This document shows positions 1-64,000 of a DNA stretch of 64,000 bases, piece by piece (positions within the stretch are counted from its first letter, which is position 1; the number at the start of each line of letters is the position of its first letter). The notes beneath the pieces are model-generated. The model was given only the letters and a program-made list of their open reading frames with translations. It searched no databases and was not told where the DNA came from. The DNA is taken from NCBI GenBank assembly GCA_902762905.1, contig CACWQE010000015.1, forward strand, positions 1 to 64,000, in the 5' to 3' direction. This stretch comes from an uncultured Lachnospiraceae bacterium (GTDB lineage: Bacteria > Bacillota > Clostridia > Lachnospirales > Lachnospiraceae). A program made the translations under genes and the position numbers.

Positions 1-150
1 GAGCAGCGCTGCGAGGTGTTTTCGAGCCTAGTACCGCTGCGAGTGATGAGTAGCGAGAGCGTGCCTGCTATGATATGTTATATCCCAAACAACCGATTCG
101 TAACATGAATGTTTCGCGCGTCTGTCACTTACGCTGTGCAAGGGTAATTA

Positions 151-2976
151 TTATTTCTTCAGAATCTTCTCCAGATATTGTCCCGTATAACTCTTCTCAT
201 TCGCCGCAATCTCTTCCGGTGTTCCTGCCGCAACAACTGTTCCACCCTGATCGCCGCCTTCCGGCCCAATATCAATGATATAATCTGCTGTCTTAATCAC
301 CTCTAAGTTGTGCTCAATAACAACAACGGTATTGCCGCCCTCGGATAAACGACGCAGGATCTCGACCAGCTTATGCACATCCGCAAAATGCAGTCCGGTT
401 GTCGGCTCATCTAAGATATAGATTGTCCGTCCGGTACTTCTACGGGACAACTCTGTTGCTAACTTCACACGCTGCGCCTCACCACCGGAAAGCGTGGTCG
501 ATGGTTGTCCCAACCGGATATAGCCAAGTCCGACCTCTTTCAACGTCTCAATCTTACGAAGAATGGATGGCACATTCTGGAAGAAATCGCATGCCTCATC
601 CACCGTCATATCCAACACGTCATAGATATTCTTACCCTTATACATTACCTCCAATGTCTCACGGTTGTAACGCTTGCCACCGCACACCTCACAAGGTACA
701 TAGACATCCGGCAAGAAATGCATCTCGATCTTGATAATACCGTCACCTCTACACGCTTCACAACGACCACCGGATATATTAAATGAGAATCTTCCCTTCT
801 TATATCCTTTTGCCTTGGCATCCTTTGTTCCTGCAAACAGATCCCGGATCATATCAAATACACCCGTATAAGTTGCCGGGTTCGAACGCGGTGTTCTTCC
901 GATCGGTGACTGGTCAATATTGATCACTTTGTCAAGCTGCTCCAATCCCTCAATTCCATCATGTTCACCTGCTTTCACTCTGGCACGATTGAGTTCCTTC
1001 GCTAAATGCTTGTAAAGGATCTCATTTACCAACGAACTCTTACCGGAACCGGATACTCCGGTTACACAAGTCATAACGCCTAACGGAAATGGTACATCTA
1101 TATTCTTCAGATTGTTCTGTCTGGCACCTTTCACCGTGATCCATCCGGTTGGCTGCTTGCGCTCGGCCGGTACCGGAATCTTGATTCTGCCGGACAGATA
1201 CGCACCCGTGATCGACTTCTTGTTCTTCATGATCTGCGCCGCTGTTCCCTGTGCAACAACCTCACCGCCAAGCTCGCCGGCACCCGGTCCGATATCCACA
1301 ATATGATCTGCCGCAAGCATTGTATCCTCATCATGCTCAACTACAAGTAATGTATTACCCAGATCACGTAAATGCTTCAACGTAGCGATCAATTTATCAT
1401 TATCCCTCTGATGCAGCCCAATACTCGGCTCGTCCAAGATATATGCCACACCAACTAAGCCGGAACCGATCTGTGTTGCCAGACGGATTCGCTGCGCCTC
1501 ACCACCGGAAAGCGTTCCGGTCGGACGATATAATGCCAGATAATTAAGACCCACATCCAGAAGAAAATGCAGTCTCGATTTGATCTCCTTTAAAATTCCA
1601 CCACCGATAAACTGCTGCCGTTCGGTCAGTTCCATGTTATCCAGGAATTCTACTAATTTATCAATTGACATCTTCGTGATCTCATAGATGTTCTTACCCG
1701 CAATCGTCACCGCAAGAGACTCTCTTTTCAGACGCTGTCCTCCACAGTCATCACAAGGCGTGATCGTCATAAAGCTCTCATACTCTTCTTTCATGGAATC
1801 CGATCCCGCTTCCCGATAACGCCGCTGCACATTACGGATCAAGCCCTCAAATGCCACATCATAGATACCTTCACCACGCTGCCCTTTATAATATACCTTC
1901 ACCTCATGTCCGTTGGTTCCATGCAGAATTACATTCCTTGCTTCCTCGGACAACTGGTTAAATGGTGTGTTCAGGTCAAAATGATATTCCTTTGCCAATG
2001 CATCCAAGATCGCACGGGTATACGACTTCTTATCCGTACAGGACTGCCAGCCAAGTACCACAATCGCACCATCTGCGATCGATATACTCTGATCCGGTAT
2101 CATCAGATCCACATCAAATTCCATCTTATAGCCAAGTCCAAAACAGGTCGGACAAGCACCAAACGGGTTATTAAATGAAAAGCTTCTCGGCTCGATCTCA
2201 TCAATACTGATTCCACAATCCGGGCAGGAAAAGCTGGAACTCATATTAATCGGTTGACCACCGATCACATCCACTACCATAATACCTTCTGCTAACTTCA
2301 TAACCGCCTCAATGGAATCATTTAACCGACGTTCGATTCCCTTCTTCACAACCAGACGGTCTACAACGATCGACACATCATGCTTCTTATTCTTATCAAG
2401 CGTAATCTCCTCCGACAGATCATACAGGGATCCATCTACGATCACCCGCACATAGCCACTTCGCTTGGCCTGTGCAAGTACCTTCTCATGCCGCCCCTTT
2501 CTTCCACGGACAACCGGAGCTAACAACTGAAACTTCGTTCCCTCTGGCAGTTCCATGATCGTATCTACCATCTGATCAACGGTCTGTTTCTTAATCTCTT
2601 TGCCACACTGTGGACAATGCGGAACACCAATCCTCGCATACAGCAGACGGAAATAATCATAGATCTCCGTCACCGTTCCCACGGTAGATCGCGGATTCCG
2701 GTTCGTCGACTTCTGATCAATGGAGATTGCCGGAGACAATCCTTCAATCTTCTCCACATCCGGCTTCTCTGCCTGTCCTAAGAACTGTCTTGCATAAGAA
2801 GATAATGACTCCATATATCTTCTCTGCCCCTCTGCATAAATGGTATCAAATGCAAGAGATGACTTACCGGAACCGGACAATCCGGTCAACACTACCAGTT
2901 CATTCCTCGGTATCTTAATATCAATATTCTTCAAATTGTGCTCTTTCGCACCTTTGATCGTAATATACTGCTTCAT
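151..2976 (-). CDS. uvrA: Excinuclease ABC subunit A
   Basis: UvrA is the damage-recognition ATPase of nucleotide excision repair; it loads UvrB onto lesions in the cytoplasm. The 941-residue length is normal for the family. Visible are an N-terminal Walker A (GLSGSGKSS, about residue 32), zinc-binding CxxC pairs near residues 120 and 250-275, an ABC signature [12 protein letters not shown] near 490, a second Walker A (GVSGSGKSS, about 640), the C-terminal zinc module (CEAC...CEVCGG) and a second [12 protein letters not shown] signature. The start is preceded by AAAGGACG. uvrB lies 2.7 kb upstream on the same strand, separated by unrelated genes. Identification is secure. Confidence 0.98.
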
Positions 2977-3129
2977 AATGCGTCCTTTCTCTCTATAATA
3001 AAATATTCCAGCCTTTAAAGTTAAAAGTCAATACATTAGTGCCATCTTCTGTATAACAGAAAATTAACTAACTAATAATACAGCCACACCAACTGTTCCA
3101 CTACTTCTTATTCTGACCGTAATTATAGC

Positions 3130-3177
3130 ATTTCACACAAAAAAAGTACAGAACAAATCGAATGTTTGTTCTGTACT
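3130..3177. repeat. Hairpin repeat, copy 1 (left direct repeat flanking DUF3990 pair)
   Basis: A 13-bp perfect stem (AGTACAGAACAAA at 3145-3157, TTTGTTCTGTACT at 3165-3177) with a 7-nt loop. The 44 nt from 3130 to 3173 recur unchanged at 4207-4250, on the other side of the two genes between them. The A-run before the stem would be a U-run on the minus strand for incoming transcripts from the right, so it may also terminate the 3194-4113 operon. Confidence 0.75.
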
Positions 3178-3193
3178 ATATAGCAATCCATTA

Positions 3194-3664
3194 TCAAAAC
3201 CCACCTTCTTGATATGCCCTTGCTATCACATACGACGGTTCATAAAATGCGCTACAATTATAATTATCAATCACATTACACAACTCATTATTATATACCC
3301 GTAAGATTCCATCTACATAATCCTCACTGGGTTGTAACGTATCAACAATTAATCTCTGGTACACCTTTCCCATCTCCAAAGGTGTCGGAATAATCTCCGC
3401 TAATTCCCCATTCACATCCGTAATATCAAAATCTCCGGTCTCAAGATTGTACTCCTCAATCCAATCTTGCTCTACCTGTAACGGATTCTCACAATGCAAT
3501 ACATTTGCAACACTGATCAGATGTTCAAATGCATCTTTACCTATCGTATTAACTACATATTGATTTCGCTGATGCAGCTTGCGTGCTACCCTCTCAATCA
3601 TATAACAGATAAAGTATAGATCATCCGTTGTAATCTCTTCATCCGGGAAATAAATATTGTTCAT
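3194..3664 (-). CDS. Unknown protein, partner of DUF3990-like protein
   Basis: I do not recognise this 156-residue acidic protein. It has no signal peptide, membrane segment or clear catalytic motif. Its start overlaps the stop of the upstream DUF3990-like gene by 4 nt and follows a GGGAGCG ribosome site, so the two are translationally coupled. The tight pairing with an ADP-ribosyltransferase-like gene suggests a partner or neutralising protein of a toxin-antitoxin-like unit. That role is inference from arrangement only. Confidence 0.7.
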   Translation of the reverse strand: MNNIYFPDEEITTDDLYFICYMIERVARKLHQRNQYVVNTIGKDAFEHLISVANVLHCENPLQVEQDWIEEYNLETGDFDITDVNGELAEIIPTPLEMGKVYQRLIVDTLQPSEDYVDGILRVYNNELCNVIDNYNCSAFYEPSYVIARAYQEGGF

Positions 3665-4113
3665 ACTGTCACGCTCCCTTCAAAAGATAAAGCCTTTAAT
3701 GCTGCCTCCGTGCAAAATACAATCTGGTGTGTTGGATATTTAAACTTCACCAATTCCCAAAAAGCCGCCTTACTTATCTTGTTAGAAATATAATCTTCGA
3801 CATAATCCCATATCTGATCATCTGCCATAGGCCCTTCTACTATATCATAATCATGTTCTTTTCCCGTTCTACAATCAACAACAAACTGTAACCACTCTTC
3901 TGTCATTTCATCAAAACATAACAGCTTCAGATCCTTATTCTCTATATAAGAATATCGATTAATGACGGACGATCCTTTTTTTGTCATTGCCCATCGCTTG
4001 GCCTGTTTTTCAATATTAGTGCAATAAAAACCATACCCAAAATCTTTATAGAAGCCATTAATTAAAATCTGAGGTCTGGATACCACCACGTTACTCCCAT
4101 GATATATAATCAT
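3661..4113 (-). CDS. DUF3990-like protein (possible ADP-ribosyltransferase fold)
   Basis: The 150-residue protein opens with YHGSNVVV and continues with a GYGFYCTN...QAKRWA segment. These match the DUF3990 pattern, whose YHGS and GFY motifs resemble NAD-binding elements of ADP-ribosyltransferases. Its length fits a single domain. It is the first gene of a two-gene operon that overlaps the next by 4 nt, and the pair is bracketed by identical 44-nt repeats. DUF3990 genes are often found in toxin-antitoxin-like pairs, but activity here is inferred. Confidence 0.65.
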   Translation of the reverse strand: MIIYHGSNVVVSRPQILINGFYKDFGYGFYCTNIEKQAKRWAMTKKGSSVINRYSYIENKDLKLLCFDEMTEEWLQFVVDCRTGKEHDYDIVEGPMADDQIWDYVEDYISNKISKAAFWELVKFKYPTHQIVFCTEAALKALSFEGSVTV

Positions 4114-4206
4114 AAATATCTCTCCTCATATAATCTCATACATCTCTAATACAATATAATTTTACCATCTATCATGTTTATCTATTATCCTAATTATAAT
4201 TATATC

Positions 4207-4254
4207 ATTTCACACAAAAAAAGTACAGAACAAATCGAATGTTTGTTCTGCACT
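4207..4254. repeat. Hairpin repeat, copy 2 (right direct repeat flanking DUF3990 pair)
   Basis: Second copy of the 44-nt repeat at 3130. The stem is AGTACAGAACAAA (4222-4234) with TTTGTTCTGCACT (4242-4254); one G-T wobble replaces a pair of copy 1. It lies between the XRE gene at 4362 and the DUF3990 gene. Confidence 0.75.
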
Positions 4255-4361
4255 TAATCTTACTACATTTTTACTCTTTTTCTACTTTACAATCATATTT
4301 ATAAGAGGTGATATCATATGTCCGATTAACATCCATCGGAACATATTGTATTTGTGTAGTT

Positions 4362-4673
4362 TCATATTACCACTACAAAATCTGTCTCTTCTAAATCACT
4401 GGTCGCTAATATATCAAGCAATCGAAACACCGGACCTGTCGGATGAGTCCGTCCACTCTCCCATGCCTCAACTGTCTTTTTAGAGACGCCCATATATGAT
4501 GCAAATACACTTTGCGTCATTCCTGCTTTCATTCGTATGTCTCGAATTTCTGTATTCGTATATTCCTTAACAGGCAGGATCATATATGTCTTTACTTTGG
4601 CTTTTCCTTTCCCCTTTTCATAGTCAATTGCCTGTTCCAGTCCTTGTTTTAAATCATCAAATAATGAACTCAT
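4362..4673 (-). CDS. XRE-family antitoxin-like regulator
   Basis: A 103-residue protein with a C-terminal helix-turn-helix (DIRMKAGMTQSVFASYMGV, then SKKTVEAWESG) and an N-terminal part typical of HigA-type antitoxins (SLFDDLKQGLEQAIDYEKGK). I place the start at 4673, preceded by GAGGTGAT, rather than at the upstream in-frame GTG. It probably binds DNA and represses its own promoter. A toxin gene is expected beside such proteins, but none is next to it, so it is an orphan or pairs with a distant gene. Confidence 0.8.
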   Translation of the reverse strand: MSSLFDDLKQGLEQAIDYEKGKGKAKVKTYMILPVKEYTNTEIRDIRMKAGMTQSVFASYMGVSKKTVEAWESGRTHPTGPVFRLLDILATSDLEETDFVVVI

Positions 4674-4760
4674 AGAGATCACCTCTCTTTTTATTATAAA
4701 TACCCTATATTATAGGGTGTCAATGCTATTTAAAATTATTCTCAAATATTTTTAAACTAA

Positions 4761-4785
4761 GGCGGAAGAGTTTACCTCTTCCGCC
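4761..4785 (-). terminator. Intrinsic terminator after the GNAT gene
   Basis: A 10-bp GC-rich perfect stem, GGCGGAAGAG with CTCTTCCGCC, with a 5-nt loop, 13 bases past the stop of the GNAT gene. On the minus strand it is followed by TTAGTTT. Confidence 0.75.
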
Positions 4786-4798
4786 CGTAGCTCTACCC

Positions 4799-5470
4799 TT
4801 AGAACAACTGTCCCGGCAATTTTAATTTCTCTTTATAATAAAACTGCTGGTCAAATGCTTCCGCTTCGTTCTCGTCCACATAATATCCCTCCGGTGCAGA
4901 ATACTCACCCGTAATACCATTCAGATATCCCGGTATCAGCTCCTTGCACAGGAAAAAGGATGCATCCTCGCCTTCCGGTAGTCCATGATAACGGATTCCG
5001 AATTCACTTGCATAAGTAAATCCGCTCTTCCCGTAAAAATCAATGTTCCCTTCAAAGCACAGTGCTCCACAGCCAAGTTCTGCTGCCCTTGCAACAGAAT
5101 AATCAAGCAAGATCTTGCCATAGCCTTTCCGTTTCAGCTCCGGTGCAATACAGATCGGCCCCATTGTCATAATCGGAACGGCTCTGCCGTCATCTGCCCG
5201 AACCACTGCATGCATAAACATATTCTGCCCGATGAGATGTCCTTCCTGCCATGTAACATCATGTGTTACCGGATCTTCCTTTGCCACGCATTCCCGCATA
5301 ACAAAATCCAGCTCTTTCACAAATGCCGGATCCTTTCGCAACTGATGTAATACATAGTGCTCGAGGCATCCCGGACGATATACATTCCAAAAACCTTCTC
5401 TTACGAGATTCTCTACTTCGCGATATTCATTTGCCTGTTCTAACCGTATGATAATGTTGTTTTTATTCAT
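4799..5470 (-). CDS. GNAT-family N-acetyltransferase
   Basis: The 223-residue protein has the GNAT acetyl-CoA-binding segment PELKRKGYGKILLDYSV near residues 117-133, followed by a GNIDFYGKSGF segment typical of motif B. It should transfer an acetyl group from acetyl-CoA to an amine; the substrate cannot be read from the sequence. The C-terminal 70 residues resemble an extension seen in single-domain clostridial GNATs. The start is preceded by AGGAGGG. It is a single-gene unit with its own terminator. Confidence 0.88.
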   Translation of the reverse strand: MNKNNIIIRLEQANEYREVENLVREGFWNVYRPGCLEHYVLHQLRKDPAFVKELDFVMRECVAKEDPVTHDVTWQEGHLIGQNMFMHAVVRADDGRAVPIMTMGPICIAPELKRKGYGKILLDYSVARAAELGCGALCFEGNIDFYGKSGFTYASEFGIRYHGLPEGEDASFFLCKELIPGYLNGITGEYSAPEGYYVDENEAEAFDQQFYYKEKLKLPGQLF

Positions 5471-5515
5471 TTTTTATTACCCTCCTGAAAATTGTCAACT
5501 ACAACTGCATTACTG

Positions 5516-5550
5516 CGGGAGGTTTGTTCGAATTGTCAGCAAACCTCCCG
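5516..5550. terminator. Inverted repeat between GNAT and uvrB
   Basis: An 11-bp perfect stem (CGGGAGGTTTG, CAAACCTCCCG) with a 13-nt loop. There is no good T-run on either side, so it may be a processing or regulatory hairpin instead of a true terminator. Confidence 0.45.
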
Positions 5551-5717
5551 GTCAGCCCACAATCTCCAATGTGTTGTTTTTCTTCAAACAGCGTTCTCCT
5601 TATTATAAAAATATATGATCAAGCCTTCCGGCCAGATTCCCTTACTGCGACTCTACGCAAATGTTCCTTAAAATTCCAAGCTTTGCATGAATCAGAACTC
5701 TTCCCTTAAATTATACC

Positions 5718-7730
5718 CTATGCGTCATAGTCCCGCAATGTGATCTTCAACTCTTTTAAATGATCACGATATTCCGCAGCCATCTCAAAGTTAAGCTCGG
5801 CGGCGGCCGTCTCCATCTTCTTCGTGTACTTCTTGATCTCCGCCTGCAATTCCTTCTTCGACATGGATTCTACATCCTTCTCGTTGCGATGTGCATTGAG
5901 TGCATCCACATCCTCATCCGTTCCCGTTGTGATCAGATCACGGATTGCTTTCTTGATCGTAGTCGGTGTAATGCCATGTTCTTTATTATAAGCATCCTGT
6001 ATCTGCCGGCGTCGGTTCGTCTCATCAATCGCCGCTTTCATAGAACCCGTGATCGTATCTGCATACATGATGACACGACCTTCACTGTTACGGGCAGCAC
6101 GTCCGATCGTCTGTACCAGTGATGTCTCAGAACGCAGGAAGCCCTCCTTATCGGCATCTAAGATCGCAACTAGCGTAATCTCTGGAATATCCAATCCCTC
6201 ACGCAACAGGTTAATACCTACTAACACATCAAACACACCAAGCCGCAGATCTCTTACGATCTCGGTACGCTCTAACGTGTCAATATCCGAATGCAGGTAC
6301 TTGACTTTCACACCCTGCTCCCGCAGATAATCCGTCAGATCTTCTGCCATCCGCTTTGTTAAAGTGGTGACTAAGACCTTATTTCCCTTATCGACTTCCT
6401 TATTCACCTCAGATAACAGATCGTCCACCTGACCTTCTACCGGCTTGACTTCAATCGATGGATCCAACAATCCGGTCGGCCGGATCAACTGCTCCGTCCG
6501 CAGCAATTCATGCTCTGCCTCATAATCGGATGGTGTTGCCGATACAAACATGACCTGATCTAATTTGTCCTCAAATTCATCAAACCGGAGAGGACGGTTA
6601 TCCATCGCCGAAGGCAGACGGAATCCAAAGTCTACTAATGTCTGCTTTCTCGAACGGTCTCCGGCATACATACCCCGGATCTGCGGCACCGTAATATGCG
6701 ACTCATCAATGATCATCAGAAAATCATCCTTGAAAAATTCCAATAAGGTATTCGGTGTTGCCCCCGGCTCTAAACCCGCTAACGGTCTCGAATAATTCTC
6801 AATACCGGAACAAAATCCCGTCTCCTTGAGCATCTCCATGTCAAAATGCGTCCGCTCACTGATTCGCTGTGCCTCTAACAGCTTATCATTTTCTTTGAAG
6901 TAGGCAACCTGTGCATCACATTCTGCCCCAATCTCCTTCACTGCACGCTCAATCTTGTCCTGTGCCACTACATAGTGGGATGCCGGAAAGATAAATGCGC
7001 AGTTAATGCCACGTTTGACCTCTCCTGTCAGCGGATCAAATTCCACCATCCGGTCAATCTCATCTCCAAAGAACTCTACCCGGATCGCATCTTCAAACGT
7101 AGATACCGGAAGAATCTCTAACACGTCTCCATGCACACGAAACGTTCCCCGCTTGAAATCCATATCATTGCGCTCGTACTGAATATCAATCAGATCTGTG
7201 ATCAACTGCTCCCACTCATACGACATACCTGTCCGGAGTGTCAACATCATGTTCTCGTAATCTTCCGGTGAGCCAATACCATAGATACAAGACACCGAAG
7301 AAATGACAATAACATCCTTCCGCTCAATCAATGCCGCAGTCGCAGAATGCCGCAGCTTATCAATCTCATCATTGATAGAAGAATCCTTCTCTATATAGGT
7401 GTCCGTCGACGGCACATATGCCTCTGGCTGATAGTAGTCGTAGTACGATACAAAATACTCGACTGCATTTTCCGGGAAGAACTCCTTGAATTCACTGTAT
7501 AACTGTGCCGCTAACGTCTTATTGTGTGCAATGATCAACGTCGGTTTATTCAATTGTGCGATGACATTTGCCATGGTAAATGTCTTACCGGAACCGGTCA
7601 CACCAAGCAGCGTCTCAAACTGGTTGCCTTTCTTAAATCCGTCTACCAACTCCTGAATGGCTCTTGGCTGATCTCCGGTTGGTTCAAATTCCGAATGAAG
7701 TATAAATCTTTTTTGTTCATCTTGCATCAT
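5718..7730 (-). CDS. uvrB: Excinuclease ABC subunit B
   Basis: UvrB verifies damage handed over by UvrA and recruits UvrC for incision. It shows Walker [11 protein letters not shown] near residue 45, the damage-binding beta-hairpin region [16 protein letters not shown] in the Walker B motif, helicase motifs V and VI ([19 protein letters not shown]) and a C-terminal UVR motif that contacts UvrC. I start at 7730, 5 nt after GGAGG, instead of the in-frame ATG at 7742, which lies over that ribosome site. Length is normal at about 670 residues. Confidence 0.97.
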
Positions 7731-7858
7731 TTTCGCCTCCATAATCTAAAGTAAAAAAGTTGTCCATCAGTCGATAATACGTGCAATATATTCATCTTAA
7801 AGCCACACATAACTAATGAAGTAAATATCGAATATTTTTGAAATACTTTTACTTCTGA

Positions 7859-9181
7859 TTATTCTTCATGAATTTTCCAATATCCTTTTCTATCAGACCC
7901 AACTCTACTGATCATTCCCTTATCCCTTAAACTCTTCATTACACGTCCAATTGTCCTTGTACTCACACCTATCTGACATGCCATCTCCTTGGCCGTAATT
8001 GCTGGCTGTGATTTCAAAATTTCTAATGCTTTCTGTTCTTCATTTTTTTCATTGCCTTTTTCATTGCCATTTTCATTGCCACTGGCAATGATCTTTTGAT
8101 CTTTTGGCATAGAAAACGGAAATTCCACTTTTATAAAGTGCTCAGATATGTTGAAAATACTCTTATCATACACCTTTAAGATTCTACTCATACCAGAACC
8201 AAGCTGCTCTACCAATCCAACATCTTTGAATACACGCATCAATTCACGATTTCGCGGCATACTACTACAACTAAAAAAGTCCTGTTCACTCTGTCCAGGA
8301 ATCAATCCACCATATGATGTAAACACCATTCTATCACTGAAAATTTCAAATACCGGTGGTATTTCGCGCGAAAAATCAGAATGGACAATGGTGTTAATTA
8401 CAGCTTCCCTCATTGGGATAGGCGCGACCAGATTTTTCTCAATTCTCTTTGTACTGGTAACTTTCGTCATAGTCGAATTTTCAATTTTCAACTTTTCCAT
8501 TACCTGATTCGTTGCTTTTATCAATGAACAATATCCATATTCTTCATTCTCAATCAGGTCAACCTTATCATTACCTGCATATTTCGCAACTTTAATAGAT
8601 ACACCATTTTCATCGGCTAACAAATATGCAATGTAATTGTATTTTCCATCCGGAGTAAGCAATTCCAGTGAATTAGCAAATTTTTCATTTAATTCTAAAC
8701 CACATTCCTGATAATATATTTTTAATTGAGCGAAGGTCAAATCCTGTCTTGGTGACTGAATGTTGCGCAATGTAGTATGGATTCTCTTGCTATATAATTC
8801 ATCAATCATGGATGTTGTCATCGGCTGAGATGATGTTCCCATTCTGATGAAGCAGCCACTTGGAGACATACCACTTTTCTTGATATAATATGGTTTCTCA
8901 AGCCCGCTAGAAATTATAATTTTAATAACAGGAACGTTGCCAACCGTATCACTGATAATATCAAACAATCCTAAAGTAGACGGAAGAATATTATTCTTAA
9001 TACGATCCGCAATCTTTAACTGAATGCCATCTAAATCAGGAACACCCACAGGGGTTCCATCATCATCCAAGCCAATATATAATACACCACCTTCTCGGTT
9101 GTTCAGAAAGGCTACGACTTCTTTTTCTAATTTATCATTCAATTCGGCTTTAAATTCGGTACGATTATTTTCCTGAATCAT
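7859..9181 (-). CDS. Schlafen/AlbA_2-type ATP-binding transcriptional regulator
   Basis: The 440-residue protein begins with an AlbA_2 (Schlafen-like) domain, seen as the start TEFKAEL and the segment EGGVLYIGLDDDG (about residues 8-110). The middle part contains REAVINTIVHSDFS, typical of the GHKL-like ATPase portion of these proteins. A C-terminal winged helix-turn-helix (ITAKEMACQIGVSTRTIGRVM) should bind DNA. Near residue 370 there is a short GNEN/GNEK repeat, which is a low-complexity linker. The start follows AGGAGG. Members are widespread putative regulators; the ligand is unknown. Confidence 0.85.
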   Translation of the reverse strand: MIQENNRTEFKAELNDKLEKEVVAFLNNREGGVLYIGLDDDGTPVGVPDLDGIQLKIADRIKNNILPSTLGLFDIISDTVGNVPVIKIIISSGLEKPYYIKKSGMSPSGCFIRMGTSSQPMTTSMIDELYSKRIHTTLRNIQSPRQDLTFAQLKIYYQECGLELNEKFANSLELLTPDGKYNYIAYLLADENGVSIKVAKYAGNDKVDLIENEEYGYCSLIKATNQVMEKLKIENSTMTKVTSTKRIEKNLVAPIPMREAVINTIVHSDFSREIPPVFEIFSDRMVFTSYGGLIPGQSEQDFFSCSSMPRNRELMRVFKDVGLVEQLGSGMSRILKVYDKSIFNISEHFIKVEFPFSMPKDQKIIASGNENGNEKGNEKNEEQKALEILKSQPAITAKEMACQIGVSTRTIGRVMKSLRDKGMISRVGSDRKGYWKIHEE

Positions 9182-9193
9182 TCTAAATACCTC

Positions 9194-11302
9194 CTAATCT
9201 ATCCCTTCCAACTCTGCCCGGAACATGATCCGTCTCGTTCCCCGCAGCTTATCAAACTGTATATCATAAGTCTGCGCCGGACGATCCACTGCTACAACCG
9301 TACCCTCACCAAATACCTTGTGTGCTACCCGGTCGCCCTCTGCAAACACCACCTTCGGAAGCATCTGTTCACTGGCACCAGATGATATAATCCGGCTTCC
9401 ATTGATACATTCCAACTGAGTCGCATCCATGTCACCCAAGAACACAGACTGCTTCGCACGATAACCGGTATCCTTATTCTCATACGAACTTAAGTAAAGC
9501 ATATTCTTGGCACGGGTCATTGCCACGTAGAGAAGCCTGCGTTCCTCTTCTAATTCATCCTCATTTCTAAGACGGTAACTTGGAAACTGTCCGTCCACTA
9601 ACCCCGGTACAAATACCGTATCAAATTCCAGACCTTTTGCGGTATGTATCGTCATTACCCGCACTACATCATGCTTTGTATCATCATCCTGTGCCGTAAA
9701 CAATGCAAAATGACTGAGCAGATCCTCTAATGGCAGTATCTCCTGATTCTGTTCCTCTAATGCATGTATGATACTGACAAGTTCCGAAACATTATCTAAC
9801 CGGGTCTGATCGATGTCCTCCTCCAAGGATGCCCGAAGTCCCATATCCAAGCATCTGTTCGCAATATCCGTGCAGGAATACTGCTGATACGTCTCATGCA
9901 GTTCCTTCACATTCTGATAGTAGGTGATCACCGATGCCTTCTTAATCTCCCCAGACTCAATACATTGTCCTAATGCTTCAAATAATGAGATTCCGTGCTT
10001 TCCGGCATATTGCTTCAACTGTTCCACAGACTTCTTTCCAAATCCCCGTCGCGGTCTGGATATCGTATAAGTCAGATCCATATCCCTCAGATTATATACC
10101 AGACGCAAATAGGCAAGTACCGTCCGAATCTCTTCGCTCTCATAAAACTTCGCCCCACTCAATATCTTATACGGAACTTTTTTCTTGATAAATGCCTCCT
10201 CCAACGAACGTGTCTGGGAAGCTGCACGTACCAGCACAGCATGATCCCGATACGGAAGATTTCTTTCCCTGTCCTGTAACACCACATCCGCAATCCATTC
10301 TGCCTCTTCCCGCTCGGTCTTCGGACAGTTATAGACCGGCTTGCCGCCGTCAGCCCGGTTGCTGATCATTACCTTATCAATCCGGTTCTGATTCGCCTTG
10401 ATCAAAGAACCTGCTGCGCCAACCACCTGCGGGGTACTTCGGAAATTCTCCGTCAAAGCATAATCCTGCACTTCCTCAAAATCCCGGTCAAATCCGATCA
10501 TAAAGGACGGGTCTGACCCTCTCCATGTATAGATATTCTGGTCATCATCCCCAACCACAAAGAGATTGCCATACAACCCACTTAATATCTTAAGCAGTTC
10601 ATTCTGCTTATAATTCACATCCTGATATTCATCACAAAGCAGATACTGACACCGTTCCTGCCAGATCTGTCTCGCATCCTCATAATGACTCAGGATATAT
10701 AACGCAAAGTTGATAATATCCTCAAAATCCAATGCGTAATTATCACATTGTCTCTTCAGATAATGATAAAATACACTCTCGTTCGTGTCGATTACACTCG
10801 CCAACTTCTGCTTTAACTCCGTCTTATCCGCTCCCATCATCATCGTGACATAGCCAAGCGTCTGCTTATTCGCATCTACAAATTCCATGAGATTCCTCGC
10901 CGTATTATCCTTCATGGAAATGCCAAGCTCCTCTGCCACTTCCCGGATCATGTCAATCTCTGCTTTCTTATCTAAGATCGTAAATGTCTTCGGAAACGAC
11001 ATGCGGTGAATCTCTTCCTTCAATATATGATTGCAGAATCCATGAAACGTTCCTGTAAAGCTATTACAGTTATCTCCCACGATCCGCTTCAACCGCTGCT
11101 TCATCTCTGCCGCCGCCTTATTCGTAAAGGTAAGTGCCACAATGGATGCCGAATCAATATACAGCTCCGTAATGAGATACGCCATCCGGTATGTCAGCAC
11201 AAATGTCTTACCAGATCCCGGCACCGATGCAACCCGGACATATCCTTCCGTTGCATGAATAATATCCAATTGTTCCTTCGTCACTTTATCTGGTAGCTGC
11301 AT
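9194..11302 (-). CDS. pcrA: UvrD/PcrA-type DNA helicase
   Basis: A superfamily 1A 3'-5' DNA helicase acting in repair and removal of recombination intermediates. It shows Walker A SVPGSGKTFVL, CDEYQDVN, VVGDDDQNIYTWRG, the late motif MTIHTAKGLEFDTVF and RLLYVAMTRA. The C-terminus (EGDRVAHKVFGEGTVV) is a Tudor-like segment found in PcrA, which binds RNA polymerase. I start at 11302 because TCGGAGG lies just upstream; the longer frame to 11335 lacks a ribosome site. About 702 residues is slightly short for PcrA, so it may be a PcrA paralogue. Confidence 0.9.
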   Translation of the reverse strand: MQLPDKVTKEQLDIIHATEGYVRVASVPGSGKTFVLTYRMAYLITELYIDSASIVALTFTNKAAAEMKQRLKRIVGDNCNSFTGTFHGFCNHILKEEIHRMSFPKTFTILDKKAEIDMIREVAEELGISMKDNTARNLMEFVDANKQTLGYVTMMMGADKTELKQKLASVIDTNESVFYHYLKRQCDNYALDFEDIINFALYILSHYEDARQIWQERCQYLLCDEYQDVNYKQNELLKILSGLYGNLFVVGDDDQNIYTWRGSDPSFMIGFDRDFEEVQDYALTENFRSTPQVVGAAGSLIKANQNRIDKVMISNRADGGKPVYNCPKTEREEAEWIADVVLQDRERNLPYRDHAVLVRAASQTRSLEEAFIKKKVPYKILSGAKFYESEEIRTVLAYLRLVYNLRDMDLTYTISRPRRGFGKKSVEQLKQYAGKHGISLFEALGQCIESGEIKKASVITYYQNVKELHETYQQYSCTDIANRCLDMGLRASLEEDIDQTRLDNVSELVSIIHALEEQNQEILPLEDLLSHFALFTAQDDDTKHDVVRVMTIHTAKGLEFDTVFVPGLVDGQFPSYRLRNEDELEEERRLLYVAMTRAKNMLYLSSYENKDTGYRAKQSVFLGDMDATQLECINGSRIISSGASEQMLPKVVFAEGDRVAHKVFGEGTVVAVDRPAQTYDIQFDKLRGTRRIMFRAELEGID

Positions 11303-11360
11303 GTGTATCCTCCGACTTGAAAATCTCATTTGCATTTATTGTACTATAGAATATAGAAAA

Positions 11361-11393
11361 AGTACAGAACAAACATTCGATTTATTCTGTACT
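11361..11393. repeat. Hairpin repeat, copy 3 (inverted loop)
   Basis: Third copy of the AGTACAGAACAAA hairpin, here with its loop (CATTCGA) in reverse-complement orientation relative to copies 1 and 2 and with one stem mismatch. It lies between the divergent pcrA-like and Crp/Fnr genes. The three copies show a dispersed hairpin family in the host. Confidence 0.65.
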
Positions 11394-11477
11394 AGTGGTT
11401 GCATTTTCGGACATACTATACTACAATCATGCTGATTACAGACAATATGATCCACAAGAAATGAGGTCACAGCGAAC

Positions 11478-12125
11478 ATGATACCATCCCCAATCTTTCA
11501 AAACATAACAGACAAGGACTGGAACGAAATGAGACAGCACGCTTTGTTGCGGGAATCTTCCTATGAAAAAAATGCTGTCATTTTCCATACCGGACAGATG
11601 ACCGAAGAGATCGGCGTGGTTGTGAATGGCTGTATTCATATTGAAAACATCGACCTTCTAGGCAACAAAAGTATTCTAAGTGATATCTCCGCCGGACAGG
11701 TATTTGCTGAGACATATGCATTTTGTGAAGAACCGTTGATGGTGGATGTCGTAGCCGCAGCAGACAGCACCATCCTCTTTCTGAATGTAAAGAAAATGCT
11801 TCTGCCACAATATAATTCGTATCACTGGCAGACCACCATGCGGAACAATCTCCTGATCAGCGCCATGCACAAGAACCTGATCTTATCACAGCGAATCTTT
11901 TGTACCACCTCTAAGACGATCCGTGGACGTATTCTGACCTATCTTTCTGCGCAGGCACTTAAGCAGAATAATGCCCGCAGCTTTGAAATTCCCTTTGACC
12001 GGCAACAGCTTGCCGATTATCTCAATGTGGATCGCAGTGCCCTTTCCAAAGAACTTGGCAAAATGCAGGAGGAAGGGATTATTACCTTTCGTAAGAATTT
12101 CTTTACCATTCATGATTTTTTCTAA
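11478..12125 (+). CDS. Crp/Fnr-family transcriptional regulator
   Basis: The 215-residue protein has an N-terminal cyclic-nucleotide-binding-like barrel (AVIFHTGQMTEEIGVVVNGCIHIEN, about residues 33-57) and a C-terminal helix-turn-helix (FDRQQLADYLNVDRSALSKELGKM). No cysteine cluster for an Fe-S centre is visible, so it is not a classical oxygen sensor. Its ligand is unknown. It is divergent from the pcrA-like gene and stands upstream of an acyltransferase gene 75 bases away, which it might regulate. Confidence 0.88.
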   Translation: MIPSPIFQNITDKDWNEMRQHALLRESSYEKNAVIFHTGQMTEEIGVVVNGCIHIENIDLLGNKSILSDISAGQVFAETYAFCEEPLMVDVVAAADSTILFLNVKKMLLPQYNSYHWQTTMRNNLLISAMHKNLILSQRIFCTTSKTIRGRILTYLSAQALKQNNARSFEIPFDRQQLADYLNVDRSALSKELGKMQEEGIITFRKNFFTIHDFF

Positions 12126-12200
12126 AATTTTACTTCTATTTCTTATATTTTACATATTTCTGCTGTATTGTGCTTTCATCATTTATGTGCAGGGAGAATG

Positions 12201-13241
12201 ATGAGAATGAGTACAGTGAATACAAAAGATCGAATTGAATATTTAGATATTGCCAAAGGGATTGGTATCATTATCGTTGTATGGTTTCATGCAAGAGGAC
12301 CATTTCACTCATACTTTAGTTTATTTTTTATGCCTCTTTTCTTCTTAATCTCCGGTTATTTATATAATCCGAATAACACTTTGAGCAATTTTATTAAAAG
12401 GAAATTCTTAAGTCTGTATGTTCCTTTTGTATTCTGGAATCTGTGTTTCCTTTTTCTACGAAGTCTGAATGGATTTTCATTATCTCATACCATCCGCTTC
12501 ACCTTGAAAGTACTGTTAACACTAGACAAAGACGGCGATTATCTTGGTGCTATCTGGTTCCTTGGTGCATTATTTACAGAATCTGTTCTATACAAAGTAT
12601 TAGACACTTTCCTAAGCAGATGGCGATACCGCCGGACATTTATTACAGTTGTATTCTGTCTGCGGGCTGTCTTTGCGTTCCGGATTGATTTGCCATATCG
12701 ACTGAGCCGTACACTGATTCTTGGCATGTTCTTTGCAATTGGTTATCTCATCCGGGAACAATATGCCTTCTTTCTCCGGTTTCATACCCGCTGGTCAGTC
12801 ATTGCAACCAGTATTGCATTCCTGTTAATCGGAACACTTACCGAACACACAATGGGTGATAACGAATACTCTTCTGCCCCACTATTTGTAATCGGAGCTT
12901 TAGCCGGATCTTATCTCACAATCTGCCTTTCTAAATGGATTGAGTCAAACCCGCATCCCGTCATGAGAAAATGCAAAAATCTCTGTTGCTACCTCAGTCG
13001 TAACAGCATTGATATCGTCATATGGCAGTTTGTGTGTTTTCGAATTGCAATTGCGATTCAGCTTATCGTATATCATTTACCAATTACAGATGTTTTGAAA
13101 TATGGCAACCGCTTTGACACAAATGGTGGATGGTGGATTCTTTATCTGATCACAGGACTTTTTGTTCCAATCCTGTGGGCGAATCTCCTTCGATCGGGAA
13201 TATGGGGTAAATATCTGAAAAAATATCACATAATGCGGTAG
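12201..13241 (+). CDS. Integral membrane acyltransferase (Acyltransferase_3 type)
   Basis: The N-terminus RIEYLDIAKGIGIIIVVWFHA is diagnostic of the Acyltransferase_3 family, which O-acylates sugars or cell-surface polymers. About ten hydrophobic segments are visible over 346 residues. AGGGAG lies 4 nt before the ATG at 12201; ATGs at 12198 and 12207 are alternatives. Substrate is unknown. The coding sequence is AT-rich like its neighbours. Confidence 0.85.
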   Translation: MRMSTVNTKDRIEYLDIAKGIGIIIVVWFHARGPFHSYFSLFFMPLFFLISGYLYNPNNTLSNFIKRKFLSLYVPFVFWNLCFLFLRSLNGFSLSHTIRFTLKVLLTLDKDGDYLGAIWFLGALFTESVLYKVLDTFLSRWRYRRTFITVVFCLRAVFAFRIDLPYRLSRTLILGMFFAIGYLIREQYAFFLRFHTRWSVIATSIAFLLIGTLTEHTMGDNEYSSAPLFVIGALAGSYLTICLSKWIESNPHPVMRKCKNLCCYLSRNSIDIVIWQFVCFRIAIAIQLIVYHLPITDVLKYGNRFDTNGGWWILYLITGLFVPILWANLLRSGIWGKYLKKYHIMR

Positions 13242-13326
13242 GTCCCTATAGTTATTCTTTACCTTCTACACATTTTCGTGTATAATTATGAGTAATTATT
13301 GGGTATTACAGATGGAGGTATTTTCT

Positions 13327-15018
13327 ATGAATAACAAACCAGAGAACAAACTCGCATTTTCTGTGTTAGCTACTCTGACGACGGGGATTGCACTAGTCTA
13401 TACATTTATTATGTTTCACCGGATTGTATTTGCCGTTGTGGGAGTCGGGGTTCTATTCCTGATCACCGCCTACATACTGACACAGAATATTATTGCATAT
13501 ATAACCATGCGCAACAAGTCCATGAATGTGCAGATCAAGAATTACATCGATGATATTTCCCATCAGATTGAGACAATGAATGGTGTACAGTCGAAGCTTG
13601 GCAAAGCTACATACCTCTATACGAGACAAGCCGCTGAAAAGGTAACGAACCTAGAGAACAATTATACCGAAAGCCAGGCTGCCTTATATAAGAATCTGTC
13701 TACCATTACCAATACCCAGAACAAAGCAACCAAACTAATGATCAAATATGACCTCAACAATACCACGAAGCTGATCTCCACGATTAAGGATATGCGGAAT
13801 CATTTATCCGAGACTATGGTACAGGGATTCGATCAGATTCAGCCAAACAACGACGATGTTGTAGCCGTGTTGAATGACATTGTGTCTTATCTGAAATCCC
13901 AGCCACAGCAGGTCAATGAAGGCTTAAGTATCCAGCTTAACAATGTTGCACATGAACTACAGAATATTTCAACCAGTATCCAGCAGGTTCAGGTGCCAAC
14001 TGGTTCCGTACAGCCACAGGCATCCGTTGGTGCAATGAGTTATTCTGCTCCATCTGATACCACAGCAGATGCTATTAACACGGAGACGGTTAATAATACA
14101 GCGACCACTTTCGATCAGGAGCCCGTAGCGGAAGAGACAAATGTGATAACAGAAACAGCAGCAATTCCAGAACCAATCATTACTGAGGAAGTTGCATCAA
14201 TGCAGGAAACCACATCTACAGATATTACAGAGACTGGAACAGATACAATCTCATCTGTAGATACCATAGAAGAACCATTCAATACTTCCATTGCTGATAT
14301 TGCAGCTACGGAAAGTATCACAGAGACGACAGAAACTGCTACACCAACAACCCTTACAGAAGATATTTCTATGGCAGATAACATCACAACTTCCATCGAT
14401 ACCGCCACAGCGGACGAGGCACAAGTTTCGGAGGATATCACAGCCAACTTAGGCATCGAGGGCAAATCATCCAACGACATGCTAAGTGCGGATGAGATTG
14501 CCACACTATTTGCTGCAGCCGATCCAACACCGAAGAAGGAAGATCCTGTAGTAGAAGAGGCGGAGGAAGAGGAACCATTTACCCCTACCTTTACCGTGGT
14601 TGGCAAATCGACAGATCCGGTTGAGGAACCAGAAGAACCAGCCAAAGTAGCTACGATTGGTGACGTAATCGCATCGGATGATCCGAATCGTCAGTTAAGT
14701 GCCGACGAAATTGCCGCATTATTTGCCGCAGCAGACCCGGCACCGAAGAAAGAAGAACCTGTTGCCGCCGAGGCACCAGCCACCCCAGTAGCCGATGATC
14801 CAAACCGTCAGCTTTCTCCAGACGAGATTGCCGCTCTATTTGCCGCTTCGGAGCCAACACCAAAAAGTGATGAAGAAGCAAGAATCGAAGAACAGAAGAT
14901 GGACGAAGCTCTTGCCGCACAGGCAGCCGCCACTCCAACCGTAACTCCTGTTTCCGATGATCCGAATAAGCAATTGTCACCAGATGAGATTGCAGCATTA
15001 TTTGCATCCCTTGGATAG
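13327..15018 (+). CDS. Membrane-anchored protein with four FliM-like peptide repeats
   Basis: I do not know this 563-residue protein. Residues about 7-65 form two membrane segments, followed by a probable coiled-coil region, a long Thr/Glu/Ala-rich acidic linker and four copies of LS(A/P)DEIA(A/T)LFA. Three copies sit after DDPN(R/K)QLS and the last ends the protein. The motif resembles the N-terminal LSQDEIDALL peptide of FliM and FliY, which docks response regulators. GGAGG precedes the ATG at 13327. A scaffold that tethers a cytoplasmic partner at the membrane is an inference. Confidence 0.8.
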   Translation: MNNKPENKLAFSVLATLTTGIALVYTFIMFHRIVFAVVGVGVLFLITAYILTQNIIAYITMRNKSMNVQIKNYIDDISHQIETMNGVQSKLGKATYLYTRQAAEKVTNLENNYTESQAALYKNLSTITNTQNKATKLMIKYDLNNTTKLISTIKDMRNHLSETMVQGFDQIQPNNDDVVAVLNDIVSYLKSQPQQVNEGLSIQLNNVAHELQNISTSIQQVQVPTGSVQPQASVGAMSYSAPSDTTADAINTETVNNTATTFDQEPVAEETNVITETAAIPEPIITEEVASMQETTSTDITETGTDTISSVDTIEEPFNTSIADIAATESITETTETATPTTLTEDISMADNITTSIDTATADEAQVSEDITANLGIEGKSSNDMLSADEIATLFAAADPTPKKEDPVVEEAEEEEPFTPTFTVVGKSTDPVEEPEEPAKVATIGDVIASDDPNRQLSADEIAALFAAADPAPKKEEPVAAEAPATPVADDPNRQLSPDEIAALFAASEPTPKSDEEARIEEQKMDEALAAQAAATPTVTPVSDDPNKQLSPDEIAALFASLG

Positions 15019-15043
15019 AGGTAATAAATTTAGATACAAACTC

Positions 15044-15079
15044 AAAAAGGCCGCCGCATAAAATGCGACGACCTTTTTT
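15044..15079. terminator. Bidirectional terminator between convergent genes
   Basis: An imperfect hairpin with AAAAAGG on one side and CCTTTTTT on the other, GC-rich in the stem (CCGCCGCAT with ATGCG). It lies between the stop of the plus-strand repeat protein and the stop of rplA, and can serve both. Confidence 0.8.
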
Positions 15080-15095
15080 GTATTCCGTCTTAAGC

Positions 15096-15788
15096 TTACA
15101 GGAACTTAACTGTGTTGATCTTAACACCAGGACCCATTGTTGAAGATAATGTTACGCTCTTCATATACTGTCCCTTTGCTGCTGCTGGCTTAACCTTAAT
15201 AATCTCATCTATTAACGCTTGGAAGTTGTCTGCTAACTGCTCCTCTGTGAAAGAAGCCTTTCCAACTGGCACGTGAATAATGTTGTTCTTATCAAGTCTG
15301 TATTCAATCTTACCGGCTTTGATATCGTTAACTGCCTTTGTTACATCAGGAGTTACAGTACCAGCCTTTGGATTTGGCATTAAGCCCTTTGGTCCAAGTA
15401 CACGACCAAGACGTCCAACAACACCCATCATATCTGGAGTTGCAACAACAACGTCGAAGTCTAACCATCCATCATTCTGAATCTTAGGAATTAATTCCTC
15501 GCCACCAACATAATCAGCACCTGCTGCAGTAGCCTCGTCTACCTTATCTCCCTTAGCGAATACTAAAACCTTAACAGTCTTACCAGTTCCATGAGGAAGA
15601 ACTACAGCACCACGAATCTGCTGATCTGCATGACGTCCGTCAAGACCCATTCTTAAGTGTGCTTCTACTGTCTCATCAAACTTTGCGCTTGCTGCTTTCT
15701 TAACAAGTGCAACAGCTTCTGGAATATCATAAACCTGAGTTTTGTCTACAAGCTTTGATGCTTCAACATATCTTTTACCTTTTTTCAT
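15096..15788 (-). CDS. rplA: 50S ribosomal protein L1
   Basis: L1 binds 23S rRNA in the mobile L1 stalk and represses its own mRNA. The sequence ([63 protein letters not shown]) is typical and the 230-residue length is normal. It follows rplK with a 124-nt gap holding an L1-site-like motif. No rplJ follows; the transcript ends at the terminator at 15044-15079. Confidence 0.98.
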
Positions 15789-15804
15789 CTCTTAAAAACC
15801 TCCT

Positions 15805-15833
15805 GTGGTATTATCGGGAGCGACCCTCCCACT
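15805..15833 (-). promoter_or_regulatory. Putative L1-binding leader motif before rplA
   Basis: On the minus strand the motif reads AGTGGGAGGG, a short stem, then TACCAC, just upstream of the rplA ribosome site. It resembles helix 76 of 23S rRNA (GTGGGAGG), the L1 target, and occurs again before rplK. L1 feedback on L11-L1 operons is well known; binding here is inferred. Confidence 0.5.
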
Positions 15834-15912
15834 AAATGTAATAATCCTGCACCGACATAACTATGACTAGGTTCAAGCTACGCCTAACGGCTTGCTTTCA
15901 CCAAGTTCTCTG

Positions 15913-16338
15913 TTAATCTTCAACTACGATTCCCATAGAACGAGCTGTTCCTGAGATCATGCTGATTGCTGCTTCAATGCTACCCGCATTTAAATCTGGC
16001 ATCTTAAGCTCTGCGATTTTCTGAACCTCAGCTTTAGAAATGGTAGCAACCTTAGTCTTATTAGGAACAGATGAAGCCTTATCAAGCTTACATGCTTTCT
16101 TTAATAAAACTGCAGCTGGTGGAGTCTTAGTAACAAAACTGAAACTTCTGTCAGCGTATACAGTAATAACAACAGGAATGATCATTCCATCCTGATCTGC
16201 TGTCTTAGCGTTAAACTGCTTTGTGAACTCTACGATATTAACACCATGCTGACCTAATGCTGGTCCAACCGGTGGTGCAGGAGTTGCCTTACCTGCAGGA
16301 ATCTGTAATTTGATATATCCTTCTACTTTCTTAGCCAT
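15913..16338 (-). CDS. rplK: 50S ribosomal protein L11
   Basis: L11 forms the GTPase-associated centre with 23S rRNA. The N-terminal [29 protein letters not shown] and the C-terminal [13 protein letters not shown] are diagnostic; 141 residues is the standard length. It lies between nusG and rplA in the usual order. Confidence 0.98.
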
Positions 16339-16362
16339 AATCGTTATTTCCTCCTAATTCAT

Positions 16363-16390
16363 GTGGTATACGGGACAATGCCCTCCCACT
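16363..16390 (-). promoter_or_regulatory. Putative L1-binding leader motif before rplK
   Basis: Minus-strand AGTGGGAGGG followed by a short hairpin and TATACCAC, some 25 nt before the rplK start. It matches the motif before rplA in sequence and in placement relative to the ribosome site. Confidence 0.5.
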
Positions 16391-16477
16391 GTTCACGAAC
16401 CGAAAATCTATTGATTCTATTCGTGTATAAAATGTCTTTGCTCTGGTGCTGGTCACACCATAATAATAACTGTTGAA

Positions 16478-17014
16478 TTAATCCAACTTTGAAACATCCA
16501 TAAAACTAATCTCCACAGATGTTGCACGACCGAAGATATCCACTTCAATCGTAACGGACTGCTTCGCTGCATTGATATCGGTAACTGTTCCAACGGTACC
16601 TTCCCAGGCACCAGCCACAACCTTAACGGTATCTCCCAGTTCCACATCAATCTCCATCTCAGGAACTCTGATTCCCAGATTCTTCATCTCTTGTTCGGTA
16701 AGAGGTACTGGCTTGGATCCAGGTCCAACAAATCCGGTAACACCTCTTGTATTGCGGACAACATACCAGGTTGCATCATTCATGATCATGTTGATCAATA
16801 CATAACCCGGGAAGATCTTCTTTGATACAGATCTCTTCTTGCCATCCTTCAACTCTACTACTTCCTGTAACGGAACAAGAACTTCAAATATCTGGTCCTG
16901 AAGCTTTCGATTCTCAATTGTCTTCTCAATATCGACTTTAACCTTATTCTCGTAACCGGAATAAGTGTGTGCCACATACCATCTTGCTTCGTTATTATTC
17001 TCTACCTCTGCCAT
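16478..17014 (-). CDS. nusG: Transcription termination/antitermination factor NusG
   Basis: NusG binds RNA polymerase and affects pausing, Rho termination and coupling. The 178-residue protein has the N-terminal NGN domain (ARWYVAHTYSGYENKVK, FPGYVLINM, WYVVRNTRGVTGFVG) and a C-terminal KOW domain (GDTVKVVAGAWEGTVGTVTDIN). It follows secE with a 12-nt gap. Confidence 0.98.
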   Translation of the reverse strand: MAEVENNNEARWYVAHTYSGYENKVKVDIEKTIENRKLQDQIFEVLVPLQEVVELKDGKKRSVSKKIFPGYVLINMIMNDATWYVVRNTRGVTGFVGPGSKPVPLTEQEMKNLGIRVPEMEIDVELGDTVKVVAGAWEGTVGTVTDINAAKQSVTIEVDIFGRATSVEISFMDVSKLD

Positions 17015-17026
17015 GTGTTCACCGCC

Positions 17027-17230
17027 TTAACCGATAATAAATGAAAGACCAATCTGGAACAGCCAGTCAATTGCTGCAATAATACAACCGATCACAATTG
17101 CTGCAACGATAACTGCTACAGACTGCTTGCCTAAAAGCTTCTTGTCAGGCCAAATAATTTTACGGAATTCACCTTTAAGCTCTGTGAAAAAGCTTCTCTT
17201 CAAAGATGCTGATTCATTCTCATTTGCCAT
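17027..17230 (-). CDS. secE: Preprotein translocase subunit SecE
   Basis: A 67-residue protein with one C-terminal membrane segment after FRKIIWPDKKLLGKQSV, the conserved SecE amphipathic helix. It stabilises SecY in the translocon. Position between rpmG and nusG is standard. Confidence 0.95.
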   Translation of the reverse strand: MANENESASLKRSFFTELKGEFRKIIWPDKKLLGKQSVAVIVAAIVIGCIIAAIDWLFQIGLSFIIG

Positions 17231-17254
17231 TTGAAATCACCTCCGCAATCCGAA

Positions 17255-17404
17255 TTATTTGGTCTCTTTGTGTAAGGTATGAGCCTTACAGAATGGACAA
17301 TACTTCTTAGTTTCCATACGCTCTGTGTGGACTCTCTTGTCCTTTGTCAGATTGTAATTACGCTGTTTACACTCTGTACATGCCAATGTAATCTTAACTC
17401 GCAC
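17255..17404 (-). CDS. rpmG: 50S ribosomal protein L33
   Basis: A 49-residue protein with four cysteines in two pairs ([20 protein letters not shown]), the zinc-binding form of L33. I choose the GTG at 17404, which follows GGAGGTG by 6 nt, over upstream ATGs that would give an overlong N-terminus. First gene of the rpmG-secE-nusG-rplK-rplA transcript. Confidence 0.93.
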
Positions 17405-17534
17405 AACTTCCACCTCCATCTTAAATTGTATATGCTTCCTTTTGTCTGCAAAACCAAGCGTTAACAGAAGTTTTTGCACACAAAAAAAAAGCTCCGACAT
17501 GCGTCGACCGTATTAGAATATCAGATGATATGGC

Positions 17535-17570
17535 AAAAGTCAAGAAAAACCTTGATTTTTCTTGACTTTT
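17535..17570. terminator. Bidirectional terminator after the ABC transporter genes
   Basis: A 15-bp stem (AAAAGTCAAGAAAAA with TTTTTCTTGACTTTT) and a 6-nt loop, flanked by T-runs in both directions. It separates the ABC transporter operon from the ribosomal block. Confidence 0.75.
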
Positions 17571-17677
17571 TCCCATTTATTTCCGAATTATCCACGACCG
17601 GTAATTGTGACCACAATATATGGTATACGATGCCTTACATCCACATAGACTAACCGGCTTTGCAATCGCATAAATCC

Positions 17678-18586
17678 TTACTCCCTCTTCACGACAATGT
17701 TGCCGTCTACCACCTCTAAGCGGACCTTCTTCCCCTCAATACCAGCCGCTTCCATCATATTCTCCGGCAGCTGCACCCGCCCGAACTTGTCCAGAATGCT
17801 ATATTCTTCATGTGTGTTCTCTGACAGATCCAGTTCCCCGAGCGACATCTGCCGCAAGCTTTCTTCATAGCCCTCTTTCATGATCTGTTCCGAACTGATC
17901 TTTCCATCCTGAATCCGCACCACACGCTGCACCATCTTTGCAATCTTATTATCATGTGTCACGATCACGATCGTCAATCCCATCTCCTCATTAAACTTAC
18001 GGAACAGGTCAAAGATCTTATTCGCCGTCTTCACATCCACTGCTCCGGTTGGTTCATCTGCAAGCAGGATCTTCGGTTGATTCGCCAATGCAATTGCAAT
18101 TGCGACCCGCTGCTGTTCTCCACCGGATAACTGTTTCAATGTACTGTATCTTTTATCAGCTATTCCCACCAATTCCAACAAATGCTCCGCACGTTCTCTC
18201 CGTTCCGCCTTATTCCCCTTGCAAAATAACATCGGTGTCATTACATTGTCCAAGGCATTCAGATAAGGAAACAGATTTCGGGAATTGTTCTGCCAGACAA
18301 AACCGACCACCTCTCTTTTATATGTAACTAATTCTTCTTCCGTCAACAGACTCATATTCTTATCGTCTACAAATAATGTTCCTGCCGATGGGCGTTCCAG
18401 CCCGCCTAACATATTCAGGAAAGTTGACTTGCCGCTTCCGCTCTTTCCAATAATCGCCATCATTTCACCCTGAGCTATCGTAAGTTCCAGCCCCGACAAT
18501 GCCATGACTTCAATCTCTTTTGTCTTATAAATCTTGACCAATCCATCACAGGTAATGATATCCTTTGTTTCTTTCACTGTCATCAC
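17678..18586 (-). CDS. ABC transporter ATP-binding protein with AbrB-like tail
   Basis: A LolD/MacB-type ATPase: Walker A GKSGSGKST near residue 48, Q-loop WQNN, signature QLSGGEQQRVAIAIA, Walker B ILLADEP and H-loop VTHD. Residues about 265-302 (DKFGRVQLPENMMEAAGIEGKKVRLE) resemble a SpoVT/AbrB-type swapped-hairpin segment, an uncommon extension. GGAGGTG overlaps the start; a GTG six bases in is possible. It originally overlapped the next ABC ATPase upstream, now truncated by the prophage. The permease is not in the window. Confidence 0.88.
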   Translation of the reverse strand: MMTVKETKDIITCDGLVKIYKTKEIEVMALSGLELTIAQGEMMAIIGKSGSGKSTFLNMLGGLERPSAGTLFVDDKNMSLLTEEELVTYKREVVGFVWQNNSRNLFPYLNALDNVMTPMLFCKGNKAERRERAEHLLELVGIADKRYSTLKQLSGGEQQRVAIAIALANQPKILLADEPTGAVDVKTANKIFDLFRKFNEEMGLTIVIVTHDNKIAKMVQRVVRIQDGKISSEQIMKEGYEESLRQMSLGELDLSENTHEEYSILDKFGRVQLPENMMEAAGIEGKKVRLEVVDGNIVVKRE

Positions 18587-18750
18587 CTCCCAATCATACC
18601 ATCTTCCATCTCATATACCACATCCCCAAGTTCCATCAGATTGGTATCGTGCGTTGTCATTACAATCGTAACATTCTCTTTTTCAATCAATTCCTTAAAT
18701 AGATGCATCACCGCAAGCCCGGTATTGGTATCCAAAGCTCCCGTCGGCAA
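18583..18750 (-). pseudogene. 3' remnant of a second ABC transporter ATPase, cut by the prophage
   Basis: Only the C-terminal part remains: PTGALDTNTGLAVMHLFKEL (end of Walker B and D-loop), then IVMTTHD (H-loop) and the end of the domain. About 160 N-terminal residues including Walker A and the signature are missing. Upstream of PTGALD the frame runs into prophage DNA, so an ATG at 18852 would give a chimeric, inactive protein. The missing 5' part is expected at the far prophage end. Confidence 0.85.
18735..18750. other. Left prophage attachment junction (attL region)
   Basis: Host coding similarity (PTGALD of the ABC Walker B/D-loop) ends here and phage sequence begins. The exact core cannot be fixed without the right junction. 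The 19-bp phage palindrome starts directly after it at 18751. Confidence 0.6.
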
Positions 18751-18769
18751 TGTAACCGAATCGGACACA
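18751..18769. promoter_or_regulatory. 19-bp dispersed palindrome, site 1 (at attL)
   Basis: TGTAACCGAATCGGACACA: one base off the consensus TGTGNCCGAWTCGGNCACA. It is next to the attachment junction, so it could serve in integration as well as in whatever the other six copies do. Confidence 0.7.
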
Positions 18770-18810
18770 AAAACGGTAAACCTTGGATTTTCCCTTGGTC
18801 TACCGTTTTT
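18769..18810 (-). terminator. Terminator after the leftmost prophage gene
   Basis: Perfect 10-bp inverted repeat AAAAACGGTA (18769-18778) and TACCGTTTTT (18801-18810) one base past the stop of the 18812 gene. It gives a CGGTA stem with T5 on the minus strand. The 22-nt loop contains CCTTGG twice. It would insulate the host remnant from phage transcription. Confidence 0.6.
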
Positions 18811-18811
18811 G

Positions 18812-19141
18812 CTATTGTTCTGCCTTGATTCCAAAGTAACAATACGGTCCACTATTGCAATATCTTAATACTACCATTTTCGGGTTGTATTTTCCTGCAA
18901 ATTCCCAACTTGAATTTAACCACTCTACCGCTCTTTCTCCTGTTTTAAATTCAAATTCTATTTTGTATTCTCCGCCGTAATCTGTTACGTTAAAATCCTT
19001 AATAATTCCTGTGTATTTCCTTTTTTCGTAGTTTCCTATGCTGTTATTGTACTCATATACAATCGTTACCTTGATTTTCTTATTGCGTATCCAACTAAAT
19101 ATCCTTTTGATTTTTTGCCGTGTAACCCATACGCCTTTCAT
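18812..19141 (-). CDS. Hypothetical prophage protein
   Basis: A 109-residue basic protein with a probable beta-rich middle (YKIEFEFKTGERAVEWL). I recognise no family. It starts 2 nt after the ribbon-helix-helix gene and probably shares its transcript; it is the last gene before the host junction. Confidence 0.7.
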   Translation of the reverse strand: MKGVWVTRQKIKRIFSWIRNKKIKVTIVYEYNNSIGNYEKRKYTGIIKDFNVTDYGGEYKIEFEFKTGERAVEWLNSSWEFAGKYNPKMVVLRYCNSGPYCYFGIKAEQ

Positions 19142-19143
19142 GT

Positions 19144-19365
19144 TTAATTATCTTCCCTCTCCATTTTTTCTCTAACCGCTGCCACTACATAGGCATTATT
19201 AGAATCCGCCTTGCCCTTTTTCACTCTCTCGGCAATCTCGGCTTTCATACCTTTAGGCAATGCTAACTCCATTCTGTCATAATTCTTATCCCTGTATTTA
19301 TTCTTTGCCCGGGTTGCTGCCGTGGCGGCCCCGTTGTTTCTTGTGTCTATCTTCTTTTCTTCCAT
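19144..19365 (-). CDS. Ribbon-helix-helix DNA-binding protein
   Basis: A 73-residue protein with a basic N-terminus (about residues 1-28), then DRMELALPKGMKAEIAERVK, the strand and first helix of an Arc/CopG fold, and a second helix (NAYVVAAVREKMER). Such proteins bind short palindromes as dimers of dimers. Its own upstream region carries four copies of TATACTTNCGNAAGTATA or half of it, so it is the best candidate for binding this operator, also found near 52.8 and 60.2 kb. Preceded by AGGAGG. Confidence 0.8.
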   Translation of the reverse strand: MEEKKIDTRNNGAATAATRAKNKYRDKNYDRMELALPKGMKAEIAERVKKGKADSNNAYVVAAVREKMEREDN

Positions 19366-19384
19366 TGTGTACCTCCTGTAATTT

Positions 19385-19500
19385 TATACCGTAAGTATAT
19401 CATATTATTTTTACTTACGGAAGTATATAAATTCCACAAACTTACGGAAGTATATTTGTGCAACCTGTCTATTGCTTTTATACTTCCGTAAGTATATAAT
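19385..19500. promoter_or_regulatory. Divergent promoter region with four RHH operator sites
   Basis: Operator copies at 19385-19399 (partial), 19410-19427, 19438-19454 and 19479-19496. The last lies exactly in the 17-bp spacer of a plus-strand promoter, TTGCTT (19472-19477) and TATAAT (19495-19500), which drives the two plus-strand genes. A bound protein would block RNA polymerase. Confidence 0.7.
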
Positions 19501-19552
19501 ATAATCATCAAAGGAACACAATAACAGTTTTCAATACAGGAGGTACGAGGAT

Positions 19553-19783
19553 ATGATTAAATTTGAGGTTGGTAAAACATACAGTATGAGAAGCATTTGC
19601 GATAGTAATTGTGTATGGACTTATACAGTTACCGCACGAACCGCACAAACAATTACTCTTTCAGACGGTGGCAAGGTTTTAAAGTGCCGTATCAATAAGC
19701 AGATTTCGGAGTATAACGGTTGTGAATCTGTTTTTCCTCTCGGTCGTTACTCTATGTGTCCTATTCTTAGGGCAACGGCATAA
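19553..19783 (+). CDS. Small conserved phage/plasmid-type protein
   Basis: A 76-residue protein beginning MIKFEVGKTYSMRSICDSNC, with three further cysteines. Proteins with this FEVGKTY...SICD opening occur widely on Firmicutes phages and plasmids, but no function is known to me. Strong AGGAGG ribosome site. It is transcribed from the RHH-controlled promoter, opposite to the rest of the prophage. Confidence 0.75.
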   Translation: MIKFEVGKTYSMRSICDSNCVWTYTVTARTAQTITLSDGGKVLKCRINKQISEYNGCESVFPLGRYSMCPILRATA

Positions 19784-19837
19784 CAATTAACGGGGTGGCG
19801 GTCCCGCTGCCCCGATACTTCAAGAAAGGCGGATATT

Positions 19838-20116
19838 ATGGACTATAGAGAATACGAAAAATACATCAATGAGCGTATGAGGATAAAGGCAGAGAACGAA
19901 CGCCGGATAAAAGAAAAATTTTCAGAGTGCGAAAAGTGGGTTGCTGATAATCTCATAGATTGCGGTTGTGTCTTTACGAATCATGCGGATAATTTGCAAA
20001 AACAAGGCTTTATGATATGGATAGATAGAGGGTGCAATATCTCCCATAAATGGTACAACCTCATAGATTGCGGTATTGCACCGCTTGACCTCCTGCCTTA
20101 TCCCGATAGAAAATAA
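19838..20116 (+). CDS. Hypothetical protein, second gene of the plus-strand unit
   Basis: A 92-residue protein: a charged helical N-terminus (about 1-35) and a cysteine-containing remainder with an internal repeat of NLIDCG. Family unknown. Preceded by AAGAAAGGCGG. It ends at a strong terminator, so this plus-strand unit is two genes long. Confidence 0.7.
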   Translation: MDYREYEKYINERMRIKAENERRIKEKFSECEKWVADNLIDCGCVFTNHADNLQKQGFMIWIDRGCNISHKWYNLIDCGIAPLDLLPYPDRK

Positions 20117-20122
20117 AAACAA

Positions 20123-20152
20123 CCCCCAAGGCGTAAGCCAAGGGGGCGTTTT
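20123..20152. terminator. Bidirectional terminator between plus unit and late operon
   Basis: CCCCC (20123-20127) and GGGGG (20142-20146) with an inner GGC/GCC pair and a GTAA loop. It is followed by GTTTT on the plus strand and by TTGTTTTTA on the minus strand. It ends the late operon after the holin gene. Confidence 0.85.
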
Positions 20153-20170
20153 CGTGTCTGATATTCTTTT

Positions 20171-20479
20171 TTATTTAATAAATCTGTCTTTCAGTTCCTT
20201 TAAGGTATCCCAACCATACATTGAGATATACGCCACTACAAAGGCTGCGAATACCGCAAGCACTACATAGTACCATAATACCACAATACCCTGCATTGCC
20301 GAATATACGAACAATGCGACCACGGTAACAATAAGGGAAATGATAATAACAAACAACTTTGTAGGAATCTTCTTAATTCCCGGAAGTTCCTTTAACACTT
20401 CCACAATGAGGGATACGGCAAACGCCAACGCTCCCAAGATACCAATAAGTAATACTGAATTTTCCGCTAAAATCTGCAT
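20171..20479 (-). CDS. Holin
   Basis: A 102-residue protein with three hydrophobic segments (about residues 8-28, 42-62 and 68-92) and a charged C-terminus, as in phage holins, which form the membrane lesions that release lysins. It directly follows two lysin genes and is the last late gene. Confidence 0.8.
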   Translation of the reverse strand: MQILAENSVLLIGILGALAFAVSLIVEVLKELPGIKKIPTKLFVIIISLIVTVVALFVYSAMQGIVVLWYYVVLAVFAAFVVAYISMYGWDTLKELKDRFIK

Positions 20480-20498
20480 ATTTCTTTACCTCCGTTTT

Positions 20499-20517
20499 TG
20501 TGTCCGAATCGGTCTAT
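20499..20517. promoter_or_regulatory. 19-bp dispersed palindrome, site 2
   Basis: TGTGTCCGAATCGGTCTAT; 17 of 19 bases match the commonest form. It lies between the holin and lysin genes and overlaps the lysin stop codon. It is the one copy inside the prophage that is mainly non-coding. Confidence 0.7.
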
Positions 20518-21641
20518 TTTACATCTGCTTTATCAACCCAACCATAAACGCCCTTGCCGTCCTGTGAGATACAATGGTAAGGGTGTGTGCCTTTGGTATT
20601 GATTGCCGTTACCTTACAGGTGCTTGTTACATTCTTTTCCTTGGCTGCCTTTGCTGCCGTAGAGGAAATATAAACCGGTCCGCCTGTAAATGTTACTGTA
20701 TCCCCTTTTGAAACGGTTTTAGGGTCATTCTGTGCGGTTGTGGATACCTCTTTTACGGATTCCGCATTAACCCAACCATAAACGCCTTTGCCGTCCTGTG
20801 AGATAAGGTGGTATGGACGCTTTCCCTTGGGATTGATTGCCGTTACCCTGCACCTGCTTACTACGTCCTTTGTATAGGTCGCATTTTCCGCCGTAGAGGA
20901 CTTATAAACCCCTCCGCCTATAAATGTTACACTATCGCCTTTTTCGACCGAATTTGAGCCATTAGACGGCGTTGTAGGTGTACTTGGCTTGTCCTGCTTA
21001 TTTTCTGTCGATACGTCCGCTAAATCGCTTGCCTTTACGGCTTCGTATACTTTGCCCCTACGGCTTTCATATTGCCCCATTACGCTATCTTTTAAGGCGT
21101 AGGCGTGTATTTCTTCAAGTCCTACCTTTTCGACCCCTCCAAGGGCATTTCCTGCGGTCGTTGCAATCCTGCTACTCGCACCGCTACCGCCTTGGTTCTC
21201 TAAGTCTGCATAATAGGCAAGTGCCTTTAAGGATATAAGACCCGTCTTTACGCCGTTTTTGACATACCGGGTTATATCCTCATTTGCTAAATCGTCCTGT
21301 ACTTCCTTTCCCTGTGGAGTGGAAAGTAACTTAGAAATAACCTTTGCTTCTTCTGCGGTTGCTGCTCTCTCCTTTTTATCCCACGCTTTCGGACTACTTC
21401 CGGCAATCTCATTATACAGGGTTTCCCCCAATATCTCCTTTGCCTGCTCCTGGTCCTTATTTACAATGGTCTGCAAGAGGGGCAATGCACGGCCCCAATA
21501 GGCGTTCCATTGGCATTTACCTATACTCATGCCGTGCTTGTTGTCGTTTTTGTTTACGCTTCCGTAGTTTCCCTCCTGTGCGTAAATGATACCACTTGCA
21601 ACCGCCACAACCTTTTTAATCTGTGCTGCCGTTACTGCCAT
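20514..21641 (-). CDS. Endolysin with two SH3-like wall-binding repeats
   Basis: The 375-residue protein has an N-terminal catalytic domain of about 200 residues, beginning with a helical segment and GNYGSVNKNDNKHGMSIGKCQWN. This looks like a lysozyme-fold peptidoglycan hydrolase, but I cannot name the exact family. Then come a Pro/Thr/Ser linker and two repeats of about 60 residues (GDSVTF..GGGVY..S to VYGWVNAESV, and GDTVTFTGGPVYISS to VYGWVDKADV). The same repeat occurs in the amidase next door and in the baseplate hub. It probably cleaves the host wall at lysis. Confidence 0.82.
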   Translation of the reverse strand: MAVTAAQIKKVVAVASGIIYAQEGNYGSVNKNDNKHGMSIGKCQWNAYWGRALPLLQTIVNKDQEQAKEILGETLYNEIAGSSPKAWDKKERAATAEEAKVISKLLSTPQGKEVQDDLANEDITRYVKNGVKTGLISLKALAYYADLENQGGSGASSRIATTAGNALGGVEKVGLEEIHAYALKDSVMGQYESRRGKVYEAVKASDLADVSTENKQDKPSTPTTPSNGSNSVEKGDSVTFIGGGVYKSSTAENATYTKDVVSRCRVTAINPKGKRPYHLISQDGKGVYGWVNAESVKEVSTTAQNDPKTVSKGDTVTFTGGPVYISSTAAKAAKEKNVTSTCKVTAINTKGTHPYHCISQDGKGVYGWVDKADVK

Positions 21642-21651
21642 TATGTACCTC

Positions 21652-22452
21652 CTACTTTCTTACGCTTGCCTTATCAACCCAACCGTAAACACCCTTGCCG
21701 TCCTGTGAGATACAATGGTAAGGGTGTGTGCCTTTGGTATTGATTGCCGTTACCTTACAGGTGCTTGTTTTATTTACCGTCTTGGCTGCCTTGGCTGCCG
21801 TAGAGGAAATATAAACCGCTCCGCCTGTAAATGTTACAATGTCGTTTTTACTGATTGTTCCGCCGTCTGCGTTTCCATTATCTGCGTTGCCATTATTTCC
21901 GCCGTTGTCTGCAATGCCTAAAGTCTTTAAGATACCTTTAGCGTATGCAATTCCAAAGGCTCTCTGTTCTGCCAATGTGTCCGCCTGTGCTGCGTCTGCT
22001 GCATTGTCTACAAATACGCCCTCGCAAATAATAGACGGTGCTTTGATACAACGGATAAATCCGTAGTAATCAGACCCGGAAGAGTTAAGACGGGTCTTTA
22101 ACCCCCTGCTATTCTGTCCGATTGCTTTTACCTCTGCTTCAATGTTCTGTGCAAGGGTCTTAGATGTACCGCCTTTGTGATAGTGGTATACCTCGAATCC
22201 GTCCCCGCCCCCGGCGTTGTTGTGAATATCCACCGCCAAATCCGGGTTAAATGCGTTGCACTCTCTGATTTCCTCGGTCAAAGGGTCGTTTTCATCTACT
22301 GTACGGCTCATTTTTACCGTTACGCCGTTCGCCTGCAAGTAATCACGGCAAGCCAACGCCATATTAAGGTTTACATCTGCTTCCTTGATGTACTTTACCG
22401 CTCCGGGGTCGCTTCCTCCGTGACCCACTCCTAAAAATACTTTTTTTGCCAT
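21652..22452 (-). CDS. N-acetylmuramoyl-L-alanine amidase with SH3-like repeat
   Basis: An Amidase_3 zinc hydrolase: zinc-binding motifs GVGHGGSDPGA (about residue 8), then E in EADVNLNMALA, then VDIHNNAG, and the catalytic C-terminal glutamate in ICEGVFVDN. It cleaves the bond between muramic acid and the stem peptide. One SH3-like repeat (IVTFTGGAVYISS to VYGWVDKASV) closes the protein after a Gly/Asn/Asp linker. The adjoining endolysin gives the phage two different wall hydrolases with the same binding module. Confidence 0.92.
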   Translation of the reverse strand: MAKKVFLGVGHGGSDPGAVKYIKEADVNLNMALACRDYLQANGVTVKMSRTVDENDPLTEEIRECNAFNPDLAVDIHNNAGGGDGFEVYHYHKGGTSKTLAQNIEAEVKAIGQNSRGLKTRLNSSGSDYYGFIRCIKAPSIICEGVFVDNAADAAQADTLAEQRAFGIAYAKGILKTLGIADNGGNNGNADNGNADGGTISKNDIVTFTGGAVYISSTAAKAAKTVNKTSTCKVTAINTKGTHPYHCISQDGKGVYGWVDKASVRK

Positions 22453-22465
22453 AGGGCATTACCTC

Positions 22466-22849
22466 CTATACTGTGATATTGTTTAAATCAACGGGTATAT
22501 CCTTTGTTTCCTCCGGGTATCCCTGTTTGATTTTGATAATGTTTTCTGCCTTGGCTTTCCAACAATACAAGGCAATTACTGTAGTTGTCGGCGTGGCTAT
22601 ATACGTTGCCAATACGCCGAATTGTGAGTAGTCGATAAGTGTTACCTTGATACCGATATACAGACCCACAAAGTAAGTAAAAAGGACTGCCACTAAAACG
22701 GCTTTTGTAAAGTTAGGCTTCGGCAGTTTCTTTTTACCCTCCGCCTTTAACTTCCTGTAGAGCCTGTTTTTATTGGCAATCCTAAATAACAGATAAAATA
22801 CAAGGAATCCAAGGATAATTCCAAGGATTCCACATAAAAGATATTTCAT
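22466..22849 (-). CDS. Membrane protein of the lysis region
   Basis: A 127-residue protein with three to four hydrophobic segments (about residues 1-24, 48-70, 78-95) joined by a basic loop. No family recognised. Position between the amidase and another membrane protein suggests a part in lysis, for example a second holin or antiholin. Confidence 0.7.
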   Translation of the reverse strand: MKYLLCGILGIILGFLVFYLLFRIANKNRLYRKLKAEGKKKLPKPNFTKAVLVAVLFTYFVGLYIGIKVTLIDYSQFGVLATYIATPTTTVIALYCWKAKAENIIKIKQGYPEETKDIPVDLNNITV

Positions 22850-22863
22850 ATTCTGTTTTCCTC

Positions 22864-23175
22864 CTATGTTTCCTGTCCGTGTGCTGCTTGGTTTATGTGC
22901 TTTTCAACCTTTCCGATTGCTTCGGTCACGGGACCGTTGCACCCCTGCTCTTTCAAACCTTTTAAACAGGCAAGGACGGCATAGGTAAGTAAACACATCT
23001 CGTCTTTAATCTCTTTTATGTCCTCCTTTTCCTGCTTCTTTAAGTTCTCAATATCCTTTGTCTGCTGCTCCTGTGTCTGAAACCACTTGATAGCCTTATA
23101 TGCAACCGCACCAATGGCAGACAACGCACCTATCACGCTTGCGATAGTAATAATTGTTGCTGAATCAATATACAT
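22864..23175 (-). CDS. Single-span membrane protein with coiled coil (XhlA-like)
   Basis: One N-terminal membrane segment (about residues 5-28) followed by a charged heptad-like helix (QTQEQQTKDIENLKKQEKED) and a cysteine-containing tail; 103 residues. The layout resembles haemolysin XhlA-type lysis accessory proteins. It starts 5 nt after the reverse transcriptase stop. Confidence 0.65.
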   Translation of the reverse strand: MYIDSATIITIASVIGALSAIGAVAYKAIKWFQTQEQQTKDIENLKKQEKEDIKEIKDEMCLLTYAVLACLKGLKEQGCNGPVTEAIGKVEKHINQAAHGQET

Positions 23176-23180
23176 TTACA

Positions 23181-24260
23181 CTAATCCTTTCCGTTGATAA
23201 ATAATTGGTTAAGGCTCTGCCGTAGTCCGTAACTGTTGCAATGCGACAATATGCCACGGTATGACGCTATTGTACGGTCCATTCTTTCCTTGCTTTCCTC
23301 TCCTGCTTTTACCTTTTCAATGTGTCTTTTCATATTCCGCTTGATTTTTACCGCCGTTTTCTTCTTTAGTCTGCGGTGGGTGGCCCAAATCCTGTAGCCT
23401 ACAAAATCAATCCCCATACTGCAAGGTCTTATAGCGGTTTTATTGTTAAGGTTTAAGCGTAGGTTTTCATCTAAGAATACCCTTAACAGTTCCTTGACCT
23501 CTGCTAAATACTTCTTATCGTGGTGTAATATAATAATATCGTCCATGTAACGTATGTAATAATGCAATCCCAACTCATGCTTTGCGTATTGGTCTACCTC
23601 GTTTAGGTAGATGTTTGCGAACATTTGAGAGGTAAGATTGCCTATCGGCATACCCTTATTGCCTAATCGGTCGCATACCTCTACTTCGTCCGGCTCTTTT
23701 CCCATTGGTAAGCCAAACTTGGTAGATTCGCAATTTATAATCTTCTCTAGCAGGTCAAGTAATCTTTCGTCCTTTATCCTGCGTTTTAGGATATTCAATA
23801 ATATTTCATGGTCTACCCTGTAGAAATACTTTGATATATCCATTTTCAGATAATAGTACCGCTCCGGCTTCCTTTCTGTCTGCCGTAACCAATACTGTAG
23901 CCTGTCGGCTGCTTTGTGCGTTCCCTTGCCACGCCTGCAAGCGTAGGAATCGTATATAAACGACTTTTCATAAATCGGGAACAACTGCCGATATATCGCC
24001 CATTGTACTATCCTGTCTTTGAACGGTAGCGACATAATAAGCCTTTTCTTCGGCTCGTACACATAAAAAGTATGATACCTGCCGACCTCATACGTTCCAT
24101 AGATTAGTTGATTCTGAATATCTATTAAATGCTCTTCGTAATTTGCGTTGAAAATCAATACATCATCTCTGTACCGCTTTCCTTTTCTCGCTTCCTCCCA
24201 AGCCTTGTGTAGATTCTCAAAATCATATATCTTTTCGTAAATGTTCTTAATGCTTTGCAT
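23181..24260 (-). CDS. DGR reverse transcriptase
   Basis: The 359-residue protein is a diversity-generating retroelement reverse transcriptase. Motif 3 is YLKMDISKYF, motif 4 is GMPIGNLTSQMFANIYLNEVD (the IGNLTSQ form is typical of DGR enzymes), and the active site is YMDD. A thumb region with a basic stretch (RRLKKKTAVKIKRNMKRH) follows. It copies the template RNA into cDNA with mutations opposite adenines and acts with Avd. Order is target, Avd, template, reverse transcriptase, as in the Bordetella phage DGR. AGAGG precedes the start. Confidence 0.96.
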   Translation of the reverse strand: MQSIKNIYEKIYDFENLHKAWEEARKGKRYRDDVLIFNANYEEHLIDIQNQLIYGTYEVGRYHTFYVYEPKKRLIMSLPFKDRIVQWAIYRQLFPIYEKSFIYDSYACRRGKGTHKAADRLQYWLRQTERKPERYYYLKMDISKYFYRVDHEILLNILKRRIKDERLLDLLEKIINCESTKFGLPMGKEPDEVEVCDRLGNKGMPIGNLTSQMFANIYLNEVDQYAKHELGLHYYIRYMDDIIILHHDKKYLAEVKELLRVFLDENLRLNLNNKTAIRPCSMGIDFVGYRIWATHRRLKKKTAVKIKRNMKRHIEKVKAGEESKERMDRTIASYRGILSHCNSYGLRQSLNQLFINGKD

Positions 24261-24482
24261 TTATCAAACCTCTTTACTGCTAAAATGTGCCGTACAAATC
24301 TACTCGGTTTTTAACCCTTTCAAACGTGACAAATATATATCTTTTCGGCTCGTGCTTACTAACTGTCTTTACGGCAATACAATTTTTTTCCTCGGTTTTC
24401 CCGGGAATGGAAAATAACCCCTTTAACCCTGTTTGTACTGTCCTTGCGGTCGTAACCGTAAGGCTTCTTGACATAGGGGCAG
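24261..24482 (-). ncRNA. DGR template RNA spacer between TR and reverse transcriptase
   Basis: This 222-nt stretch lies between the template repeat and the reverse transcriptase gene. In studied DGRs the equivalent RNA is required for priming and cDNA synthesis. A 64-codon open frame at 24280-24474 is probably chance. RNA boundaries cannot be read from sequence. Confidence 0.6.
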
Positions 24483-24595
24483 AGCGGAGCGGAAGCCAAT
24501 GTTGTCGTTGGAGTTGGAACGAGGGTTATTCAAGTTGAGAGCGGACGGACCCGAATTAGAGGTATTGTTGAACGCCGACCCACGGATAGGCAACC
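24483..24595 (-). repeat. DGR template repeat (TR)
   Basis: A 113-bp sequence matching the 3' ends of both target genes except at adenines of the coding strand. Read in the target frame it gives PIRGSAFNNTSNSGPSALN and so on, rich in AAC/AAT codons, with Asn at the positions that vary. It has 22 adenines: variable repeat 1 differs at 12 and repeat 2 at 7, together 14 positions. None of the other 91 bases differs within the aligned cores. Confidence 0.97.
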
Positions 24596-24628
24596 ACCGT
24601 AACTTTGTGATTATTTCCCAATGTATTT

Positions 24629-25048
24629 TTATTTCTGTTTTTGGTTTCCATTGACAAAATCCATATAACCGCCAATCATTCTACCGATTTCGTCTACCTT
24701 TCTTATCCATACTTCCCAAGTATGAAAATCTAAACAAGGCTTTTGTTTTGGGTATAGGTTTGGGTCTTTGGCAAGCCTTAACAGATTTCTTAATACATCA
24801 ACTTCAATATCCAAATCCTGTAAGGTTGTTTTCTTGTGATACTTCTTTTCGAGCCTTACCGCCATTTCCAACATTCCGTACATTGTCTTTCTTATATCCC
24901 CGGCTAATACATATCTTTCCGTTTTCGGAAAGTCTTTTAGTTGGGGATTTCCATATAAAATCATTTCATAAATCTTTTCTTTGATTTTGAAAACGTCATT
25001 ACCATTAACTTTCTTTTCTTCTCCCTGTGTTTCCTGTATTTCTTCCAC
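24629..25048 (-). CDS. avd: DGR accessory variability determinant (Avd)
   Basis: A 139-residue helical protein with the Avd-family pattern FPKTERYVLAGDIRKTMYGML, then KKYHKKTTLQDLDIEVDVLRNLLRLAKD. In the Bordetella phage system Avd is a pentameric four-helix bundle that binds the reverse transcriptase and template RNA. A GTG at 25048, after AGGGG, is the likely start. It lies between target 1 and the template repeat. Confidence 0.93.
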   Translation of the reverse strand: MEEIQETQGEEKKVNGNDVFKIKEKIYEMILYGNPQLKDFPKTERYVLAGDIRKTMYGMLEMAVRLEKKYHKKTTLQDLDIEVDVLRNLLRLAKDPNLYPKQKPCLDFHTWEVWIRKVDEIGRMIGGYMDFVNGNQKQK

Positions 25049-25084
25049 GTTTTCCCCTGCCTTGCTGATTGGATTTCAGAATAA

Positions 25085-25106
25085 AGGGTGTGCTATCGCA
25101 CACCCT
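25085..25106. other. Stem-loop downstream of variable repeat 1
   Basis: AGGGTGTGC (25085-25093), loop TATC, GCACACCCT (25098-25106): a 9-bp stem whose loop reads GATA on the coding strand. It is 36 bp beyond the variable repeat. Hairpins or cruciforms just after VR are needed for target recognition in the Bordetella phage DGR. Confidence 0.8.
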
Positions 25107-25127
25107 ATCAGTTATTCAGTAATCAGT

Positions 25128-26135
25128 TTACAGTTCGCAAAAAGCGGAGCGGAAGCCAACGCCGTCGTTGGAGACGGAACGAGGGTAATCCAAGAGGAGA
25201 GCGGACGGACCCGAATAAGAGGTATAGTTGAACGCCGACCCACGGACAGGCAACCTTTCGCCCTCTACGTTCGCCCAAATATGGTCGTTTCCGTATGAGG
25301 CCCCGGAATCCGGGAATAAGCCTAATGCAATCAGTAACTTAGGAATTGCGGTACTTCCGTCTGCCGTAACATTCTTAAATACCGTATCCATATTTCCGCC
25401 TACTGTTGTAGAAATTTTTGCACCGTTAATCTTTAATGTGCCTGTCGTTCCCGGCTCTACTAATGTGCCGTCCGGCATAATGGCTTTCCATAGTGTGCTT
25501 GCTGCCGACATATCACAATCAAGTTTCATGCAGTTACCATAAGGGATAATCTGAATTTCTCCATTCATAAGGCGTAAACCGCTAGTCCATTCCCATACAT
25601 TGCCGTTAAGGTCTGCAATGCCTGATGTGTCGTGGTTGTGATACCATGTAGGCTCTCCGCTGCCTGTTAATGTTCTCTGTGTTTCCCCCTGTGGCTGAAT
25701 ACCATGCTCGTAAGCGTGGTAATAATCCTTGCCGTAGTTGGTGTTTCCGTGTGGTACTGTTCCTAATTTCTGTGATAACAGATTGAGGTATGCAAATACT
25801 CCTGTCTGATTTAAATGCCAACCGTTGCCTTTCTTTCGGCACGCTGCTAATGCTTGGTCGAAAGTGATATAGTTTCTAGGCAGTTTCATGCCAAGAGAAT
25901 AGGCACGCTCGTTTTCCACAATGTTAGGAAACTTAGAAACCCAAATAGTGTTTTTTTCTTCTCCGTCCACAAGCCAAAACGGCAATACTTCATCTGTGCC
26001 ACCCGTGATAACTTCGCTATACTTCGGCTTTGAAACGCCGTACATAATACTAGGCATACCAATATCATCATAGATAACCTTGTTGCCTGCTCCAAACTGT
26101 GCTACTGCACCCTGTAAATCGTCAAAATTTGCCAT
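25128..26135 (-). CDS. DGR target 1, FGE-sulfatase/C-type-lectin-fold variable protein
   Basis: The 335-residue protein has the formylglycine-generating-enzyme fold signature DLNGNVWEWTSGLRL near residue 180 and ends with the variable segment PVRGSAFNYTSYSGPSALLL...GFRSAFCEL. Relative to the template, nine codons are changed, including Asn to Tyr, Leu, Asp, Val and Gly. It sits at the end of the tail-fibre genes and should be a displayed receptor-binding protein, as Mtd is in the Bordetella phage. N-terminal residues 1-60 probably attach it to the fibre. AAGGAGGA precedes the start. Confidence 0.93.
   Translation of the reverse strand: MANFDDLQGAVAQFGAGNKVIYDDIGMPSIMYGVSKPKYSEVITGGTDEVLPFWLVDGEEKNTIWVSKFPNIVENERAYSLGMKLPRNYITFDQALAACRKKGNGWHLNQTGVFAYLNLLSQKLGTVPHGNTNYGKDYYHAYEHGIQPQGETQRTLTGSGEPTWYHNHDTSGIADLNGNVWEWTSGLRLMNGEIQIIPYGNCMKLDCDMSAASTLWKAIMPDGTLVEPGTTGTLKINGAKISTTVGGNMDTVFKNVTADGSTAIPKLLIALGLFPDSGASYGNDHIWANVEGERLPVRGSAFNYTSYSGPSALLLDYPRSVSNDGVGFRSAFCEL
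25143..25255 (-). repeat. Variable repeat 1 (VR1)
   Basis: 113 bp aligned to the template without gaps; 12 differences, every one at a template adenine. Its lower-coordinate border is GCGGAGCGG preceded by AAAAA, where the template has GGGCAG: this is the expected IMH versus IMH* difference. Confidence 0.96.
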
Positions 26136-26153
26136 TATTTCTTCCTCCTTAGA

Positions 26154-26504
26154 TTAGATTAACGCCCATAATGTCAATGTGCATTTTGTCATATCGAACG
26201 GTAACGGCTTACGCTCTGTAATCGGGTTGTCGTTTTCGTCCTTTTCGCCTGTGTCTACAATCTCGTATCTTCTAGCCGGGATAGTAACCTGTGCCACATA
26301 TTCCCTTGCTTCGGTATTCACGCCAACGGTTAATCCGTCCTGTGTATCCTTGCAAATATCAAGCGTTACCTCTTCGTCACGCTCACGGCTCTTAATATTT
26401 ACCATAAGTTCATCATCTCCAAAGATGATTTTAGTACCCGATACCTCATAAGCGATTTTCTCGCCCTCGTTTTTCTCAACTACAATAATCTTTGCTGTTG
26501 CCAT
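26154..26504 (-). CDS. Hypothetical tail-fibre-region protein
   Basis: A 116-residue, mostly beta-rich acidic protein (VTLDICKDTQDG, TIPARRYEIVDTGEKDEN). No family recognised. It lies between the fibre genes and DGR target 1 in a run of tightly spaced genes and may join the variable protein to the fibre. Confidence 0.72.
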   Translation of the reverse strand: MATAKIIVVEKNEGEKIAYEVSGTKIIFGDDELMVNIKSRERDEEVTLDICKDTQDGLTVGVNTEAREYVAQVTIPARRYEIVDTGEKDENDNPITERKPLPFDMTKCTLTLWALI

Positions 26505-26680
26505 TATCTTTTACCTCCTAATCTCTGTAATTCCCTGTACGCTTCATTAGAACGTACTGCGATATGTTCCGCTGCTTCTCTCTGTGCTGCGGTAGCATTT
26601 GCACCGCTCACACCGTAAGCCTTTAATACTGCTGCCGTCTGTGCCTTTCTTGCGTCACTCTTGATAATTACGTTTGCCAT
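26504..26680 (-). CDS. Small hypothetical protein
   Basis: A 58-residue protein (MANVIIKSDARKAQTAAVLK). I start at 26680, where TAATG overlaps the stop of the upstream gene and GGGAGG stands before it, not at the longer frame to 26707. Helical, Ala-rich; role unknown. Confidence 0.68.
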   Translation of the reverse strand: MANVIIKSDARKAQTAAVLKAYGVSGANATAAQREAAEHIAVRSNEAYRELQRLGGKR

Positions 26681-27174
26681 TATGCGTAACCTCCCTGTAC
26701 GGTGCATTTTACAGATACCGTCTTGGCGGCCCCGGTAAATTCAATCTTGAAACCGTTTAACTGCTTATCGGTAATCTTGATTTCTCCTATACCTCCTGCG
26801 TCCTCTGTGGTTGCTTCCACGAATACGGTATAGTCCAAGTTCCCTCTTGGTGTAACAAGTGCAAGGGTTTTTTTGGAGTTATTAAAAGGGTACTCTTTGG
26901 AATTGGTTAAGGTGGCTTCGATAATCTCGCCTGTTAATCCTTTAATCCTACTTTCTGCCATTTTTACCTTTAACATTGCAAGACCCGCAACCTCTCCGGC
27001 TGCCAAAATGCGTTGCTCCATATCGTTAAAGTTCTTGGCGTTCTGCGGTGTTCCCTCCTGTATAACTTCGCCCTCTACCGCTTCGTGGGTTATTGTACCG
27101 TCTGCGTTCTGTACTTCCTTGTAACGGTTAGAATACTGCGTTACATGGTCTTTCCAAATCTTGAATAATCCCAT
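26680..27174 (-). CDS. Tail-fibre-associated protein
   Basis: A 164-residue protein opening MGLFKIWKDHVTQYSNRYKE and then EVIQEGTPQNAKNFNDMEQRI, a pattern found in clostridial phage fibre or baseplate-periphery genes. The second half is beta-rich. It probably links baseplate and fibre; this follows from position. Confidence 0.68.
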   Translation of the reverse strand: MGLFKIWKDHVTQYSNRYKEVQNADGTITHEAVEGEVIQEGTPQNAKNFNDMEQRILAAGEVAGLAMLKVKMAESRIKGLTGEIIEATLTNSKEYPFNNSKKTLALVTPRGNLDYTVFVEATTEDAGGIGEIKITDKQLNGFKIEFTGAAKTVSVKCTVQGGYA

Positions 27175-27179
27175 TTTTG

Positions 27180-27485
27180 CTATTCCTCCTTAAAGTTAAA
27201 ACTAAAGCGGTACAGTACGCCCTGCTGCACCCCTTTTAACTTGATTGCTTCGGACTTTTCCGCCCACAACTGATTAGAAATGTCATACAACTGTATTTTC
27301 GTAATCGTTGTTGACCCCGATACTTCCGGGGTAATGGAAATGCTAAGTGCTACCCTGCCGTCCGGCAACCGCTCTTTTGATTCGATTTTGGCTTTGTGCA
27401 ATACTCCGCCATACTCGACCTTGGCGTAAGCAATGTTTGTTTCGATAAATTTCTTGAAACTTTCAAACGCTCTTTCTGTCAGCAT
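27180..27485 (-). CDS. Tail-fibre/baseplate periphery protein
   Basis: A 101-residue protein with an N-terminal helix and a beta-rich remainder. Placed between the gpI-like gene and the fibre genes, with a ribosome site before it. I cannot assign a family. Confidence 0.65.
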   Translation of the reverse strand: MLTERAFESFKKFIETNIAYAKVEYGGVLHKAKIESKERLPDGRVALSISITPEVSGSTTITKIQLYDISNQLWAEKSEAIKLKGVQQGVLYRFSFNFKEE

Positions 27486-27506
27486 TTCTTTAATCTCCTT
27501 TTCTTT

Positions 27507-28721
27507 TTATTTGCTTAACCGACTTGCACCGCAACGCTTAACCTCGTATTGGTAACTTTCGGTATCTGCCGTTGTTGTCATTCCCTTATCAGATATTCCC
27601 GATTCTGTATTTACTGTTGGCTCTGTACCTGTTACTGCCTGCCCGGTCATATCTGCCGAATATGTGTAATTTTCGGCTTCGGCGTCTGCTGCTGTGTTTA
27701 CCTCTTCCTGTGCAAATACGATATTTCTTTTCGGGGTTGTACCTGTAAAGGCATTATCAAATACATAGGCTGTTAATTCCGTTTCTCCTACTGCGTCTAC
27801 TTCCTTGGATTCAAATAAAATATTTCTGTCCGGCTTCGTGCCTGTAAAATCGGAATCGAATTTATAGCCTTGTCCTGCTGCCGTGGCTGTCACTCCCTCG
27901 CTCCCTGCCCCTCCTACGGTGCTGATATATGGCGTTGTTCCTGCCTTGGCTTTTCCTGTCTGATTGCTTGAATATCCGTAACCTTTCGTGTCCGAATCGG
28001 TCACAATCTCGCTATCCTGTGTGGAAAATACTATGTTTCTATCCGGCTTTGTACCGGTCCTTACTGCTTCGGCAATGTATCCCGCTGCCTTTGCGTTTAT
28101 GCTGATAACGGCATTTTCTACCGCTCCAACCGTATTTCTGTAAGGCTCTGTGCCTGCCTTTAACTGCCCTGTCATAGGCGTAGAAAATAAAAAATACTCC
28201 GTTTGTGGCATTACTACCACGCACATAGAGCATTGATAATACAGACCGTCTAAATGAGCCGTTAGACGCTTGTAAATGTCTACAGTTTTTATAATTTCTT
28301 CGTAATCCGCTTCTACTCTTGATTTTGTGGTATCAAGGACAATACGGAATCTGTGAGGTTTTCCGCCGTATGTAAACCATTCCTCAATCTCGCTTTGCGG
28401 GTGGATACCTCCTAAAGCCATTTCAACGGCTGCCTTTGTTCCTAATTTCTGATGTACTCTTATGCTATCCTTGATTATTGCCCTTTTGGCTTCTATCGGG
28501 TAATCATAATCGTACCAATCAACGTGCAAATCATACGCCAATACATCAAGCCACGTTTCCGAAAGATTATCTATATTGGCGTATATGATATTCTTCTTTG
28601 TTTCGTTTGCGGTTATGTGCAATTCCTCCGCAACCAACCGCCCTAACGCAAGCATTGATTTATCATTTTTTAGAGCGGGTGGAAAAGTGGTTAAAAAATC
28701 TGTGTCTTTTATATTATTCAT
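27507..28721 (-). CDS. Tail protein I-like baseplate protein with C-terminal repeats
   Basis: Residues 1-185 match the P2 gpI pattern (LPPAL-like FPPALKNDKSMLALGRLVAEEL, then DVLAYDLHVDWYDYDYPIEAKRAIIKDSIRVHQKLGTKAAVE), the baseplate protein that attaches fibres. Beyond this are about six imperfect repeats with TG(T/Q).(K/T)(P/A)..NIVF or TGQ.KAGTEPY cores, a likely elongated fibre-like domain. The start at 28721 follows GGAGGTG. A 19-bp palindrome falls in the repeats, encoding VTDSDT. Confidence 0.85.
   Translation of the reverse strand: MNNIKDTDFLTTFPPALKNDKSMLALGRLVAEELHITANETKKNIIYANIDNLSETWLDVLAYDLHVDWYDYDYPIEAKRAIIKDSIRVHQKLGTKAAVEMALGGIHPQSEIEEWFTYGGKPHRFRIVLDTTKSRVEADYEEIIKTVDIYKRLTAHLDGLYYQCSMCVVVMPQTEYFLFSTPMTGQLKAGTEPYRNTVGAVENAVISINAKAAGYIAEAVRTGTKPDRNIVFSTQDSEIVTDSDTKGYGYSSNQTGKAKAGTTPYISTVGGAGSEGVTATAAGQGYKFDSDFTGTKPDRNILFESKEVDAVGETELTAYVFDNAFTGTTPKRNIVFAQEEVNTAADAEAENYTYSADMTGQAVTGTEPTVNTESGISDKGMTTTADTESYQYEVKRCGASRLSK
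27987..28005. promoter_or_regulatory. 19-bp dispersed palindrome, site 3
   Basis: CGTGTCCGAATCGGTCACA, inside the gpI-like gene. On the coding strand it spells VTDSDT, in the same frame as the other coding copies. Confidence 0.75.
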
Positions 28722-29859
28722 CTTCCACACCTCCAAAGGTCACATTGCAATTTCTCAAAACCGCCACGCTTCCCTTTGGAATTTCAGTAAATACAGGGGT
28801 TGTTATATCAACCCTTTTTATGCCGGATTCCATAAGCATAGCATTAAAATAGGACGGGTTAATATCCCGCCCCATTTTTGAGGTCTGCCATAATGTGTAA
28901 TTTTCTGTAGCCAATTCTACCGCCTGTTTAATCTCTTTCGTGGTCGCTGCCTTATCCCTTGGTATGTAATAGGTTGCTTCAATGTCAAACTCTATTGTGT
29001 CGGGTGCTGCCACTATAACCTTGTCGGTCATTGGTCTTATATCATCTGCACTTAAATACTCCTGTACCCTGTCAATCAATTCCTTATCGGGCAACTTTCC
29101 GCCATAAAGCATTATTCGCACATCTGCTACGCCGTCCTGCGGGCTTTCCGCTGATACATCACTAATCTGTGAGGATACCGACTTGGCGTGATAAGCATAA
29201 CTTCCACGGGGTCCGGCTGTTGTATATGATTCCTCGCTTTCCCTCATGCGGTTATAAAATGCCGTATCGCTTTCCTCTTCACTTCCTCCTGCCGTTGTGG
29301 TTGTATTGGCTACCTCTTTGAAATATAAAAATTCATCTGATACCAACTTACTAACCTGTCCGGGTGTGAATCCATTTCCAACCGTTCCCACGCTCTGACA
29401 GATTGCCCCGACCTCTGCGTAGTTTTCCCCTGCCTTGAATATTAAATACCCTGTCGTGGCAAAGTTAATAACGCCGTCTACTGTTACCTCTAATTCGTCC
29501 GTTATGATGTAATCCTCTTCAAGGGTTGTAGTAATATAAAATCCAAGGGTTGTAGTTGCTGCCGTTGGCTCTAATCTGTAGGTATTATGGAATATCTCGC
29601 TAAGGGAATCCAAATTCTCTCCCTCTGCATATCGTGGTAGATTCTGTTTTGCGGATTCGTTTATTCCTACCCTTTCCTGTATAATGATACTTGCAAGCCA
29701 TAGGATAAATGCCCTTACAGGGTCGGCAGGGTATAGCGTCCTGCCTGTGATTTCCTCGTATCCTGCAATAAGTTTATTTACCAACGCTTCGGTATCCGTA
29801 TCTACAAACTCAACCTCGGGTAAATTACTCGGTATATTCCTCTGTGTCGTATTCGCCAT
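28714..29859 (-). CDS. Baseplate assembly protein J
   Basis: A 381-residue P2 gpJ-type protein (LVNKLIAGYEEITGRTLYPADPVRAFILWLASIIIQERVGINESAKQN, then SEESDTAFYNRMRES). It forms the baseplate wedge with the gp25-like and gpI-like proteins. It overlaps both neighbours by a few bases, as usual in this module. Confidence 0.93.
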   Translation of the reverse strand: MANTTQRNIPSNLPEVEFVDTDTEALVNKLIAGYEEITGRTLYPADPVRAFILWLASIIIQERVGINESAKQNLPRYAEGENLDSLSEIFHNTYRLEPTAATTTLGFYITTTLEEDYIITDELEVTVDGVINFATTGYLIFKAGENYAEVGAICQSVGTVGNGFTPGQVSKLVSDEFLYFKEVANTTTTAGGSEEESDTAFYNRMRESEESYTTAGPRGSYAYHAKSVSSQISDVSAESPQDGVADVRIMLYGGKLPDKELIDRVQEYLSADDIRPMTDKVIVAAPDTIEFDIEATYYIPRDKAATTKEIKQAVELATENYTLWQTSKMGRDINPSYFNAMLMESGIKRVDITTPVFTEIPKGSVAVLRNCNVTFGGVEDE

Positions 29860-30166
29860 TTATTTCTACCTCCACTATCGGTTTTAATATGCCCCTCTCA
29901 TAGTCAACCGAAAAATCAATATTCACAATTTCCGCCCTTGGCTCGTATTGCTCTGTCTTATCGTAAATATCCGTTGTGGCTAATGCTTTTGCCGTTTCTA
30001 TCGGTTTATCTATGTATGTGGCATTTAATCCTAATGCCCGGTCAAGTGGTACGTCATATTCGATTGACGAATACAGAAACCAAAGATTTTGTATTACTTC
30101 CTCTTCTACCGTTGCCGGGTTAATATTTATCTGTTCTTCCTGTGTTGTGTCTATTGTGTAACTCAT
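29825..30166 (-). CDS. gp25/gpW-like baseplate protein
   Basis: A 113-residue protein with EEEVIQNLWFLYSSIEYDVPLDRALG, the gp25/lysozyme-like wedge family signature. It forms the sheath-proximal part of the wedge and nucleates sheath assembly. It lies before gpJ as in P2. Confidence 0.88.
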   Translation of the reverse strand: MSYTIDTTQEEQININPATVEEEVIQNLWFLYSSIEYDVPLDRALGLNATYIDKPIETAKALATTDIYDKTEQYEPRAEIVNIDFSVDYERGILKPIVEVEINGEYDTEEYTE

Positions 30167-30172
30167 GCTCTC

Positions 30173-30571
30173 CTACCTTTCCGGGTATTCCTCAATGGAA
30201 ATACTGCTTTTTGCTATAAGTAGGTTGCCGTTGCCGTCAAATCTCGTATAATCTTTTGAGTGGGAAACAATAACCCATTTTGTGCCGTATTTCTTCCCAC
30301 CGATAACAAGGGTTAATATCTTGCCTTTCTTCCTGTACTTGTCTATTTTGTCCTGCATTTTCTTAGGGTTTACACCAAGATAAGCGGACCAATAGACGGA
30401 AAAACTCGCCGTGTCGGTATCGTTATACTGAAATTCCAACAAAGGCTTTTTGTTGTGCCTTGTATGCTTGGCGTAATTGGTCTTGCTGTCAATCTTCAAT
30501 CCCTCAAACGTCTTTACGGTATTTTGAGATACTGAAAAAACAATATCTCCTAACGTGCCTATCTGTGCCAT
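30173..30571 (-). CDS. gpU-like tail protein
   Basis: A 132-residue protein that resembles P2 gpU (GTLGDIVFSVS, then KPLLEFQYNDTDTASFSVYWSAYLG). Together with gpD and gpX it belongs to the P2-type tail-tip set. It overlaps the gpV-like gene by one base. Confidence 0.82.
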   Translation of the reverse strand: MAQIGTLGDIVFSVSQNTVKTFEGLKIDSKTNYAKHTRHNKKPLLEFQYNDTDTASFSVYWSAYLGVNPKKMQDKIDKYRKKGKILTLVIGGKKYGTKWVIVSHSKDYTRFDGNGNLLIAKSSISIEEYPER

Positions 30572-30870
30572 TAGATACCTCCTAAAATAAAACCGTCGCC
30601 CTCTCCGTCCGGCTTAAACAGGCATAAGACCCATTGCCCGACTTTAGGTATCCACGGCTTAATAATTACCTCGCACTCCGCCCCACAACTACCGCTGATA
30701 ATCTTTATTTCCGCCGTTGGGGGATTCTGTACTATTTTTAAATCTCCTGTCACTATTCCCTGGTCCTGTATCTTTACTCTTGCGGTCATCTTTGCCGAAT
30801 TTACATTACTTACGATACCGACCCTTACAATATCCTTTAACTCCTGTATATCGTTATCATTGTAATTCAA
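30571..30870 (-). CDS. gpV-like baseplate spike protein (short)
   Basis: A 99-residue protein with an OB-like beta barrel pattern (RVGIVSNVNSAKMTARVKI and PKVGQWVLCLFKPDGEGDGFILGGI). This fits the N-terminal domain of gpV-type spikes; the long beta-helix is absent, so the spike is short or made by another protein. Confidence 0.72.
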   Translation of the reverse strand: MNYNDNDIQELKDIVRVGIVSNVNSAKMTARVKIQDQGIVTGDLKIVQNPPTAEIKIISGSCGAECEVIIKPWIPKVGQWVLCLFKPDGEGDGFILGGI

Positions 30871-32190
30871 TCAATATCCCTCCAAACAACTGCGTAATTT
30901 AATTTGTACCTTGTATCCTCCTGTAATACTGTGTGTTGCCTGTTCTACAATGTACTTTCCGTTAAATTCTCCGTATCCGTAGACCCTAACCGTAATACCT
31001 GCTACATAGTCCACATCTCCAACAAGCGTAAATTCTGCCGTTGTTTCCCCTTTGTTCTTTGCTCTAAGGGATTTTCTCGCTAATTCCTTGGCTTCCGCAA
31101 CGTTTGATACCTTTTGCTTTACTTCCAAGGTCTGACCGTCTGAATTTGCGTTTTCCGGGGTGTATGTGGCTTCTATGGTCTGTTTTGTGTCCGGGTCGGT
31201 GTAGATAACGTGACAGGACGAATAGGCGGTATCTGCCGTCTTTGTAGAGAAACTATAACTAAGTATGTTTCCTTTTCCTGCCTTTATCTTCTTGACCTCT
31301 TTTTTCTTCTCGTAATCGGCAGCGTCAAACAATACGATTGTTTTTGACGTAACTTTAAGGGATATTCCGGCTTTCTTGCACATTTTTTTCAAAAATGCTA
31401 TATCGGTCATGTTTACCTGTTCTCTCCGTTTGTATACCGGGTTGGAATTAGACAAATACATAACCTTAAATTTACTTCGTTTCCCTATCTTTTCTGCCAT
31501 ATTTTTAAGCGTGGTATTTTCCCATACCCTGCTACGCTTTGTCTGTCTTAATTCTGCCTTGTAAGGTATTGAGGTAGCCTTTATACTTAATTTCTGCGGT
31601 GGCCCCGTATAACTCACGCTATCAATTTCAAATACGCCACAATCCAATACTTTATCTTTTCCGTCTGAATAAGGGTTTTTCTGAATAACTAAAGCGTGTA
31701 TTTCCGTGCCTTTGAACGCTCTTTTTTCGGATACCTTGGTAGTCTTTTTCGTTGTGACCGTTTCGCCCTCGACATCTGAAGCGTTGACCCAACCGTAAAC
31801 TTTCTTTCCGTCCTGTGAGATAAGGTGGTAGGGGTGGGCGTTTGAATTTGCAATAGTGCATTTACACTTACTCGCCCCTCTTGTTACTGTCGGTTCTGCT
31901 GCCATTGATGAAATATAAACCGGTCCGCCTTTAAACTGTACGATATTTCCTACCTTTACCTCTCCTTTTGTGGTAACTGTTTCGGATTTTGCCGTTTTAT
32001 TTGTATTAAGCCAATCCTTAATCCATTTACCCTCTCTATCATCAAGCGATATAGATATATCGTCCGTTTCGTCCTCTTCCTTGTCCGTGAAAGACAGGGA
32101 TAACAGGTACTTTGAAAGGTCTTTGGATATATCCTTGCCCTTAAAATAGAGTTTAACCGCCGTTCTTCTTGCTAACGTCCTGTCACTCAC
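30871..32190 (-). CDS. gpD-like baseplate hub with inserted wall-binding domain
   Basis: A 439-residue P2 gpD-type hub: N-terminal beta domain (AVKLYFKGKDISKDLSKYLLSLSF), then MTDIAFLKKMCKKAGISLKVTSK and a C-terminal barrel. Inserted at about residues 80-140 is the same SH3-like repeat found in the two lysins (GNIVQFKGGPVYISS to KVYGWVNASDV). This places a wall-binding module at the tail tip. At 31186-31204 the coding sequence holds a degenerate version of the dispersed palindrome. Confidence 0.88.
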   Translation of the reverse strand: MSDRTLARRTAVKLYFKGKDISKDLSKYLLSLSFTDKEEDETDDISISLDDREGKWIKDWLNTNKTAKSETVTTKGEVKVGNIVQFKGGPVYISSMAAEPTVTRGASKCKCTIANSNAHPYHLISQDGKKVYGWVNASDVEGETVTTKKTTKVSEKRAFKGTEIHALVIQKNPYSDGKDKVLDCGVFEIDSVSYTGPPQKLSIKATSIPYKAELRQTKRSRVWENTTLKNMAEKIGKRSKFKVMYLSNSNPVYKRREQVNMTDIAFLKKMCKKAGISLKVTSKTIVLFDAADYEKKKEVKKIKAGKGNILSYSFSTKTADTAYSSCHVIYTDPDTKQTIEATYTPENANSDGQTLEVKQKVSNVAEAKELARKSLRAKNKGETTAEFTLVGDVDYVAGITVRVYGYGEFNGKYIVEQATHSITGGYKVQIKLRSCLEGY

Positions 32191-32407
32191 TTACTGTTAC
32201 CCCTCCTTGCTTCCACGGTGGCAAGGATTCCGATACCTCTAATTCAATTTCCGGCAGGGTCAACGTAACGCCTGCCGGAAAAATAAAGGTATCCTTATGC
32301 TCTAAATTTGCCTTAATCAAGGTATCCATATACATTTCATTGCCCCAAACTTTGTAGGCTACTGTATCCCATGTATCCCCCGATATTGTGGTATAAGTAT
32401 TAAGCAT
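32183..32407 (-). CDS. gpX-like tail protein (LysM fold)
   Basis: A 74-residue LysM-like protein (YTTISGDTWDTVAYKVWGNEMYMDTLIKAN, then FPAGVTLTLPEI). P2 gpX homologues sit at the tail tip between tape measure and hub. The ATG at 32407 overlaps the tape-measure stop; GGAGGG is upstream. Confidence 0.9.
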   Translation of the reverse strand: MLNTYTTISGDTWDTVAYKVWGNEMYMDTLIKANLEHKDTFIFPAGVTLTLPEIELEVSESLPPWKQGGVTVSE

Positions 32408-35400
32408 AAGCAACCCTGCCCTCCTGTTCTTTCTGTTCTTTCAGAATCGCCCGGATAATATCCCGTAACTTTTCTAAAAATTCCTCGTCATACTGTTGCA
32501 ACTGTTCTTTGATTTTGCTTGTATCCCCTCCGCCTGTTACTGTCACGCTCGGGGAATTTGTAACATGAATCGTAATTGTTCCTGCTGCTCCTGCCGTTGC
32601 ATTTACATTATTTGCGGTGTTGAGGTTGGCGGCCCCTGCCATATTGTTAAATATCTGCCCTGTTTGTGCTGCGGTAAATACTTTTCGGTTGGCAGCGTTT
32701 GTAATTAACTCTGGTCCGTTCTCTCCTGCTATAAATGTGCTTGGCGTTCTCTCTGTACCTTTTGCAAATCCCGGTATAAGCGGTATGTTAATACCTTTTC
32801 CACCTAATCCCGGCACCCAATCCGGCACTTTTAACTTGTTAAGTCCTCCAATAACGGTATTAACGGCTGATACAACCGCTCGTAAAGGTGCTTTTATGAT
32901 TTCTCCAAGTCCTCCTACTGCACCGCTGAAAATAGACTTAATGCCCTCCCAAGCCTGCGACCAATTCCCGGTAAATACGCCTGTGATAAAGTCAATCAGA
33001 CCTTGAAATACCTGCATAACGCTACTTACGATATTGGCTATACTCTGTAAAGCCGTTCCTAACACATTTGCGAATATTTCCGCTACCAACTGAATAACAG
33101 GTATTAACGCCTGTAAGAGTTGCGATAATACAGGTAAGATAGCCTGTATGATATTTTGGAATATCGGTACAACCGTGTTAAGCAGGCTTATAAATACAGG
33201 TAAGACCGTGTCTATAATCTGCGTTATGATTGGTAAAATCGTTTGTATTAACTGAATAATAACAGGTAAAATAGCCTGTATAATTTGTATCAAAATCGGT
33301 ACTATGGTGCTGACTAATTGGATAAATACAGGTAAAACGCTTTGTACTATCTGCATGATGATAGGCAACAACGTAGATATGAGTTGCACTATAATAGGCA
33401 GAATTTCCGCTATCAGCGTTGCAAGTATCGGCAGTAATGCACTAATCAACTGTCCTAATACGGGCAGTATCGCCGTTATGAGTTGCCCCACAAGTGGTAC
33501 AATCTGCATAATTAAATCTGCAATCATTGGCAGTAATGGTAGTAACCCCGTCTGCAATGTTGTTATGATTGTCGGCAGTATGCTTTTTAGCGTGTCAAGT
33601 ACGCCTGTACCGCTACTAAAAAATGCGTCTTTAATTGCCGTTCCTACTTGGGTAATGATTCCCCAAAGTTTATCAAAAACGGCTAATCCCTCATCTCCGA
33701 AAGTCTTTTGTATAAACCCTCGTACCTGTTCTAAGTGAGTGGATACATAGTAGATAGCACCGCCCACCGCTGCAATCACTCCGACCAAAGGGGCAACTTT
33801 TGTAAGGATTCCTCCGAATCCTCCGCCCATATTGCTTAGATATTTTGTGATACCCAAGCCTTTAATCATTGTAAAAGCCTTTTGGACTGACAGTATACCG
33901 CCCTTGACCTGTAAAAAACCAAGTTTGGCTACCAATCCGCCCGCTTTCAACCCTACAAGTCCTGCTGCCACTTTTGCAACCGTGGCTATAACCTGTGGAT
34001 TTTCTTGTGCAAACTCCGAAAACTTCGTTGCTAACTCCGCTACTTTGTCTGCGACCTGTCCTACATACGGCAATAGCATATCTCCTAATACCGTACCAAG
34101 GTTTTTAATGCTGTTCTTTGCTTTGGCTACCTTTGTTTCCGTGGTATCCATCATTTTAGCGTATGCCTGCTCTGTTGCTCCGCAAGAATCAATCATACCC
34201 TGTACGCTTGCGTTAAATGTGTCTACGCCGTCCGACATAAGGGATAATGCTGCTTTTCCTGCTTCGCTACTGCTAAACATATCAGACAATGTTTTACCGC
34301 TACTCTCTGCGTCCTCCTGCACAATCTGCAATACGTCCGCAAGCGAATAACCGCTTTTCATCAACTCGCTAAAACTCTTTCCTGTCTTGCTTCTTAAAAT
34401 CTTGTCTGTCTGACTTCCCGACTTGCCTAATTCGTTTAACATACCGTTCATGTATGTGGTTGCTTCGGCTGTTGCGATACCTTTAGAGGTCAATGTAGCG
34501 TATCCTGCTCCCAACTGTTCAAGTGCTACGTTGTTTGCATTTGCGGTAGGGATAATCTTACCCATACTGCTTGATAATTCCGCTACGGTCGTTTTACCTT
34601 TGTTCTGTATCTGTATCAACATATCGGAAACGTCTGTAACTTTGCTTGCTTCCATTCCGTAGGCGTTAAGGATTGTACTAAGTACATCCACCGCCTGCCC
34701 GGATTCCGCAAATCCGGCTGTTGCTAGTTTTGTTGCACTCTCAACAAAACCTACTGCGTCTGCGGTGCTTTGACCTGCTGAAATTGCATTGTATACGTCC
34801 TCTGCAAGGTCATTTGCACTTTTACCCGTTTCATTGGATAGGTTAATAATCTCCTGCCGTAATTTCGCCATTGGCACTAAGTCCGTATCTGCAATAGTTC
34901 CGACTTTTGCCATTGCTGTTTGAAATTCCTGTGCATTTTTTACGGGGCCGGCATAAATGGCAGTACCTAACGCCGTGACCGTTCCAATCAGACCGCCCAA
35001 CTGTGCCTTTGTCTGTGAAATAGCCTGCTTATTTGCTGCCTGTTTTTCGGTAATTTCCTGTACCTTTTTTTGTGATTGTTCTAACCGCTCATACTGTTGT
35101 CTTAGTTCGTCTGTATCACGCCCTAAGTTGTCGGTATTTACCCCGGCTTCTCGGAGGGTGTCGCTTAGTTCCTGCAACCTTTCCTCTTCTCTCGCCGTTG
35201 CGTCCTGTGCCTTTTGTAAGGCTTTTTCGTTCGCCTGTAACTGCCTTGTAAGTTCCGGCGTTGCTTGCCCGGTTTGCTCAATTTCCCTTGTGAGCCGTTC
35301 ATGCTCTGCCTGTAATTCGCTTACCCTTGTTTTGCTCTTGGCTACCGCCTGTTGCTGCTTCTGATATGCTGATACGTCCTTTAATTTTTGGTCGGCGTTC

Positions 35401-35519
35401 CGCAAATCAGATTGTAAGGCGTTCATGGTCTTAGACGCATTTTTAAAGGATTGGGAAAAGTTCGGCCCAAGTCTTGCGGTCAACTGAAACATTAACTCAA
35501 ACTGTTTAGCCGTTGCCAT
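32400..35519 (-). CDS. Tape measure protein
   Basis: The 1039-residue protein sets tail length. The N-terminal 180 residues are coiled coil (LQAEHERLTREIEQTG and similar), followed by the TP901-type core (NAISAGQSTADAVGFVESATKLA). Two hydrophobic stretches flank a run of about fourteen 11-residue units of the form LP(I/V)..QLI..(I/L) near residues 660-815. The last 200 residues are Gly/Ser-rich with FIAGENGPELITN, common in such proteins. It starts within the frameshifted end of the upstream chaperone gene. Confidence 0.93.
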   Translation of the reverse strand: MATAKQFELMFQLTARLGPNFSQSFKNASKTMNALQSDLRNADQKLKDVSAYQKQQQAVAKSKTRVSELQAEHERLTREIEQTGQATPELTRQLQANEKALQKAQDATAREEERLQELSDTLREAGVNTDNLGRDTDELRQQYERLEQSQKKVQEITEKQAANKQAISQTKAQLGGLIGTVTALGTAIYAGPVKNAQEFQTAMAKVGTIADTDLVPMAKLRQEIINLSNETGKSANDLAEDVYNAISAGQSTADAVGFVESATKLATAGFAESGQAVDVLSTILNAYGMEASKVTDVSDMLIQIQNKGKTTVAELSSSMGKIIPTANANNVALEQLGAGYATLTSKGIATAEATTYMNGMLNELGKSGSQTDKILRSKTGKSFSELMKSGYSLADVLQIVQEDAESSGKTLSDMFSSSEAGKAALSLMSDGVDTFNASVQGMIDSCGATEQAYAKMMDTTETKVAKAKNSIKNLGTVLGDMLLPYVGQVADKVAELATKFSEFAQENPQVIATVAKVAAGLVGLKAGGLVAKLGFLQVKGGILSVQKAFTMIKGLGITKYLSNMGGGFGGILTKVAPLVGVIAAVGGAIYYVSTHLEQVRGFIQKTFGDEGLAVFDKLWGIITQVGTAIKDAFFSSGTGVLDTLKSILPTIITTLQTGLLPLLPMIADLIMQIVPLVGQLITAILPVLGQLISALLPILATLIAEILPIIVQLISTLLPIIMQIVQSVLPVFIQLVSTIVPILIQIIQAILPVIIQLIQTILPIITQIIDTVLPVFISLLNTVVPIFQNIIQAILPVLSQLLQALIPVIQLVAEIFANVLGTALQSIANIVSSVMQVFQGLIDFITGVFTGNWSQAWEGIKSIFSGAVGGLGEIIKAPLRAVVSAVNTVIGGLNKLKVPDWVPGLGGKGINIPLIPGFAKGTERTPSTFIAGENGPELITNAANRKVFTAAQTGQIFNNMAGAANLNTANNVNATAGAAGTITIHVTNSPSVTVTGGGDTSKIKEQLQQYDEEFLEKLRDIIRAILKEQKEQEGRVAYA
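33075..33537 (-). repeat. 33-bp degenerate tandem repeats in the tape measure gene
   Basis: About fourteen tandem units of 33 bp, each encoding 11 residues such as LPVLGQLISAL, LPILATLIAEI, LPIIVQLISTL. The period is strict at the protein level and degenerate at the DNA level. Confidence 0.8.
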
Positions 35520-35700
35520 TTCCTACCCCTTTCTTTTGCTCTTCGATTATGGCGTTGTACTCGGTTATCCAAGAATCCAATCCGTTAATCGTTTGGCTCA
35601 ACCAAAACTCTAAGCCTGTGTGTGTTTCTCTCGATAGCAATAGGCTGTTCCGCTTAAACCACTTAATGGGATTCTCTCTTAAAATCCCGTGCTTATTAAA
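35506..35700 (-). CDS. Tail assembly chaperone, -1 frameshift extension
   Basis: An open frame without its own start that continues the chaperone after a -1 shift at TTTTTTA (coding strand, 35703-35697). It reads NKHGILRENPIKWFKRNSLL... and ends at 35506, overlapping the tape measure start. The extension is about 65 residues. Long-tailed phages usually make such a G/GT pair by programmed frameshift just before the tape measure gene. Confidence 0.8.
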   Translation of the reverse strand, partial: FNKHGILRENPIKWFKRNSLLLSRETHTGLEFWLSQTINGLDSWITEYNAIIEEQKKGVGNGNG

Positions 35701-36062
35701 AAATCTCTGCTCTTATTCTTGATTTTTCCAAAATCTCTGATAGGTAAATGGCTGATAACGTCACTTCCTACGCCTGCTGCCCTTGCTGCCAATCTGTAAA
35801 GGAAAGAGGTTGAAATTTCCGGGGATAACGCATACTCTCCAACTGCTGCCATTTCGTTTTCAATGGCTACAAGGTCATCTCCTATCAGTTTTTCAAAATC
35901 AAACTCTAACTTGGTGTAGGTCTTATCCTCATAGGTGTACGGCTTTGTAAATTCATGGACGTACTTACCTGTGTCCGAATCGGTCACATTTGCCTTGTTT
36001 TCTGCCTTGGTTTCTGCTACCTGTGTTGTTTCCTGTGCGTCTACTTTCTTAATATCTTCCAT
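35679..36062 (-). CDS. Tail assembly chaperone (G-like)
   Basis: A 127-residue protein whose C-terminal half (YEDKTYTKLEFDFEKLIGDDLVAIENEM) is typical of tail assembly chaperones that coat the tape measure protein. Its N-terminus is acidic and carries VTDSDT, encoded by palindrome site 4. The slippery heptamer T TTT TTA lies 18 bases before the stop, in the proper frame for a -1 shift. Confidence 0.85.
   Translation of the reverse strand: MEDIKKVDAQETTQVAETKAENKANVTDSDTGKYVHEFTKPYTYEDKTYTKLEFDFEKLIGDDLVAIENEMAAVGEYALSPEISTSFLYRLAARAAGVGSDVISHLPIRDFGKIKNKSRDFLISTGF
35697..35703 (-). other. Programmed -1 frameshift slippery site
   Basis: Coding strand T TTT TTA, in the X XXY YYZ form relative to the zero frame (GAT TTT TTA ATA). 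The -1 frame stays open for about 65 codons to the tape measure start. Confidence 0.8.
35970..35988. promoter_or_regulatory. 19-bp dispersed palindrome, site 4
   Basis: TGTGTCCGAATCGGTCACA, an exact copy of the commonest form, inside the tail chaperone gene. Confidence 0.78.
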
Positions 36063-36111
36063 TGTCTTATCCTCCTAATTTTGTGTAGGAAAAAAGCACG
36101 GTTTCCCGTGC

Positions 36112-36630
36112 TTACTTTCCAAGTGCCTTTCTTACATCTGCTAAATAATCTTTTCCGTTGACATAATAGATATAATTCAACGGGTCAATTTCAAGCATTT
36201 TCTTACCGTCAATGTATGTAGCATAATAAGATACCGCATACTCTCCACTTACCTCCGCTGCACTCGCCGTAGCGACCTTGCCCGGATTTAACTTTTTCGG
36301 TGTTACAACAAGAATATGCTTAACAGATACTACATTGGTTGTGCCTTTTACGGTATCCTTTTCCTGTTGTGCTGCTCTCAAATCAATGTTGTGCTGTCTA
36401 GGCTCATGCAACTTGATAGCGTTCTTTGTAACTGTTCTGAAATTAAGGGTAAGGGTCATTGCTTCGACCGCACCCAAAATTACACTTTCAATCTTTCCGC
36501 CGATACCGGCCCCGCTGATTTCCTCGGCAATATTTGAGATTTCCGGCAATGTTACCTCTGACAATCCCAAATACTCGGTTGCGTCCTCGTATACCGCAAA
36601 CCCTATAACTGTTTCGTCAATCTTCGGCAT
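36112..36630 (-). CDS. Major tail tube protein
   Basis: A 172-residue P2 FII-type tube protein (MPKIDETVIGFAVYEDATEYLG, GAVEAMTLTLNFRTV). It polymerises into the inner tail tube. It follows the sheath gene as in P2-like phages. A hairpin between this gene and the chaperone (AAGCACGG with CCGTGCTT near 36092-36114) may terminate part of the transcript. Confidence 0.9.
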   Translation of the reverse strand: MPKIDETVIGFAVYEDATEYLGLSEVTLPEISNIAEEISGAGIGGKIESVILGAVEAMTLTLNFRTVTKNAIKLHEPRQHNIDLRAAQQEKDTVKGTTNVVSVKHILVVTPKKLNPGKVATASAAEVSGEYAVSYYATYIDGKKMLEIDPLNYIYYVNGKDYLADVRKALGK

Positions 36631-36644
36631 ATCTCATTCCCTCC

Positions 36645-38108
36645 TTATGCTGCGAATAATTTTTCAAGGTAACTAACATCATATTCAAGTACAAAGTCAA
36701 GTTCCTTTGCAGGACTTGGAGGGGTAAGGTAGATATGAAAATGTGCGATACCTGCCATTAAGTCCGTTTCGGTGTTCTCTTCCTCCAAAAACTCAATGCG
36801 ACCGCCTAAAATTACCTCTTCCGCCATAAGTCCATTAAGCCAAAGGTTAAGGCTCTGTACTACGGATTCAATCAGACGCTTGTTTAATTTTCTGTCAACC
36901 TTACTCCATACAGAAAGGATAACAGTATTTGCAACCCACCCAAACATGCGGGATACGCAATAGAAATAATCTGTAACGTCCGTATTGGCAGGATAACAAG
37001 CCGATTCATTGCCCCATGATACATAACCGCCCATAAGGTTTAATGCCGTGATAATTCCCTGTGAATTAAGGTAATTTGCCTTTGTGAGGTCTAACAATAC
37101 CTCTGTGCCGTCTGCTAATGCCATTCCGTCAATCTGTAATGATTTATTACTTGCGGATTCGCACGGTGTACCCTTTCCTAAATCCTCATTTGCGTCTGTT
37201 GCTGACATACTGCCTGCAAGGTGTGTAGAATAGTGATACAGTTTACCGCCAAGTGTAAGCATGGGCCACGCTAATAACTCGGACGGCTGCGTAATGTTGT
37301 TTTTATTTTTCCACTCCGCAACCCCTGTATAGTCTTTTGCTACGGTTGTATCAACGTCAATAAGTGCCTTTCCAACAAATAATCCATTGATATTTTCCGC
37401 CTTTGCCGACATAATCGCTGCTACCTCGCTGTCGTGTGAAAAGTTCGGTGCAAGGAATAATGTAGGTACAATGCGGTACTTAGGGAACACGGAATCTACC
37501 AACTCAAAACCTGTAGATTTCTTTGTTGATACATCATAACCGCCGATAATATCCGCCTTTGTAACCTTTGTCGGGTCTACTGCGTTGTATTTGATATTGA
37601 GTTTTGCCGTATCTGTGGTAATCTTTCCACCCTCGATACGCTCCAATCTCAATACGCCGTCTGCGTAGATAAGGTCGTAATCTACGCCTTTTTCGTATTC
37701 CTCTGTCAATGCTTCCTCGCCGTCATATCCCTTAACAACTACGGTATCTGCTACCGTTTCAAACGGTAACTCTGTAATGCCTGCTGCCAACTCTGTATCC
37801 TTTGTGCTTTCCCCTGTTAAATGCTTCTTAGGGTCTAACACATTAACCATTACGATTGGTCCGTTCTGATACAGTTTGAAACTTGTGTAAATCTCTTCGC
37901 AAATATCGTATTTCTTCCAATCTTCGCTATAACCCATTGCCTGTACTGCTTCGGCGTAGGAATATGCTAAAATCGGCTCGTTTACCTTACCGCCTACGGC
38001 GTGTACCGGGGCAGTACCAACGATAAAATGAATACCGCTATCTGCGGTAACAGGTGTTGAAACTGATGTACCCTGTTTACTCGCTTTTACTCCATGATAA
38101 AAAGCCAT
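36645..38108 (-). CDS. Contractile tail sheath protein
   Basis: A 487-residue P2 FI-type sheath protein. It begins AFYHGVKASKQGTSVSTPVTADSGIHFIVGTAPVHA and contains the conserved C-terminal core (VSRMFGWVANTVILSVWSKVDRKLNKRLIESVVQSLN). It defines the phage as a myophage. Confidence 0.95.
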   Translation of the reverse strand: MAFYHGVKASKQGTSVSTPVTADSGIHFIVGTAPVHAVGGKVNEPILAYSYAEAVQAMGYSEDWKKYDICEEIYTSFKLYQNGPIVMVNVLDPKKHLTGESTKDTELAAGITELPFETVADTVVVKGYDGEEALTEEYEKGVDYDLIYADGVLRLERIEGGKITTDTAKLNIKYNAVDPTKVTKADIIGGYDVSTKKSTGFELVDSVFPKYRIVPTLFLAPNFSHDSEVAAIMSAKAENINGLFVGKALIDVDTTVAKDYTGVAEWKNKNNITQPSELLAWPMLTLGGKLYHYSTHLAGSMSATDANEDLGKGTPCESASNKSLQIDGMALADGTEVLLDLTKANYLNSQGIITALNLMGGYVSWGNESACYPANTDVTDYFYCVSRMFGWVANTVILSVWSKVDRKLNKRLIESVVQSLNLWLNGLMAEEVILGGRIEFLEEENTETDLMAGIAHFHIYLTPPSPAKELDFVLEYDVSYLEKLFAA

Positions 38109-38111
38109 GTT

Positions 38112-38474
38112 TTAATCCTCCTTATGCTTATTTGACAGGCTCAAAACATCATTGTAATACTTGTTAAGTAATGTGCCTGTCTTTTTTACCTTTGCCTTGT
38201 TTACCGCAAGGCTATCTGTGGTAACGATAAGTAACCGCACCTGCGGAATCTTATCTATCGTATCCTTTAAATGCTCTTCCACGCCCTCTCTGGTCCCTGT
38301 GAAAATTGCATTTTCTACTAATCCTGTCTTTGTTGTTGGTCCGATATAAATAAATCTTCCCTCTGTGGCTTTCGTATTTGCCGTTTCCTGCGTCTTTTCT
38401 GCTTCGGTGGTAGTATTTTCCACCTGTTCGTTTTCAACCGCCTTTTCGGCTGTTGTGCGTGTTCTCGCTGCCAT
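38112..38474 (-). CDS. Hypothetical tail-region protein
   Basis: A 120-residue protein with a charged Ala/Thr/Glu N-terminus (1-40) and a compact C-terminal part (IYIGPTTKTGLVENAIFTG). It precedes the sheath gene by 3 nt; a neck or sheath-accessory role is possible. Family unknown. Confidence 0.68.
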   Translation of the reverse strand: MAARTRTTAEKAVENEQVENTTTEAEKTQETANTKATEGRFIYIGPTTKTGLVENAIFTGTREGVEEHLKDTIDKIPQVRLLIVTTDSLAVNKAKVKKTGTLLNKYYNDVLSLSNKHKED

Positions 38475-38487
38475 TGGTGTATACCTC

Positions 38488-38961
38488 CTATTCTAAATAT
38501 TTTCTTACATCACGCTCCGGCTTTGGAAGTTCCCATATAGTCATCATTTCTCCAATCTGATAAACTTCTAAATCATCATCATACATAATGCTTTCTATTG
38601 GCTTCTGACAGGAATAACGATTATCAATAACAACGTCCTCTAATAACTTCGTTTCGATTCTCGTAAGCAAATTAAGGCATTGTATGTAATTCTCCTGTTT
38701 ATCCTCCGAAAACGTCACGCAAATAATACGCACCCTGCATATATTCTCTTCATCATCAACCTTTTTGCTTAAAAGTTTTAAGAGTATGTAGGGTGCTGCT
38801 TTTTTCTCTGATTCCTTGTCGGGCAGATTGCCAATAAATACCTTGGGTGGTCGTTCTCCTGCTTCTTCCCCATTTTCCGGGACCCTTGCAACCAACAACA
38901 TATCCTTAGTGTTTTCCTCGCAATATGCTTTCAAGGATTCCAAGAGGTCTAAAGGTGTCAT
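38488..38961 (-). CDS. Putative tail terminator/completion protein
   Basis: A 157-residue protein (LLKLLSKKVDDEENICRVRIICVTFSEDKQENYIQCLNLL). The position between the gpZ-like gene and the sheath and the alpha-beta pattern fit a tail completion protein. I cannot confirm a family. Confidence 0.68.
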   Translation of the reverse strand: MTPLDLLESLKAYCEENTKDMLLVARVPENGEEAGERPPKVFIGNLPDKESEKKAAPYILLKLLSKKVDDEENICRVRIICVTFSEDKQENYIQCLNLLTRIETKLLEDVVIDNRYSCQKPIESIMYDDDLEVYQIGEMMTIWELPKPERDVRKYLE

Positions 38962-38963
38962 GC

Positions 38964-39578
38964 TTAACCTCCGTTCTTGCTTAACAACCTATCTATTTCG
39001 TGGTCGATTCTTTGGTTTATAACCTCATTTACTCTATCTTCCACGGTCTGCATAACGGTATCATTTCCCACCATTTGTGGTACTGCCGGGGATAATAACT
39101 CTTTGAGTTTTTCCGTATGCTTGTTTTGACCGCTTCCACGGCTTGCGGAATACTCCCCCTCTTTTCTCTCAAAAATACCGATATGCCCGGATTTCATTTG
39201 TTGCACGAAAACATTGTTCTGTCGGGCAAACTTTGTAAGGCTGCTTGCTTTTAATACTGCTGCACTCGGGGTAGCCTTTTTCTTTGGCGTATTCGGGGAT
39301 ACCTTAAATTTTATAAGGGGTATCACTCCGCCGGAATATTCGATACTTCCCACTATTCCGTCACTACTTTGGCTTACGCTGTTGTACTTCATGTACCCCC
39401 TGCTGTTAAAATCTCCTGCCGATATATGGTAAGTCTGCCTTACCGCTTTGCCTGCTGCCGTCTTTCCTGCCATTAACCCTCTTGTCAATGCGGGTTTTAA
39501 TACTTTCTTGTCGGCATTTTCTACCCCTGCAAGTATGGTATGTATCCTGTCTATGGTTTCCTCTGATACTTCAATCAT
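38964..39578 (-). CDS. Minor tail protein Z-like
   Basis: A 204-residue basic protein with LTRGLMAGKTAAGKAVRQTYHISAGDFNSRG, matching the lambda gpZ/GPZ family of tail-to-head connection proteins. It starts one base from the upstream stop. Confidence 0.78.
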   Translation of the reverse strand: MIEVSEETIDRIHTILAGVENADKKVLKPALTRGLMAGKTAAGKAVRQTYHISAGDFNSRGYMKYNSVSQSSDGIVGSIEYSGGVIPLIKFKVSPNTPKKKATPSAAVLKASSLTKFARQNNVFVQQMKSGHIGIFERKEGEYSASRGSGQNKHTEKLKELLSPAVPQMVGNDTVMQTVEDRVNEVINQRIDHEIDRLLSKNGG

Positions 39579-39913
39579 TACTCGTCAAACCTTTCCAAAT
39601 CTATAATTAACTCGTTGTACTCGTTTAAGACGTTGGTAATCTTGAAAAGGTCGTTGCCAATCCAAAACCTCATACCCTGTCTTGGCTCTTTCTCCAAGTT
39701 GCTTAATTTGACCCGGATAACAATAAATTTCCCATAGATTCCCTCTGCATGGTCGCTCCCTATACCGTTTCGGTCTTTGGTTTCCTCCGAATCAGATATG
39801 ACGGGTATAGTTCTGTCTATCCCGTCACATCTGATTCTTTTTAACTCTGCAAATTCTTCTGTGTTAAAAAATGTTTCCAAGTCCTTATCAAGCATTTCCT
39901 TAAAGTTTTTCAT
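39578..39913 (-). CDS. Putative head-tail joining protein
   Basis: A 111-residue protein (LETFFNTEEFAELKRI...FKITNVLNEYNELIIDLERFDE) lying between capsid and gpZ genes. The size and position fit a lambda gpFII-like stopper, but I recognise no diagnostic motif. Confidence 0.68.
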   Translation of the reverse strand: MKNFKEMLDKDLETFFNTEEFAELKRIRCDGIDRTIPVISDSEETKDRNGIGSDHAEGIYGKFIVIRVKLSNLEKEPRQGMRFWIGNDLFKITNVLNEYNELIIDLERFDE

Positions 39914-39925
39914 AGGCTACACCGC

Positions 39926-40981
39926 CTAGCAGACGGTAGCCACAAGCCAAGAATCTACCTCATGCGGTACACAAAGAGGGGCAGAGTTTAACTGTAAGAA
40001 TCTTCTTGCAGGCTTTCTTTCTACCCACTGCTCCGGGATTCTTGACCCCTCTACAACCGCAATCGTCTTTCCTGCTTCGTCCACGATACCAACCGCACCG
40101 TAGTACATGGAGTATTCCGCTTCGGTAGATAACAGGATAACCGCATTTGTCGGTACTAAAGGCTTGTTGTCCGGCTTCTCCTTGTCGGTCCAGTTATCTA
40201 AATACCACTCGTTGTAAGAGTAAATATCCATACCCTCGCCCTGTAAAGTTCCGATATAGGTTACGCCGTTCGGCAGTTCTTTAGGCTTGATAACTGCAAG
40301 GTCGTATCTCTCAACGTCAAGCAACTTTAATACTTCCTCGTCTGCAAGGAAAGATTCCAAGGCTTCATCTCCCATAATACACATATTACAGTTTACAAAG
40401 CCTGTTTTCTGTACCTGCTTACGCCATGCCTTTAACTGCTTGATTTTACCGCCCTGTGTTTTATTCCACTTTTCAGCGTCCTTTAAGATAACCTTATTTG
40501 TGAAATTAAAGTCAATTTCTGCCTGTATTGCCTTTCCGTCCTTATCAAGGATAGGGATTTTTCCCGTAAATAATGCCTGACAGCACATCCACTCTTCACG
40601 GCGGGTAATCATTTCGTCCAACTCGGTAAAATCACGCTGCATTTTCTCAACCGCTCTTTGGTTAGGGGATTTACCGTTGTAAAGGCTTTCGCCCGGTGTT
40701 CTCTTCAAAATATCATCAACGGTAGTAATTTTGTTAGGTGCTACAAGCGGTGGCTCGTATGTGTTGGTCTGAAAACCCTCGTTGTCGATAGTGGCCCCGC
40801 CGATTTTCTTATGTACGAACGGTGCTAACTGTCGATTTCCCTTTTTAAAGTCAACGTCAATTTTCTGCGTGTCGAAAGTTTCAACATTGCGGAAAAAGGT
40901 TGACTTGATAAAAGTATGCACTTTAGGCATACGCTCTACTAATTTCCCCATAGTTCTAGGGTCGTAAATACTGATTGCCAT
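39926..40981 (-). CDS. Major capsid protein E
   Basis: A 351-residue lambda gpE-type capsid protein: YDPRTMGKLVERMPKVHTFI near the N-terminus and KPARRFLQLNSAPLCVPHEVDSWLVATV at the C-terminus. It follows the decoration protein gene, as in lambda. Confidence 0.95.
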   Translation of the reverse strand: MAISIYDPRTMGKLVERMPKVHTFIKSTFFRNVETFDTQKIDVDFKKGNRQLAPFVHKKIGGATIDNEGFQTNTYEPPLVAPNKITTVDDILKRTPGESLYNGKSPNQRAVEKMQRDFTELDEMITRREEWMCCQALFTGKIPILDKDGKAIQAEIDFNFTNKVILKDAEKWNKTQGGKIKQLKAWRKQVQKTGFVNCNMCIMGDEALESFLADEEVLKLLDVERYDLAVIKPKELPNGVTYIGTLQGEGMDIYSYNEWYLDNWTDKEKPDNKPLVPTNAVILLSTEAEYSMYYGAVGIVDEAGKTIAVVEGSRIPEQWVERKPARRFLQLNSAPLCVPHEVDSWLVATVC

Positions 40982-41009
40982 AATCTTTTATCTCCTTTTC
41001 TTTACTGTT

Positions 41010-41369
41010 TTATGCTGTTACTGCGTTGTCGGTATCTACTAAGAAAATACCCAACTTTCTAAACGGTGCTTTAAAATCTGCTGCCGTTGTTCCTGCGGGT
41101 ACTTCGATAGAATCGCCGAAAAACTGACCTGTAAGGTAAATTACTACCTCTTCCCCTGCTTCGGCGTTCTCTGCTGCCAATCCGTATACATCTGCTACGG
41201 TATCTGATGTTACGGCTTTTAATTTGCCGTCTGTTCCAAGCACAACGGGCATAAGTTCTACGATTGTTTCGCCCTCTGCTACTGTGCCCGAATCGGTCAC
41301 AACGGGATAATCCCCGGCGTGTACCATTTTAGGGGTATAACTACCTAATAACTCTTTTCCTGCTGCCAT
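41010..41369 (-). CDS. Head decoration protein D
   Basis: A 119-residue lambda gpD-type protein (PKMVHAGDYPVVTDSGTVAEGETIVELMPVVL) that stabilises the expanded head. Palindrome site 5 lies in the conserved-looking N-terminal part and encodes VVTDSGT. Confidence 0.88.
   Translation of the reverse strand: MAAGKELLGSYTPKMVHAGDYPVVTDSGTVAEGETIVELMPVVLGTDGKLKAVTSDTVADVYGLAAENAEAGEEVVIYLTGQFFGDSIEVPAGTTAADFKAPFRKLGIFLVDTDNAVTA
41283..41301. promoter_or_regulatory. 19-bp dispersed palindrome, site 5
   Basis: TGTGCCCGAATCGGTCACA; differs from the commonest form at one non-paired position. Inside the decoration gene. Confidence 0.75.
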
Positions 41370-41387
41370 TTTTCTTTACCTCCTGTG

Positions 41388-42539
41388 TTATTTTGTTTCC
41401 GGGTATAACTTGTCGATAAGGTCGCCGTAAGGGTCCTCTTCGTTTTTGTCATGCCCTGCGTTAGGCGTAGGCGTTACGTCTTTTACACCGGAATCTGTAA
41501 TATCGTCCTCACGGTCACTTAAAAACGCCTGTCCTGTCTTTTTCTGTGCTGCCACAATCTGCATAGCGAACGCTTCGGCACTTACAGGCTCTTCATACTT
41601 TGCCTTGTTTGCCATATCTTCAAAACCCGGCAAAGTGATTTCATCAATCGCCTTGATTCTTGCCCTTTCTGCGTCTACTGCTGCCGTTGTGTCTGCTCCG
41701 GCGTTGCCTGCACCTGCCAAAATCTCGGTTTTATACGCATTGGCTACGTCCGGGTGTTTCTGTTTAAATTCTTCCAATGTTAATCCCATATTGTTTTCCT
41801 CCTTGTTTTCTGCATTGGTTGTATTATTATTATGGCTATTGGCGTAGCCTAATAATCCCTTTGGTATTGTGTGGAATCTTTCCAATCCGATAGGTACGGA
41901 ATTTACTATTACCTTTTCCGCATTTTCTACCTCTGTTTCTACCTCTGTGAACATTACAGAGGTACAAAAACCTGCGTCTACCGCTTCCTGTCCTGTAAAC
42001 CAAGTTCCCTCGTCCGTCATAAGGCATTTGATTTCTTCCTCGGACTTGTTTGTAGTTGTCATATAGCAATTAACTATAGATTGCTTAATGGTTTCCAACT
42101 CCTTAACAATGTTTCCAAGGTCTGTAGTATTGTAATATCCCATTAACCCGGCTAAAGGGTCGTGTATCATAAATACACCGCCTGCGGATATTTCCACCGT
42201 ATCGCCTGCCATTGCTATAATTGTGGCAGCACTCGCACACCAACCGTCTATTTTTACGGTTATTTTCGCCTTATGCTCTTTTAGGCGTGTGTAAATTGCT
42301 ACTGCTGCAAATACATCTCCACCGCCCGAATTGATACGCACAATAATTTCATTGACCGCACCAACGGCTTTAAGGTCGTTGTTAAATTCTGCCGGGGTAA
42401 TTTCATCTCCGTACCAAGAAGTGTCTGAAATTTCGCCATATAATAGCAATTCTGCGTTGTTTTCCTCTTGGTTGGCTATGAAATTCCAAAACCTGTTTAC
42501 TTCCGCCTTATTCCTCGGTTTCCTCTTCCTCCCTGTCAT
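41388..42539 (-). CDS. ClpP-type head maturation protease with scaffold
   Basis: The N-terminal half is a ClpP-like serine protease: INSGGGDVFAAVAIYTRL, then the nucleophile in DGWCASAATIIAMAGD and the histidine in FMIHDPLAG. The C-terminal 150 residues are charged and helical, as in protease-scaffold fusions that are removed on maturation. The 5' end overlaps the portal gene. I use the ATG at 42539 (MTGRKRK), but no good ribosome site is visible, and translational coupling is likely. Confidence 0.9.
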   Translation of the reverse strand: MTGRKRKPRNKAEVNRFWNFIANQEENNAELLLYGEISDTSWYGDEITPAEFNNDLKAVGAVNEIIVRINSGGGDVFAAVAIYTRLKEHKAKITVKIDGWCASAATIIAMAGDTVEISAGGVFMIHDPLAGLMGYYNTTDLGNIVKELETIKQSIVNCYMTTTNKSEEEIKCLMTDEGTWFTGQEAVDAGFCTSVMFTEVETEVENAEKVIVNSVPIGLERFHTIPKGLLGYANSHNNNTTNAENKEENNMGLTLEEFKQKHPDVANAYKTEILAGAGNAGADTTAAVDAERARIKAIDEITLPGFEDMANKAKYEEPVSAEAFAMQIVAAQKKTGQAFLSDREDDITDSGVKDVTPTPNAGHDKNEEDPYGDLIDKLYPETK

Positions 42540-44130
42540 TGTCGGGGTTGTCGGGGTCGTTGTCGCTATCTGATTCCTTACCTCCAATATTGGCGGTATC
42601 CATTTCTTTTTTTGCACTTCCTGTTACCTCCTTTAATAATTTTTCCTCACGTTTACGCTGTTTTATGTTTTTGTAAAAGTCTGTGCCTGTAAGTTCGGTT
42701 GTTTCTCTTTCCCTTGTAGAAAAACCGCCCTTTACTCTTAATTCTGCTGCTTCAACCTCTTTTTTCGGGTCTAACTGTCCGGCACTCGGTCCGTTCCATT
42801 CTGCCGAACAATAAGCGTCTTTAATAATCGGGTCGTTGAAAAATCCCGGGGCGTTAATCCTGCCTTTTGCTACTGCTTCACATAACCACTCTTCGTAGAT
42901 TGGTTGGCAAAAATCAGTAACAAACCATGCACGATACATTTTAATTACCTTGAAAAACTCCAAAATAGCGGCCCTTGACGCTGAATAATTGTTACTGAAC
43001 GCCATTATAAGTAACTCGTAGGGGATTTCTAACGCTGCCCCTATCTGTTTTATAACCGCCATTACAAACGGGTCAAAGTTCGGGTTGGGTCTGCCCGGAT
43101 TAACCATATTTGCCTTTTCGCCCTCTCCAAGGTCTATAACTGCTCCGGGTGCAAGTTCTATACTGCCCTCATCCTCGCTATCCACCTGCATATCTTCCGG
43201 CACGGCTTCCCCGAAAGGTACATCATCACTTGCACTTTCCTTTTCAATGAATACCGTAAATAATCCGTTAATAACTGCTGCCAATACTTCCGCTTCTGTA
43301 TAGCGTCCAAGTTGCTTTATGGTTTCAATTACAGGGGATAAAAAAGGAACGCCCCGGACTTGTCCGATACGCTCCCTGTTCATAACGTGTATTACGTTGC
43401 GTCTGCCTGTCTTTTCTCCAAAGGCTTTTACTCTTACCCACTCCCTCGGCTCTCTGTCTTGGAATGAGAGGGGGTGGAATTTTGAAATGTGGTATGCCAC
43501 TACTTCCCCGTTTGCGTTTTTCTCCACGCCCTCGCAAAACAGAGGGTTAATGGTTTCATTATCCGGGGTACTTACCCTGTCGGCTTCCACAAGTTCAATT
43601 CTCAAATCGTATATACTACCGGTCCGCTTTGTTGTAGTCATTAAAGCGAACGAATCGCCCGACAATAAAGCATTGAGTAACGCCAACTGCTGCAACTGAT
43701 AAAAATTATCTATTCTCTCAATATCGCAATTTGTAGAGTTCGCCCAATGTGCAAACTCTCTCTCTATGGTTTCCTCTAATTTTCTTGCTTCCTCGGACGA
43801 TATGCCTAATATTTCCTCGTTTATCGTGCTTTTAAGGTGCAATCCTGTACCTACCGCATTGGTTCTAAGCCTTTTTATCGCTCCTGTGGCAAGCGTAGAC
43901 CCACCGCAATATAAATCCCTCGACCTTTGCCTAAGAGTGCTTATATGCTCTTCTATATCTTCCCTGTGGCTTCCTCCGCCGTGCGTCCACCCGATAACGG
44001 CTTTTTTTGTGGCATTTGCACCGTAATTTCCGTATCCGCTATTGACAAGGCTTAATTTTTTCCTTGCAACTTCCCTTTTTAGTGCTTTTTCCGGGGATAT
44101 TGCGTTTATTGCTCTATCTATCAGATTCAA
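42508..44130 (-). CDS. Portal protein (lambda family)
   Basis: A 540-residue lambda gpB-type portal: KKAVIGWTHGGGSHREDIEEHISTLRQRSRDLY and AALEIPYELLIMAFSNNYSASRAAILEF are diagnostic. It forms the dodecameric DNA channel at one vertex. A promoter-terminator module lies directly upstream at 44173-44260. Confidence 0.95.
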   Translation of the reverse strand: MNLIDRAINAISPEKALKREVARKKLSLVNSGYGNYGANATKKAVIGWTHGGGSHREDIEEHISTLRQRSRDLYCGGSTLATGAIKRLRTNAVGTGLHLKSTINEEILGISSEEARKLEETIEREFAHWANSTNCDIERIDNFYQLQQLALLNALLSGDSFALMTTTKRTGSIYDLRIELVEADRVSTPDNETINPLFCEGVEKNANGEVVAYHISKFHPLSFQDREPREWVRVKAFGEKTGRRNVIHVMNRERIGQVRGVPFLSPVIETIKQLGRYTEAEVLAAVINGLFTVFIEKESASDDVPFGEAVPEDMQVDSEDEGSIELAPGAVIDLGEGEKANMVNPGRPNPNFDPFVMAVIKQIGAALEIPYELLIMAFSNNYSASRAAILEFFKVIKMYRAWFVTDFCQPIYEEWLCEAVAKGRINAPGFFNDPIIKDAYCSAEWNGPSAGQLDPKKEVEAAELRVKGGFSTRERETTELTGTDFYKNIKQRKREEKLLKEVTGSAKKEMDTANIGGKESDSDNDPDNPDNDREEEETEE

Positions 44131-44172
44131 ACCACCGTTTTCTCCTTTCCGTGCTTATTTTTCTGCATGAAA

Positions 44173-44215
44173 AAAAGCACCTTTCGGAAACACTCGTATT
44201 TCCTTTGGTGCTTTT
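44173..44215 (-). terminator. Strong terminator 40 nt before the portal gene
   Basis: Outer stem AAAAGCACC (44173-44181) with GGTGCTTTT (44207-44215), inner stem GGAAA with TTTCC, and seven T on the minus strand. It starts about 11 nt after the -10-like TATTAT at 44226-44231. Confidence 0.85.
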
Positions 44216-44225
44216 GCTATTTTAT

Positions 44226-44260
44226 ATAATATCATAAAAAATCGGGCAATGGCGGGCAAT
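44226..44260 (-). promoter_or_regulatory. Putative late control module, copy 2
   Basis: On the minus strand: ATTGCCC, 3 nt, ATTGCCC, 12 nt, then TATTAT. The 35-nt block matches the one at 47940-47974 with about five differences, including identical spacing. The -35 position is covered by the repeats and is not consensus, so an activator is likely. Confidence 0.6.
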
Positions 44261-44263
44261 CTT

Positions 44264-44500
44264 TTATAAATCTCTTGGTACAATCCTGTAAACCTTGTTT
44301 CTGCCCTTTTTCTTGGCTATATTTTGCAATTCTGCTACCTTATTGCTCCAATACTCTACCTGCTTGCGTATTTCGCCCAAATTTGCCCTTGTAAACGATT
44401 TTCCGCCTATAGTATAGGCTTGGTTAATTGCTACCTGTGTTTCGGCTTCAAGCCACATATCCAAGTGTCTTTTTGCTGTTTCTAATGTAATTGCTGCCAT
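44264..44500 (-). CDS. Small head-tail joining protein (DUF6148/gpW-like)
   Basis: A 78-residue helical protein (TLETAKRHLDMWLEAETQVA, then YTIGGKSFTRANLGEIRKQVEYW). This pattern occurs between terminase and portal in many phages. It shares its first base with the terminase stop. Confidence 0.82.
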   Translation of the reverse strand: MAAITLETAKRHLDMWLEAETQVAINQAYTIGGKSFTRANLGEIRKQVEYWSNKVAELQNIAKKKGRNKVYRIVPRDL

Positions 44501-46347
44501 TATGTGATACCTCCGCTTCTAGTTCCTCGCCGTCTGCTTCTTTTCGGCGGTGTTTGTGTGCTTCCTGTTTCTTTTTTAGGCGGTTCTTTGAGGGTTAAAC
44601 CTGTAATCTCTATTGCTGCCTGTGCGTAGTTACGGCAATCTAAAGGCTCATTTCTCTTTGTTTCGCCTGTTAATTCCCATACAAAGTACGGTCTGCCTTT
44701 TTTGTACTTCAATACCTGTTTCTCTGCGGTTAATCCCTTAAAATAATCCTCGTCATACCCCCTTATATATTCGTTTTCATCTTTCGGGAAGTGGCAGTAT
44801 CCGGGGCCCTCTTCCTCAATCTGCAATCTCTGTAGCAAAAGTGACTTTCCTGTATCTACGCCCAAGGTAAATAAATAAGCCTGCTCCCTGTTATTCTTGC
44901 TTGGCTTTGATATGTACGGTCTTGCCGTTCCCTCATTACCTCCTTTGATAGCAAATATCTTTCTTGCTGTCCTCTGTTTACAGAATTTGTATACTTTGTT
45001 GGTAAAGTGTCCGCCGGAATCCATACAGGCACATGATATACGCATTTCTGTACCGTCCGCTTTCTTAAATGTCTGCTTTAGAAAATCGTCAAGGTTTTTC
45101 CAAACCTCTGATAGTTTCAAATCTCCGTATATCCTCTTGTAAATGATTCCGTATGATTCATGCTCTACGCCCCAACCGACAACCTCGACCTCGAATCTAT
45201 CGTCCTGCGTGTCGATTCCTGCCGTAAGTGCTATAACCTCGTTTGGTACTTCGCAATGGTACTTCTCACGGCGTTTTAATAAATCGTCCTTACTTGCCTT
45301 TTCTCCCTCTTCCTCCCAAGTCTGCCCTAATTCAGTATTGACCCAAGATTTCATCAATTCGACATTGCCTTTTTTTAATGCCTGGTCCGCTTCTATAAAA
45401 CCTTTTACTATCTTTTCCCACCCAAAGAACGTAGACGCAAGAGAGTTAAAATGGAATCCCCTTACTTTTCTGTTTGGATATTTTGCAATATACTTTCCCT
45501 CGTTAAAATGGTCTTTCCACTCAACCTCTGTATGGATAACTCCGCACTTGGCACAAACGTAGGTAGTGCTTTCTACCTCTCCGTCTGTGTCAATCTTGTA
45601 TATCAGATTACCCCACTCCAAGGGTTGTAATTCTCCGCAACTCGGGCAAGGTACATTCCATTCCTCCATTGTCGAATGTTCGTACTCCATTTCTATACGG
45701 CTTGCCCCTTTTACTGTGGGTGTACTTGTGTCTACCTCCTTGCGATTCCAATAGGTCGTTAAACGCTTGCCTGCAAGTATCAAAGGGTCCCCCTCTGCTC
45801 CTGCGGTTGGTGGGTATGCGTCTATTTCATCTGCAAGCAAAATACGAATAGGACGGCTACGCAATTCTGTAGGACTATTTGCCCCTGTCATTGTGATACG
45901 TCCGCCCGGAAATGCCTTTTTAAATATCGTATTACCGCTTGTCCTGCTTTTCTCGTTTATCTTATCCCTTAATACCGGGGTATCCCTTACCATTGGCATA
46001 AGTCTATCCTTACTCATTGTTTCCGCAAGGGATAAGGTCGGTTGCATACAAAGGATAGTACAAGGGTCATAGTGCATATAATAACCTATGGTATTCAGTA
46101 AAAAAGCGTCTGTTTTCCCCATTTGTGCAGCACTCATTACTACAACCTTTTCTACCGTAATATCGGTTATAGCGTCCATTATTTCCCGCTGCCAAGGTGC
46201 TTTATCTGTATTCCAATTACCGCCTTTGCTTCCCGATTCAGAGGAAAGACGGCGGAATTTGTCCGCCCATTGTGATAATGTAAGGTCAGGCGGTGGCTCT
46301 AGCACCTTAAATATTCGATTGAAAAGGTCAATCGTTTCCCTCTTCAT
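44500..46347 (-). CDS. Terminase large subunit (lambda gpA family)
   Basis: A 615-residue packaging motor. ATPase motifs include VEKVVVMSAAQMGKT and ILLADEIDAYP. A zinc-like CPSCGELQPLEW...CAKCGVIH segment and the nuclease region ALTAGIDTQDDRFEVEVVGWG follow. The C-terminus is basic. Family membership points to cos-type packaging. Confidence 0.95.
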   Translation of the reverse strand: MKRETIDLFNRIFKVLEPPPDLTLSQWADKFRRLSSESGSKGGNWNTDKAPWQREIMDAITDITVEKVVVMSAAQMGKTDAFLLNTIGYYMHYDPCTILCMQPTLSLAETMSKDRLMPMVRDTPVLRDKINEKSRTSGNTIFKKAFPGGRITMTGANSPTELRSRPIRILLADEIDAYPPTAGAEGDPLILAGKRLTTYWNRKEVDTSTPTVKGASRIEMEYEHSTMEEWNVPCPSCGELQPLEWGNLIYKIDTDGEVESTTYVCAKCGVIHTEVEWKDHFNEGKYIAKYPNRKVRGFHFNSLASTFFGWEKIVKGFIEADQALKKGNVELMKSWVNTELGQTWEEEGEKASKDDLLKRREKYHCEVPNEVIALTAGIDTQDDRFEVEVVGWGVEHESYGIIYKRIYGDLKLSEVWKNLDDFLKQTFKKADGTEMRISCACMDSGGHFTNKVYKFCKQRTARKIFAIKGGNEGTARPYISKPSKNNREQAYLFTLGVDTGKSLLLQRLQIEEEGPGYCHFPKDENEYIRGYDEDYFKGLTAEKQVLKYKKGRPYFVWELTGETKRNEPLDCRNYAQAAIEITGLTLKEPPKKETGSTQTPPKRSRRRGTRSGGIT

Positions 46348-46822
46348 CTTCCTTTATTTCCTCCTTAAATACTACCTCAAAGTTTGACAATTCCGCCAAT
46401 GCTTCCTTTATCTTGTCATTGAGGTATAAAAAAATCTTTGCCTTATCTGTCATGCTTGCCAATTTCTCCGCTTCCTCGGCAGGAATTGCACTTAGCCGGG
46501 TTTTAAAATTTATCAGAGTGGCAGACATAACCCTTTCTATGTCCTCTGTCCTGTGCAACTCTCCTTTTTTTACCGCTAAATCCAATTCCTCGGATTGCCT
46601 TTTTGCCTTGGTAAGTTTCGCCTTTTCTTCGTTAAGGTCTATGTTTTCCTCGTTTTCCGGGTTACGGTCCCTTAGATATGTGATGTAGGCGTGGTTGGCT
46701 TCAATCAGAGAGTATAACCCGCCCTGCTTCGGTGTCAAAATTCCTTTTTCTGTCAACCTCTCAACATTTTTAGGGGTCATTTTTAGGAATTTTGCAACGG
46801 CGTTTTTGTCATAGAGTTTCAA
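46328..46822 (-). CDS. Terminase small subunit, Nu1-like
   Basis: A 164-residue protein with an N-terminal winged helix (YDKNAVAKFLKMTPKNVERLTEKGIL) and a helical, charged C-terminal part, as in lambda Nu1, which binds cos and recruits the large subunit. It overlaps the large subunit gene by 20 bases. Confidence 0.85.
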   Translation of the reverse strand: MKLYDKNAVAKFLKMTPKNVERLTEKGILTPKQGGLYSLIEANHAYITYLRDRNPENEENIDLNEEKAKLTKAKRQSEELDLAVKKGELHRTEDIERVMSATLINFKTRLSAIPAEEAEKLASMTDKAKIFLYLNDKIKEALAELSNFEVVFKEEIKEDEEGND

Positions 46823-46987
46823 AATCCTACCCCCTTTAAAATTTTTTCGGAATTTTGGAAGTCGATTTTTTACCCCGGAATCTAGGCAAGGTTTGGGGTC
46901 ACGGCACCCGCATGGCTTTCCACCCGGCTACAGTACCTTTTGCCCTCCGCCCGCTCCGTGGCGTTGCTACTTCTTTGTTTATTATTT
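46823..46987. other. Non-coding region between two small-terminase genes, possible cos
   Basis: 165 bases with no gene, GC-rich against its surroundings (for example GGGGTCACGGCACCCGC near 46887-46903). In lambda-type phages cos lies beside the small subunit gene. No known cos sequence is recognised, so the proposal rests on position and composition. Confidence 0.3.
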
Positions 46988-47788
46988 TTATACTTCAATA
47001 TCGCTATCATCTTCGGTGTATGTATCGTCTATCTCTCCTGTGTCGGGGTCTACGTCATACTCTCCGCTTATCTTCTGTTTCATAATTGTATATCGCTTCT
47101 CTTCCAAGGATATACGGCGTTGTTCTAACTCATAGGATTTAATGCTATCCAATAGTTTAATAATGCGTCCGTGTATCTTGTTTAGTTCTGCTTCTAACTT
47201 CATTGCCCTTTCAAAGGCTGATGATTTTATGGTGGTTTCCATAGCCACATCAAGAGGGGTTGTATTGCTTCCCCTCTGTTCTTCCCCTGTATATGAGCCG
47301 TAAGGGTCGGGGTTATCCTCTGCCTTTCTAGGGGTACGCATTTCCACAACCTTATCCGTGTATAGTTCCCCTGTATCGTCATTGTTAAGTTTTGCTATAC
47401 GCTTCTTTAGGTCGTTTTCCTTGGCTATAAGGGTCTGCAATTCCCTTAACATATTTTCTGATGTATCAAGGGTCACGGATTCTATGAGGGTCTTTTCTTC
47501 CTCGGTTAATTCATCAAAATAGACACTTGAATACGCCCCGTGTGTTTCTGCGTTTCGGTTGCGTTCCGGGGCCCCGTGTCCTTTTGCGTTTTGGTTGCCC
47601 TTTTGCCCTCCCCTTTTTTTCGGCTTGTTTTCAAGTGCTTCATTCCACTTATCTATACATTTCCATTTTCTGACCTTGGCAGAATCCACGCCCAAGGCTT
47701 CGGCTATTTCCGGGTTGCTCATAATGCCCTCGGAATCTAAAAAAAGTTGCTTCGCTTTTTCTCTGTTTTCGTCCTTTTTTCTTGCCAC
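46988..47788 (-). CDS. Phage terminase small-subunit-like protein (PBSX type)
   Basis: A 266-residue protein with an N-terminal helix-turn-helix (SNPEIAEALGVDSAKVRKWKCIDKWNE) and the KRGGQKGNQNAKGHGAPERNRNAETHGAYS stretch typical of Firmicutes PBSX-type small terminase subunits. The rest is coiled coil and an acidic tail. A Nu1-like gene follows, so this phage seems to have two proteins of this kind. Confidence 0.85.
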   Translation of the reverse strand: MARKKDENREKAKQLFLDSEGIMSNPEIAEALGVDSAKVRKWKCIDKWNEALENKPKKRGGQKGNQNAKGHGAPERNRNAETHGAYSSVYFDELTEEEKTLIESVTLDTSENMLRELQTLIAKENDLKKRIAKLNNDDTGELYTDKVVEMRTPRKAEDNPDPYGSYTGEEQRGSNTTPLDVAMETTIKSSAFERAMKLEAELNKIHGRIIKLLDSIKSYELEQRRISLEEKRYTIMKQKISGEYDVDPDTGEIDDTYTEDDSDIEV

Positions 47789-47881
47789 CGTAAAACCTCC
47801 TTTCGTTTGTTTTTCTATTCTCCGCCGTTCCGTTCTCTTGGAATTATCGCATTTTTGCGAATTTTCAAAATTGCAACGTGA

Positions 47882-47920
47882 AAAGGCAGCAAGATAGACT
47901 ACTTTTATCCTGCTGCCTTT
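47882..47920 (-). terminator. Strong terminator between late control module 1 and terminase
   Basis: Stem AAAGGCAGCA (47882-47891) with TGCTGCCTTT (47911-47920), extended by GATA/TATC, followed by TTTT on the minus strand. It begins about 20 nt past the -10-like TATAAT at 47940-47945. Confidence 0.85.
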
Positions 47921-47939
47921 ATGGTATTTTCATCTTAGC

Positions 47940-47974
47940 ATTATATCATATAAAATCGGGCAATAGGGGGCAAT
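47940..47974 (-). promoter_or_regulatory. Putative late control module, copy 1
   Basis: Minus strand: ATTGCCC (47974-47968), 3 nt, ATTGCCC (47964-47958), 12 nt, TATAAT (47945-47940). It lies 2 bases after the stop of the sigma-like regulator gene and before the terminase genes, the classical place of a late promoter. Confidence 0.65.
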
Positions 47975-47976
47975 CT

Positions 47977-48456
47977 TTACTTTACAATTTCTTTTAAAAC
48001 TTTACTTTGTGATATGCTTCTGTTCCTTGCCATTTTTCCGCCTAAGACCTCTAAGGCTATGCACCTTATATTTTTGCTTTGCCGGACGCTATAGTTAATT
48101 TGTTCCGCTATGCGTTCCCATTTTTGACCTTGCAAGTAAAAACCGCAAATAATGGCTTTATGTATCGGAGATAGAGAGGTTATTTCTTTTAAAATCTCCG
48201 TCCTTAACCTCTTTAACTCCTTTATCCTGCTTTTAAGCACCTTGATACGCTCCGCCGTGTCGGTTTTTGCTAATTCGATTGCAAGTAGAGCCGTAGAATC
48301 CGATATATTATTACCATGTGGCATACCGTCATAATTTATTGCCCCTCGGGTATCATACAGGCTTTCGTACTGCTCTAGCCACTCACTCGTAACCTTTATA
48401 TCAAGGTCAATATCTTTGTAAAATTTTAAGACTGCTTCCACTTCTGAATTTTTCAT
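47977..48456 (-). CDS. Sigma-region-4-like late regulator (ArpU/RinA type)
   Basis: A 159-residue protein whose C-terminal part (LSPIHKAIICGFYLQGQKWERIAEQINYSVRQSKNIRCIALEVL) is a sigma-70 region-4-like helix-turn-helix found in phage late-gene activators of Firmicutes. The start at 48456 follows AAAGGATAGG; the longer frame would overlap the upstream gene. Its place just before the terminase genes and the ATTGCCC repeats makes it the candidate regulator of both late modules. Confidence 0.82.
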   Translation of the reverse strand: MKNSEVEAVLKFYKDIDLDIKVTSEWLEQYESLYDTRGAINYDGMPHGNNISDSTALLAIELAKTDTAERIKVLKSRIKELKRLRTEILKEITSLSPIHKAIICGFYLQGQKWERIAEQINYSVRQSKNIRCIALEVLGGKMARNRSISQSKVLKEIVK

Positions 48457-48473
48457 TTTGCCTATCCTTTCTT

Positions 48474-48812
48474 TTATGGCGGTCTGTATTTTTCCGACCA
48501 CTTGATATTTGCTATTGCCTGTCTTGGCTTTTCTGTCTTTCTACTGCTGCCGTGCCGTGTCCTCCTGTTCCTACAGGATTCGCAAATATCTTTTGATACC
48601 TCGGTAAACGCTTCCGCCAACTCTCTTAATGCGTCCGCTGCATTTGCCAATGTATCCTCAAAGGATTGCAAAAGTTGATTTATTAAATCGCACGTTTCTT
48701 TTATTCCGTTTCCGCTTATGGCGGATAGAGCAAATACGGTATTTTCTAATAATTCGCTTGCCCTATTACCGCCACAAATTAAAATTCCCTCCTTGTATTC
48801 GATACGGTCCAT
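48474..48812 (-). CDS. Hypothetical helical protein with CxxC
   Basis: A 112-residue helical protein (FEDTLANAADALRELAEAFTEVS) ending in a basic tail after CESCRNRR. Start at 48812, after AGGCGG. Function unknown; lies between parB-like and late-regulator genes. Confidence 0.7.
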   Translation of the reverse strand: MDRIEYKEGILICGGNRASELLENTVFALSAISGNGIKETCDLINQLLQSFEDTLANAADALRELAEAFTEVSKDICESCRNRRTRHGSSRKTEKPRQAIANIKWSEKYRPP

Positions 48813-48821
48813 AAGCACCGC

Positions 48822-50282
48822 CTAACCCTGTAAATAGGTCTGATATTCTCTTGTTTTATCCATAACCCATACAGATAAGGCGTTGGTTAATCTGCCCTCC
48901 CATTCTTTCGGGCAAATCTCTTTATCCTCCTGTGCCTGTGTAAGGATTGTATCCCTTACGACCTTGCCTATCATGTTATATTGACCTGTGCCGTATTTCT
49001 TACCTATCCACTCTGTAAAGGATAATCCCTTTTCCTGTGGGTCGGGTACATACTCGGGATAATCGCTCATATCTCTTTGACCCGGTAAATTCTCCGTTTC
49101 CTCTTCCTCTTCGTCAACTGCTGCCGTTGGCTCATTCATGCCGCTAAATGTTTCTCCTGCGTCCTCTTCGGTGTTTTCCTGTTCTTCCTGTTTTACTTCC
49201 GGGGTATCATCATAAGCCAAATCGCCGTTATCAATCATCAATACCACAATTTCCGCAAGGTCGGGATACTCAATTAAATAATTCTCCCAAGTCGTGTTAT
49301 TTACTAATGTCATACCCTCCGCTGCAAATCTGTAAATAAAACTCTTTCCGCCGTCATATTCTACGGTGCTGCCCTTAAAGGATTTATCAAAGAATTTCCT
49401 TAAAGCCTTTTCAACTGCTGCCACATCTGACTTAACCTTAAATACTGCTCTGTTCGCTTCTCCTGTGATAGCGTGTTTTATCGCTTCCTGTGCCTGTTCC
49501 ACCTGTTCGTCCGTGATTTCCGGCTTTTGCTCCTGCTTAACGTCCTTAATGTGCATTTCTCCTTTTTCCTCGTACTGTCTAAAGGCTTCCTGCTGTTTCT
49601 CTTCATCAAGTCGGCTAAGTTCGTGGGCGGTAGAAATACCGATATTACCTTTTTCCAACTCCTGCTTAAATTCCGGGGATAAATTATTGTCTATGGCTTC
49701 CATTCTTCCAATCTGTGTAGTGGACGTATTAAGCATTTGAGCCACAATATCACGGATACGCCCCATTTTCTCCCTTTCCTCTTTTGGCTTATCCTTGTTT
49801 TCCTCCTGTAAGGCTTTCTTGTACTCTGTCAATATCTCTTTTAACTGTTTTGCCTGCTGCACCTTTTCCCAATCGCTTAACTGTCTTGCGGTGCTATTTG
49901 TAAATATAAGTGCCAACTTGTCCTTTATCTCGTCTGATTCTTTTTTTATACGGCACGGCACTTTTCTATACTCTTCCTTACCCTCGCTTACCAATTTTAA
50001 GGCTGCCAATCTACGGCGGTGTCCTGCGATAACCTCATACTTTCCGTGTGCTTCCGGCTTTACTACTAAATTCTGCTCAATGCACCCGGCTAACTCGATT
50101 GATAACGCTAACTCTTCGATATTCTCCGTAGAGTAGAAATTATCTTTACTCGGCATTAAATCCTCTACATCAACCATTACAACGTCAAAGGTGCTTTCCT
50201 GTTCTGCCGGTCCCTCTGTTGCCTGTACTGCTGCCCCTTTGCTTTTTCCGTTCAATAAATCGTTAATATTAAATCCTGCCAT
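48822..50282 (-). CDS. ParB-family partition/nucleoid protein
   Basis: A 486-residue ParB-type CTPase: N-terminal domain with LALSIELAGCIEQNLVVKP and AGHRRRLAALKLV, followed by the central helix-turn-helix region (RIRDIVAQMLNTSTTQIGRMEAIDNNLS and GISTAHELSRLDEEKQQEA). The C-terminal 200 residues are longer than in chromosomal ParB and acidic in the middle. With the ParA gene 850 bases upstream it should form a partition system. The dispersed 19-bp palindromes are candidate binding sites. Confidence 0.9.
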   Translation of the reverse strand: MAGFNINDLLNGKSKGAAVQATEGPAEQESTFDVVMVDVEDLMPSKDNFYSTENIEELALSIELAGCIEQNLVVKPEAHGKYEVIAGHRRRLAALKLVSEGKEEYRKVPCRIKKESDEIKDKLALIFTNSTARQLSDWEKVQQAKQLKEILTEYKKALQEENKDKPKEEREKMGRIRDIVAQMLNTSTTQIGRMEAIDNNLSPEFKQELEKGNIGISTAHELSRLDEEKQQEAFRQYEEKGEMHIKDVKQEQKPEITDEQVEQAQEAIKHAITGEANRAVFKVKSDVAAVEKALRKFFDKSFKGSTVEYDGGKSFIYRFAAEGMTLVNNTTWENYLIEYPDLAEIVVLMIDNGDLAYDDTPEVKQEEQENTEEDAGETFSGMNEPTAAVDEEEEETENLPGQRDMSDYPEYVPDPQEKGLSFTEWIGKKYGTGQYNMIGKVVRDTILTQAQEDKEICPKEWEGRLTNALSVWVMDKTREYQTYLQG

Positions 50283-50724
50283 TTTCTGCTTCCTCCTTTA
50301 TCTCTGTTCTTTTCCTGTATATTCTTTCTGCGGTTCTGTCTGCTACTGTGTCCGAATCGGTCACAATTTTTTTGACCTCTTCAACTTTGTTTAATATATC
50401 CCATTTGACATTACCCATGTCTTTTGCTATTGCTCCTGTTATTCGTTCCAAAATATCCGCTATCTGCTCTCGTTTTCCTAATTCGCTTTCTAATTCTCTA
50501 ATCCTGTTTTCTAAATTCCACACATTCTCTTGTAAGTGCAAATTTTCTTCTTTTAACCTGTCGTACTCCTGTAAGGCAATCTCCACGGTCGACCCTTTAA
50601 TGTTGCTTTCTATGTACTTCCTGTACTCTTCAAGAGGTATTTGTACCATGTGTGGTGGTGTATATCCCTGCCAACCTTTTAACTCTATAAAATCTGCTGT
50701 TTCCTGTTCTTTATGTGGTGTCAT
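50269..50724 (-). CDS. Hypothetical coiled-coil protein
   Basis: A 151-residue protein: an N-terminal segment (ELKGWQGYTPPHMVQIPLEEY) and a long coiled coil (about residues 47-90), ending in a basic tail. Palindrome site 6 lies near its 3' end (VTDSDT), 65 bases before the ParB start. It overlaps the ParB gene by 14 bases. Family unknown. Confidence 0.75.
   Translation of the reverse strand: MTPHKEQETADFIELKGWQGYTPPHMVQIPLEEYRKYIESNIKGSTVEIALQEYDRLKEENLHLQENVWNLENRIRELESELGKREQIADILERITGAIAKDMGNVKWDILNKVEEVKKIVTDSDTVADRTAERIYRKRTEIKEEAENGRI
50347..50365. promoter_or_regulatory. 19-bp dispersed palindrome, site 6
   Basis: TGTGTCCGAATCGGTCACA, exact copy, just upstream of the ParB gene. Confidence 0.78.
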
Positions 50725-50909
50725 TCCGCCTTACCTCTCTTTCTCGGTATGCAACCCTCGCAATCCTCGGTATCTCTTAACTTACTGATTTTGCAACCGC
50801 CTTTATGAAACCGCATTTTTGATATATGCCTGCTACAGTTCGTGTTATCGCAACGATTATCGCAAAATGTAGGGTAATTATCCGTGTTTATAATAATAAG
50901 TCCGCCCAT
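50721..50909 (-). CDS. Small cysteine-rich protein
   Basis: A 62-residue protein with cysteines in CDNRCDNTNC, GGCK and DCEGC spacing, likely a zinc-binding fold. Basic C-terminus. Function unknown. Confidence 0.7.
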   Translation of the reverse strand: MGGLIIINTDNYPTFCDNRCDNTNCSRHISKMRFHKGGCKISKLRDTEDCEGCIPRKRGKAE

Positions 50910-50910
50910 T

Positions 50911-51126
50911 CTATCTATACTCCTTTCCTGTAACTTTATCCTTTAGAACGATACGCCCTACCAACTCAAACCCTGTAAGGCTGATTATCTGCTTTAGCAT
51001 TGTAATAAGAGTTGTTACCGCTGCGTTACGCTCTCTTTCCTCTTTTCTTTCTTCCTTGGCAACCGTTCCTATTGCTTCGCCTGCCGTTGGGTCGGGGTAT
51101 CCCTCTTTATTCTTGTATCCTCCCAT
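50911..51126 (-). CDS. Small hypothetical protein after ParA
   Basis: A 71-residue protein (MGGYKNKEGYPDPTAGEAIG). I start at 51126, which follows TTGGAGG and lies 1 base from the ParA stop; the longer open frame overlaps ParA and has no ribosome site. Proteins with this opening accompany ParA on clostridial phages and elements. Confidence 0.78.
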   Translation of the reverse strand: MGGYKNKEGYPDPTAGEAIGTVAKEERKEERERNAAVTTLITMLKQIISLTGFELVGRIVLKDKVTGKEYR

Positions 51127-51127
51127 G

Positions 51128-51880
51128 CTATACCTCCAAATATTCTCTAACAAACGCTTTGTAATCTCTTGCGGCCCCGGAACGTGGCGAATACTCCATA
51201 AGGCTTTCATTGGTAAATGTAACCTCGTCTGCCTTTTCTGTCCTGCGTATGTGGGTTTTAAATACCGGGTATCGCTGATTCTGTAACCATTCCTCGCCCT
51301 GTCGGCATACATCACGGTTATAGAACATTGTCACAAGGCAACCTCTAAACTTTAACTTAGGGTTTAACTGCTTGGCGTTGTTTATCTGTTCTTCCAACTC
51401 GTCCATACCGTCAAAGGCGTATCCGTCAATCTTAATCGGTATAATAACCTCGTCTGCTGCCACAAGGGCATTGATAACGGATATATTTATATCCGGCGGA
51501 CAATCAATAATGCAGTAATCGTAATTGTCCTTGACCCTCTCCAATTCCTCGGAAAGTATAGTAACCTGCTGCCTGTCCTCGTCCTTAATAACCATGAGAT
51601 TAGCGGTTAATAAGTGCATATTGGCAGGAATCGCATATAATCCGTTTGTAGCCGTTTCCTGTGTTACCGCTTCTATGTTCTGCTGCCCTGTCAGAATATC
51701 CGCAAGGCTCGGCTTTTCATAACTCCACACTCCGCAAGCCTTGGATAAATTGCCCTGCTTGTCGTTGTCAATGACTAATACCCTCTTTCCGTAGTCTGTG
51801 GCTAAGATATGAGCCATATTTACCGTTGTTGTGGTCTTGGCACAACCGCCTTTCATGTTGATAATTGCAATAGTTTTCAT
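51128..51880 (-). CDS. ParA-family ATPase
   Basis: A 250-residue ParA/Soj-type ATPase: deviant Walker A NMKGGCAKTTTTVNMA (KGGCAKTT, with Ala in place of the usual Gly), VLVIDNDKQGNLSKACG as A' motif and YDYCIIDCPPDINI as Walker B. No N-terminal DNA-binding extension, so it is a Soj-like (type Ib) form. It overlaps the 51877 gene by 4 nt and heads the run to ParB. Confidence 0.92.
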   Translation of the reverse strand: MKTIAIINMKGGCAKTTTTVNMAHILATDYGKRVLVIDNDKQGNLSKACGVWSYEKPSLADILTGQQNIEAVTQETATNGLYAIPANMHLLTANLMVIKDEDRQQVTILSEELERVKDNYDYCIIDCPPDINISVINALVAADEVIIPIKIDGYAFDGMDELEEQINNAKQLNPKLKFRGCLVTMFYNRDVCRQGEEWLQNQRYPVFKTHIRRTEKADEVTFTNESLMEYSPRSGAARDYKAFVREYLEV

Positions 51881-52140
51881 TCGCCTTTACCTCCTGTTAA
51901 TACTCTTTGTGCTTCTCTAAAATCTCTTTTCTTGATTGCCCTAAGAATCCGGGCAAATACCGCCCCTGCCTGTCTGCCTAACTCTTTGTTCATAAAGTCC
52001 AAATCCTCGGCGGTAAATATCTTCTTTGCGTCCGGGTGGTTTATCATATCCCGAACCTGTAAGACTTCTACACCGCATAGGGTTCTTGCTCCACTTTTGA
52101 AATATTCCCTATCTTCCTGTGTCATTGGTATTTTTCCCAT
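51877..52140 (-). CDS. Hypothetical protein upstream of ParA
   Basis: An 87-residue helical protein (TQEDREYFKSGARTLCGVEVLQVRDMINHPDAKKIF). Overlaps the ParA start by 4 nt and follows AGGAGG. Function unknown; first gene of the par operon. Confidence 0.75.
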   Translation of the reverse strand: MGKIPMTQEDREYFKSGARTLCGVEVLQVRDMINHPDAKKIFTAEDLDFMNKELGRQAGAVFARILRAIKKRDFREAQRVLTGGKGE

Positions 52141-52473
52141 TGGCTACCTCCTGCGTGTGCATTGCACACTTTATACAATCTCTAAAGGCTTAGGCACTCT
52201 ATAAGGTGTGCAATAGCCTTTTCTTAGGTGGACTTCTCGGCATATAATCCACCGCCTTTCTCGGCGTATGTGATAGGCGTTGCAATTTTTCACATTAAAA
52301 AATTACGAAAAACCTGTTGACCTGCTATACACTCTCTAGTATGGTGTACCCACTGCTATTTTTTTCACTCTATCCCTGCTACGGCTATTGGCTTGCCCTC
52401 GTCAGAAAACAGGTTGCCGACCTGTCTTGACGGCTCGGGGCGTTTGCCCCTTACCGTTTCGGCTGTTTTCCGT
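52141..52473. promoter_or_regulatory. Intergenic control region of the par operon
   Basis: No standard gene. It holds a perfect palindrome GTGTGCATTGCACAC (52155-52169) just before the par operon ribosome site. A TATAAA-like -10 stands directly upstream of it on the minus strand. A 14-codon frame (52199-52243, MPRSPPKKRLLHTL) has an AAAGGCGG ribosome site. A plus-strand promoter-like pair, TTGACC (52317-52322) and TATGGT (52340-52345), is spaced 17 bp. Confidence 0.5.
52155..52169. promoter_or_regulatory. Palindromic operator candidate of the par operon
   Basis: GTGTGCA, T, TGCACAC: perfect 7-bp arms. One arm (GTGTGCAAT) recurs 45 bp upstream. Autoregulation of par operons by ParA or ParB is common; the binder here is unknown. 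Confidence 0.5.
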
Positions 52474-52713
52474 CTATGCGTTTAATGCTTCGTAAATATC
52501 CATTCCTAAATCATTTCTTATCTGTTCGTCTTTCATTGCTACCATAAAGAAACAATTTGTTAATATTCCTACTTTTACCTGTTCCCACTCTTCACGACTT
52601 AATCCTTTTTCCTCTGCCTTTTCGGCTAACATTGTCATAACCTCTTGTGCTTTATCGTTGTTTGTAAGAATATCTGCTATTTTACCTACCGTTTCCTGTG
52701 TTCTCTTCATCAT
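52474..52713 (-). CDS. Small hypothetical protein
   Basis: A 79-residue helical protein (VGKIADILTNNDKAQEVMTMLAEKAEEKGLSREEWEQV). GGAGG lies 8 nt before the start. Its promoter carries the RHH operator in its spacer, so it belongs to that regulon. Function unknown. Confidence 0.72.
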   Translation of the reverse strand: MMKRTQETVGKIADILTNNDKAQEVMTMLAEKAEEKGLSREEWEQVKVGILTNCFFMVAMKDEQIRNDLGMDIYEALNA

Positions 52714-52755
52714 ATCTTTATTACCTCCGTCTGTTTTCCTTTGATGATTATATTA

Positions 52756-52782
52756 TATACTTCCGTAAGTATAAAAACAACC
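52756..52782 (-). promoter_or_regulatory. RHH-controlled promoter of the 52713 gene
   Basis: Minus strand TTGTTT, 17 bp, TATAAT, with the palindrome TATACTTACGGAAGTATA (52756-52773) in the spacer. About 40 bp around it match the plus-strand promoter at 19472-19520 almost base for base, including the bases down to AAAGGAA. Confidence 0.7.
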
Positions 52783-52798
52783 CGGTAAAATAAACAAA

Positions 52799-52843
52799 TA
52801 TACTTCCGTAAGATTGTGCAATATGTATACTTCCGTAAGATTA
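52799..52843. promoter_or_regulatory. Two further RHH operator sites
   Basis: TATACTTCCGTAAG at 52799-52812 and 52826-52839; the right arms are imperfect (AAGATT). The second touches the stop codon of the upstream gene. Confidence 0.55.
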
Positions 52844-53128
52844 TTTCTTTTTATCTTCCATCTCCTGCCGTTTTTCTTTCAGATATTCCAAATACTCGCC
52901 GTATGTCATTCCCGGAGGGGTTATTTTCTTCTGTTGTTCCTGTGCCTGCTGCACCTTTTGGCTTAATACTGCTGCCTTTGATACTTTTTTGGGTTCTTCT
53001 TGTTTCGGTGGCTCTACTGCTACTATCCCTAACCGCCTTGCCTGTCGGTTCGGCTTTGCGGTATTGTATGTAATCTTGTTTTCCTGTCTAAACTGTGGTT
53101 TCTTCCTCTTTGTCTTTTTCTTTGCCAT
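52841..53128 (-). CDS. Basic hypothetical protein
   Basis: A 95-residue, very lysine-rich protein (MAKKKTKRKKPQFRQENK), helical toward the C-terminus. Possibly nucleic-acid-binding. It overlaps the zinc-ribbon gene by 41 bases, which is large but both have usable ribosome sites. Confidence 0.62.
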   Translation of the reverse strand: MAKKKTKRKKPQFRQENKITYNTAKPNRQARRLGIVAVEPPKQEEPKKVSKAAVLSQKVQQAQEQQKKITPPGMTYGEYLEYLKEKRQEMEDKKK

Positions 53129-53342
53129 GCGTACCGCTCCTTTCTAAATCCTCTGCAATCTCTAACAGACTTTCCATACACTCCTTTATATTCGTGTCGG
53201 TCCCTGCCGTAATACTTAGTACGTTGCTTATCTGCTTTAATCTTTTTATCTGTTCTGGGTCAACTGCTGCCCTTTGCAAACACTCGGGGCAGACTTCCAC
53301 GACCTCCAACGCTTTTTTACCGCATATATGGCATTTACTCAT
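53088..53342 (-). CDS. Zinc-ribbon hypothetical protein
   Basis: An 84-residue protein with an N-terminal CHICGKKALEVVEVCPECLQ zinc ribbon and a helical remainder. Function unknown. Confidence 0.72.
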   Translation of the reverse strand: MSKCHICGKKALEVVEVCPECLQRAAVDPEQIKRLKQISNVLSITAGTDTNIKECMESLLEIAEDLERSGTHGKEKDKEEETTV

Positions 53343-53346
53343 ATTA

Positions 53347-53535
53347 TCAACCCCTTATTTCTAATCCTGCTGCCACTCCACACGCTATTAAATAACTCAT
53401 AAGCAATGTAAAGGCTATAAATGATACTGTTACGATTATCAGCACTATTAAGGCTTTCTTTAGAAACGGCTTCGCCCTTTCTTTCCACCAATACTTAAAT
53501 ACCGTTTTATAAAACGCTTTGGTTTTCTCTTTCAT
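53347..53535 (-). CDS. Small single-span membrane protein
   Basis: A 62-residue protein: basic amphipathic N-terminus and one membrane helix (about residues 27-57). Overlaps the methyltransferase 3' end by 29 bases. Function unknown. Confidence 0.65.
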   Translation of the reverse strand: MKEKTKAFYKTVFKYWWKERAKPFLKKALIVLIIVTVSFIAFTLLMSYLIACGVAAGLEIRG

Positions 53536-54889
53536 CTGCTACCTCCGTCAATATGTCTAATACGTCTAATATCCCCAAATAGACCCTTTCCGCACAAAAG
53601 ACGCATATACTATTACCTATTGCCTTATAACGTGCCGTATCGGCTATTTCGTTGCCGTCCGCTCCGTATCTCGTCCAATCGTCCGGGTATCCCTGTAGGC
53701 GTTCGCACTCTACAGGAATCAAACGCCGTATGATGTATACAACCTTTTGTACTGCCTTTTTCAGAATATCTTTAATACTCTTAGGCTTGCTATGGATATT
53801 TTCCTTTGTCTGCTGTTTATCTGTGCGGACCACTAAAGGCGTATCGCCCCTTATAGTGCTATTTTGTTCTGTTGTGAGCGTTCCGCTCGTGTTACTTTCC
53901 CTGTATCCGTGGTGTTGGTACGCTTCATAGAAAACGCTATGTACGTCTGCCGTGGTAAGTGTCGGGCAAGGTCCGTTGACCTTTCCAACTCCTAACCCAT
54001 TGCTTGCCTTATTCCGGGTTACTTCATCACGCAAAGGTATAACGCTTCTTTTTTCTTCGTACATCACACAAGGCGTTTGACCTCCGCCCCTCCCCATATT
54101 CTGTACTAATGTTGGGGTTTTATCGGTAAAGGTTCTTACCACGCTATCAGCGTGTGCAAAATCAAGACCTAAAACCGCCCCCCCTCGGCTACTTTCTGCT
54201 CTAATGCTATCCGTAGGTTGTCCGGCAGTTTCCGCCCTTTGTTCTTTGCTCTTCGGAGTATACCCAAGCAGGCTTTCGGACTTAAATAGTATTTCTCCGG
54301 CACGTTGTCCTCCAAAATCTCCGATAAGGTAGATTCTCTTTCTACGTTGGGGTACTCCCCAATATTGAGCGTCAAGGACTCTCCAAGCGGTGTCAACCTC
54401 TCCCCCTCTAACCATTCCTGCGGTTGCCCATTTTCCACTTGCAGGCATTGGAATATTGGTTTTTGTGATTTTTTCAAGCACGGTTCTAAAATCCGCTCCG
54501 TCCCGACTTGAAAAAGCACCGGGTACGTTCTCCCAAATAATGAAAGTTGGATATTTTCCATTTGTTGCTAACCTCATTTCTTCTATGATTCTGATTGCTT
54601 CAAGGAACAAACCGGACCGGTTGCCCTTTAATCCCTTTCTTGCCCCTGCGATACTCAAATCTTGGCAAGGACTACCGAAAGTAATTATATCTACGGGTTG
54701 TATCTCATTCCCTTTTAATTCCGTCACGCTTCCAACGTGCATTACTTCCGGGAAACGATACCTTGTTATATCTATGCAACTCGGCTCTATCTCGGCGGCC
54801 CAAATCGGCTTTATTCTGCCTGTGAGGGTTGCTGCATAGCAGAAACCGCCGATACCGTCAAACAGGCTGCCTAATGTCAATTCTCGCAA
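53507..54889 (-). CDS. DNA (cytosine-5) methyltransferase
   Basis: C5 methyltransferase motifs in order: I (LFDGIGGF), IV (GSPCQDLS with the catalytic Cys), VI (WENVPG), VIII (QRRKRIYLIG), IX/X (RLQGYPDDWTRYG and RYKAIGNS). Between VIII and IX is a long segment of about 190 residues, which replaces the target-recognition domain. I choose the TTG at 54889, 5 nt after AAGGGGCGG and 2 nt after the stop of a small gene. No restriction enzyme is beside it, so it is probably a solitary protective or regulatory methylase. Confidence 0.92.
   Translation of the reverse strand: MRELTLGSLFDGIGGFCYAATLTGRIKPIWAAEIEPSCIDITRYRFPEVMHVGSVTELKGNEIQPVDIITFGSPCQDLSIAGARKGLKGNRSGLFLEAIRIIEEMRLATNGKYPTFIIWENVPGAFSSRDGADFRTVLEKITKTNIPMPASGKWATAGMVRGGEVDTAWRVLDAQYWGVPQRRKRIYLIGDFGGQRAGEILFKSESLLGYTPKSKEQRAETAGQPTDSIRAESSRGGAVLGLDFAHADSVVRTFTDKTPTLVQNMGRGGGQTPCVMYEEKRSVIPLRDEVTRNKASNGLGVGKVNGPCPTLTTADVHSVFYEAYQHHGYRESNTSGTLTTEQNSTIRGDTPLVVRTDKQQTKENIHSKPKSIKDILKKAVQKVVYIIRRLIPVECERLQGYPDDWTRYGADGNEIADTARYKAIGNSICVFCAERVYLGILDVLDILTEVADERENQSVL
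54169..54561 (-). CDS. Possible overprinted protein inside the methyltransferase gene
   Basis: A 130-codon frame on the same strand as the methyltransferase but shifted. Its product has a convincing protein-like sequence: SLFGRTYPVLFQ at the start, TLNIGEYPN..STLSEILEDN in the middle and KYYLSPKACLGILRRAKNKG toward the end. I recall very similar KYYLSPKAC.GILRRA proteins beside or inside phage methyltransferases. The ribosome site is weak (GAGG 10 nt upstream). Function unknown. Confidence 0.55.
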   Translation of the reverse strand: MENIQLSLFGRTYPVLFQVGTERILEPCLKKSQKPIFQCLQVENGQPQEWLEGERLTPLGESLTLNIGEYPNVERESTLSEILEDNVPEKYYLSPKACLGILRRAKNKGRKLPDNLRIALEQKVAEGGRF

Positions 54890-54891
54890 TG

Positions 54892-55002
54892 TTACCGCCC
54901 CTTTCGTTGAATCCATAGCAGAAAATTTGTTATCTCGCTGCATACCGCCGTAATAATATCTGCTATGATTCCTATTGTCTTATCTCTTAATTTTGTTTTC
55001 AT
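54892..55002 (-). CDS. Very small protein between two early genes
   Basis: A 36-codon frame (MKTKLRDKTIGIIADIITAV and so on) whose ATG overlaps the stop of the previous gene (ATGA) and which stops 2 nt before the methyltransferase TTG. Exact tiling between neighbours supports it. The middle is hydrophobic. Confidence 0.5.
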   Translation of the reverse strand: MKTKLRDKTIGIIADIITAVCSEITNFLLWIQRKGR

Positions 55003-55292
55003 TCCTGCCAATCCTCCAATTTCTTAACTCTTGCCTGTAAATTGGCTATTGTGGTTTTCATTTCCTCAATCTGATAAGGCATTACATCCGTATTCTCAAA
55101 CATATACAGTACCTCGACCGCTCTATTTACGTTGATACCCTGTTTTAATCTTGGTTTCTTCGTCTTTGGGTCAATTTCTGTAAGTCTGTGGTTTTTAAAT
55201 TTCTTTTTCGGCTGTTGTGTCGGTCCTGGCATTGCTTTTTTCATCATACTGTAGTATGGAATCCCTGCCCCGGCTAATCCGTCAAGTCGCAC
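54999..55292 (-). CDS. Hypothetical protein, GTG start
   Basis: A 97-residue protein with a basic, Pro-rich N-terminal half and a coiled-coil end (YQIEEMKTTIANLQARVKKLEDW). I use the GTG at 55292, 7 nt after GGGAGGG and overlapping the upstream stop. Function unknown. Confidence 0.68.
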   Translation of the reverse strand: MRLDGLAGAGIPYYSMMKKAMPGPTQQPKKKFKNHRLTEIDPKTKKPRLKQGINVNRAVEVLYMFENTDVMPYQIEEMKTTIANLQARVKKLEDWQE

Positions 55293-55647
55293 TCCGCAAC
55301 CCTCCCTCTGCTGTGTCGGTGTCAATGCCCTGTACTGCTGCCGTTTTGGCTTCCTGTTGTAACTTTTCCCAAATAATCGGTAATAATAATTTCGGTGTTA
55401 TCATCATGTGTATGGTGCTTGGTGCTTCCGTGATTTTTTCGCACATATACACAAAGAGCAATCCAGCGTTTGCTTCTCCCTCCCAATCGGGATTCTCCGC
55501 CCTTGATTTCCTGTAAAGTGGTGTCTTTTCGTACTTCTCGCCCAACTCCTTAATAATTTCTATTGAACGGTCTGTAAAAATTACCTCTCCGCTTTCCTTA
55601 ATCTCTGTTATTGTCAATAACTCAATCACTAAATCCTTTTCGCTCAT
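55282..55647 (-). CDS. Hypothetical protein
   Basis: A 121-residue helical protein (MSEKDLVIELLTITEIKESG). Overlaps the RecU gene by 4 nt. No family recognised. Confidence 0.72.
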   Translation of the reverse strand: MSEKDLVIELLTITEIKESGEVIFTDRSIEIIKELGEKYEKTPLYRKSRAENPDWEGEANAGLLFVYMCEKITEAPSTIHMMITPKLLLPIIWEKLQQEAKTAAVQGIDTDTAEGGLRSAT

Positions 55648-56303
55648 TCTTTCCCTCCTGTTTCCGTTTTTCCTCTTTGTCTTAAATACCTGTCAAGGAA
55701 GTGTACCGCTCCGTCAAACTTTACCTTGTACTCTTCTATGTCCTCCGGCTTTAGATACTGTCTGCCGTACATTTCTTTCATATCACGCCATATATTCCAA
55801 GGAATAAAGAAAAAATCATCTTGGATACAGATACAAACGCCACACAATGCCCCTATCCTGTTGTGCTTTTCTAATACGTCCATTTGCGTATCCGTAAGCA
55901 CATTCCGGGTTATCCTGTCTTTGGTTGTCCTTTTGGCTTCAAATACAATCGACCGACCTCCGTATAAGGTCCCTTGAAAGTCGGGTTGTGCGTGTTTGCT
56001 GAAACGCCCGGTAAACTCTCCTGTCCTGTGATTCTTGCTTGTTACCTTGAAAGGCTCGGGCGTTTTGTCTATTGTGGCTATGCCGTGCTGTTCGTACATC
56101 TTGCACCCGGCTAATATCTCATTTTCAAAATGTTGACCTTGGGCGTTGTTTATGCGGTTCTTGTATTGGCGTTTCAACTTTTCCTCGTCTACGGGGTTTT
56201 CTCTTGCCTGCTGCCACTTTTTCAACTCTTTTTCTGTGTCCGAATCGGTCACATTTCCTTGATTTATCAATGGTTTTCGCTCCTTTCTGTCAACTCTTTC
56301 CAA
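55644..56303 (-). CDS. RecU-type Holliday junction resolvase
   Basis: A 219-residue protein with the RecU core (QGQHFENEILAGCKMYE, PDFQGTLYGGRSIVFEAKRT with the acidic nuclease residues, then FFIPWNIW). It should resolve four-way junctions made in phage recombination or replication. The N-terminus is charged and contains VTDSDT from palindrome site 7. Confidence 0.86.
   Translation of the reverse strand: MERVDRKERKPLINQGNVTDSDTEKELKKWQQARENPVDEEKLKRQYKNRINNAQGQHFENEILAGCKMYEQHGIATIDKTPEPFKVTSKNHRTGEFTGRFSKHAQPDFQGTLYGGRSIVFEAKRTTKDRITRNVLTDTQMDVLEKHNRIGALCGVCICIQDDFFFIPWNIWRDMKEMYGRQYLKPEDIEEYKVKFDGAVHFLDRYLRQRGKTETGGKE
56235..56253. promoter_or_regulatory. 19-bp dispersed palindrome, site 7
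   Basis: TGTGTCCGAATCGGTCACA, exact copy, near the 5' end of the RecU-like gene. Confidence 0.78.
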
Positions 56304-56518
56304 GGTATCAACCTCATACGCTTCTTTCCGTCCAATTCATAGATAAAAGATACTGTGCCGTTCTTTAAACTGTGTTCCGTGATAATATCCGTTATCCTCA
56401 TTTCTGCCGTTCCTAATTTCCTTGGGTAGCCTGTAATAGCCATTCCTTCAACTATTGCTACCTCGACAATATCGCCTATCTCATAAGGGCAATGTGCCAT
56501 AAATACCGCCTGCTGCAT
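56267..56518 (-). CDS. Small hypothetical protein
   Basis: An 83-residue beta-rich protein (CPYEIGDIVEVAIVEGMAITG...AEMRITDIITEHSL). It reads like a small SH3 or OB-like domain. Function unknown. It overlaps the RecU-like gene by 37 bases. Confidence 0.68.
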   Translation of the reverse strand: MQQAVFMAHCPYEIGDIVEVAIVEGMAITGYPRKLGTAEMRITDIITEHSLKNGTVSFIYELDGKKRMRLIPWKELTERSENH

Positions 56519-56519
56519 A

Positions 56520-56837
56520 TTAACAACCGCTCCTTTCCGTAATCTGATGTATTTTAAGGGTGTAATACTCTTTCCCTTTTTCTGCTCCCCATTCTTCCCG
56601 ACCCGTCTTTATATCTAAACTGCACTCTGCTATAAACTCGGGTCTACTGCTGCCGTATCCGTTTCTAAAACGGATTTTCTTAATGTCCATTCCTGTTGGT
56701 ATGTATGAGTTGGGGTACATTTCAAATATTTTCTTAAACCGGACCATATAATACGGCTTTATCTCTCTGTATTCCTCTCCCTTTTCCCCGGAGAGAATCA
56801 TATTAAACCATTTCCCCATTATCGGAAGTGTCAGCAT
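56520..56837 (-). CDS. ASCH-domain protein
   Basis: A 105-residue protein matching the ASCH pattern (LPIMGKWFNMILSGEKGEEYREIKPYY...KKIRFRNGYG). ASCH domains are PUA-like folds that bind RNA or modified nucleosides; some are amidohydrolases or RNases. Placed between a DnaQ-like exonuclease and RecU. Confidence 0.8.
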   Translation of the reverse strand: MLTLPIMGKWFNMILSGEKGEEYREIKPYYMVRFKKIFEMYPNSYIPTGMDIKKIRFRNGYGSSRPEFIAECSLDIKTGREEWGAEKGKEYYTLKIHQITERSGC

Positions 56838-57354
56838 TTTGTACCCTCCTTTCTGCTTCCTCTGTCATTTTCTTATAGCAATACAGGGTTGCTTTTACGT
56901 CCTCTAAGGAATCGTGAGCCTTAAACTCGTAACCGTAGTATTTTGCACACTTGGTAAGGCTCTGCCACCTATAATTACCGTGGTAACTATCCCATTCGCC
57001 GTAAATCTCTGCAAAGGCAAGCATAGGGTCAAACCATTTCTTACGGTCTACCTCAATGCCGTATGCTCTTAAAAAACTATCCTCAAAGGCGTAATTGTAG
57101 GCTATTACATAATCTGCCCGGTTGAGAATATCAAGTACCGTAGGCACATATCTTTCAAACGGCAACTCATTAGCGACCATTAAAGGCGTAATGCCGTGTA
57201 CTCTCTGTGCGTCCTCCCAACTGTCTTTACTGTTTGGTCTGCAATACGCATTAAGCAGGGTGTTGTATTCTTCGTCTATGATTGATACCTGCAATACTTC
57301 ATCTTCCCCGGCTTTAAATCCTGTTGTTTCAAAATCAATTATTGCTATCATCAT
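56803..57354 (-). CDS. DnaQ-like 3'-5' exonuclease
   Basis: A 183-residue DEDD exonuclease: Exo I IAIIDFETTGF, Exo II YVIAYNYAFEDSFL and Exo III HDSLEDVKATLY. It degrades single strands or proofreads during phage replication. Overlaps both neighbours. Confidence 0.9.
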   Translation of the reverse strand: MMIAIIDFETTGFKAGEDEVLQVSIIDEEYNTLLNAYCRPNSKDSWEDAQRVHGITPLMVANELPFERYVPTVLDILNRADYVIAYNYAFEDSFLRAYGIEVDRKKWFDPMLAFAEIYGEWDSYHGNYRWQSLTKCAKYYGYEFKAHDSLEDVKATLYCYKKMTEEAERRVQNADTSDNGEMV

Positions 57355-58471
57355 CTATTACCTCCGTTCTCTTCATTCCAACTTTTATTTTTTCTTTTAG
57401 CAATATTTCCCTTGTACGCTCGTTTCCGTATATTCCCATATAATCTATGTCTTTATAATAAATAATCCCCAAATTATGGATATTGAGCCATTCTATCACA
57501 AACCAGTAACCTAATCCGTTATTGCTCGGCTTCCAATATCCGTCCTCTCCAAACTCTCCGCCCCTTAATACATAATCCGCAATTCTTGGTTCTTTTATCT
57601 GTAGTGTCGCTATGCGTTCCTTATCCTGTGTTATTCCGAAAAGGCAAAATACGCAACCTGTCCTCATGCAACCTGTTGTACGATATTTACACGTTTTGTC
57701 ATCAAAAATAACTTTTCCATACGCTTGAGCGATTTCTAAATTGTTTTCTTTGATATATTGCAGTACGTCATTTTCCGTCCAAAATGACATTGGATTACTT
57801 ACAGGATTTTTCATTTCAAATCCATTACATCCGTTTTTCATCCATTGTTGCTTACGGAATCTGCTTTCTTCTGCCATTGTGCCAATAAATGGTTTTTTGT
57901 CATTTTTCTTTGCAAACGCTTTAGCAGGCTTTTTTTTCATAACATTGCAGCACATATGCGATATTTCAAACGGTGCATTAAGTAAAAAACCCCATTTTTC
58001 TTGATTGTAAAGGCTTTTTCTCCCCTCTTTGTCAACTGCCGTTCCTTGTAATTTTGCTAATCTGTATGAATAATATCCTTTCCCCGATTTCAAGCCTTTT
58101 CTTGCCTGTGAAACACACTCGGCAACTTCTTTACTGATAACAGGGTATCCATACTTTAGTAAAACCTCTCTAAAGTTCATCTCTGGTCTTATAGTGGTTA
58201 CATTTTCTTTGCTTCTTGCAAATATCCCTACCGATGGATATTCGAGACCCGTATTTACAAATACCGCTTCTATTTCGGGATACATTTCACGGACTATATG
58301 GAGTAGCACTGTGCTGTCCTTTCCTCCGCTGAAAGATATGTATACTCCGTCCTCCCCATACTCATTAACCCAACCTCTTATCCTCGATTGCGTCATTCTG
58401 ATTTTTATATCAAGCGGTATACTCTGCATAATTTTTAAATCATTCTCACTATGTTTGTATCCTGCTGTCAT
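57335..58471 (-). CDS. PAPS-reductase-like PP-loop protein with Cys cluster
   Basis: A 378-residue protein of the phosphoadenosine phosphosulfate reductase fold: PP-loop SFSGGKDSTVLLHIV near residue 47 and a C-terminal cysteine set (TTGCMRTGCVFCLFG) that can hold an Fe-S cluster. PP-loop enzymes activate substrates as adenylates. Phage homologues are common, and some relatives act in DNA sulfur modification (DndC). It lies between an exonuclease and a glycosylase gene, so nucleic-acid modification is a fair guess. Confidence 0.85.
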   Translation of the reverse strand: MTAGYKHSENDLKIMQSIPLDIKIRMTQSRIRGWVNEYGEDGVYISFSGGKDSTVLLHIVREMYPEIEAVFVNTGLEYPSVGIFARSKENVTTIRPEMNFREVLLKYGYPVISKEVAECVSQARKGLKSGKGYYSYRLAKLQGTAVDKEGRKSLYNQEKWGFLLNAPFEISHMCCNVMKKKPAKAFAKKNDKKPFIGTMAEESRFRKQQWMKNGCNGFEMKNPVSNPMSFWTENDVLQYIKENNLEIAQAYGKVIFDDKTCKYRTTGCMRTGCVFCLFGITQDKERIATLQIKEPRIADYVLRGGEFGEDGYWKPSNNGLGYWFVIEWLNIHNLGIIYYKDIDYMGIYGNERTREILLKEKIKVGMKRTEVIDDDSNN

Positions 58472-58474
58472 TTT

Positions 58475-59287
58475 CTACCTCCGTTCCATTTTCCGCTGAT
58501 GATAAAACATATACTGTTGTACGATACCCTCAAATCCCTTGTAACGGTCCCTGTCAAAGTTTCCGTTGTACTCGGTATCTATGATTCTCTTTATCCATGT
58601 GTCAACCGGGAATGTGTCTATTTTGTGGTATCCGAAAAGTGCTATACAGTTCGCCACCTTATCCCCGACCCCTGTTAATCTCTTCAAGTATGTTACTGCA
58701 CAATCTCCGCATAACAGGTAAGGCATTGATAAATCTATTTCGTGATTGGCAACCATTCTTACGGTATCCGCTATGTACTTTGCCCTGTATCCAAATCCCA
58801 TACTTTCCAACTCTTCCTTTAGCCTGTAGTTCCTGTATAAGGTTTCCGAATCCGGGAACGTGTAATAATTTGTATCCGCTATCCTGCTGCCGTATGTACT
58901 GCATAATCGCTCTATCAACTGCTTAATCCTCGGTATCTGCATTTGTTGGCTCGTAATAAAGGTTATAAGCATTTCCCAAGGGTCTTGTTTTAATATCCTT
59001 ATCCCGCTGCCTGCCCGTACTGCTGCCGTGAGGTAATCATCTTTGCTTTGCTCTATAGTGTCCTTGTATATCCTGTAATCTGTCTTTAGGTCAAAGTATT
59101 CCTCCCAAATCTCCTTAAACTCTTCCTCGGTGCAATTAAGGTTAATCGTGTCAAGTGTCTGTGCCACTCTTAAAACCCTGTTATGTGCCACAATATCAAA
59201 GGTCATAGCGTCCAACTCATGCCAACGGAAGCATTGCCCGGAATCCGCTATCTGCTTTAGTTCAAAATCTCTTACTTTTATTACCAT
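58475..59287 (-). CDS. OGG1/AlkA-type DNA glycosylase
   Basis: A 270-residue HhH-GPD glycosylase. The hairpin and active site read LTGVGDKVANCIALFGYHKIDTFPVDTWI, with the catalytic Lys (GDKVAN) and Asp (PVDTW). The N-terminus (DSGQCFRWHELD) matches clostridial OGG1 forms. It removes damaged bases such as 8-oxoguanine. Such an enzyme is unusual on a prophage. It shares the replication operon. Confidence 0.88.
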   Translation of the reverse strand: MVIKVRDFELKQIADSGQCFRWHELDAMTFDIVAHNRVLRVAQTLDTINLNCTEEEFKEIWEEYFDLKTDYRIYKDTIEQSKDDYLTAAVRAGSGIRILKQDPWEMLITFITSQQMQIPRIKQLIERLCSTYGSRIADTNYYTFPDSETLYRNYRLKEELESMGFGYRAKYIADTVRMVANHEIDLSMPYLLCGDCAVTYLKRLTGVGDKVANCIALFGYHKIDTFPVDTWIKRIIDTEYNGNFDRDRYKGFEGIVQQYMFYHQRKMERR

Positions 59288-59291
59288 TGCT

Positions 59292-60113
59292 TCAATCCCT
59301 CACTTTCCTTAACCGTAGGTAGCAACTCCACCCGGTATAATCGTTGTACTGAAAATCTATCTTTGTTGGCTCATATCCCGGGTACTGCTTACGCCACACC
59401 TCTTTATCTTCCGGGGTCTTTGCCAATTCTCGCAATTTTCTAAAACTGTACTTGTGGTCGTTCTTCTTTTCCTTTGGCTTTTCCAAGTTCATAGATGTAG
59501 ACCACTTCTTACAACCTTTCTTACGCTTGTTGATATAATTAACCAATCCCTCTATACCGTTTTCGTTCGGCTGCAACCTGTCGCAATTCACGAATCCGAT
59601 ATAGTCAATCTTTTTCCTGTACTCCCTGTCGTTTGCCTTATTCCAATTTATCCGGGTTGTACTCCACATTAACTCTAAATCATCACGGCTTAACCCTCCG
59701 TTTATGATAATGTGGTGGTGGATTCTTACCGCCTTGTCCTCGTCCTCTTCGTCCGGGGTGTACTCCGTCACAAGCATATATTTTAAGTCCTGCCCTGTGA
59801 CCCTCTTCATTCTCCTTTTAACCCTGTCTAAGTAGTTATGTACGTTCTTTTCCGCTTCCTTTAGGGTCATTGGTAAATGTTCCTCGTTATAGGTTGCTGA
59901 TATATGTAAATCATCTTCCCCAAAGTTGGCGTTGGCTATCTGAACAAAACGCCTTTTACTCCGTTTATCATTCAGATTCTTTTGAGCCTGTGAGGATTCC
60001 TTTGTTTTTCCTTTTCCTACTTCCGGCATATTGGTAACAGGTACTATGTCAACCTCCAACCATTCCTTACCGCAATAAATCCTCTTTTCTCTGATGAAAT
60101 TTTTTCTTGCCAT
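59292..60113 (-). CDS. HUH-endonuclease replication initiator
   Basis: A 273-residue protein with the HUH motif (VRIHHHIIINGG) and a downstream tyrosine region (GLVNYINKRKKG), as in inovirus Gp2-like and rolling-circle Rep proteins. It should nick one strand at the phage origin and stay bound through tyrosine. I start at 60113, after AAGGAGAG. Its promoter region has an RHH operator. It is the first gene after the sRNA/terminator region. Confidence 0.85.
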   Translation of the reverse strand: MARKNFIREKRIYCGKEWLEVDIVPVTNMPEVGKGKTKESSQAQKNLNDKRSKRRFVQIANANFGEDDLHISATYNEEHLPMTLKEAEKNVHNYLDRVKRRMKRVTGQDLKYMLVTEYTPDEEDEDKAVRIHHHIIINGGLSRDDLELMWSTTRINWNKANDREYRKKIDYIGFVNCDRLQPNENGIEGLVNYINKRKKGCKKWSTSMNLEKPKEKKNDHKYSFRKLRELAKTPEDKEVWRKQYPGYEPTKIDFQYNDYTGWSCYLRLRKVRD

Positions 60114-60169
60114 TCTATCTCTCCTTATACTATCCATGCCTTAATCCTGTATAAGGGTACATCAAATTA

Positions 60170-60190
60170 ACTATATACTCCGTAAGTATA
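60170..60190 (-). promoter_or_regulatory. RHH operator over the replication gene promoter
   Basis: TATACTCCGTAAGTATA (60174-60190), one base shorter in the spacer than the main form. On the minus strand it sits just before a -10-like TATAGT, about 57 nt ahead of the Rep start. Confidence 0.55.
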
Positions 60191-60238
60191 TATAATTTAA
60201 TAATGCCTGTGATGTTAATACCCCATACAAGGTCCTTA

Positions 60239-60270
60239 ACACGCCCATTTTTATAGCCTTTTTGGCGTGT
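60239..60270. repeat. Inverted repeat in the replication promoter region
   Basis: AACACGCC with GGCGTGTT around an 18-nt AT-rich centre containing TATAAAAAT on the minus strand. Could be an operator or part of the origin. Confidence 0.45.
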
Positions 60271-60286
60271 TTTCAAGGCTTTTTTG

Positions 60287-60315
60287 TTGACTTTTTGCAA
60301 GCCTTATAGTATAAT
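60287..60315 (+). promoter_or_regulatory. Consensus plus-strand promoter
   Basis: TTGACT (60287-60292), 17 bp, TATAAT (60310-60315). No plus-strand protein gene follows; a terminator lies 37 nt beyond. The inverted repeat GCCTTATAG (60301-60309) and CTATAAGGC (60336-60344) overlaps the -10. Confidence 0.75.
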
Positions 60316-60321
60316 TTGAGT

Positions 60322-60391
60322 AGGTGTAATTATTGCTATAAGGCAATGAAAGGTGTTTGCGTAAGCCACTACGCAAACGCCTTTTCTTTTT
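60322..60391 (+). ncRNA. Putative small RNA of about 70 nt
   Basis: From the expected start after the TATAAT to a 12-bp terminator hairpin (60352-60363 with 60370-60381, loop AGCCAC) followed by TTTTCTTTTT. It is antisense to the 3' end of the 60369 gene and to any read-through transcript entering the replication gene. Function would be control of Rep expression, by analogy with plasmid copy-control RNAs; not proven. Confidence 0.6.
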
Positions 60392-60983
60392 CTCTGTATA
60401 CCTTTGTTGCGAATCCTGCTTTAAGGAATCCGCCACATTCTTTATGTCTTGCCATATAGGCACAACTAAGCATTACATGACCGCACTTGGTACATTCCAA
60501 CTGTAGATACGGAAGTGCCGACACCTGCACATTTAACAGGGGCAAATACGGTATTTCTATATCGTTATCCCTGTAATACTGCATACCCTCCACAAAATCC
60601 GGGGTATCTATCGTATTACCAATAACCTTTATATCTGCCGTCTGTAGGCTCTCTAGTGCCACTATTTCGCCCCAAACAACATCTATTACCGTTTCTTCGT
60701 CCTCAACGATAAAATAGGCTATTTCGTCCTCTGTTTCGTGCAATATAATATCCTGTGCGTATATCTCGTTTCCGCTTTTGTCTACTGCTGCCGTCTGCCT
60801 GCAAAATGTATTAAAATTTATAGCGTACACATTTGCACCCGGATAACCGCCCCTGTCTATGTAGTGACCCTCGGGGCGTTCTGCCCCGTCACTTGGTCGT
60901 GTCGGCGGATTGGTTACATATTCGCCGTGTATCCATATCGGGTAAGGCGTATTACTGCTTTTGGCTCTCGCTTTCACTCTCAC
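60369..60983 (-). CDS. YopX-like protein 2
   Basis: A 204-residue protein whose start (YPIWIHGEYVTNPPTRP), TAAVDKSGNEIYAQDIIL and VVWGEIVAL correspond to the YopX pattern of phage proteins. A C-terminal CTKCGH...KECGGF segment may bind zinc. GTG start after AAAGGG. The stop lies in the stem of the sRNA terminator. Function unknown. Confidence 0.7.
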   Translation of the reverse strand: MRVKARAKSSNTPYPIWIHGEYVTNPPTRPSDGAERPEGHYIDRGGYPGANVYAINFNTFCRQTAAVDKSGNEIYAQDIILHETEDEIAYFIVEDEETVIDVVWGEIVALESLQTADIKVIGNTIDTPDFVEGMQYYRDNDIEIPYLPLLNVQVSALPYLQLECTKCGHVMLSCAYMARHKECGGFLKAGFATKVYREKEKAFA

Positions 60984-61437
60984 GCACCGCCCTTTCTGCT
61001 ACCGTGTCTATGACCTCCATAAAATGACAATCACACGCCCCTAATGTATCATCTACACACGGCAATAACTGATGTATAATACCCTCCGAATCAATCCAAC
61101 AGAAAACAACCACGCCCGATAGCCTAACCTTGACCGTTTCGCCCTTAAATCCGGGCAATGAGTTATATTCCCTGTCTACGGTTGCACGGTCTACCACAAA
61201 CTCCCTTACCTCTCCGTTTACCTTTAGGGTTGTTATATCTCCTGTGTAAATAGGTTTTCCGTGTCGGTCCCTGTAATCCGTTTCCTCTCCAAGGGTTGCG
61301 GGGTCTATGTCGTAAAAATCCCCCTGTGGTGTTCCGATTTCTGCTATTTCCTCGGTTTCAAATCCGTATGAGGGCAGACCGTAGACCCATTTATAGGAAT
61401 CCGTGCTTTTGTCGTATGTCAATCCTCTGTATTTCAT
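60952..61437 (-). CDS. YopX-like protein 1
   Basis: A 161-residue YopX-type protein (KYRGLTYDKSTDSYKWVYG, DRHGKPIYTGDITTLK, REFVVDR). Start at 61437 overlaps the upstream stop (TAATG), with GAGG before it. Found in many Firmicutes phages; function unknown. Confidence 0.78.
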   Translation of the reverse strand: MKYRGLTYDKSTDSYKWVYGLPSYGFETEEIAEIGTPQGDFYDIDPATLGEETDYRDRHGKPIYTGDITTLKVNGEVREFVVDRATVDREYNSLPGFKGETVKVRLSGVVVFCWIDSEGIIHQLLPCVDDTLGACDCHFMEVIDTVAERAVRESESESQKQ

Positions 61438-61658
61438 TATCTGATACCTCGCTTTTCCAATGCTTCCTTGTACCGTTCGTATGCTTCTAGTGTTATGTTT
61501 CCCTTTTCCAAAGGACACGGATTTTTTACGCCTGTCCTCGGGTCAATCAAAATCATGCTCACAAACATACCGCCATAAAGCGTAAGACCACACGCACAAA
61601 AACGGCTATCCTTGTCTAAGATAAATTCGCAATCATAACAACATTTTTCTTTTGCCAT
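61437..61658 (-). CDS. Cysteine-rich small protein
   Basis: A 73-residue protein with CCYDCEF, FCACGL and NPCPLE, probably zinc-binding. Starts one base from the upstream stop. Function unknown. Confidence 0.7.
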   Translation of the reverse strand: MAKEKCCYDCEFILDKDSRFCACGLTLYGGMFVSMILIDPRTGVKNPCPLEKGNITLEAYERYKEALEKRGIR

Positions 61659-61894
61659 TATTTACCGCCTGCTTTCTTCGGACACCATGCCGGAGAGGTC
61701 TTTATAGGCACTTCCTCCGAATACTTCGCACCAAACCCTATAAATCCCTGCATTTTGTATATCCTGTGTTCTTCGTAATACTTTCTGATGTACTCATGGT
61801 CGGGGTGTTCGCAACTAAAATTACTCCTTGTGTTTCCTACAGGTCTAAACCCTTTGCAGTATTCGCAATCTGCACATCTGATTTTATCCGCCAT
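61658..61894 (-). CDS. Cysteine-rich small protein
   Basis: A 78-residue protein (ADKIRCADCEYCKGF...FSCEHPDHEY...SPAWCPKK), likely zinc-binding. I start at 61894, 7 nt after AAAGGAG. Lies just after DGR target 2. Function unknown. Confidence 0.72.
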   Translation of the reverse strand: MADKIRCADCEYCKGFRPVGNTRSNFSCEHPDHEYIRKYYEEHRIYKMQGFIGFGAKYSEEVPIKTSPAWCPKKAGGK

Positions 61895-61918
61895 TCTTAA
61901 ACTCCTTTCTTGCATAAG

Positions 61919-61938
61919 AGGGGTGCTATCGCACCCCT
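61919..61938. other. Stem-loop downstream of variable repeat 2
   Basis: AGGGGTGC (61919-61926), loop TATC, GCACCCCT (61931-61938): an 8-bp stem with the same GATA loop (coding strand) as after VR1. Between it and VR2 is the sequence AGTTATTCAGTAATCAG, also present after VR1. Confidence 0.8.
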
Positions 61939-61944
61939 TTACAG

Positions 61945-62934
61945 TTATTCAGTAATCAGTTTTCCGTTTACTTCGTAAAAAGCGGAGCGGAAGCCAATGT
62001 CGTCGTAGGAGTAGGAACGAGGGTGATTCAAGCTGAGAGCGGACGGACCCGAATTAGAGGTATTGTCGAACGCCGACCCACGGACAGGCATATACTCGCC
62101 CTCTGTAGCGTCAAACCATACATAAGTATTGTTTTCCTCTTCCAATCTCTTTTCCGGGATAATACCCAAATCTCTAAGTGCCTGCGGAATCTCTGACAAT
62201 TCAACCGTTAAATCCGCAATCTTTACGCCGTCATAATCCGGCTCGTACTCTTCGTGTTCCGGCAAGTCAACTATCGCAATATCTCCGCACTCTACATTGA
62301 CCCTTACCGGTCCCCTGTTCGTCTTAACCTGCTGCCATTCCTTGCTATCCTTTGACAGGTCGCAATATGTGGACGCTGCGTAATTGCCCGGGATATGCTC
62401 GATAATGCCGTTTACAATACGCAATCCTGCCAACCACTCCCATACATTACCGTTAAGGTCTGATACGCCGTACTGCGTATGGTCGTGATTCCATGTAACC
62501 GGTCCGCTTCCTGTCAAAGTGCGACCATATCCGCAATTCTTACGCTCTCCCTCTTCGTTCGGGTGGTAATAATCCTTTCCGCAACTTGTGTTACCGTGTG
62601 GCAATACGCCTTTTTCTCGGCTCTGATTTAACAAATATTCCCACTCTACGGCGGTCATTAAGTGCCAACCCTCGCCCTTGGCTCTGCAAGCCTGTACCGC
62701 TTCGTCAAAGGTAATACATACGGTAGAGTCTACCATTGGCAGACTATACGCCCTGCCGTTAATAACCACGTTCGGATACTTGGAAATATAGATAGCGTCC
62801 GCCACCTTATCCCCGATTTTGAACATTGCCGGGGTTTCCTCTGCGTCCTGTGGTCGCATATAACGGCACATAATGGACGGTATGCCCCTATCGTCAAAAA
62901 TTACTACGTTGTTGTGATGTACTGCGTTTAACAT
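61945..62934 (-). CDS. DGR target 2, remote FGE-sulfatase/C-type-lectin-fold variable protein
   Basis: A 329-residue paralogue of target 1: FDDRGIPSIMCRYM, SKYPNVVINGRAYSLPM, LPHGNTSCGKDYYH, then the fold signature DLNGNVWEWLAGLRI and the variable end PVRGSAFDNTSNSGPSALSL to IGFRSAFYEV, plus seven further residues. Seven codons differ from the template, all by adenine changes. Start at 62934, after AAGGAGG. It lies in the early operon, 37 kb from the reverse transcriptase, so its product is probably not just another tail fibre tip. Confidence 0.92.
   Translation of the reverse strand: MLNAVHHNNVVIFDDRGIPSIMCRYMRPQDAEETPAMFKIGDKVADAIYISKYPNVVINGRAYSLPMVDSTVCITFDEAVQACRAKGEGWHLMTAVEWEYLLNQSREKGVLPHGNTSCGKDYYHPNEEGERKNCGYGRTLTGSGPVTWNHDHTQYGVSDLNGNVWEWLAGLRIVNGIIEHIPGNYAASTYCDLSKDSKEWQQVKTNRGPVRVNVECGDIAIVDLPEHEEYEPDYDGVKIADLTVELSEIPQALRDLGIIPEKRLEEENNTYVWFDATEGEYMPVRGSAFDNTSNSGPSALSLNHPRSYSYDDIGFRSAFYEVNGKLITE
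61981..62090 (-). repeat. Variable repeat 2 (VR2)
   Basis: 110 bp aligned to the template without gaps; 7 differences, all at template adenines. Its lower-coordinate flank AAAAGCGGAGCGG is the same as in VR1. Confidence 0.96.
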
Positions 62935-62948
62935 CTTCCTTGTCCTCC

Positions 62949-63152
62949 TTATTTTTTGGAATAAATTGAGTGTAACTTTATGCTTCCTCTCCGCTTTATG
63001 CTTTCCTCGGTATGTATTCCCGAATCGAAAAAAGCACAAAACGTAGTACCGCCAATAACTGTAGTTGCTACGATATGCGACCCGATATTATGAAACTCGC
63101 ACTTGCTGACGTTTCGGTACGCTATCGTATGCTTTTCTGCCCTGCTTGCCAT
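62949..63152 (-). CDS. Small hypothetical protein upstream of target 2
   Basis: A 67-residue beta-rich protein (IVATTVIGGTTFCAFFDSGIHTEES). AAAGGAGG gives a strong start. 14 bases before target 2. Function unknown. Confidence 0.68.
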   Translation of the reverse strand: MASRAEKHTIAYRNVSKCEFHNIGSHIVATTVIGGTTFCAFFDSGIHTEESIKRRGSIKLHSIYSKK

Positions 63153-63261
63153 TTTGCCCCTCCTTTCTCGGTGTGACCGTTACTTTAATATCTACACCCT
63201 CTTTACGGGCAATCAGCAAAGCCAAGGTTTCATAAAAGCGTTGTGCCTGTATCTGTTCCAT
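63088..63261 (-). CDS. Small basic protein overlapping the next gene
   Basis: A 57-codon frame (MEQIQAQRFYETLALLIARK and so on) with GAGGG before the ATG. It overlaps the 62949 gene by 65 bases in another frame and the 63230 gene by 32 bases. The first half looks like a real amphipathic protein. Confidence 0.5.
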   Translation of the reverse strand: MEQIQAQRFYETLALLIARKEGVDIKVTVTPRKEGQNGKQGRKAYDSVPKRQQVRVS

Positions 63262-63505
63262 GTAACGCCCTCTCTTCCTTCATAATCTCTACTGCTGCTT
63301 CTTTAATCTGTCTAAAATCTTCTTTCAGAATATCCGCCGTGAGTTCCAAGACCTCCAACGGCAAATCTTCATCAATCACTATAGAGCCGACCATATCCGC
63401 CAACTCTCTAGCCTTTGCCTTATTCCCCTGTAGGGTGTCAAAGGCTCTTTGTACTTCTACAGGGGATTCCCGGTATAATCTTTGTGTTTCCTCTTTCAAG
63501 TCCAC
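63230..63505 (-). CDS. Hypothetical early protein
   Basis: A 91-residue helical, acidic protein (EVQRAFDTLQGNKAKARELADMV). GTG start after AGGAGG. Second gene of the early operon. Function unknown. Confidence 0.7.
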   Translation of the reverse strand: MDLKEETQRLYRESPVEVQRAFDTLQGNKAKARELADMVGSIVIDEDLPLEVLELTADILKEDFRQIKEAAVEIMKEERALHGTDTGTTLL

Positions 63506-63537
63506 TTTCCTACGTCCTCCTGTCCTGTCTGATTGCT

Positions 63538-63705
63538 TTATGCTCTGCGAAGTTCGGGGGTCGGTGCTGACTTGGATAACTTAATACCAATCATAATTCC
63601 CTTAACCTGCTGCTTTTCGCTTTCGGACATAGTTTTGAGGATTTCGATAAATTCGGTTGTTTCTCTCTTTTCTCTCTCCGCCTGTAATGTGGTTGCTTCT
63701 AACAT
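63538..63705 (-). CDS. First gene of the early operon, small protein
   Basis: A 55-residue helical protein (MLEATTLQAEREKRETTEFI) with the segment MSESEKQQVKGIMIGIKLSK, common in small phage early proteins. Preceded by AAAGGAGGT, about 60 nt from the early promoter. Confidence 0.72.
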   Translation of the reverse strand: MLEATTLQAEREKRETTEFIEILKTMSESEKQQVKGIMIGIKLSKSAPTPELRRA

Positions 63706-63757
63706 AGGCTTGTACCTCCTTTCAATGGTGGTCTATGTGACATTCTTTGTTGTCTAT

Positions 63758-63792
63758 GCTCACATTATACGTTACAACGCTCACATTGTCAA
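63758..63792 (-). promoter_or_regulatory. Early leftward promoter with operator half-sites
   Basis: Minus strand TTGACA (63792-63787), 17 bp, TATAAT (63769-63764): perfect consensus. GCTCACA elements at 63758-63764 and 63779-63785 are 21 bp apart and overlap it. Confidence 0.85.
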
Positions 63793-63811
63793 TTACTTTT
63801 TTATATTTTTG

Positions 63812-63840
63812 TTGACATTGCTCACAAAAGGCAGTATATT
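63812..63840 (+). promoter_or_regulatory. Repressor promoter with operator half-site
   Basis: TTGACA (63812-63817), 17 bp, TATATT (63835-63840). A third GCTCACA (63820-63826) lies in the spacer, 41 bp from the second. Confidence 0.82.
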
Positions 63841-63861
63841 ATACTCAAAGGAGGTACATAG

Positions 63862-64000
63862 ATGAATAGTAGAATCGAAGAATTAAGAAACACTCTCGGG
63901 TTAAGTCAAGATAAATTCGGCGAAGCGTTGGGCGTTACTCGTACCGCTGTTTGTGCTTGGGAAAACGGACGGCGTGGAGTATCGGAGCAAACTATTATTT
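63862..64000 (+). CDS. XRE-family phage repressor (partial, cut by window end)
   Basis: The first 46 residues form a helix-turn-helix (RIEELRNTLGLSQDKFGEALG, then TRTAVCAWENGRRGVSEQTI). AAAGGAGG precedes the ATG. Divergent from the early operon, it is the natural candidate for the lysogeny repressor binding the GCTCACA elements. The rest lies outside the window. Confidence 0.85.
   Translation, partial: MNSRIEELRNTLGLSQDKFGEALGVTRTAVCAWENGRRGVSEQTII

Follow-up and report, generated by a model that had tools for sequence, protein, structure and literature searches.

The stretch of DNA analysed here (the window, 64,000 nucleotides of contig CACWQE010000015.1 from an uncultured Lachnospiraceae bacterium, likely a gut bacterium) contains a diversity-generating retroelement (DGR) of which the reverse transcriptase (RT), the template (TR), the Avd gene and a first target gene (T1) are grouped at positions 23181-26135, and of which a second target gene (T2) is located 37 kb away from T1, the whole set being carried by the minus strand (Table 1). 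An earlier sequence-only reading had recognized the contiguity of T1, Avd, TR and RT, the IGNLTSQ and YMDD motifs of the enzyme and a second variable repeat (VR) at 61981-62090; all of them were recovered, both motifs in the RT translation and the VR2 core at 62090-61982 inside T2.

The cassette and its prophage setting

The assignment to a prophage, already part of that reading, agrees with the surrounding tail, baseplate, head, terminase and endolysin genes, followed in the next stretch of the contig by an XRE-type repressor and a serine recombinase (65110-66534). An ABC-ATPase gene, read by eye, is apparently split at about 18.8 and 66.55 kb. T1 adjoins the tail genes, and T2 occurs past the lysis genes, beside the integrase/repressor and the early genes.

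The RT shares 36% identity with the brt of BPP-1 over 95% of the query. T1 matches PHROG 2889 (E 5e-117), and a Pfam search with T1 gave no match; T2, whose start was assigned to the ATG having the best-matching Shine-Dalgarno sequence, corresponds to the Pfam family FGE-sulfatase (E 4e-8) and also to PHROG 2889. The features by which DGRs are recognized and which occur here include a DGR-type RT, a TR near the RT together with a VR in a coding gene, differences located at adenines, an Avd, the location of the VR in a predicted ligand-binding (C-type lectin) fold and a hairpin following the VR. Hairpins of the GRNA type are present at both targets, 37 and 43 bases beyond the VR cores, and the hairpins of the phage examples described in PMC3240598 lie nearer, at 4-34 bp past the VR. 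A scan of the window with Rfam returned no family at gathering score.

Upstream of T2, the promoter-like site at 63764..63792 adjoins a divergent promoter-like site oriented towards the repressor. Five such sites were counted in the region versus 4.4 in shuffled sequences; among 14 relatives the full match was found in L009 only, and in 11 of the 14 none of the sites in the scanned upstream stretch matched at 11 or 12 bases. The promoter may thus be taken as a weak sign of early T2 expression.

Table 1. Location of the genes, repeats and other elements of the DGR in the window
Feature	Position	Strand	Remarks
DGR reverse transcriptase	23181..24260	-	IGNLTSQ and YMDD; Pfam RVT_1, E 1e-25; PHROG 1423, E 2e-149
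TR core, 109 bases, 22 adenines	24484..24592	-	TR/VR comparison
Avd gene, GTG start	24629..25048	-	Pfam bAvd, E 1e-24; PHROG 3206 "Avd protein of DGR", E 1e-39
Hairpin after VR1	25085..25106	-	9-bp stem, GATA loop; same kind in 12/13 T1 loci listed
VR1 core, 109 bases, T1 3' end	25144..25252	-	12 TR differences, 12 at template A
Target gene 1 (T1)	25128..26135	-	335-aa ORF; predicted C-type-lectin variable protein closing the tail module
Hairpin after VR2	61919..61938	-	8-bp stem, GATA loop; present in 10/15 T2 loci listed
VR2 core, 109 bases, T2 3' end	61982..62090	-	7 TR differences, 7 at template A
Target gene 2 (T2)	61945..62934	-	329-aa frame; predicted C-type-lectin variable protein among early genes
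Promoter-like TTGACA-17-TATAAT	63764..63792	-	12/12 match; reads towards T2; putative function

Variation at template adenines in the window and in related phages

Along the ungapped core of 109 bases, VR1 and VR2 differ from the TR at 12 and 7 positions, respectively, and all 19 differences coincide with template adenines, exactly as had been counted in the sequence-only reading, these adenines numbering 22 in the core (VR1, hypergeometric p 2e-10; VR2, 6e-6). An 18-base anchor common to the repeats occurs four times at up to 3 mismatches (three times exactly), versus 0.06 in shuffled sequences. A chance similarity of the TR and the VRs was rejected on the basis of these anchor counts and of the adenine-only differences. 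With the TR as query, the own genome (99.7% complete, 102 contigs) yielded the TR, VR1 and VR2 as matches, and no further VR was found.

The expectation that variation should be confined to adenines was checked on related genomes and proteins, where it held with few exceptions. The 13 genome records examined correspond to 11 distinct genomes (G174 and G178 are apparently identical to G134 and G084), and 6 of the 13 possess an RT at least 88% identical. The TR-VR1-VR2 set is present in seven distinct genomes; their VR2 is changed at 82 of 156 template-adenine sites versus 1 of 607 other sites, and the 12 VR1 repeats compared are changed at 138 of 268 template-adenine sites versus 11 of 1040 others, the IMG/VR record G002 being left out of the pooled counts owing to a TR, VR1 and VR2 identical to those of G177. 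Exceptions include VR2 of Dulem virus 37, with 4 of 20 changes off adenine. At the non-adenine sites that vary between phages, the TR of the own phage is matched by VR1 in 124/124 and by VR2 in 123/124 comparisons, as against 0/336 (VR1) and 2/336 (VR2) for a differing foreign TR. The earlier proposal of one template serving two targets is sustained by the adenine-only differences found here and in the relatives, and by the fidelity with which both VRs follow the TR of their own phage.

Depending on the repeat, G182 and G183, which share the same TR core, differ at 16 (VR1) or 13 (VR2) of the 109 bases. Judging from the proteins compared, diversification of the VRs in the relatives is recent, since some pairs of T2 proteins are the same at 316 residues, but between 8 and 12 of their 13 adenine codons differ. 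The element is evidently spread in a patchy manner among the relatives of the host, because a T2 match occurred in only 4 of the 144 genomes searched, own genome included. G134 possesses T1 and a T2 at 94%, but no DGR RT was found nearby or elsewhere; similarly, G175 and G179 possess T2 and no close RT was found, and five virus records (G001 and G003-G006), one of them 46 kb long, contain T2 but no T1.

From these sequence comparisons, it is probable that a single template of the phage DGR diversifies both a predicted tail adhesin, T1, and a likely early-expressed binding protein, T2, 37 kb apart. The off-adenine changes, the carriers in which no close RT or no T1 was found and the rarity of the promoter match among the relatives count against this explanation. 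The RT would copy the TR RNA with errors at adenines, and the mutated copies would replace both VR1 and VR2. The participation of an Avd-RT-TR RNA machinery in making the cDNA and the retrohoming at the hairpin-marked ends are extrapolated from BPP-1.

Kinship of the two targets and alternative explanations

T1 and T2 share 43% identity along most of their length. In a tree built from VR-trimmed proteins, the 11 T1 and 12 T2 proteins fall on opposite sides of one branch for 23 of 23 rows, and a tree with the VR kept gave the same split on the 19 rows used. Since T1 and T2 are separated in this way, T2 is not a local duplicate, and the idea that it arose from T1 by recent duplication in this phage was discarded. 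T2 is a partner of long standing which keeps its position away from the tail module, a point that had escaped the sequence-only reading; the gene-order comparison leaves out parts of L075-L078 and the ORFs of L153 and L155. The sequence alignments of T2 (A1) and T1 (A2) comprise 70 and 44, respectively, of the best 120 matches, out of 3306 and 2625 found, and the sequence pairs inside each of them are non-independent. An N-terminal segment is conserved in 45/45 aligned T1 proteins and is missing from T2; therefore, T2 likely works elsewhere than at the tail site of T1.

Both targets have the Thermus aquaticus prophage protein TaqVP (PDB code 5vf4) as their closest solved relative, matched by profile (E 1e-63 with the T1 family profile) and, in the case of T2, also by the predicted model (Foldseek E 1e-22). 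The structure predicted for T1 is too poor for use (mean pLDDT 49). PADLOC gave no family for T2 or for a 67-aa ORF at E 0.001, and T2 matched phage records in tblastn, unlike in blastn.

Plain recombination between T1 and T2, paralogs whose shared sequence extends past the VR and includes the hairpin, might render VR1, VR2 and TR alike without any adenine-directed copying of a template. However, it would not limit the changes to template adenines, and common adenine-site changes in both repeats would have favored it, whereas VR1 and VR2 of this prophage differ from each other at 12 positions. Considering, in addition, that the T1 and T2 families are far apart outside the VR and yet each VR corresponds to its own TR at non-adenine sites, this explanation is hardly credible. 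A fossil DGR, with VRs diversified in the past and nothing moving now, would accord with the single genome available for this prophage and with the existence of DGR-less carriers of T1 and T2, such as G134; it nevertheless seems improbable, with all the DGR genes and hairpins intact and with the T1 of the near copy P0121 differing at 8 of the 13 adenine codons versus 2 of the 322 other residues.

Another explanation concerns the place of T2, which could be a second receptor-binding protein of the virion, both targets being displayed and the DGR varying two adhesins. Their identity and their common PHROG are in favor of this idea, which was suggested for the two targets of Lagaffe_CP by the authors of PMC11792537. 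Two observations speak against it: in this prophage, in the sister phages, in Lagaffe and in Dulem 37, T2 is located with the early genes instead of the tail module, and T2 lacks the T1-type N-terminal segment. We consider it a serious possibility, somewhat short of an even chance. The same two observations, among early genes and without the T1-specific segment, are the reason for considering that T2 may be made from the early operon and not be located at the tail site of T1, the least certain of our inferences, for which the chances appear evenly balanced. The diversification of both targets by one template might then, more tentatively, create two repertoires for two life stages, in which T1 would serve on the virion for host choice, and T2, as an ancient partner encoded in the early operon and devoid of a tail anchor, would act in or on the infected cell, e.g., against rival phages or the defences of the host; this division would be older than the carrier lineages.

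Significance and comparison with known systems

The purpose of the second target in some phage DGRs has been called unclear in statements of PMC10743442, PMC11792537 and PMC8008677. This question can be tested on a panel that comprises seven distinct prophage genomes, as well as Lagaffe, Dulem virus 37 and some more distantly related records. One large survey states, in its remarks on detection, that remote targets would escape it (PMC8144416). As exemplified by the second target described here, surveys near the RT miss distant targets. Across the panel, the second target is apparently orthologous, occupies a constant place and stays locked to the same template, and this conserved early-region partner represents the noteworthy part of the finding.

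The DGR of the Bordetella phage BPP-1 has mtd as its one known target gene, and differs in this respect from the present one with its two target genes. It resembles it by the occurrence of a target, Avd, TR and RT and by a post-VR hairpin with a GRNA loop, as depicted for BPP-1 in PMC3240598. The DGR of TaqVP similarly exhibits a C-terminal VR and an Avd followed by the TR, and differs by the one variable protein described in the account of PMC6328139. In Quimbyvirus, one VR is located by the tail genes and a distal one in a non-structural gene, and the surroundings of the latter include DNA methylases and a DNA glycosylase, as is the case here; in contrast, it is described by its authors as a Bacteroidetes phage, with a frameshifted RT and a second target on the opposite strand, the likeness resting on the description given in PMC8008677. 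Gut prophages from four species, as presented in PMC12629997, likewise harbour a second VR at a great distance from the RT cassette.

Phage DGRs with two VRs, including that of Lagaffe, are already published. The Faecalibacterium phage FP_Lagaffe (MG711461; PMC5883640, PMC11792537) differs from the present prophage by an RT and a T2 which are 50% and 41% identical, respectively, to those found here, by a T2 extending beyond the VR (420 aa) and by an IS30-type integrase, a criterion for the genus Lagaffevirus, instead of the serine recombinase. No hairpin of at least 7 bp was found in the stretches of FP_Lagaffe scanned, and blastn with the DGR region gave no Lagaffe match. According to the descriptions in PMC5883640 and PMC11792537, the targets of FP_Lagaffe/Lagaffe_CP are FGE/MTD-like and 40% identical to each other. 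The two-target layout is nonetheless the same, and less exact in Dulem virus 37: FP_Lagaffe shows the order baseplate J/I, T1, Avd, RT, lysis, integrase/HTH, T2 and recombination genes, and here also T1 is situated by Avd-TR-RT after the baseplate genes, and T2 past the lysis and integrase/HTH genes, before the early genes. As in the window, all the differences of the FP_Lagaffe repeats from their TR are located at adenines, 13/13 in VR1 and 11/11 in VR2.

Variation at adenines, probably from one template

The diversity-generating retroelement (DGR) is carried by a prophage with contractile-tail genes, recognised from genes for tail sheath, tape measure, baseplate, capsid, portal, terminase, ParA/ParB, a C5-methylase, RecU and Rep. 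The first target gene (T1), Avd, the template repeat (TR) and the reverse transcriptase (RT) form one contiguous cassette, as the sequence-only reading had proposed and as the ORFs and family matches bear out: Avd has hits to bAvd in Pfam (E 1e-24) and to the 'Avd protein of DGR' family in PHROG (E 1e-39), and the RT, with hits to RVT_1 and to an RT family of phages, shares 36% identity with brt of Bordetella phage BPP-1.

Coordinates of the features discussed
Feature	Position	Strand	Remark
T1, Avd, TR, RT in that order	26135 to 23181	-	one contiguous stretch
Second target gene (T2)	62934-61945	-	
67-aa ORF	62949-63152	-	directly upstream of T2
Sigma-70-type consensus	63792-63764		directed into T2 operon
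DNA glycosylase and PAPS-reductase-like genes	57335-59287	-	in early operon, not far from T2
XRE-type repressor	63862-64206		part of contig past the window
Serine recombinase	65110-66534		part of contig past the window
ORF/tail-gene repeat	20514-20696, 20748-20930, 21655-21837, 31772-31836		
85-base repeat	3108-3192, 4185-4269		intergenic, outside prophage

Over the 109-base core, which contains 22 adenines, the TR differs from the variable repeat of T1 (VR1) at 12 positions and from that of T2 (VR2) at 7, and all 19 sites are template adenines (p = 2e-10 for VR1, 6e-6 for VR2), just as had been claimed; no fourth repeat copy was found in a search of the genome itself. Complete TR, VR1 and VR2 sets were also taken from six relatives (G181, G176, G180, G177, G182 and G183; G002, which repeats G177, was left out), and VR1 alone from five further records. 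The check suggested earlier, whether variation in related genomes is confined to template adenines, gave changes in VR2 at 82/156 template-adenine sites versus 1/607 others in the seven genomes, and in the 12 pooled VR1 at 138/268 versus 11/1040, the pooled substitutions at adenine leading to G (109), T (70) or C (41). More distant records largely agree, the changes at adenine for VR1 and VR2 amounting to 14/14 and 15/16 in G014, 8/8 and 10/10 in G022, 10/13 and 12/12 in G176 contig 20, 13/13 and 11/11 in Faecalibacterium phage FP_Lagaffe, and 8/9 and 16/20 in Dulem virus 37. In G178, they amount to 8/8 in T1 and 6/8 in a second target on another contig; on contig 88 of this genome (locus L085, 134-1111 and 1465-2421) two target-like genes stand in tandem, the second of which has the VR with 6/8 changes at adenine and corresponds there to the TR on a different G178 contig. 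Counting against this pattern, nine orphan VRs show 1-10 non-adenine changes from the nearest TR among those known here.

The distance between T1 and T2 is 36.8-38.6 kb in the seven genomes, whose TRs differ at 19 columns. At non-adenine letters of these columns VR1 equals its own TR in 124/124 comparisons and VR2 in 123/124, and matches to a differing foreign TR number 0/336 and 2/336, respectively. Repeated overwriting by one template would make the VRs follow their own TR in this way, even at a site 37 kb off, and the proposal of one template serving two targets is thus supported.

Judging from sequence comparisons, this diversification is recent. In G182 and G183 the TR core is identical, VR1 differs at 16/109 and VR2 at 13/109 bases, and the flanks differ at 33/3890 (T1), 80/3746 (RT) and 248/3636 (T2) bases. 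Similarly, six T2 protein pairs among 71 aligned proteins match at 316/316 residues outside the 13 adenine codons, 8-12 of which differ, and T1 differs from its near copy P0121 at 8/13 adenine codons versus 2/322 other residues. Mean entropy at adenine codons is 2.74 bits in T2 and 2.68 in T1; the remaining VR codons give 0.35 (T2) and 0.27 bits (T1), and the protein outside the VR gives 0.88 (T2) and 0.47 bits (T1).

The target proteins and the role of T2

Both targets belong to PHROG 2889 (E 5e-117 for T1, 8e-110 for T2), with 43% identity across 322 alignment columns, and their family profiles match TaqVP (E 1e-63 and 2e-56), the variable protein, known from its crystal structure, of a DGR in a Thermus prophage. 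The T2 structure model (mean pLDDT 75, the VR part being of low confidence) matches TaqVP by Foldseek (E 1e-22, TM 0.75); the T1 model is poor. Some target clusters (P0009, P0010, P0238) represent about 3500-4500 member sequences, possibly VR variants within populations.

In a tree built without the VR, unrooted and with some long-branched rows, a single branch (ultrafast bootstrap 95, SH-aLRT 94) divides 11 T1 from 12 T2 proteins of this prophage, its sisters, Lagaffe, Dulem virus 37, G014, G022 and G176 contig 20, so that their separation looks to predate the divergence of the sampled phages. Gene order runs from the baseplate genes to T1 and then Avd-RT. In Lagaffe, integrase and HTH genes stand ahead of T2 and recombination genes come after it; in Dulem virus 37, T2 is found 8 kb beyond the RT, between an upstream HTH gene and a downstream integrase. 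YopX-like and Rep genes come after T2 here and in most of the relatives listed, and T2 starts 0.76-0.99 kb from the prophage end in eight relatives. Taken together, the tree split and the matching gene order lead us to read T2 as an old partner.

Same-strand ORFs lie only 14 bases from T2 on its upstream side and 29-50 bases on its downstream side, which makes co-transcription of T2 with these neighbours likely. The perfect sigma-70-type consensus directed into this operon adjoins a divergent 11/12 match towards the repressor. Among relatives, this consensus is complete in locus L009, L007 has 10/12 of its bases at a similar position, and L010 has an 11/12 match beside the repressor; no match of at least 11 was found in the other 11 of 14. 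A conserved NFD segment, from which T1 proteins start (10/11 tree rows, 45/45 aligned), was not found in T2 proteins (0/12 and 0/71), and we infer that it may dock T1 on the tail. From the operon context and the absent NFD segment, we prefer to read T2 as a protein that would be made early and would not sit at the T1 site; almost equally probable is a role of T2 as a second adhesin.

The 67-aa ORF, 81-97% identical in relatives among the rows listed and with no Pfam or PADLOC match, is a possible partner of T2. Within the early operon are two further genes, one for a DNA glycosylase (OGG_N, HhH-GPD) and the other PAPS-reductase-like with weak BrxP/SspD matches; in Quimbyvirus, too, the available text of PMC8008677 places a glycosylase near the second target.

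Prophage limits and incomplete carriers

The contig to which the window belongs is 116,429 bases long; in it an ABC-ATPase gene is split, by eye, at about 18.8 and 66.55 kb, so that the prophage would measure about 47.7 kb. Circularised, the prophage would have T2 about 9 kb from the RT, on the far side of the lysis, integrase and repressor genes. Left ends of sister DGR prophages show the same start sequence T[AT]CATTGTAAAATG against differing host DNA at 8/8 loci (L081, L082, L078, L079, L076, L080, L075, L074). Near their right ends, all four with ORFs listed (L150, L151, L152, L154) carry a gene that resembles a transposase (about 346-355 aa; Pfam HTH_38, with rve under its cut-off); no right-end repeat matching the left-end sequence was found in these sister prophages, which are apparently IS30-type transposing phages like Lagaffe. 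Two adjacent ORFs, one of them endolysin-like, share a repeat with a tail protein gene. The 85-base repeat, with its inner palindrome ACAGAACAAAT..ATGTTTGTTCTGT, looks like a regulator site, which we take, from the motif, to be possibly of the SOS type.

Some carriers hold part of the set, which counts against the proposed system. G134 has T1 and a 94% identical T2, and no DGR-like RT was found in its genome; past T1 on contig 46 (L089) the beginning of Avd continues into a large foreign ORF, with neither TR nor RT found at this locus, through either decay or a faulty assembly join. T2 occurs without a close RT in G175 and G179, both MAGs, so that this absence is weak evidence. No T1 was found in the T2-bearing records G001, G003, G004, G005 and G006, four of which are fragments below 41 kb and one (G004) 46 kb long.

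Hairpins and known two-target elements

Each VR is followed by a hairpin with a GATA loop, the stem being of 9 bp after VR1 and 8 bp after VR2. According to the available text of PMC3240598, BPP-1 target recognition needs such a hairpin, with a GRNA loop, and stems measure 7-10 bp in phage DGRs; its phage examples lie 4-34 bp from the VR, whereas the present hairpins begin farther off, 37 (VR1) and 43 (VR2) bases beyond the cores. The hairpin was not found at 5/15 T2 loci and 1/13 T1 loci, nor was one of at least 7 bp in the parts of Lagaffe that were scanned, none of them bordering on the VR inside its T2.

As far as the accessible parts of these sources go, two target genes occur in about 13% of prokaryotic DGR cassettes, phages nd4 and nd12 having both within one cassette (PMC10743442); two VRs are described in Lelie, CP11 and Lagaffe_CP, and the two FGE/MTD-like targets of Lagaffe_CP share 40% identity (PMC11792537); a second VR lies near defence-related genes in Quimbyvirus (PMC8008677), and a distal one occurs in four gut prophage species (PMC12629997). 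In a literature search whose scope excluded preprints and most subscription papers, no description of a conserved early-region place or of an old T1/T2 split was recognised. Two-VR phage DGRs are therefore already known. The present element is, on its gene layout, Lagaffe-type in arrangement, a likeness judged on arrangement and not on genome-wide similarity; its serine recombinase integrase is the reason why the prophage is not filed in the genus of Lagaffe.
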